A DNA stretch of 25,118 nt from a virus, in IMG/VR virus record IMGVR_UViG_3300010883_000420, positions 1-25,118 of that record; one strand, given 5' to 3'. The notes beneath the pieces are model-generated. The model did not search any database. It was not told the DNA's origin and saw only the letters and a list, made by a program, of their open reading frames with translations. This document shows, in pieces, positions 1-25,118 of the stretch. Within the stretch, counting starts at the first letter, position 1, and each line of letters opens with the position of its first letter. The position numbers were made by a program, and so were the translations under genes.

Positions 1-387
1 TGTAAAGGTGATGATGTAATTGTTAAAGTTGAAATACTAAGTACACCGACTGGAAACATACTTAAAGAATTGCTTAAAAGTGGAATAAAACTTTGTATTA
101 GTAGTAGAGGATTAGGCAGTGTAGAAGAATTATATGAAGATGGAAAAACAGCTGTACAAGTAAAGGATGATTTTGAACTTATATGCTGGGATTTTGTAAG
201 CAACCCTTCAACACACGGTGCTTTTATGGCGCCTTCATCAATGAATGAATCTGTTGATAAGTCTAACAATGTTAAAAATAAATATAACAGAATAAATAAT
301 TTAGTTTCAGATATTCTTTGTGAAATGACGGGTCATTGCGAAATACCATCTAACAAAAAGAATTCCTGTGGCTGTGGAGGACATTAA
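1..387 (+). CDS. 21: Prohead core protein protease, gp21-like (3' part only)
   Basis: The reading frame is open from the first base, so the 5' end of the gene lies outside the window; 128 residues are visible. The segment ISSRGLGSV followed by the FELICWDFVSNPSTHGAFM block is the conserved C-terminal core of T4 gp21-type prohead proteases (HK97-protease-like fold), with the presumed nucleophilic serine in the SSRGLG motif. In T4 this enzyme is packed in the prohead core, cleaves capsid and scaffold proteins after (L/I)xE motifs, and is then self-destroyed. Location just upstream of a scaffold and a gp23-like capsid gene agrees with T4 order 21-22-23. The C terminus ends in a short Cys/Gly/His tail (CGCGGH) of unknown meaning. 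The TTG at 70 is internal and not a real start. The stop overlaps the next start (TAATG), so translation is probably coupled. Confidence 0.9.
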   Translation, partial: CKGDDVIVKVEILSTPTGNILKELLKSGIKLCISSRGLGSVEELYEDGKTAVQVKDDFELICWDFVSNPSTHGAFMAPSSMNESVDKSNNVKNKYNRINNLVSDILCEMTGHCEIPSNKKNSCGCGGH

Positions 388-674
388 TGAAAACGAGTCA
401 ATTAGATAAATACGGACCATTTGGAAAATATAATGCAGTGGTAGCAGTAAGCAATGGAGACAGAGACTTTAGTTCAGGCTCTAATGTAGGAGCTGCAGCA
501 ATCCTTATATCTGGATCAGCTGCCAACCCTACGCAAGGAGAAGGATCTTTGGATCTTGCAAGAGGCGGAAGTATGGAACTAAGATTTCTTTCAACAGGTG
601 TAATTCATGAAATTGGAGTAATGAGAGTAACTGTATTAGATGCTGACACAACAGTATACGTATTAAAGAGGTAA
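387..674 (+). CDS. Small beta-rich protein of unknown function, probable virion component
   Basis: This 95-residue protein has no family I can name with confidence. It begins at an ATG that overlaps the stop of the protease gene, preceded by a good Shine-Dalgarno sequence (GGAGG at about 376-380). The sequence is rich in Gly, Ser, Ala and beta-branched residues, with a compact C-terminal half containing RGGSMELRFLSTGV and VMRVTV...VYVLKR, which looks like a small beta-barrel or beta-sandwich. No signal peptide, membrane segment or Cys is present. Sandwiched between the head protease and other head genes, it is most likely a minor head or decoration protein, but that is inference from position only. 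Confidence 0.6.
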   Translation: MKTSQLDKYGPFGKYNAVVAVSNGDRDFSSGSNVGAAAILISGSAANPTQGEGSLDLARGGSMELRFLSTGVIHEIGVMRVTVLDADTTVYVLKR

Positions 675-677
675 ACT

Positions 678-1196
678 ATGAAATTAAAAAAGATATTAGC
701 AGAAAACAATCTAAGCCCCGAGCAAAAATCAAAATTTATAGAGGCTGTGTCTAAATTTAATGAATTTGGAAAAAGCATATATAGAGAAAATGATTTAACT
801 GAAGTTATTGAGTCAATTAAAAAACTTTCAGAAAGCGCAGGGAATTATATTGTATCTGAAACCGAAAACTGGTTTGACGGTGTAACTGTTAAACGAGATG
901 TTAAAGAATTAAATAACACCACAAATCTTTTTGAAAAAACAGCCATGGAAATGGCAAGCTTACAGCAAAGATTAGAGTCGCTATATGAAGATTTAGGAGG
1001 AAAACTAAATAGATACTATGAGCTTTCTGAAAAATTAGATCCAGTTGGCAAAGAAGACGATGATATAGACAATGATGGTGATACTGACAAATCTGATAAA
1101 TACTTGGCAAATAGAAGAAAGGTAGTTTCAAAGGCAATTAATAAAGAAAACTTTGATATAAAAGGTTGGCAGAAATCACAAGGGATAAAACAATGA
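678..1196 (+). CDS. Helical protein with EF-hand-like loop; candidate internal head protein
   Basis: A 172-residue acidic, mainly helical protein. The ATG at 678 follows a GAGG Shine-Dalgarno sequence. The N terminus, MKLKKILAE, resembles the short capsid-targeting leaders of T4 internal proteins, which are removed by gp21 after an (I/L)xE motif near residue 10. Residues 129-140 ([12 protein letters not shown]) fit a 12-residue EF-hand or dockerin-type calcium loop with acidic residues at positions 1, 3, 5, 9 and 12 and Gly at 6. Residues 35-120 are predicted by eye as long amphipathic helices. This D-rich loop followed by KYLANRRK recurs in my memory of marine T4-like phage proteins of unknown function. 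Position beside the protease fits a head core protein. Its last codons overlap the next gene's start (ATGA). Confidence 0.65.
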
Positions 1197-2230
1197 AAAA
1201 ATCAGAATTCAGAAAATTAGTACAGGAAACCATTGCGTTGGTATTATCAGAAAAAGCCGGAATTATTACTGAAAAGTTTGAGTCTAAGACTGCTGGTAAA
1301 TTATACAGTAAACTAAAAGGTACAGACTCAAAATTCTTTCAAGCATTTGCAAAATCATATGATGTAGATTGGGCAACCGCACCAGAAGAAGCTTTTGGAA
1401 AAGGTCCGGACCCTAAACTAGTTAACTTCTTTTTTGTAAATAAAAACAAAGTTAATCCATTCGAAAGAGGTAGTGGTTGGGAAGGTACAATTAGAGCTGG
1501 ACTTATTGGTGTAACTAGAGGAAAAGAAAAAATTCACGTTAGTAGAGACAGATACTACAGTAATCCGCGGAAATCAACATATTCTGCAACAGGTGAAAAA
1601 AGCAAAGGCCGCAACACGGGTTCTGCAATGGGTAGTAATACTGAAAACCTACACAACTATAAAAGGTTTGCAGAGGTTGCTGATGAAGTAATTACTATTG
1701 ACCTTACTAAAATAGGTACATCTGGTGGTAAAAAAGCTGATAGAGCCGATGCAAAAGCTGGTGCAACTGCACTTATTGATGCTAAAACAACTGCAAATCA
1801 GAATAGAAGTAGATATGAAACAGCAATAAGAGATAGATTAGCAAATTCAAGTCCAGGTGACCAAATAATCAAAATGGTAGACGCTGTGACTAAGATGTAT
1901 ACGCAATCTGTTAACAAGCAAGTAGCGATGTTAAAAAAGAAAAAAGTTTCTTCTGGTTGGAATGATTCTTCTACTAAGATTAGTAGATCGTATAGAGATA
2001 TAATGAAGGAATTTGAATACTACTTAAGAGCAGAAAACCAAGCTATTAAAGGTGCGGATAGAGATAAAGCCAGTAAGTTAAAGGCTGGTGATAAAGATAC
2101 TTGGAGTGAAGAAAAATATTATCAAAAAGAAATGATTAAATATGCAAGAAGTATACAAAAAGAATATAAAGAACTAGCTAAAGCTTTAAAGGCGATAGAT
2201 GCAAGCAAAGACTATATAGATCTTAGATAA
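1193..2230 (+). CDS. Uncharacterised basic head-region protein
   Basis: I do not recognise this 345-residue protein. I place the start at the ATG at 1193, which overlaps the previous stop (ATGA) and has an AGGG Shine-Dalgarno-like element; an upstream in-frame TTG at 1166 lies inside the preceding gene and is less likely. The N-terminal 20 residues ([20 protein letters not shown]) form an amphipathic helix of the kind seen at the start of several marine-phage head-region proteins, and LSE (18-20) and ITE (25-27) match the gp21 cleavage motif. The middle, about residues 30-160, is Lys/Arg/Gly-rich with FFFVN and [19 protein letters not shown]; the C-terminal half is helical and highly charged. 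No catalytic motif is obvious. The gene ends the protease operon and is followed directly by a terminator. Confidence 0.6.
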
Positions 2231-2253
2231 AAAAATAATAATGTGCAATTAAG

Positions 2254-2283
2254 TGACATATATTTTTATATGTCATTTTTTTT
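2254..2283 (+). terminator. Rho-independent terminator after the protease operon
   Basis: A perfect 9-bp stem, TGACATATA (2254-2262) against TATATGTCA (2267-2275), with a TTTT loop, is followed by eight T (2276-2283). The stem is AT-rich, and its flanking A and T bases can lengthen it. It separates the head-protease genes from the bS21 gene. Confidence 0.8.
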
Positions 2284-2299
2284 GTTTATATTAAAGTAA

Positions 2300-2311
2300 T
2301 TAAACGTTTAA
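2300..2311. promoter_or_regulatory. 12-bp perfect palindrome upstream of the bS21 gene
   Basis: TTAAACGTTTAA is a perfect inverted repeat ending 13 nt before the ATG at 2325, in a gap with no other feature. It could be an operator, part of a promoter or a chance AT-rich palindrome. The remaining leader (2312-2324) is A-rich and has no Shine-Dalgarno sequence. Confidence 0.35.
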
Positions 2312-2324
2312 CTAAAACAACAAT

Positions 2325-2684
2325 ATGCAAAAAAACAACGATTTCAAAAAAGACCGACCATATAATAATGACGGCAAGTTCAAAAAGTCTAACTTCAAAA
2401 GATACAGGAGAGAAGAATTTTTTGTACCCGGTCATGGACTGGCCGTTAAAGTACCAGACGCAAACACTGGAACATTAGAAAAAGCCTTAAGATATTTAAA
2501 AAGGCAATTGAAAGATGATGATACTATGGCAAGAGTAAGGTCAAAAAAGTATTATGAAAAGCCATCAATGAAAAGAAGGAGAGAGCTAGACGAAGCCATA
2601 CGAAACAACAATTACCAAGAAAAGGTAACAAAGAGACACGTCAAGTACGTCTGGACAGCAATTATTGATGGTAACGCACAATAA
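2325..2684 (+). CDS. rpsU: Phage-encoded 30S ribosomal protein bS21 homolog
   Basis: A 119-residue, strongly basic protein. Residues about 39-86 match the bS21 core: LAVKVPD, then TLEKALRYLKRQLK, then ARVRSKKYYEKPSMKRRR; the YYEKPS-x-KRRR block is the hallmark of the family. Cellular bS21 is about 65-71 residues; this one has a 38-residue basic N-terminal extension and about 33 residues after the core. bS21 sits on the 30S platform near the 16S rRNA 3' end (anti-Shine-Dalgarno) and aids initiation; phage copies are known from pelagiphages and giant phages and presumably join host ribosomes late in infection. The gene stands alone between two terminators. It has no Shine-Dalgarno sequence (leader ACTAAAACAACAAT), unlike the strong AAGGAG sites of nearby capsid genes. 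Base composition matches its neighbours, and flanking head genes rule out host contamination. Confidence 0.88.
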   Translation: MQKNNDFKKDRPYNNDGKFKKSNFKRYRREEFFVPGHGLAVKVPDANTGTLEKALRYLKRQLKDDDTMARVRSKKYYEKPSMKRRRELDEAIRNNNYQEKVTKRHVKYVWTAIIDGNAQ

Positions 2685-2703
2685 AATACAATTATTTTAA
2701 ATT

Positions 2704-2730
2704 AAGGGAACATTTTTTGTTCCCTTTTTT
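2704..2730 (+). terminator. Rho-independent terminator after bS21
   Basis: AAGGGAAC (2704-2711) pairs perfectly with GTTCCCTT (2719-2726) around a 7-nt AT loop, followed by a T tract to 2730. It ends the one-gene bS21 unit. Confidence 0.85.
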
Positions 2731-2749
2731 ATTTTTAGTATATAAGTAT

Positions 2750-2759
2750 ATATTTATAT
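2750..2759 (+). promoter_or_regulatory. Candidate late-promoter box upstream of the scaffold gene
   Basis: ATATTTATAT lies directly after the bS21 terminator, 116 nt before the scaffold start. It is one of eight copies of an ATATTTATATA-type box found in intergenic gaps of this window. If it is a promoter, the scaffold mRNA has a leader of about 100 nt. Confidence 0.45.
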
Positions 2760-2778
2760 CTATAATGATTGAAAAATA

Positions 2779-2843
2779 CCTTATCTCTTATATAAGGGTA
2801 AAAAATCATAAATTAAATTCTATTAAGGTTTATAATAACCTTA
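2779..2843 (+). other. Two small hairpins in the scaffold mRNA leader
   Basis: CCTTAT (2779-2784) can pair with ATAAGG (2792-2797), and TAAGGTT (2824-2830) with AACCTTA (2837-2843) around a TATAAT loop. The second hairpin ends about 32 nt before the scaffold start, just ahead of AAGGAG. Neither is followed by a terminator-like T run. They may stabilise the mRNA or expose the ribosome site; function is unproven. Confidence 0.3.
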
Positions 2844-2874
2844 TTTCCAAAAAAAAATTTTAAGGAGAAAAACT

Positions 2875-3915
2875 ATGGCAAAATCAAATTTGCTTAAAGA
2901 AGCAATTGCTGACGCTAAAGCGGTTAGAGAAACGGCTATTGCAAACGCTAAATTAGCTCTCGAAGAGGCTTTCACTCCAAAACTTCAAAGTATGCTTTCA
3001 AGAAAAATCGAAGAAGAAACTGAAGAAGATGAGGACACGGTTGATGAAATAACTGGTTCATCTACAATTGGTAATGGCGACAATAAAGTCGACATAGCTG
3101 ATGGTGATGACGAAGAAAAACCTGAAACTACGAAACAATCTGCTGCTTACGGTTCTGAAGATTCAAATAATACTGTTGTTGATAAACTAACAGAAAATGA
3201 AGAAGACGAAGAAGAAGTAACTGAGGGTGAGTATGGCGAAGACGAAGAAGAAACTACTGAAATGCACGAAACCGAAGATGATGAAATGGACTTAGATCTA
3301 GAAGCAATCATTAGAGAACTAGAAGGCGAAGACGAAGAAGAAACTACTGAAATAGCTTACGAAGAAGAAGAAGATTTACCTGTTGATGAAATGGGTATGT
3401 CTAATGAAACTGAAGAAGAAACTGTGGATGAAGCTGAAGACGAAGAAGAAGTTGACCTTGACGAAATCATTAAATCTTTACACGAAGAAGACGATGACGA
3501 AGAAGAAGTTAATGAGGCTGAAGACGAAGAAGAAACTACAAAGGTTGATGAATTATCTGAAAGATTAAAAGAAGCTTATACGACGATTAAAACTATGAAA
3601 TCTACTATAAACGAAGTTAATCTTTTAAATGCAAAACTTTTATTTTCTAACAAGTTATTTAAATCACATAACTTGACAGAAGGTCAAAAAATGAAAATCA
3701 TCGAAACTTTTGACAGAGCAGTTTCAACAAGAGAAGTTAAGTTAGTTTATTCTACATTAGCTGAATCTTTAAGTTCAAACGCAAGTAAAAAATCTACTAT
3801 TAAGGAGAGTTTTGCTTCAAAAGCTACAAGATCTACTAAACCAGCACCTAAAGCGGTGATAGTTGAAGCAGATCAATTTACAAATCGAATGAAAAAATTA
3901 GCAGGACTATTATAG
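2875..3915 (+). CDS. 22: Prohead core scaffolding protein, gp22-like
   Basis: A 346-residue very acidic protein with a strong Shine-Dalgarno sequence (AAGGAG, start at 2875). Residues 1-45 form a helix (AKSNLLKEAIADAKAVRETA... FTPKLQSML) that I recognise as the N-terminal signature of scaffold proteins in marine T4-like phages. Residues about 48-225 are low-complexity Glu/Asp with tandem EDEEE(T/V) units; residues 226-305 are a helical coiled-coil segment; the C terminus ends FTNRMKKLAGLL. An IVE motif at 329-331 fits a gp21 cleavage site, as expected since T4 gp22 is degraded to peptides during maturation. The gene lies directly upstream of the capsid gene, the T4 arrangement. Assembly role is inferred from family and position; the acidic middle itself is not diagnostic. 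Confidence 0.82.
   Translation: MAKSNLLKEAIADAKAVRETAIANAKLALEEAFTPKLQSMLSRKIEEETEEDEDTVDEITGSSTIGNGDNKVDIADGDDEEKPETTKQSAAYGSEDSNNTVVDKLTENEEDEEEVTEGEYGEDEEETTEMHETEDDEMDLDLEAIIRELEGEDEEETTEIAYEEEEDLPVDEMGMSNETEEETVDEAEDEEEVDLDEIIKSLHEEDDDEEEVNEAEDEEETTKVDELSERLKEAYTTIKTMKSTINEVNLLNAKLLFSNKLFKSHNLTEGQKMKIIETFDRAVSTREVKLVYSTLAESLSSNASKKSTIKESFASKATRSTKPAPKAVIVEADQFTNRMKKLAGLL
3235..3353 (+). repeat. Direct repeats inside the acidic scaffold region
   Basis: An identical 29-bp stretch, beginning GGCGAAGACGAAGAAGAAAC, occurs at 3235-3263 and 3325-3353, 90 bp (30 codons) apart in the same frame. Shorter related GAAGACGAAGAAGAAG units follow near 3437 and 3520. Such repeats probably arose by slippage or duplication and lengthened the acidic region. 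Confidence 0.75.
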
Positions 3916-3945
3916 TACCTGTAACAAATTAAAAGGAGAAAAAAA

Positions 3946-5601
3946 ATGGCAAACATTTCAAACTTATTGAATGATGCTGGTAACGCATACGATAGCCGAT
4001 TACAAGAAACAAGAGGCTTAGTATCGAAGTGGGAGAAAACTGGACTTCTAGAAGGAATTGGACAAGAATACGACAAAAGTGGTATGGCTGTTCTTTTAGA
4101 AAATCAGGCTCGTCAATTAATTGATGAAGCTTCAAACACATCAAGCGGAACCGCAAGTAAAGAACAATGGTCAGGAGTTGCACTTCCACTAGTACGTAGA
4201 GTATTTGGTGAAATTGCTGCAAAAGACTTTGTAAGTGTACAACCGATGAACTTACCATCAGGTCTAGTATTTTTCCTAGACTTTAAATATGGAACTGACG
4301 CAGATTCAAACTTTGGTGGCGCTTATGCTGGCGATATCTTTGGAAATACTTCAGCTTCTAATCAAGATCCAACAGGTGGTTTATATGGTAATACTCCTGC
4401 AGGTGGAGGTAGATCTGGATTTACTACTAAAGTAAGAACAGCTAATATAGCATTAGCAGCAGCTGCAACTAACAAATCATCTTCTGCAACATGGAAAGAT
4501 GTAGGATTTAGTGCTGAGCTATCTGCTTCTGTTGCCGCAGGTCAAGTTATTGTAACTTCTGCTTCTATTGCTGACTTAACTGATGGCACTTTTGGTATCG
4601 ATGAAGATGCAGTAAGAAGTGCATATGTAACTTCTTCAGTTGTAACTCCAGCCGATAACTTAAACGCATATAACTATGTTAACGCAACTACAGCAGTTGC
4701 ATATGCATTTGTTTCTGCAAGTACATTAGCTGCAGCTGGTTCAAACACTGGTTTCTGCTGGCATTTCACAGGTAAGCCTACTGCTGACCAAAGAAATGAC
4801 TTTGAAATGGTTGGTGCAAACGTTGATACTTCATTAGCAACTCAAGATATTGGAATTCCACAAATTGATGTTGACTTAAGAAGTGAAGCAATTGTTGCTA
4901 AGACTAGAAAACTGAAAGCTGCATGGTCTCCTGAGTTCGCTCAAGACTTGAATGCTTATCACTCTATCGATGCTGAAGCTGAATTAACTTCTATGTTATC
5001 TGAATACATTTCTATGGAAATCGATTTAGAAATCTTAGACATGTTAATTGCAAACGCTAATACAACTGACTACTGGTCAGCTGCTCTTGGTGAAGTATAT
5101 GATGGTCAAAGTGCATTCTTAAGCCCAACGGCTGCAGAAGCTTATACACAGTTCACTTGGTTCCAAACTTTAGGTACTAAAATACAAAAAGTTTCTAACA
5201 AGATTCACCAAAAAACGCTTAGAGGCGGTGCAAACTTTATTGTTACCTCTCCAGAGGTTGCAACAATCCTAGAATCTATTCCTGGATATGCTGCAGATAC
5301 TGATGGTTCAGCGCAATCATTTGCAATGGGTGTACAAAAAACTGGAGCATTAAATTCTAGATTTACTGTTTACAAAAATCCTTATATGAAAGAAAACACT
5401 ATTTTATTAGGATTTAGAGGAACACAATTCTTGGAAACTGGAGCTGTTTACGCGCCGTATATTCCATTGATTATGACTCCACTGGTTTACGATCCTACAA
5501 ACTTTACTCCACGTAAAGGTGTAATGACTCGTTATGCTAAGAAAATGGTAAGACCTGAATTTTATGGTAAGATTCATGTTGCAGGATTAAATAGAATATA
5601 A
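3946..5601 (+). CDS. 23: Major capsid protein, gp23-like
   Basis: A 551-residue protein of the T4 gp23 family (HK97 fold; T4 gp23 is 521 residues), with strong AAGGAG eight bases before the ATG. Family landmarks are the N-terminal delta-domain-like helices, the FVSVQPMNLPSGLVFFLDFKYG block, a variable central insertion (about residues 140-285, rich in Ala, Ser and Thr), and the C-terminal segment YAPYIPLIMTPLVYDP followed by GVMTRYAKKMVRPEFYG. The sequence RQLIDE|ASN at residue 61 matches the (L/I)xE gp21 cleavage rule and lies close to the T4 cleavage at residue 65, so the mature protein probably starts at Ala62. It is the main shell subunit and the last gene before a strong terminator, as expected for the most abundant late product. 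Confidence 0.96.
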   Translation: MANISNLLNDAGNAYDSRLQETRGLVSKWEKTGLLEGIGQEYDKSGMAVLLENQARQLIDEASNTSSGTASKEQWSGVALPLVRRVFGEIAAKDFVSVQPMNLPSGLVFFLDFKYGTDADSNFGGAYAGDIFGNTSASNQDPTGGLYGNTPAGGGRSGFTTKVRTANIALAAAATNKSSSATWKDVGFSAELSASVAAGQVIVTSASIADLTDGTFGIDEDAVRSAYVTSSVVTPADNLNAYNYVNATTAVAYAFVSASTLAAAGSNTGFCWHFTGKPTADQRNDFEMVGANVDTSLATQDIGIPQIDVDLRSEAIVAKTRKLKAAWSPEFAQDLNAYHSIDAEAELTSMLSEYISMEIDLEILDMLIANANTTDYWSAALGEVYDGQSAFLSPTAAEAYTQFTWFQTLGTKIQKVSNKIHQKTLRGGANFIVTSPEVATILESIPGYAADTDGSAQSFAMGVQKTGALNSRFTVYKNPYMKENTILLGFRGTQFLETGAVYAPYIPLIMTPLVYDPTNFTPRKGVMTRYAKKMVRPEFYGKIHVAGLNRI

Positions 5602-5631
5602 TTAATATTTAATACTTAATCATATTATTAA

Positions 5632-5660
5632 AAGAGGCTAAGAAATTAGCCTCTTTTTTT
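5632..5660 (+). terminator. Rho-independent terminator after the major capsid gene
   Basis: A perfect 10-bp stem, AAGAGGCTAA (5632-5641) with TTAGCCTCTT (5646-5655), closes a GAAA tetraloop and runs into a T tract ending at 5660. It is the strongest terminator in the window. Confidence 0.93.
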
Positions 5661-5667
5661 GTGCCTT

Positions 5668-5677
5668 GATATTTATA
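5668..5677 (+). promoter_or_regulatory. Candidate late-promoter box upstream of phoH
   Basis: GATATTTATA starts 8 nt after the capsid terminator and 31 nt before the PhoH start. The next bases, CTAAATAG, depart from the TATA continuation seen at other copies. Confidence 0.5.
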
Positions 5678-5698
5678 CTAAATAGAGAAGAGAAAGTT

Positions 5699-6361
5699 AT
5701 GGCAAGAGAAAATATAGAAAAAAAACCACCTAAAGGTAGTGTTAAATTTTCAATAACATTATCCGAAGAACAAAAAGCAGCAAAACAAGCAATGTTGCAT
5801 CATCCATATAATTTTATAGTGGGAAAAGCAGGAAGTGGTAAAACACTACTAGCATGTCAGGTAGCACTTGATATGTTTTTTAAAAGGATGACAAATAAAA
5901 TAGTAATCACAAGACCGACAGTATCTACTGAAGATAATGGATTTTTACCAGGTTCAGAAAAAGAAAAAATGGAGCCTTGGTTAGTACCTATCAGATCTAA
6001 TATGAGAAAGATTTATAACAAACCTGAGATTTTAGATAAAATGGAAAAGGACGAATCCATAGAGCTTGTTTCTTTAGCACATTTTAGAGGTAGAACATTT
6101 GAAAATAGCGTTGTAATTATAGATGAGTTTCAAAACTTAACAAGATCACAATTCAGAATGGCACTAGGAAGACTAGGTAAAGGGTCAACAATGATATTTT
6201 GTGGAGACAACCAACAGATAGACTTAAAAGATAAAAACTATTCTGCAATAGTTGACTTATCAAAAATAAATGATTCACAGTATGTTTATAAAAGAGTATT
6301 GGAAGACAACCATAGACACATAGCAATAAACGAAGTATTTGAAATGCTAATGGGAATGTAA
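5699..6361 (+). CDS. phoH: PhoH-like P-loop ATPase
   Basis: A 220-residue protein of the PhoH family. Walker A is GKAGSGKT (residues 42-49), preceded by the typical HPYNFIV; Walker B is VVIIDEFQN, and MIFCGDNQQIDL and the LEDNHRH arm complete the superfamily-1-helicase-like core. PhoH proteins bind ATP and are often linked to RNA metabolism; their role in infection is not settled, although they are very common in marine phages. I chose the ATG at 5699 because it follows a purine-rich AGAGAAAG; an upstream in-frame TTG at 5666 lies in the promoter-like box. The gene forms its own unit between the capsid terminator and the gp13-like gene, an unusual place amid structural genes. Confidence 0.93.
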   Translation: MARENIEKKPPKGSVKFSITLSEEQKAAKQAMLHHPYNFIVGKAGSGKTLLACQVALDMFFKRMTNKIVITRPTVSTEDNGFLPGSEKEKMEPWLVPIRSNMRKIYNKPEILDKMEKDESIELVSLAHFRGRTFENSVVIIDEFQNLTRSQFRMALGRLGKGSTMIFCGDNQQIDLKDKNYSAIVDLSKINDSQYVYKRVLEDNHRHIAINEVFEMLMGM

Positions 6362-6395
6362 ACTACTAAAAACATAAACTATTACAAACTAGTTT

Positions 6396-6407
6396 GATAT
6401 TTATATA
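6396..6407 (+). promoter_or_regulatory. Candidate late-promoter box upstream of the neck genes
   Basis: GATATTTATATA, a full copy of the recurrent box, lies 42 nt before the gp13-like start in a 76-nt gap. It is immediately preceded by the 10-bp palindrome AAACTAGTTT (6387-6396). Confidence 0.55.
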
Positions 6408-6437
6408 CGAGCAACATTCTAACTTTTTGAGAAAAAA

Positions 6438-7592
6438 ATGGCAACAAACATAACAATATATGATGGATCGGCTGGATCGATAAATGGAAATACACCATTT
6501 GGTTTATATGATGCTGATGCTACTTTTCAATCTGATGGACCTAAAGTAGCAGACTGGTGTGCAAAAAGAATGGGTTATCCTATAGTAGATATTGAAATGC
6601 AAGATCAGAATTTCTTTGCGTGTTTTGAAGAAGCAGTAAGTGAATATGGAAGCCAAGTAAATTATTATAATATAAAAGAAAATCTTCTTACACTAAAAGG
6701 CGCTTCAACAGGTAGTAATCTTACACATAAAGAAATAACACCAAATTTTGGTAGGCTTATAACACTGGCTCAAAAATATGGAACTGAAGCATCTGTAGGA
6801 GGAGATACCACTCACTATAGCGCATCTCTACAATTATCTGCATCAAAACAAACATATGACTTAGATTCAATGCTTAACCTAGAATCAGGATCATCTGCCG
6901 ATAATATAGAAATAAAAAGAGTATATTATCAAGGTACTCCAGCAATGACTAGATTTTTTGACCCATATGTTGGAACAGGAATGGGATCAGATCATTTACT
7001 GGAAGGTTTTGGTATGGGTAACTATAGTCCAGCTGTAAACTTTTTAATGTTGCCAATGTACGATGATTTATTAAGGGTACAAGCAATAGAATTTAATGAC
7101 CAAATAAGAAAATCTGCATATAGTTTTGAGCTAAGAAATAATAGATTAAGAATATTTCCAGACCCAAAAACTACATATAAAATTTGGGTAGAATATGTAC
7201 TAACTACGGAAAGAAATAACCCCTTAAAAAATGGTGAAGCTAGTGATAAGATAACTGATTTTTCAAATGCAACATATAATGATATGGTTTATTCTAATAT
7301 TAACCACCCTGGAAAGCAGTGGATTAGAAAATATTCATTGGCACTAGTAAAAGAATTACTGGGTAATATTAGAAGTAAATATAGTTCTATACCTATACCA
7401 GGAGCTGAAGTTAATGTTGATGGAGACACACTACGTTCTGAAGCAGCTGTAGAAAAAGAAAATTTAATATCTCAACTTAGAGAAGACCTTGAAGCTTCAT
7501 CTAGAAGAAATCTTTTAGAAAGACAGAAAGAAGAAGCTGAGTTTATGGGTGAAACAATGAATAAAATTCCATACGGAATATACATAGGGTAA
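6438..7592 (+). CDS. 13: Neck protein, gp13-like
   Basis: A 384-residue protein (T4 gp13 is 309). The N-terminal WCAKRMGYPIVDIEMQDQNF followed by CFEEAVSEY is the usual opening of gp13-type neck proteins: a helix pair with an acidic residue-rich turn. A central beta region has LRIFPDP and IWVEYVL, and the C-terminal part contains IRKYSLALVKELLGNIRSKY, PGAEVNVDGD and a final charged helix. In T4, gp13 and gp14 form the neck that seals the filled head and binds the tail. Gene order 13-14-15 here supports the call. Start at 6438 has only a weak ribosome site (GAG, A-rich leader). It is spaced 5 nt from the next gene, so co-translation is likely. Confidence 0.78.
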   Translation: MATNITIYDGSAGSINGNTPFGLYDADATFQSDGPKVADWCAKRMGYPIVDIEMQDQNFFACFEEAVSEYGSQVNYYNIKENLLTLKGASTGSNLTHKEITPNFGRLITLAQKYGTEASVGGDTTHYSASLQLSASKQTYDLDSMLNLESGSSADNIEIKRVYYQGTPAMTRFFDPYVGTGMGSDHLLEGFGMGNYSPAVNFLMLPMYDDLLRVQAIEFNDQIRKSAYSFELRNNRLRIFPDPKTTYKIWVEYVLTTERNNPLKNGEASDKITDFSNATYNDMVYSNINHPGKQWIRKYSLALVKELLGNIRSKYSSIPIPGAEVNVDGDTLRSEAAVEKENLISQLREDLEASSRRNLLERQKEEAEFMGETMNKIPYGIYIG

Positions 7593-7597
7593 TAAAT

Positions 7598-8149
7598 ATG
7601 GCTTTATTTGGTGGAGCAAGAGATATAAGTTTATTTAGAACTCTAAGTAGAGAACTAATAAATAAAATCATAGACATAGAAGTTGACATATTTAAAAGTG
7701 CAGTTTATGATTCTAATACAAATATATACGGTGAATCAATAGATAAAGTGTATAAACCCGGAGTTAGGGTTGGATGTATAGTAGAAACAGAAGACCAAGA
7801 ATGGGAATCTAGTGAATTTGGTATGGATGTAAACCAACAGATCAAATTTTCATTTTTACGAGATGACCTATTACCTGTTGGAAGTATTGGTACACCTGCT
7901 GCAAATGTAGTTTTAGAGGTTGGTGATACAATTTGGTGGAATAATATTTATTGGGAATTAGACTCTGTTGTAGAAAATCAATTTATTGTTGGTAAAGATC
8001 CTGAAACAGATAAAGGATTTACAAGTGGTGATAGATCAGAATTTGGTTCTAGCTTTGCAATAATTTGCTCAGGACACCAAACACGAAAAAGTAGAGTTCA
8101 ATTAGACGACATAAGAGCAGGCTTTAAATATGGCCTGTATAATGAGTAA
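7598..8149 (+). CDS. 14: Neck protein, gp14-like
   Basis: A 183-residue protein, shorter than T4 gp14 (256). It has ..YGESIDKVYKPGVRVGC, then FGMDVNQQIKFSFLRDDLL, then LEVGDTIWWNNIYWELDSV and ENQFIVGKD, a series of beta segments typical of the head-completion protein found after gp13 in T4-like phages. It should bind the gp13 ring and form the interface with the tail terminator. An AGGG-type ribosome site lies before the ATG at 7598. It ends 6 nt before the gp15-like gene. The identification rests on the motif pattern and gene order; overall similarity to T4 gp14 is probably low. Confidence 0.68.
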   Translation: MALFGGARDISLFRTLSRELINKIIDIEVDIFKSAVYDSNTNIYGESIDKVYKPGVRVGCIVETEDQEWESSEFGMDVNQQIKFSFLRDDLLPVGSIGTPAANVVLEVGDTIWWNNIYWELDSVVENQFIVGKDPETDKGFTSGDRSEFGSSFAIICSGHQTRKSRVQLDDIRAGFKYGLYNE

Positions 8150-8155
8150 AAATAT

Positions 8156-8854
8156 ATGAGTAATGCAACAGATTATGTAGATAAGGAAGGAAACCGAATT
8201 CCTACGGGTAGAACTAAATCTCCTCCTGCTCAAGTATCTGCTCGATATTCTTCAAATCCTAATTCAAGTAATACTAATGCATCTACTGCTGCAAACAGAT
8301 CAAGTGAAACATATAAAGAAATAGGTGTTGGCTTATATGATATGGATGAAGCAATATATTATTACTTTGAAAATGTTATTAAACCAACTGTTGGAGAAGG
8401 AGAATCTGAAGTAAAAGTACCTTTAATATATGGCTCACCTGAAAGATGGAAGTCAGTACAAAAATCTGGAGTATTTAGAGATGAAACTGGCAAAATACAG
8501 CTTCCATTAATAATGTACCGAAGAACTGGTGTAGAAAAAAATAGAAATCTAAGCAGAAATCTAGATGCAAATAATCCAAACCTACATATAACATTTGAAA
8601 AACAGTACAATCCTAGAAATAGGTATGATAAATTTGATTTATTGGTTGGTAGAAGACCGTCTAGAGAGTTTCATAGGGTAATTATACCTGATTATGTTAA
8701 TATAACATATGAGTGTATAGTTTGGACAGACTTTATAGAACACCAAAATAGAATAGTTGAAGATATAAATTATGCATCAAATTCATATTGGGGTAACCAG
8801 ATTTTTTTAAATTTTTGGCAACCTTGGATTCTTTTGATATATCAAATGAATTAG
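8156..8854 (+). CDS. 15: Tail completion (sheath terminator) protein, gp15-like, zero-frame part
   Basis: A 232-residue reading frame that corresponds to the N-terminal three quarters of gp15 (T4: 272 residues), the hexameric cap that ends the tail and docks to the neck. Family-like features are PLIYGSPERWK, LPLIMYRRTG, the long FEKQYNPRNRYDKF strand, VNITYECIVWTDFIEHQNRIVEDINYA and YWGN. After YWGNQ (about residue 215) the frame turns into a Trp/Leu/Ile-rich tail that ends at 8854, whereas the expected strands DSFDISNELEQGNDR...GYIIP continue in the -1 frame. The switch lies on the T TTT TTA heptamer at 8803-8809. The joined product would be about 308 residues, closer to family length. Whether the change is programmed or an error cannot be told here. 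Confidence 0.75.
   Translation: MSNATDYVDKEGNRIPTGRTKSPPAQVSARYSSNPNSSNTNASTAANRSSETYKEIGVGLYDMDEAIYYYFENVIKPTVGEGESEVKVPLIYGSPERWKSVQKSGVFRDETGKIQLPLIMYRRTGVEKNRNLSRNLDANNPNLHITFEKQYNPRNRYDKFDLLVGRRPSREFHRVIIPDYVNITYECIVWTDFIEHQNRIVEDINYASNSYWGNQIFLNFWQPWILLIYQMN
8803..8809 (+). other. Putative -1 ribosomal frameshift site in gp15
   Basis: T TTT TTA is phased exactly as X XXY YYZ in the zero frame (ATT TTT TTA AAT). A -1 slip leads to AAA TTT TTG GCA, which enters the downstream ORF at 8809. The downstream sequence AAATTTTTGG has no obvious strong stem or pseudoknot. An eighth T missing from the assembly would give the same apparent break. Confidence 0.55.
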
Positions 8855-9081
8855 AACAAGGAAATGATAGAATGTCAAAGGCATCTTTTACATTAAATTT
8901 ATCTGGATATATTATACCAAATAATTTACAAAAAGAAATGGATAATTTTGATAATACAAGTTATGGAATAGCAGAAATAAATATTGGTGCAACGGTTGTA
9001 ACTGATATAAATAATTTACCAAATAGTGGTAATCAAATTAATGTAGGAAATTCAGGTGTTGTACCTGAAGAACCTTGCTAA
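8815..9081 (+). CDS. 15: gp15-like tail completion protein, -1 frame C-terminal part
   Basis: The open frame runs from 8797 to 9081; 8815 is merely the first TTG and has no ribosome site, so independent translation is unlikely. It encodes LATLDSFDISNELEQGNDRM, then ASFTLNLSGYIIPNNLQ, matching the last strands of gp15 homologs (T4 gp15 has a corresponding D-x-L-S-R-R...FEVNGWMYPP end). The rest is an Asn/Gly-rich tail. Only when joined to the upstream frame by a -1 shift at 8803-8809 does it form a complete domain. It ends 17 nt before the next gene, which has its own strong AAGGAG. Confidence 0.7.
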   Translation: MATLDSFDISNELEQGNDRMSKASFTLNLSGYIIPNNLQKEMDNFDNTSYGIAEINIGATVVTDINNLPNSGNQINVGNSGVVPEEPC

Positions 9082-9098
9082 AATAAAGGAGTTATAAA

Positions 9099-9422
9099 AT
9101 GAACAAAGAAAAAGACATCGCAGACAAATTACAAGCCCACAGAGCTGAAAAAGCAACTGAAAATACTAAAAATACTGCAAAAAAATTTACTAAAGAAGAA
9201 ATAAATAAAATATCTACAATTAAATTAACATATGACCAGGTTACGTTAAGAATGGGCCAAATTCACTTTGAATTATCGGCTTTGACTGATGAAAAAACTA
9301 GCCTTGAAAATATGTTTAATGAAAATAGAACAACAGAGATAAAATTTGCAGAAGATCTAAGCACTAAATATGGTAAAGGAACATTGGATATAGAAACAGG
9401 AATATTTACCCCTGTAGAATAA
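9099..9422 (+). CDS. Small coiled-coil protein of unknown function
   Basis: A 107-residue charged protein with a strong ribosome site (AAGGAG, ATG at 9099). Residues 1-35 are Lys/Glu/Ala-rich and probably disordered or helical; residues 36-90 form one or two long helices with heptad-like spacing (ISTIKLTYDQVTLRMGQIHF, then ELSALTDEKTSLENMF), similar in character to prefoldin-like hairpins. The C terminus, LSTKYGKGTLDIETGIFTP, is a short conserved-looking motif that I associate with small proteins in marine phage tail clusters, without a named function. No membrane segment or Cys. It lies between the tail terminator and tail sheath genes, so a tail-assembly role is plausible only by position. 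Confidence 0.6.
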   Translation: MNKEKDIADKLQAHRAEKATENTKNTAKKFTKEEINKISTIKLTYDQVTLRMGQIHFELSALTDEKTSLENMFNENRTTEIKFAEDLSTKYGKGTLDIETGIFTPVE

Positions 9423-9439
9423 TCTTTGGCTTTTTACTA

Positions 9440-9451
9440 GATATTTATATA
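9440..9451 (+). promoter_or_regulatory. Candidate late-promoter box upstream of the sheath gene
   Basis: GATATTTATATA followed by TAGAG, 69 nt before the sheath ATG. The 17-nt string GATATTTATATATAGAG is shared exactly with the copy upstream of the tail tube gene. Confidence 0.6.
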
Positions 9452-9508
9452 TAGAGAAACAAAGGATTACTATCTCACATAAAGAATATAATAAGAGGAG
9501 AAAAAATA

Positions 9509-12394
9509 ATGGCCGAAAGAATTGTTAGCCCAGGTGTTTTTACACAAGAAAACGACCTTTCATTTTTACCAGCAGGTATTGGCGAAATAGGCGCTGTAAT
9601 TATTGGAAGGACTGAAATAGGTCCAGCATTCCAACCTACAGTGATTCGCTCAATGGGTGATTTTGAATTACAGTTTGGAAGTAGTACAGCAGGTACTTAT
9701 GTACCATACACAGTAAAAGAATATATTAGAAGCGCAGGCGCTGTAACTATTGTTAGAGTTCTTGGATTAGATGGCTACAATATCACAAACCAGGTATTTT
9801 TATATGCATCAGGTTCAACTACATTTTCATCTCAATCCAATGCAGTTGACGGAAATTCTAAACATTTATTAGCGGTATTACATGCCTCTGCAGATGATGA
9901 TGACCAACAATGTACATCAGTAGCATATGGTACTGTTGGTGGAGGTGCATTTGCTACCGCATCTATTTCTATGAGTCAATTGGAAACAGGTTTAGGAGAT
10001 ACTGTATTTAGTGATGGAGCAGAATTTCAAATTAATGCTGGTGGAGTAAATTATAGATTTATTGCAGAAAGTAGTGTAAATCAAACACCAGATAATAATC
10101 CTATATTCTATTACCCTACAGGTTCTAATTCTGATGCATCTACTGCATTATTAAAGACAGAAATAAACACGGTACCAGTACTTAACGGATTAATATCTGC
10201 AACAGTTTCATCATCCAATTTACTATTAACTGCAGTAACAAAAGGAATTGCAGCAAACTCTTTTATAATTAAAACAGGTTCTGCAATAGCCGCTCCAGTA
10301 GTATATACTACTCAAGTTGGCTATAATAACGCTTTCCAAGATGGTGTTGCCAATACAGGAAGTGGAGACTTAAGTAATGCCTTAACTGGTAACGGAGTTG
10401 CAACCTTTACATGGAATAGTGCAGTAGCTGCAACTTGGTCATTTGATAAATCTAATGCAAATTACTTTGAAGATCAATTACCGGTCGCTGCAGGTGCATA
10501 TGTACCAGGTGTAGGTACTGGAACAGAAACATATATTAAATCAGCATACGTTTATTCAATATTTAATTCTCAATCTTATGGTGGAAACATTGATAATAAC
10601 GGTGGTGGATATGGTTTCACAATCGCAAGTCACTCGCTTCAAGATATAGACTTTAATGCAGCTTCAACTGCTGCAGGAACAGGAACAAATAGTGCTACAT
10701 CTGGTAAATCTTATTCAGCTGCAAGTACGCCTTGGGTTGTTTCTCAAACTATTGGTGGTTCAACAAACGAACCATTATTTAAAGTACATACATTATCACA
10801 TGGTAATAATACAAACACAATGGCCAAAGTAAGTATAGTAGCTATTAAAGCTGCAGGTAGTGTTAGTGGACAAGAATATGGAAGCTTTACAATAACTGTT
10901 AGGAAATTCGATGATACAGATACTAAAGTAGTTGCTTTAGAATCATATGCAAATTGTAATTTAGATCCTAATTCGCCTAACTATATTGCAAGACGTATCG
11001 GTGATAAATACAAATATTACCAAGCGGTCGGTGCAGATAGTAAACTTGTAGTTAAAGGTGATTATGAAAACCTTTCAAAATTCATTAGAGTTGAAGTAGA
11101 CGAAAGAGTAAGAAATGCAATATACTCTCCAGGATTAATACCATTTGGACATGAAGGTTATTTATCTCCATTCCAAGCATCAACATATGGCGCATACCCT
11201 GCTGCCGCATTAGTAACTTCTAGAAGTTTAACAACAGATACTAAAACTTATTTTGGTTTTAACTTTAACGAAGATGTACTTAATAATGGAATGAAATACT
11301 ATCTTGCTCCTTTGAGTGATACTGCTAATATAGGTTGGAATAAAACATTTACATTAGAACAATGTGTACATAATAGTGCAACAGTAAATACTGGTTCTGC
11401 ATTAAATGCTAAAAGATTTACACTAGCCCTACAAGGAGGATTTGATGGAACAAATCCAGCAACACCTGTTAATCTTGGATCAGATCTTTCATCTGGAAAT
11501 AGCTTTGGATTTAGTTTTGCAAGTACAACAACAAGTGGATATACTGCATATAAAAAGGCATTAGATACAATATCTAATCCTGATGAAATAGATATTAATC
11601 TTATTGTTATGCCCGGTATACTTTCACAAAACGCTTCAAACATCGTAACTAAAGCGATTGATGTATGTGAAGATAGAGGTGACTGTTTCTTTGTATTTGA
11701 TGGAGTTAATTCGTTAAACGGAGATGCAGTATCAGCCGCAATATCTCAAGCTGACAACTATGATACAAACTATGCAGCTCAATATTATCCATGGGTAAAA
11801 ATATTAGATGCAACTGTTAATAGATTTATATGGGTTCCGCCATCGGTAGTAGTACCTGGTGTAATTGCTTACAACGATAGAGTTGCATTCCCTTGGTTTG
11901 CTCCTGCAGGATTAAATAGAGGAAGCCTAGGAAGTGTAAGTGATGTTTATACAAGACTAACACATGGCGAAAGAGATGACTTATACGAAGGTAAAGTTAA
12001 TCCTATAGCCGTATTCCCTGCTGTTGGCGTATGTATTTGGGGCCAAAAAACCCTACAAACTAAGCCATCAGCATTAGATAGAATTAACGTTAGAAGATTA
12101 TTAATAAAACTTAAGAAGTTTATTGCTTCTTCTACAAAATACCTTGTATTTGAACAAAATACAACAGCAACAAGAAATAGATTCTTAAATATTGTTAACC
12201 CTTATTTAGAAACCGTACAACAACAACAAGGTTTATATGCATTTAAAGTTGTAATGGACGAAACAAATAATACACCAGATGTAGTAGATAGAAATCAAAT
12301 GAAAGGTGAAATATTCCTACAGCCTGCAAAAGCTGCAGAATTCATTATTATTGACTTCAACATTATGAGAACTGGTGCATCATTTGAAGAATAG
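9509..12394 (+). CDS. 18: Tail sheath protein, gp18-like
   Basis: A 961-residue contractile sheath subunit, much longer than T4 gp18 (659). The N terminus (VSPGVFTQENDLSFLP, VIIGRTEIGPAFQP, EYIRSAGAVTIVRVLG) and C terminus (PALDRINVRRLL-type region, TATRNRFLNIVNPYLE, GLYAFKVVMDETNNTPD, AAEFIIIDFNIMRTG) are typical sheath domains that form the inner extended-arm mesh. The extra length lies in a Gly/Ser/Thr/Asn-rich middle, about residues 110-480, presumably outward-facing protrusion domains. A strong GAGGAG precedes the ATG. With the tube gene immediately downstream, the two make the contractile tail shaft. A conserved-looking FPWFAPAGLNRG motif marks the start of the C-terminal domain. Confidence 0.95.
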   Translation: MAERIVSPGVFTQENDLSFLPAGIGEIGAVIIGRTEIGPAFQPTVIRSMGDFELQFGSSTAGTYVPYTVKEYIRSAGAVTIVRVLGLDGYNITNQVFLYASGSTTFSSQSNAVDGNSKHLLAVLHASADDDDQQCTSVAYGTVGGGAFATASISMSQLETGLGDTVFSDGAEFQINAGGVNYRFIAESSVNQTPDNNPIFYYPTGSNSDASTALLKTEINTVPVLNGLISATVSSSNLLLTAVTKGIAANSFIIKTGSAIAAPVVYTTQVGYNNAFQDGVANTGSGDLSNALTGNGVATFTWNSAVAATWSFDKSNANYFEDQLPVAAGAYVPGVGTGTETYIKSAYVYSIFNSQSYGGNIDNNGGGYGFTIASHSLQDIDFNAASTAAGTGTNSATSGKSYSAASTPWVVSQTIGGSTNEPLFKVHTLSHGNNTNTMAKVSIVAIKAAGSVSGQEYGSFTITVRKFDDTDTKVVALESYANCNLDPNSPNYIARRIGDKYKYYQAVGADSKLVVKGDYENLSKFIRVEVDERVRNAIYSPGLIPFGHEGYLSPFQASTYGAYPAAALVTSRSLTTDTKTYFGFNFNEDVLNNGMKYYLAPLSDTANIGWNKTFTLEQCVHNSATVNTGSALNAKRFTLALQGGFDGTNPATPVNLGSDLSSGNSFGFSFASTTTSGYTAYKKALDTISNPDEIDINLIVMPGILSQNASNIVTKAIDVCEDRGDCFFVFDGVNSLNGDAVSAAISQADNYDTNYAAQYYPWVKILDATVNRFIWVPPSVVVPGVIAYNDRVAFPWFAPAGLNRGSLGSVSDVYTRLTHGERDDLYEGKVNPIAVFPAVGVCIWGQKTLQTKPSALDRINVRRLLIKLKKFIASSTKYLVFEQNTTATRNRFLNIVNPYLETVQQQQGLYAFKVVMDETNNTPDVVDRNQMKGEIFLQPAKAAEFIIIDFNIMRTGASFEE

Positions 12395-12419
12395 AATTTA
12401 ATAAATAAGATAACATGAT

Positions 12420-12431
12420 GATATTTATATA
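12420..12431 (+). promoter_or_regulatory. Candidate late-promoter box upstream of the tail tube gene
   Basis: GATATTTATATA with the TAGAG continuation lies only 28 nt before the tube ATG, overlapping the lead-in to GAGGAG. It would allow the tube gene to be made at higher level than the sheath. Confidence 0.6.
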
Positions 12432-12447
12432 TAGAGGAGAAAAATAA

Positions 12448-12939
12448 ATGGCAAATTTAGTAGACCCAAGCGAAATAATGTTCACGGCCTTTGAGCCTAA
12501 ACAACAAAATAGATTTATATTCTATATTGATGGAATACCTGCATACCTTATAAAGACAGCAGCTAGACCAAAGGTAGTGACTGAAGAAGTTGAATTACAA
12601 CATATCAATGTTTCAAGATATGTTAAAGGTAAAACAACTTGGGATCCAATTGATATTGTACTTTACGATCCAATTGTACCGTCGGGTGCACAAGCCGTAA
12701 TGGAATGGGTACGTTTACACCATGAATCAGTAACAGGTAGAGATGGTTATGCAGATTTCTATAAGAAAGATATAACTATAAATGTACTTGGACCTGTAGG
12801 TGATAAAGTAGAAGAATGGACGGGTAAAGGCGCAATGATTACAGGAGCAGATTTTGGAGCAATTGATTGGACCCAAACTGCAGCAGTTAACGAAATAACT
12901 GTATCTATTAGATGCGATTACTGGATATTACAATACTAA
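12448..12939 (+). CDS. 19: Tail tube protein, gp19-like
   Basis: A 163-residue protein, the same length as T4 gp19. Characteristic segments are FEPKQQNRFIFYIDGIPAY, the KVELQHINVSRYVKGK-like loop, WDPIDIVLYDPIVPSGAQAV, EWVRLHHESVTGRDGYADFY, and the terminal ITVSIRCDYWILQY strand. It stacks as hexameric rings through which DNA passes and serves as the template for sheath assembly. Strong ribosome site (GAGGAG). It lies directly after the sheath gene and is followed by an intrinsic terminator, so it is probably also expressed from its own promoter-like box. Confidence 0.95.
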   Translation: MANLVDPSEIMFTAFEPKQQNRFIFYIDGIPAYLIKTAARPKVVTEEVELQHINVSRYVKGKTTWDPIDIVLYDPIVPSGAQAVMEWVRLHHESVTGRDGYADFYKKDITINVLGPVGDKVEEWTGKGAMITGADFGAIDWTQTAAVNEITVSIRCDYWILQY

Positions 12940-12960
12940 TACCTTAACAAACTATAAAAT

Positions 12961-12992
12961 AAGGCCCTTTCTAAATGTTAGGGTCTTTTTTT
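12961..12992 (+). terminator. Rho-independent terminator after the tail tube gene
   Basis: AAGGCCCT (12961-12968) pairs with AGGGTCTT (12980-12987) with one G-T pair, around an 11-nt loop, followed by seven T (12986-12992). Confidence 0.85.
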
Positions 12993-13014
12993 GTGCATTT
13001 TTTTGCGGGAATAT

Positions 13015-13026
13015 ATATTTATATAT
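13015..13026 (+). promoter_or_regulatory. Candidate late-promoter box upstream of the gp26-like gene
   Basis: ATATTTATATAT, within a longer alternating AT tract, lies after the tail-tube terminator and 48 nt before the chosen start. Confidence 0.5.
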
Positions 13027-13062
13027 GTTATACAAAAACAAACAATGAATAGGAGAAAAGTT

Positions 13063-13947
13063 ATGGCAAAGTCAAAAGTAGTAGATTCAGATTACCCAGG
13101 AAGCGATAGATTAAGTAATGATGAATTAAAACAAAAAGTAATCAGTGAAACACCTGTATCAAACCCGCAAATAAAAGAATCAGATTATAAGTTTCCAACA
13201 GAAACTATAGATTTACCGTCAAAAGGAATATTATATCCTCAAGGATCGGCACTATCATTAGGAAAAGTAGACGTAAAGTATATGACTGCAAAAGAAGAGG
13301 ATATTCTTACATCACAAAACCTAATAAAAAATGGAACAGTTATAGATAGATTATTGCGATCATTAATAGTTTCTCCAATAAATTATAATGATCTATTAGT
13401 AGGTGATAAAAATGCAATAATGGTTGCAGCTAGAATACTAGCTTATGGTAAAGAATATAAGGTAGAACTAACAGACCCAAATACTGGTGATAAGCAAGAA
13501 GAAATAGTAGACCTTACTCAATTTGAATATAAAGATTTTAATATAGAAGGTTTAGAAGCTGGTGAAAATAGGTTTTCAATGCAACTACCTGCGTCAAAAA
13601 GAACTATTGAATTTAGATTACTTTGCCATGGAGACGAACAATCTGTGCAAGATGAATTAAAAAGGCAAAAAAAATCATTTAAGGGTGGTTTTGCTGGTGT
13701 TAAGCCAGAATTAAGTACTAGACTTAAAAAAATGATAGTATCTGTAGATGGAGACAATGATCCTATAAAAATAAGAAATTTTGTAGAAAATGAATTCCTT
13801 TCTAGAGACTCTTTAGCATTCAGAGAACACATAGAAACTATTTCACCTGATATAGATTTAACATATAGTTATTTTAGTGAATCAACTGGAGATGAGCAAG
13901 AAATTACTCTTCCAATGTCCGTTCAGTTTTTTTGGCCTAGGGCCTGA
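13063..13947 (+). CDS. 26: gp26/gp51-family baseplate hub assembly protein; probable tail assembly chaperone
   Basis: A 294-residue protein starting at 13063, nine bases after AGGAG; in-frame upstream starts exist but lie in the promoter region. About residues 45-130 contain TIDLPSKGILYP, VDVKYMTAKEEDILTSQNLI, GTVIDRLLRSLIV and the NYNDLLVGDKNAIMVAARIL-type block, the signature of the T4_baseplate family (T4 gp26 and gp51). A beta region follows (ELTDPNTGDKQEEIVDL) and a C-terminal domain ends MSVQFFWPRA. In T4 these proteins help hub assembly. Here the gene lies between tail tube and tape measure, the position of the lambda G / GT-type tail assembly chaperone, and an overlapping ORF begins in its last codons at a T7 run, which suggests a frameshifted longer form of about 356 residues. 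Confidence 0.8.
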   Translation: MAKSKVVDSDYPGSDRLSNDELKQKVISETPVSNPQIKESDYKFPTETIDLPSKGILYPQGSALSLGKVDVKYMTAKEEDILTSQNLIKNGTVIDRLLRSLIVSPINYNDLLVGDKNAIMVAARILAYGKEYKVELTDPNTGDKQEEIVDLTQFEYKDFNIEGLEAGENRFSMQLPASKRTIEFRLLCHGDEQSVQDELKRQKKSFKGGFAGVKPELSTRLKKMIVSVDGDNDPIKIRNFVENEFLSRDSLAFREHIETISPDIDLTYSYFSESTGDEQEITLPMSVQFFWPRA

Positions 13948-14134
13948 ATATAGGCCCATTCTGCACAACATGCTATTTGAGATGGCATATCATTCCCAAG
14001 GGGGTTTCACATGGTCTGATTTATATGATATGCCAATAGCCCTTAGACGATTTTATTGGGATAAACTTCTTAATGCTAAAAAGGCTGAAAAAGAAGAAAT
14101 GGACAAGGCCAATAAAGGATCCAAACGAAGATAA
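13892..14134 (+). CDS. Overlapping +1-frame ORF, putative second part of the tail assembly chaperone
   Basis: An ORF in the +1 frame overlapping the end of the gp26-like gene. Possible starts are GTG 13877, ATG 13892 (80 residues) and ATG 13970; none has a well-spaced ribosome site. Protein-like conservation appears to begin exactly after the T7 run: FGLGPEYRPILHNMLFEMAY, then GGFTWSDLYDMPIALRRFYW and a Lys/Glu-rich helix ending KGSKRR. This pattern (a short helical domain with a Gly-Phe-T-x-x-D-(V/L)-Y-x-MP motif) is like the T portion of frameshifted chaperones and the small ORFs that follow gp26 in marine T4-like phages. The residues before the junction are only an out-of-frame reading of gp26. 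Translation by frameshifting is therefore more likely than independent initiation. Confidence 0.62.
   Translation: MSKKLLFQCPFSFFGLGPEYRPILHNMLFEMAYHSQGGFTWSDLYDMPIALRRFYWDKLLNAKKAEKEEMDKANKGSKRR
13927..13933 (+). other. T7 run at the putative chaperone frameshift junction
   Basis: CAG TTT TTT TGG in the zero frame contains seven T. Skipping one T (+1), or slipping back two (-2), joins MSVQFF to GLGPEYRPIL. A -2 slip would resemble Mu-type chaperones. A one-base length error in the assembly is the alternative. Confidence 0.5.
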
Positions 14135-14149
14135 AAAGCAAACTTCTTT

Positions 14150-14161
14150 GATATTTATATA
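14150..14161 (+). promoter_or_regulatory. Candidate late-promoter box upstream of the small protein and tape measure genes
   Basis: GATATTTATATA lies 38 nt before the ATG at 14188 in a short gap. It could drive the small protein, the tape measure gene and the genes beyond. Confidence 0.55.
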
Positions 14162-14187
14162 TGAATCAAAATCAAAGGAGACGACAC

Positions 14188-14433
14188 ATGACCAACGAGG
14201 AAAATGTAAGAAAGGCTGTCCGAAAGGAAATCAAACAAACACTTAAAGAAGACAACATTGCTGTTGACTTAATATCATGGCTAACCAAAAAAATGGGTGT
14301 GTCTATAGAGAAGCGCGCCATGAAAAAACTTGCTGGTGATAAAGTACTTCAAAAGGCTTTGTCCGACATGCGTATTAAACTAAAAGATCTAGGCCACGAT
14401 TCCCCAGGAATGCAGGCACTTCGCAACTTATAG
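14188..14433 (+). CDS. Small helical protein of unknown function
   Basis: An 81-residue protein with no family I can name. I take the ATG at 14188 because AAAGGAG lies eight bases upstream; the in-frame ATG at 14161 overlaps the promoter-like box and has no ribosome site. The sequence is a string of charged amphipathic helices: residues 1-22 (ENVRKAVRKEIKQTLKED), then DLISWLTKKMG, EKRAMKKLAG and ALSDMRIKLKDLG, ending GMQALRNL. The opening resembles the Lys/Glu helices found at the start of other small proteins in this window. It lies 12 nt before the tape measure gene, so it may bind or chaperone the tape measure, but this is inference from position. Confidence 0.6.
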   Translation: MTNEENVRKAVRKEIKQTLKEDNIAVDLISWLTKKMGVSIEKRAMKKLAGDKVLQKALSDMRIKLKDLGHDSPGMQALRNL

Positions 14434-14445
14434 GAAAAATAATAA

Positions 14446-17400
14446 ATGGCTTCAAAGAAAGACTTAGATATTCAAAAGCAAACAACTGCACTCCAAAAGG
14501 AGCAGCTGGCTCTTTTGCAAAAAATATCAGGTCTTGAAAAAAGTATTACCAAAGAAAAGAAAGAAAACAAAATCTTTTCAAAATCAATTGCAGATTTTGA
14601 TAACTCTTCACTACTAGCTGCCCAAGCTAAAGAAAAAGTCGATCAAGGAAGATTAAGTCTTGCTAAGAATATAACTAGTCTTGCCACTATTGAAGCTGAT
14701 ATGATGAAAGAGCTCCAAGCAGGCGCAATAAGCCTAGAATCACTATTTGGAGAGCAAGAAAGCATACTTGTCTCACTTAATGCTCAACACCAAGAGGAAA
14801 TTGATGCCGCAAAAGAACACGGAATAGGCCAAACTGCACTAAACGAACTATTGGTATTCCAGAAAAAAGAACACGACGCCATACAAGGAATAATGACTGA
14901 ACAAGTCGATAAAGCCATAGAACTCAACCAAGAAATGGATAAACAACTTATTACTGGTGAAACCATGCGCGATAGGTTAATGACCCAAAATGATACTCTT
15001 AAAGCTCAGGAAGGGGTACTTGGTGATATACAAAAAGGTGCACAAAAATACATAGGAATATTTACTAATGGACAAGCAGCGTTTGCGTTTATAGATAATA
15101 AATTATTTGAAATGGCAAAAGCAGCTAGAGATTTTGCTCAACAAGTAGGTATAGGATACGCTTCTGCCGCTAAACTACAAGCTTCAGCAACCATTACTGC
15201 AACAAAATATAAGTTAATGGGCATGGAGGTTCAAGACGTTGCTGATGCCCAAAATGAATTACTCCAACTAGGTTATAGTGTCGAAAAAGTAACTGGAAAA
15301 ACTACTGAGTCTGTTGCATTTATGTCAAAAAGATTTGGTGTAGCTACCGCAAGTGCAGCAAAATTAAATAAAATAATGGCAGGTATGTCTGGCCACAGTC
15401 AAGTAGCTGCAGATGCAATGTTAGACCAAGCTGTAGCATTGGCAAAGGCAAATAAAGTTGCACCTGGTGTAGTTATTCAAGAAATGGCTGAAAACTATGG
15501 AGAATTTGCAGCTGCTGGTAAAAAAGGTTTTAAAACCATGACTATGACTGCAATTGCAGCTAAAAAATTAGGTATGTCTATGTCAGAAATTGCTAGTATA
15601 GCTGATGGACTATTAAATATAGAATCATCAATAGAGGCAGAAATGAATGCTCAAGTTATGACCGGTAGATCAATGAACCTAAATAAAGCTAGAGAATTGG
15701 CATTAAATAATGACCTTATTGGTATGACTAAAGAATTAGTTAAACAAATGGGTAGTTATGAAAACTTTTCCCGTATGAATCGTTTAGAACAAGAGGCATA
15801 TGCTCAATCTGTAGGAATGACGAGAACTGATTTAGCAAAAATGCTACAAAATGCAGATAAACTAGAAAGCCTCACTGCTGCTCAAAAAGAACATTACAAC
15901 GAGACAGGAGAAATATTAAAAGATAATGATTCAATACTAACTGCAGAAAATGCAACATTAGCCGCAAGTATTACAACAGGATTAGTAGCAATAGGACAAC
16001 TAGCTGCAAAAGGCGTAGGTTTAACAAAAAACTTATTTTTAGAAAAATCAATTACTAAAGAAAAACAAAAACAATCAAAACCTGGTAAAGGTGGTGGAAC
16101 TCCTGGTAAAGGATTTAATGTAAAATCTGCCTTAAAAGCGGCCGCAGGAATGTTAATAATAGCTGCCGCAATGTTTGTTTTTGCAAAAGCTGCTCAACAG
16201 TTTGGAGACGATATAAATTGGGGTAGTGTAGCAATGGGATCCGGTATACTTATTGTATTAGGCCTAGCCGCCGCATTAATAGGAAATATGTCTTCACAAG
16301 TTATTCAAGGTGCATTAGCAATGGGTATTCTTGGAATAGCTCTTATACCTGCAGCATTTGCATTTAGTCTTTTAGCTGGCGTAGACGCTGGAGCCATAAT
16401 TGCAATGGCAGCCGCAATCATAGTACTTTCAGCAGCTGCACTAATTATTGGATCTATAATGATGTCTGGTGTAGGCGCAGTTGCATTTGCCGCTGGAGCA
16501 GCCGCAATTGCATTATTAGGAATAGCAATTATACCTTTTGCAAGTGCACTAGGTATGTTAAAGGGTGTAGATGTTGAAGGAACAATGTCTGGAATAGTTT
16601 CTTTGGCCATGATTGCTCCATTATTAGCATTAGCTGGTTTTGGTATGACAATGTTAGGATTAGGTACGCTAGGATTTGCAGCTGCAATGTTTTTAATGGC
16701 GCCAGTTATAGGAACAGCATTAGCGTTTTCAGAATTAATGGTTCAATTGGCTCCAAATTTAGCTGCACTCGGTGCAGTTGGTTCTGGTTTATTAGCAATT
16801 GGTCCAGCTTTAGGTTTAATAGGATTAGGTTTAATACCTTTTTCTTATGGATTATTAGCACTTGCAATGACTTCTTCATTTATACCTTTATTGGGTGTAT
16901 TAGGAGAACATATGGCAGTACTAGGACCAGCATTATCTCAATTAGCTTCTGCTGGAGGAAACTTACTACTCATTGGTCCTGGTCTTGCCTTACTTGGCGC
17001 AAGCCTTATACCACTTTCCTTCGGATTATTGGCATTATCATTTGTTTCAGGTATGATTCCAGTTCTTGGACAATTAGCTCCAATACTTTCTGAAATGGCG
17101 CCTGCTTTAGTTGCTTTATCGGCTGCAGGACAAGGAATGTTCTTAATGGGTGCAGGATTTGCAGCATTTGCCGGAGGATTATTACTCATGGTACCTGCAT
17201 TATATGCTCTTATGCCATTGATGCCAACTCTATTATTACTTGGCACACTTGTTGGAGCAATGGGTGGATTAGGTTCGATAATGGGTAGTGGTGGAGGAGA
17301 AGAATCAAGTTCAACAGAATCGGCTGGATCAAAGGATAGCGGTGGAAATACTGAAATAATAGCAAAACTAGACCAATTAATAGCTGTGATACAGCAACCA

Positions 17401-17472
17401 GGTGTTATAAACATGGATGGTAAAAAGGTAGGCGAAGTAATGCATATGGCTAAAGGTTTAACGAGAACATAA
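14446..17472 (+). CDS. Tape measure protein
   Basis: A 1008-residue protein located where a tape measure is expected, after tube and chaperone genes (T4 gp29 is 590). Residues 1-190 are charged coiled-coil helices (DIQKQTTALQKEQLALLQKI at the start); residues 190-540 are helical and Ala/Met/Lys-rich with a soluble tape-like domain; residues about 562-945 are almost wholly hydrophobic Gly/Ala/Leu/Ile, with three roughly 58-residue repeats from residue 768; the C terminus is a short charged helix followed by GVINMDGKKVGEVM, a tail-end motif typical of tape measures. The protein fills the tube lumen, sets tail length and can enter the host membrane at ejection. By the usual ~1.5 angstrom per residue rule, tail length would be near 150 nm (estimate). 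Start at 14446 has AGGA upstream. It ends 1 nt before the next gene. Confidence 0.85.
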   Translation: MASKKDLDIQKQTTALQKEQLALLQKISGLEKSITKEKKENKIFSKSIADFDNSSLLAAQAKEKVDQGRLSLAKNITSLATIEADMMKELQAGAISLESLFGEQESILVSLNAQHQEEIDAAKEHGIGQTALNELLVFQKKEHDAIQGIMTEQVDKAIELNQEMDKQLITGETMRDRLMTQNDTLKAQEGVLGDIQKGAQKYIGIFTNGQAAFAFIDNKLFEMAKAARDFAQQVGIGYASAAKLQASATITATKYKLMGMEVQDVADAQNELLQLGYSVEKVTGKTTESVAFMSKRFGVATASAAKLNKIMAGMSGHSQVAADAMLDQAVALAKANKVAPGVVIQEMAENYGEFAAAGKKGFKTMTMTAIAAKKLGMSMSEIASIADGLLNIESSIEAEMNAQVMTGRSMNLNKARELALNNDLIGMTKELVKQMGSYENFSRMNRLEQEAYAQSVGMTRTDLAKMLQNADKLESLTAAQKEHYNETGEILKDNDSILTAENATLAASITTGLVAIGQLAAKGVGLTKNLFLEKSITKEKQKQSKPGKGGGTPGKGFNVKSALKAAAGMLIIAAAMFVFAKAAQQFGDDINWGSVAMGSGILIVLGLAAALIGNMSSQVIQGALAMGILGIALIPAAFAFSLLAGVDAGAIIAMAAAIIVLSAAALIIGSIMMSGVGAVAFAAGAAAIALLGIAIIPFASALGMLKGVDVEGTMSGIVSLAMIAPLLALAGFGMTMLGLGTLGFAAAMFLMAPVIGTALAFSELMVQLAPNLAALGAVGSGLLAIGPALGLIGLGLIPFSYGLLALAMTSSFIPLLGVLGEHMAVLGPALSQLASAGGNLLLIGPGLALLGASLIPLSFGLLALSFVSGMIPVLGQLAPILSEMAPALVALSAAGQGMFLMGAGFAAFAGGLLLMVPALYALMPLMPTLLLLGTLVGAMGGLGSIMGSGGGEESSSTESAGSKDSGGNTEIIAKLDQLIAVIQQPGVINMDGKKVGEVMHMAKGLTRT
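16747..17268 (+). repeat. Three ~58-residue repeats in the tape measure
   Basis: Repeats start at residues 768 (LAPNLAALGAVGSGLLAIGP), 826 (LGPALSQLASAGGNLLLIGP) and 884 (MAPALVALSAAGQGMFLMGA), spaced exactly 58 residues (174 bp). The first two continue with LIPFSYGLLALA and LIPLSFGLLALS. A weaker related unit may precede them near residue 710. Confidence 0.7.
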
Positions 17473-17473
17473 T

Positions 17474-20400
17474 ATGGCGAAAAAATTTGAAACAGTAAAT
17501 TTAGCATCTTTTTATAAAGATAGTGGAATAGGCCAGACAATTGCTACATCAATACAGCAAGGACCTCAAAAACAAGCTGCCTTATTAGGTATACACGATG
17601 GAATATCAAATATAAATGCTACTGGATTCACACCAAATAGAGAAGCACTAGACCCAACCGAATTTACAGGCATAGGATTACCTGATGTATTTCCAGCCCC
17701 AGCTAGTCCACCTAAAATAGGGTTTTCTCCAGCTGGATTTATATTTTCTCCTGTATTTTTAACACCAACAGTTGCTAATAATATGATACCACCAGCAAAT
17801 AGTGGATTAGGTGTATCAAATAATATGATTTCTCCAGTAAATGCTGGATTAAGTGTATCAAATAATATGAATTCCCCAATAAACGCAGGAATAAGTGTTA
17901 TAAATAATATGGGTAATCCTCCTGGTACAACCCCAAGCGTAGCCAATAACATGGGTAATCCTCCTGGAACTGCTCCATCAGTAGCCAATAATATGCTTCC
18001 ACCAGATCATGGCACAGCTAAATTATTCCTTCATGACGGTATACCAAATATAAATGCATTAGGGTTTACTTTAAATATGAATTCAACCCAGTTTGTAGGG
18101 ATAACTGGTAAAGGAAACAATTTTTCATATAACCATACAGGAAATCAAGGATTAGGACTTATAGGTATTTGGAATGGTTTTAGTGATATTGATGCTGCAG
18201 GATTTATACCAAATAAACATCACCTATCAGTTTCAGACTTTACAGGAGTTGGAGGAGATCCTGGCAATATGACCTTTAATTTTCCTACTCAGGCAAATGG
18301 TGGAGGACAAATTTGGGCATGGAATAGATCAATATATAATGATAAATTTGCCGGACCAGTAGATGGAATAGGAAATCAAAAAGCATCAGGCTTTACATTA
18401 AATAAAACCCACCAATCGCAAACAGATTTTAAAGGAATAGAGGCAGGAATACCATATAGTTATCCTGAAGATATATCTACAAGACAGAGTTATCTTTTTA
18501 ATGATACATTTTATCCTAGTGTAATGGGTAATACATCTGCCCCAACTGCTCCAGGGGCAAAAGACGGGGTAGGACAATCCTTAGAAGGATTTTTTACTGG
18601 CCAAAAAAGTAGGTTTTCAAATAATGATAGCACTGATATTAAATTAGTAGGAAACTTTAAAACACAAGTTGAAGATTTATATAAATCTCTTAACTTAAAG
18701 GACGAAGCACACAACTCAGGATTTTATGGTGATCAGCCATATATAACTAGAGATATTGGTAGTAATTGGAGCCTATTTAGTGACGGTCCTGGACCAGTAC
18801 ACGGCGACACGGCTGTTCGTGGAGGAGTAGGTACTTCACTAAATAGAGCCTTAAAAGATGTTGATAGAATTGGCCAATATATGTTGAGTCCTAATGGGCT
18901 AATATTTATAGCTAAGAATATAGGAATGCAGTTAACTAACCCAAAATGGCAAGGTGCAACAGTACTAGGATTATCTAGAACTAGAATATACCCACTAGGT
19001 TTATCAACAGTTGCTCAAGTAGCAACAAATGCTGCAGGAATACACTTAGTAAGGCACGGCCTAGGACCATTAGAAGGAGACGGTACCCACTACGAAACAA
19101 CGGTAAACGAAATAGGCAGAGATAATTATACCAAAGGTACTGTATATGGGGTAGGCCTAACACGTGGTAAAAGTAGATTATACGCCCTAGCAGACGAAAT
19201 AGGTTCTGGATATTTTGATCCAGCAACTCTAGACAATTCAAAACCTAAAACTGAAGGCGATGGAATATTTGCAAAATTAGGAAGATGGACAAAAAAACAA
19301 CTTCAAAAACTTACTCCTAGTAGAGAAAAAATAGACGTTCTTTCAGGACTACTTGGACCTCATTCTGTTTATGGTATAGGTCGTACAAGAATATTTAGAT
19401 CTAAAGCAGGGTTTGGCGTAGGTCAACATACAAATAATACTGGTACACATGGAGAGTCTGTTTCCTTAACAACCTCTTGGGGAAATAGAGAAGAAACCAT
19501 ATCAGATCCTGCAGCTGGTTTTAGGGCAGATAACCCAAACTTTGGAAATAATGGTTGGACACCTAAAGAAGGCCTTAGATATAGTGACAATAAAAATAGT
19601 GAAGGAAAATTTAAGTCTGAACGATCAGCTGATCTTGAAAAAATAGACCTACAAACTCCCCCAGTACTATTAAATAACGCTGAAACATTAGAAATACCGA
19701 ATATGTCTCACCATTATGAAACTATAGCATATGGAAAAATAAAAGAAATCCAATCAGACCAAGCAGGTACTTCAATAGTTGACTTTAGGACATATTTGGA
19801 TGGTGATAATGCAACTTCAATAACTCCAACAACTGATCAGTGGAATGGTCAAGATAGGGTTACTAGGTTTAGAGAAAATTATGGTAAAAAAGGAAAAAAT
19901 ATTTCAGATAGATATTCCTTACCTGGTGGTTTTGAAACTGTAGGATTATCTGATAGTAGTGTTATTCCAGATACTAATGGTTTTGCAGCACCAGCAAATG
20001 CATTAAATCAACCAGAGGAGGCAGGCAAACAAAACGTTCCATTTGAAGATCTAATACTTTTTCAATTTAAAACACTACAACCAATAAAACATACTGTACA
20101 ATTAAGGGCAATGCTAACAGATTTTACTGATTCGTTAGCACCAGAGTTTGAAGATGTAGGATATATTGGCAGAACTAGTCCAACATTCTTATTTAAAAAA
20201 ATATCTAGATCAACTAAGTTTAGTTTTAAAATGTATGCAATGACTAGGGAAGAGCTAGATGCACAATATATAAGATTAAATAGGTTAATGCAATTAATTT
20301 CTCCAGGATTTACCAATACACATTTACCAATTGGTCCACTACTTAAATTAACGATTGGTAATTATTTTAAAGACATACCAGTTGTTGTTGATAGCTTTGA

Positions 20401-20668
20401 TATATCTATACCTGATAGTTCTCCATGGGACATAGATCCAGGAAGACAATTGCCTCTATACTTAGAAGTTAGTATGGGTTGTAAAGTAATGTTTAATGAA
20501 GCACCAAACTATAATCCTGCAACAGGAGTATTAACAGATCCTAACACTGTAGATACAAATACACCAGCAGCTAACGATTTAGCAGTATTTAGAACAAATA
20601 GTAATTATTTTAATGCAATAAACCAAAATTTTGGCAAAGCAGCTGCTGCCGCTAAAGAAGAAGCATAA
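17474..20668 (+). CDS. Repeat-rich tail/baseplate protein with tube-initiator-like C terminus
   Basis: A 1064-residue protein directly after the tape measure. The N-terminal third is built of repeats: four copies of a DGIxNINAxGFTxN...DFTGI-type unit (near residues 42, 188, 226 and 297) and six 14-residue VxNNMxxP units (100-180). The middle is Gly/Asn/Asp-rich with recurring GLGRTRIY-like segments. Residues about 850-1010 form a recognisable domain: FEDLILFQFKTL, LTDFTDSLAPEFED, YIGRTSPTFLF, FSFKMYAMTREELDAQYIRL, HLPIGPLLKLTIGNYF and a final PLYLEVSMGCKVMF strand. This resembles the tube-like domains of T4 gp48/gp54 and related baseplate proteins at the base of the tube. That role also fits the gene position between tape measure and gp53-like genes. 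Family assignment is tentative. It ends TAATATG, 1 nt before the next start. Confidence 0.6.
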   Translation: MAKKFETVNLASFYKDSGIGQTIATSIQQGPQKQAALLGIHDGISNINATGFTPNREALDPTEFTGIGLPDVFPAPASPPKIGFSPAGFIFSPVFLTPTVANNMIPPANSGLGVSNNMISPVNAGLSVSNNMNSPINAGISVINNMGNPPGTTPSVANNMGNPPGTAPSVANNMLPPDHGTAKLFLHDGIPNINALGFTLNMNSTQFVGITGKGNNFSYNHTGNQGLGLIGIWNGFSDIDAAGFIPNKHHLSVSDFTGVGGDPGNMTFNFPTQANGGGQIWAWNRSIYNDKFAGPVDGIGNQKASGFTLNKTHQSQTDFKGIEAGIPYSYPEDISTRQSYLFNDTFYPSVMGNTSAPTAPGAKDGVGQSLEGFFTGQKSRFSNNDSTDIKLVGNFKTQVEDLYKSLNLKDEAHNSGFYGDQPYITRDIGSNWSLFSDGPGPVHGDTAVRGGVGTSLNRALKDVDRIGQYMLSPNGLIFIAKNIGMQLTNPKWQGATVLGLSRTRIYPLGLSTVAQVATNAAGIHLVRHGLGPLEGDGTHYETTVNEIGRDNYTKGTVYGVGLTRGKSRLYALADEIGSGYFDPATLDNSKPKTEGDGIFAKLGRWTKKQLQKLTPSREKIDVLSGLLGPHSVYGIGRTRIFRSKAGFGVGQHTNNTGTHGESVSLTTSWGNREETISDPAAGFRADNPNFGNNGWTPKEGLRYSDNKNSEGKFKSERSADLEKIDLQTPPVLLNNAETLEIPNMSHHYETIAYGKIKEIQSDQAGTSIVDFRTYLDGDNATSITPTTDQWNGQDRVTRFRENYGKKGKNISDRYSLPGGFETVGLSDSSVIPDTNGFAAPANALNQPEEAGKQNVPFEDLILFQFKTLQPIKHTVQLRAMLTDFTDSLAPEFEDVGYIGRTSPTFLFKKISRSTKFSFKMYAMTREELDAQYIRLNRLMQLISPGFTNTHLPIGPLLKLTIGNYFKDIPVVVDSFDISIPDSSPWDIDPGRQLPLYLEVSMGCKVMFNEAPNYNPATGVLTDPNTVDTNTPAANDLAVFRTNSNYFNAINQNFGKAAAAAKEEA
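17771..18013 (+). repeat. Six 14-residue VxNNMxxP repeats (42-bp units)
   Basis: Units begin at residues 100, 114, 128, 142, 156 and 170 (nucleotides 17771, 17813, 17855, 17897, 17939 and 17981): VANNM, VSNNM, VSNNM, VINNM, VANNM, VANNM, each followed by Pro/Gly/Asn residues. All are in phase; the last unit is cut short at PPDHG. Confidence 0.85.
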
Positions 20669-20669
20669 T

Positions 20670-20978
20670 ATGAACAGATACATAACATCTAAGGTAATTA
20701 GAACAACAAAAGACGAAACAACTAAACATGCAACATCATTTGTACCTAATATAGAAAGAGAAAATACTGACCTATTTATACGCACAAGAGCCGGTGATAG
20801 GCTAGATTTATTGGCTCATGAATTTTATAAGGACGTTACTTTATGGTGGATAATAGCATCAGTAAATAATCTTGGAAAGGGTAGCTTTGCTGTACCTCCA
20901 GGAACAAGACTGCGGGTACCAATGGATATTAATGCAATAATTGAAAAATATAGAGATTTTAATCAAAATAGAAGATAA
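20670..20978 (+). CDS. 53: LysM-like baseplate wedge protein, gp53-like
   Basis: A 102-residue protein starting at 20670, one base after the stop of the preceding gene (TAA T ATG), so probably translated by re-initiation; it lacks its own strong ribosome site. Residues about 40-90 form a LysM-like fold: RTRAGDRLDLLAHEFYKDVT, LWWIIASVNNLGKG, and VPPGTRLRVP, matching the LysM domain of T4 gp53 and P2 gpX-type tail proteins. T4 gp53 is 196 residues, so this is a short version holding mainly the LysM part. LysM domains in contractile tails bind the tube/hub base and perhaps peptidoglycan. It sits just before the hub gene, the order seen in many contractile systems. Confidence 0.78.
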   Translation: MNRYITSKVIRTTKDETTKHATSFVPNIERENTDLFIRTRAGDRLDLLAHEFYKDVTLWWIIASVNNLGKGSFAVPPGTRLRVPMDINAIIEKYRDFNQNRR

Positions 20979-20993
20979 AATATATTCAGTTTT

Positions 20994-21002
20994 ATATTTA
21001 TT
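20994..21002 (+). promoter_or_regulatory. Weak candidate late-promoter box upstream of the hub gene
   Basis: ATATTTATT resembles the recurrent box but lacks the 3' TATA. It lies 25 nt before the hub ATG in a 40-nt gap. Confidence 0.35.
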
Positions 21003-21018
21003 GCAAAGGAGAAATTAA

Positions 21019-24000
21019 ATGTCTTTATTAGGTTCAAATATGGCTGGTGGCGTACGCTCTGAACTGTGTAGGCGAGCCAAAATAATACCAAATGGATATG
21101 GTCCATGGACACATGCACGTATTCCTTGGGCCCGATTTTCTCCAGCTGTACACCACGGTGACACAGACGCAGAACAATTAAGACAATCACATATAATTTT
21201 TGGTGGAAACCTAACCAATTTAGAAAAAAGTTATAAAACAAACAAAACTACTAGAATGGGCCCATATTCAAATAACTACATGGATATTAAAGACGGCCAA
21301 TCAGCTGGTAGCAACAGAAACAATCCAAGGCCCGGACTTACAGGTGTTAAAGTTGAAGAAAAAGGTACACTTGGTGGTATTAAAAAAGTAACTGTTAATT
21401 TAACAATTTGGGATAAAGCAACATTAAATTCAATGCAATATTCATTATTTGCATTAGGAAAACATGCATTAATAGAATATGGTTGGAATATAGATACTAC
21501 TGGAGATCTAGTTACTACAAATCTAGGAAAATCTATAACAGATATTTCTAAAACAGACTCAGATTTTCTTTGTAAAGTAAGAACAAAACAAAGTGCTCAC
21601 AATTTTTGTTATGATGCAATTAGAGGAATAATTAGTAATTTTAACTGGAGTATAAATGATAATGGTGGATTTGACTGTACAGTTGAACTAACATCTAAAG
21701 GAACAACTTTTCTTTCAACACCAACTGAAACTGCAACAATGCATAGTGGTTGTGATGAAGATCCAGATGATGAAGATTCAGAACAAGATAAAGTTCACAG
21801 ACCCAACATGGAGCAACCTTTATATTTTTTAAGGCAAGCTTTAAGGGTAACCCATGAAAATTCTCAGGCAGTTAGAAATTCTAATGGTGCACCAATAGGA
21901 ATGGCTGCTCTTTTTGATAAAGAACTAAGTGCACTAGAATGGATAGGTTCTTTTTTTGGAGAACCATCTAACGAAGAATTAGACTTCTATGTTAGTTGGG
22001 ATTATTTTGAAGAATACATTGTCAATAGAAAACTAGCCCCAATATATTCAGCAGCAGTTTCACAAACTGCAGCCGCTGGAAATGCAGGATTAGAAACATC
22101 CGCAACTAATCCAGGCGTAGATAGTTGTAGTGGTAATTCAGATTCTAATCCTCAAATGTTTAAGTCTGCTTATGAAGCTGCAAAAACTGGAATGGATGAG
22201 CACCCAAGAGGAGATTCAGCAGTATATTCTCTTGATAGTAGAGGAACAGTAGTAAGAAATTCTCCTTTTCTAATATCGGCTGATCCCGGAAAGGTATTAT
22301 TACCTAGACAAGAACATTGGGTTCTTCACCCGTCATCTATAACAAGTATAGGGCAATTTGGAGCATTTATACAGGGTGTAGTTGCATATGCTGGAGAATA
22401 TGTAAAAGAGAGAATTAGCTCCATCACCCTCAAGAATATGACTGGAAATCACGGAAAAGCTAAAAAGGCTGCAGAAAAAGCCCAAGACAGTGCAAAAGAC
22501 GAAGCTTTAGATAAAGCAGCAAGAGAAGCAAATGTAAATGGGTCGACAGCAAAAACATTAGATGACTTTAAACCATTTGACTACAAATATGAAACCCAAT
22601 CTCTTTCAAACGGAGCAGGTTCTTCAGGTGAAGGTTTATTAAGTAATGTATTACTAAATGTAGCGTTTATAGAAGATGTTTGCAACGAAGCTAAATCTTT
22701 AGATGACTTTATGGATAAAATATTAGAAGGTATTCAAGCATCTTGTGGAGATATTTGGGACCTAGTATTAGTTGAAGACCCTGATAATCCTCAAGTAGTT
22801 AGGGTTATCGATAGAAATATGGTAAAGCAATCTAAAAAGGTTAAAGGTTTTCACTTTCCAGGTATTGGTAGAAAATCAATATGTAGAACTATAGATATGC
22901 AAACAGATATAGATTCTAAAATGGCTGCGATGATGATGTATGGTAGTAATAAATCTCAACAAACAAATGCCGGACAACCAATGGGTGGGGCATCTTCAAA
23001 TGAATATAGATTATTTAATCATAAAACTAAAGATTTAGTTATGGATGGTATAATTTTACCAGACTCTAAAGCCCAAACGGTAGGTGTAGATTGTTGTGCA
23101 GATACAATTGCAACAGACATAAACGCATTAAGGGACGCGTGGACAGGATATTATAAAAGTGCTTCTGAAATTGCAGATGAAGTAAATGAAGACAGTATAG
23201 AAGGTATGGTCACAGCCATGAGAAAGTTGTTAAATATGGCTTCTCCTGACCAAGCGTTACCCACAGAAGAAACTCCAGGTGCTGGTGTTGTACCATATAC
23301 TGCTGGTGATGAAATAATAACTGTACCATTAAAGGTATCGCTAGTAATAGACGGCATCTCAGGCCTAAGATGGGGAAATTATATAGGTTTTACTTCAGAT
23401 ACAGAAATACCTAATAGATATACTTCAGGAAAACATGGTTCATCCTTTCAAATAGTTGGTATTGACCATGAAATCACAACCGGTGATTGGACAACTTCTA
23501 TTAGAACAGTGATGAGGCCTGGTAGTTGTGATGGTAAAGGAATAAATAATTGCACCGGTAATCAGGGAAATCTTCCATCAGAAATAATGCCAACTACTGA
23601 AACTGTAATTTTTGATCTTATACCACTTATTCCTCCAACCACTATAAATCAAAGAAAAGAAGAAGAAGATGAGTTTGAAATAACCCCATTACCTATGCTT
23701 GGAATGGAGCCTTTATCAGTTGAAACAAATATGGATATAGAAAAAGCAAAGTGTCCATGTGAAGACGGTAGTCACCACCAAGATTGCTGCAATGAACCAG
23801 TATCAAGTGACGATGAAGATGATGATACTATATTAACAAATGTAGTTGTTGACACTGATAAACTTCCTAAAAAAGGTTGTCAATGTCCAGATGGAGAATT
23901 TAGTCCAGAGTGTTGTGAAAACCAAGAACCAGAACCATCAGACATAGATCCTGCAGCATGTGAAGATCCAGATCCTATTCCTGAACCAGGAAAAATAGAA

Positions 24001-25107
24001 ATAGTAGAGCAAAAAGTAGGAAAAGAACCAGATATTGTCATTGAAGATACTGTTATTGAAGAAGATTGTGATGGTTGGCAAAAAAGAGGATCTGTTATAT
24101 CATCTGGTAATATAACGTATAAAGCAGGCCCATTTTTTGAAGATGTTTGGTACTATGAATTTAGAGCCCACCCTGAACATTGTTATTTCGTTGAACTATT
24201 TTTATGGCATGGCTATGATTCGTCAGGTGCACATGGAAGATCAAAACCAACTTTCCAAAGTATGCGTCCTTATAGTGATCAAACACTTTCAAATTTATTT
24301 GGTTTAACAAACAATTTTGCAGCATCAACCCTAAATAGAACCGCAACTGCTGATAGTGCTGCAGCAAACATAGTATCATCTAGAAACCGCTTTAAAGGCA
24401 ATAAATCAATAAAAGATGTGAAAAAGGAGCTAAAGAAAGGAAAGTCTCAAAAAGGCCGGATGTTTGGATATAATGAAAACACGAAAACAGAATCAGGATT
24501 AAAACCGGGTAGTAGATTTTCAAGTGGTCTTTGGGTATCAAATATGGTAAGCTGGTTTAGAGACGATCAACCATTTAAAGTTAACCAACCAGCAGTAGCA
24601 GGTGATGGAGGCCCAGCTGAATATCAGAAATGGAATGATAGAGATGGTAAGGGTAGGGATCGCCTGCAAACTATAGCTAGAAAACAAAGTGACAATAATG
24701 CAGTTGGTTCATTAATTAAAGACTGGCTATTACAAACATGCTTTCTTGTAAGTTCTCCTGTTAGGACGCAAGTGGCAAAAAACTATGAAGCTTTTGCAAA
24801 AGGCCAAAACTTTGCAGGTGGTAGGTATTGGGGTGGATCTGGAGCTTATGGTAGAGATAGTGCAACAAGGTTTAATAAAGACTTAGTGACTGGAGATGGT
24901 TGGGCAAATAAAGGATTTGGTTGGAATCAAGGTCTAACACAAGAAATGTTTAGTAAAGGTGTATCAGAAAATGATGACGGTGATCTAGCATATAATGACG
25001 AAGCCGGTAAGCTATTTAATTTAAGTACTTCAAAAAATCGTTCCTCTATTAAGGATGATTTAGGAAACTTTAAAGAATTGATGGATACCTCTGGAGGAGG
25101 CTTTTAA
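21019..25107 (+). CDS. Baseplate hub protein, gp27/gpD-like, with long C-terminal extension
   Basis: A 1362-residue protein with a strong AAGGAG before the ATG at 21019. Residues about 110-240 hold the hub-type segment: TVNLTIWDKATLNSMQYSLF, IEYGWNID and the NFNWSINDNGGFDCTVELTS strand pair; residues 760-840 hold LVIDGISGLRWGNYIGF and IVGIDHEITTGDWTTSIRTV, the closing strands of gp27/gpD-type trimeric hub proteins. Between them are an acidic loop (240-270) and a helical Ala/Lys segment (about 470-520). Residues 845-1015 are an acidic linker with two CxC...CC motifs. Residues about 1017-1362 are an extra domain rich in Gly, Asn and aromatics (KRGSVISSGNITYKAGPFF, FVELFLWHGYDSSG) that I cannot assign. 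Position after tape measure and LysM genes supports a hub; the extension could be spike-proximal or host-contact, unknown. Confidence 0.72.
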   Translation: MSLLGSNMAGGVRSELCRRAKIIPNGYGPWTHARIPWARFSPAVHHGDTDAEQLRQSHIIFGGNLTNLEKSYKTNKTTRMGPYSNNYMDIKDGQSAGSNRNNPRPGLTGVKVEEKGTLGGIKKVTVNLTIWDKATLNSMQYSLFALGKHALIEYGWNIDTTGDLVTTNLGKSITDISKTDSDFLCKVRTKQSAHNFCYDAIRGIISNFNWSINDNGGFDCTVELTSKGTTFLSTPTETATMHSGCDEDPDDEDSEQDKVHRPNMEQPLYFLRQALRVTHENSQAVRNSNGAPIGMAALFDKELSALEWIGSFFGEPSNEELDFYVSWDYFEEYIVNRKLAPIYSAAVSQTAAAGNAGLETSATNPGVDSCSGNSDSNPQMFKSAYEAAKTGMDEHPRGDSAVYSLDSRGTVVRNSPFLISADPGKVLLPRQEHWVLHPSSITSIGQFGAFIQGVVAYAGEYVKERISSITLKNMTGNHGKAKKAAEKAQDSAKDEALDKAAREANVNGSTAKTLDDFKPFDYKYETQSLSNGAGSSGEGLLSNVLLNVAFIEDVCNEAKSLDDFMDKILEGIQASCGDIWDLVLVEDPDNPQVVRVIDRNMVKQSKKVKGFHFPGIGRKSICRTIDMQTDIDSKMAAMMMYGSNKSQQTNAGQPMGGASSNEYRLFNHKTKDLVMDGIILPDSKAQTVGVDCCADTIATDINALRDAWTGYYKSASEIADEVNEDSIEGMVTAMRKLLNMASPDQALPTEETPGAGVVPYTAGDEIITVPLKVSLVIDGISGLRWGNYIGFTSDTEIPNRYTSGKHGSSFQIVGIDHEITTGDWTTSIRTVMRPGSCDGKGINNCTGNQGNLPSEIMPTTETVIFDLIPLIPPTTINQRKEEEDEFEITPLPMLGMEPLSVETNMDIEKAKCPCEDGSHHQDCCNEPVSSDDEDDDTILTNVVVDTDKLPKKGCQCPDGEFSPECCENQEPEPSDIDPAACEDPDPIPEPGKIEIVEQKVGKEPDIVIEDTVIEEDCDGWQKRGSVISSGNITYKAGPFFEDVWYYEFRAHPEHCYFVELFLWHGYDSSGAHGRSKPTFQSMRPYSDQTLSNLFGLTNNFAASTLNRTATADSAAANIVSSRNRFKGNKSIKDVKKELKKGKSQKGRMFGYNENTKTESGLKPGSRFSSGLWVSNMVSWFRDDQPFKVNQPAVAGDGGPAEYQKWNDRDGKGRDRLQTIARKQSDNNAVGSLIKDWLLQTCFLVSSPVRTQVAKNYEAFAKGQNFAGGRYWGGSGAYGRDSATRFNKDLVTGDGWANKGFGWNQGLTQEMFSKGVSENDDGDLAYNDEAGKLFNLSTSKNRSSIKDDLGNFKELMDTSGGGF

Positions 25108-25118
25108 ATGAGAGTAAA
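25108..25118 (+). CDS. Start of the next gene (cut by window end)
   Basis: An ATG directly abuts the hub stop (TAAATG) and is preceded by GGAGGAGG (25093-25100), the best-placed ribosome site of the window end. Only MRV and a partial codon are visible, so the product cannot be named. Confidence 0.55.

Follow-up and report, generated by a model that had tools for sequence, protein, structure and literature searches.

The 25,118-nt stretch of DNA analyzed here (the window; IMG/VR record IMGVR_UViG_3300010883_000420) is from a marine phage and encodes a genuine, enlarged ribosomal protein bS21, the commonest ribosomal protein in phages. Among loci with related major capsid proteins (MCP), bS21 and the use of Shine-Dalgarno (SD) sequences are distributed together. 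This co-distribution appears to be new: neither SD use in bS21 phages nor a link between the two was reported in the open-access papers covered by our literature search. The pattern suggests that the host ribosome may be retuned toward the phage virion genes.

The bS21 gene (rpsU homologue) is located at 2325–2684 (+ strand) and codes for 119 aa from an ATG start. In a profile search residues 49 to 95 matched PF01165 (Ribosomal_S21) with an E value of 2e-11 and 43.8 bits (cut-off 27). The NCBIfam equivalog model TIGR00030 gave 41.7 bits (cut-off 28.95) and PHROG 21469 (ribosomal protein S21) was also matched. The two cut-offs passed confirm the assignment made earlier from the letters alone (the sequence-only reading), which had suggested the PF01165 check. 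The same reading described an enlarged protein with a 38-residue basic N-terminal extension. This is indeed present (residues 1–38, net charge +6) and is shared with relatives of 50 to 70% identity in IMG/VR, in some of them somewhat shorter; a tail of about 25 residues at the C-terminus, which has an invariant W110-T-A-I113 and is kept in relatives, had been missed. In the core (aa ~39–95) the position of F. johnsoniae Tyr54 is taken by Arg93, which is invariant in the window family. The AlphaFold2 model consists of two helices (48–73 and 80–107) and a KPS joining segment (79–81); confidence is good along most of both helices and lower toward both termini (mean pLDDT 79, pTM only 0.42). A Foldseek search of the PDB with this model gave no significant match, and close relatives of the protein were not found in the bacterial genomes searched. 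A 248-aa open frame in a Woesebacteria MAG contig (L273, G066) encodes a longer protein that ends in a bS21-like domain, a possible fusion.

The gene is found in a conserved head-gene neighborhood with protease and MCP. Upstream are the final part of a gp21-like head protease gene (70–387) and then three ORFs with no known function. Downstream are a scaffold-like gene (2875–3915), the MCP gene (3946–5601), and PhoH, neck, sheath-like and tube-like genes; the scaffold, sheath and tube labels are based on position and size without a family match. The placement between head protease and scaffold genes given in the sequence-only reading is correct as to the head cluster, but bS21 is not adjacent to the protease gene since the three ORFs intervene. 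The 345-aa ORF directly before bS21 (1193–2230) has no PHROG match, and its homologues are found at the same place in two relatives (L002 and L006). Among cultured phages, the MCP is closest to those of Flavobacterium phage immuto (52.8%) and "Microcystis" phage Mel-JY01 (51.9%), followed by Rhodothermus phage RM378. bS21 is absent from immuto and RM378, and Mel-JY01 has a short copy.

In the window genome and its clade, bS21 looks like an isolated unit that is expressed separately and perhaps earlier. A terminator-like hairpin (TGACATATA...TATATGTCA plus T8; 2254–2283, hairpin 2254–2275, + strand) closes the upstream gene set and is nearly invariant in relatives. The conserved leader (2284–2324, + strand) contains a promoter-like GTTTATATTAAAG (TATATT at 2287–2292) and the palindrome TTAAACGTTTAA (2300–2311) and is without an SD. 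An intrinsic terminator (AAGGGAACA...TGTTCCCTT plus a T-tract; 2704–2736, hairpin 2704–2726, + strand) is located after the gene. In the window, eight copies of the late-promoter-like box ATATTTATA are present (1.5 expected) and seven of them precede genes, one before the scaffold-like gene (2750–2758, + strand) and others at 5669, 6397, 9441, 12421, 13015 and 14151; none was found before bS21. With terminators on both sides, a TATATTA promoter-like box of its own and no late box, bS21 therefore looks separately expressed. The sequence-only reading had expected it to be made with the late proteins; for the window genome, late co-expression was rejected as improbable on this predicted layout of promoters and terminators and on the missing SD. 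A late-operon position of bS21 does hold in the Mel-JY01-like clade.

The leader GTTTATATTAAAGTAATTAAACGTTTAACTAAAA between the upstream hairpin and the bS21 ATG is nearly invariant in 12 contigs despite a variable protein (the near-invariant leader is given as 75 nt). In a scan of viral contigs it occurred once per contig, with one copy per genome checked. A TATATTA-like box is also found before bS21 in other clades and before the primase gene of G001, a 67-kb relative in the window family; the promoter-like box of bS21 differs from the Bacteroidota TAnnTTTG type, a point against the switch proposed below. A structured regulatory RNA in the leader was considered and rejected, as the folding z-score is only -1.66 and comes mostly from the terminator-like hairpin. 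The perfect palindrome TTAAACGTTTAA just before the bS21 start is kept in most relatives and is a possible operator; a genome-wide operator was rejected, since the window and G001 each have a single exact copy.

AAGGAG or GAGGAG is present at canonical distance before many virion genes of the window. Examples (all + strand) are AAGGAG of the scaffold-like gene (2862–2867) and the MCP gene (3933–3938), and AGAGGAG of the large sheath-like gene (9509–12394; SD at 9494–9500) and the tube-like gene (12448–12939; SD at 12433–12439). None is found before bS21, whose leader has the weakest duplex energy of the window locus (+1.8 kcal/mol); the strong SD before rpsU that marks Bacteroidia-type regulation is thus lacking. 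With a single gene caller and a single duplex score applied to all genomes, the window and its relatives scored like T4, and immuto shows no SDs. Across 76 MCP-clade loci, 49 loci with bS21 were SD-positive and four SD-negative, as compared to one and 22 for loci without bS21 (Fisher 4e-14; loci broken off upstream of the MCP gene, the expected place of bS21, were excluded). The SD cut-off of -2.8 kcal/mol was chosen after inspecting the data; a Mann-Whitney rank test, which is independent of the cut-off, gave 3e-11. The sole SD-positive locus without bS21 (LR756511) carries bS21 elsewhere. On the MCP tree, three independent bS21 changes all match SD use, and because there are only three, the association is not significant with phylogeny counted (p 0.25). 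The bS21 gene itself has an SD weaker than the locus mean, and usually the weakest, in 13/13 window-clade, 9/10 Tyr54-clade and 2/14 Mel-like records. The sequence-only reading had proposed bS21 as a reprogrammer of host initiation. A comparative link to initiation mode supports this in part (phages with bS21 are SD-led and relatives without it are not), and the reprogramming itself is plausible.

The known case is that of the Bacteroidia (McNutt et al., 2023; PMC9976891), in which bS21, bS18 and bS6 jointly hold the 3' tail of the 16S rRNA, with Tyr54 in a central role. Most Bacteroidia genes have no SD because bS21 hides the anti-SD, and rpsU has a strong one. In F. johnsoniae, Y54A or C-terminal truncation of bS21 raises translation of SD-led mRNA (PMC9976891). 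We found the same strong SD (GAGAGGAGG) before rpsU of a Flavobacteriaceae MAG. The window bS21 has neither Tyr54 nor an aromatic equivalent. The proposed sequence of events is as follows. A non-late promoter of its own would drive bS21 transcription, and the A-rich, SD-free start of the mRNA would permit translation by unmodified host ribosomes. The phage protein would then load onto the 30S subunit and replace host bS21 on the platform. Because it has no Tyr54-type residue and has different tails, the 16S 3' tail would presumably not be locked in the bS21-bS18-bS6 pocket and the anti-SD would be free. Virion mRNAs with strong SDs would initiate efficiently and SD-less host mRNAs would lose out. 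That phage bS21 replaces host bS21, shifts the ribosome to SD-dependent initiation and favors SD-led virion mRNAs has, in our estimate, not quite an even chance of being correct. It draws on the observed protein family, the residue change, the SD-free isolated bS21 unit, the SD-led virion genes and the co-distribution. The Bacteroidota host, incorporation, anti-SD release and timing are inferred. We tentatively propose, as a possibility short of probable, that, late in infection, the viral bS21 turns an SD-blind Bacteroidota ribosome into one that reads SDs, and that the phage genes fall into two classes for translation, an SD-free early class to which bS21 belongs and an SD-led virion class. 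A simple rule that loss of Tyr54 equals gain of SDs was rejected: relatives with an aromatic residue 54 in bS21 also have SD-led virion genes. Loss of Tyr54 is therefore not the whole mechanism and other changes must matter.

A serious rival is that phages with bS21 infect SD-reading hosts and their relatives without bS21 infect SD-blind Bacteroidia. In this case bS21 would top up ordinary SD initiation and the correlation would be one of host range. The few independent bS21 changes on the tree are in its favor, and so are the SDs found genome-wide in Mel-like phages, where bS21 is made in a late operon. We nevertheless consider it somewhat less likely than the switch. Against it, non-virion genes of three relatives have weak or absent SDs despite SD-led virion genes. 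Nine non-virion genes of G001 (primase, endonuclease, HD-type hydrolase and six without known function; a set hand-picked after the data were seen) are mostly SD-free and average -0.76 kcal/mol vs. -5.48 for 43 other, SD-led genes (p 0.0015). The GGAG spacing in G001 is 10–13 nt. In G061 and G033, both relatives of the Tyr54 type, SDs cluster at virion genes (p 0.005 and 0.009). In G039, SDs are found only around the bS21-MCP region. The terminase gene and some other genes of G001 (L047) start 3–4 nt past a late-promoter box, which leaves no space for a leader; their late mRNAs may be leaderless, or the starts may be misplaced.

The host clues bear on the same rival and fall on both sides. G001 carries a permuted tmRNA (L050:6259–6418, - strand; RF04321, 71 bits; tag GEQVELAMAA by ARAGORN). 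Permuted tmRNA is known from Alpha-/Betaproteobacteria and Cyanobacteria (PMC9004378), and its presence would count against a Bacteroidota host and for an SD-using one. The window bS21 core (YYEKPS) is likewise closer to general bacterial bS21 than to F. johnsoniae bS21. Against the SD-using host, the DUF2061 protein of G001 is closest to Bacteroidota (56–58% vs. 45% identity), and the G033 homologue of a barrel protein has weak matches in 4/395 Bacteroidota genomes vs. 0/398 Pseudomonadota genomes; the G001 barrel protein alone was dropped as a host indicator (one weak match per phylum). Mel-JY01 (GenBank accession number PP395634) and its kin also have Bacteroidota-type TTG/TAnnTTTG promoters (consensus from PMC6847099), in Mel-JY01 in 18 intergenic regions against 0.8 expected. 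In the window family this promoter signal is weak because the site overlaps a terminator and is mostly one orthologous site, before the scaffold gene. The signal is absent from immuto, a known Flavobacterium phage, and its absence therefore says little. The position of the window phage near immuto and RM378 may be taken as a hint of a Bacteroidota host. Host assignment from MAG bins was rejected (the nearest MAG contigs are 51–59% identical in MCP and binning of phage contigs is unreliable), as was assignment from tRNAs, too few of which were found.

It is improbable that the replacement is non-selective, that is, that phage bS21 makes up for lost, limiting or proteolyzed host bS21 or resists translation shut-off, so that ribosomes stay active late and mRNA choice is unchanged. 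The bS21 of pelagiphage HTVC008M, also marine, is described as entering E. coli ribosomes (Mizuno et al., 2019, as cited in PMC9723584), and a counter-defence role has been proposed (PMC9723584). However, such replacement predicts neither the co-occurrence of bS21 with SDs nor an SD-free bS21 gene. Very improbable is a non-ribosomal role as a basic RNA- or DNA-binding protein for head assembly or virion packaging (the latter suggested in PMC9723584), which would explain the long tails with the invariant WTAI and a location in the head cluster flanked by protease and scaffold, but not the conserved bS21 core, the match to the equivalog model or the separate non-late transcription unit.

Parts of this picture are already known. 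In Bacteroidetes phages (Chen et al., 2022; PMC9723584), bS21 is found near the terminase, protease and MCP genes of myoviruses, PhoH is common, and bS21 was proposed to favor phage mRNAs, with late-stage transcription in lake phages. The head-gene neighborhood with protease and MCP is shared with the window phage. In the phages of Chen et al. bS21 is on the opposite strand, always has an aromatic residue 54 and is transcribed late, whereas the window bS21 shares the strand of its neighbors, forms its own unit and has Arg93 and long N- and C-terminal tails. We found no SD analysis of phage genes in that study (PMC9723584). The agreement of bS21 presence with SD use, together with the SD-free bS21 gene in phages whose virion genes are SD-led, turns a vague preference for phage mRNAs into a specific prediction, namely that phage bS21 frees the anti-SD. 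In both F. johnsoniae (PMC9976891) and the proposal for the phage, bS21 decides anti-SD availability. The arrangement is reversed: in F. johnsoniae rpsU has a strong SD, most genes have none and Tyr54 hides the anti-SD; in the phage the bS21 gene is SD-free, the virion genes are SD-led and the residue is Arg93. If true, this would provide a clear example from nature of a virus-made specialized ribosome. Mel-JY01 (PP395634) shares with the window phage a bS21 gene between the protease/unknown ORF and the scaffold region, an MCP of 52% identity, the lack of Tyr54 and SD use. It differs in a bS21 of 75 aa without extensions, a late operon, an average SD for bS21 and SDs throughout the genome. Mel-JY01 (L052, L223–L225) was recorded from Microcystis; the recorded host may be wrong and the true host is perhaps another bacterium in the culture.
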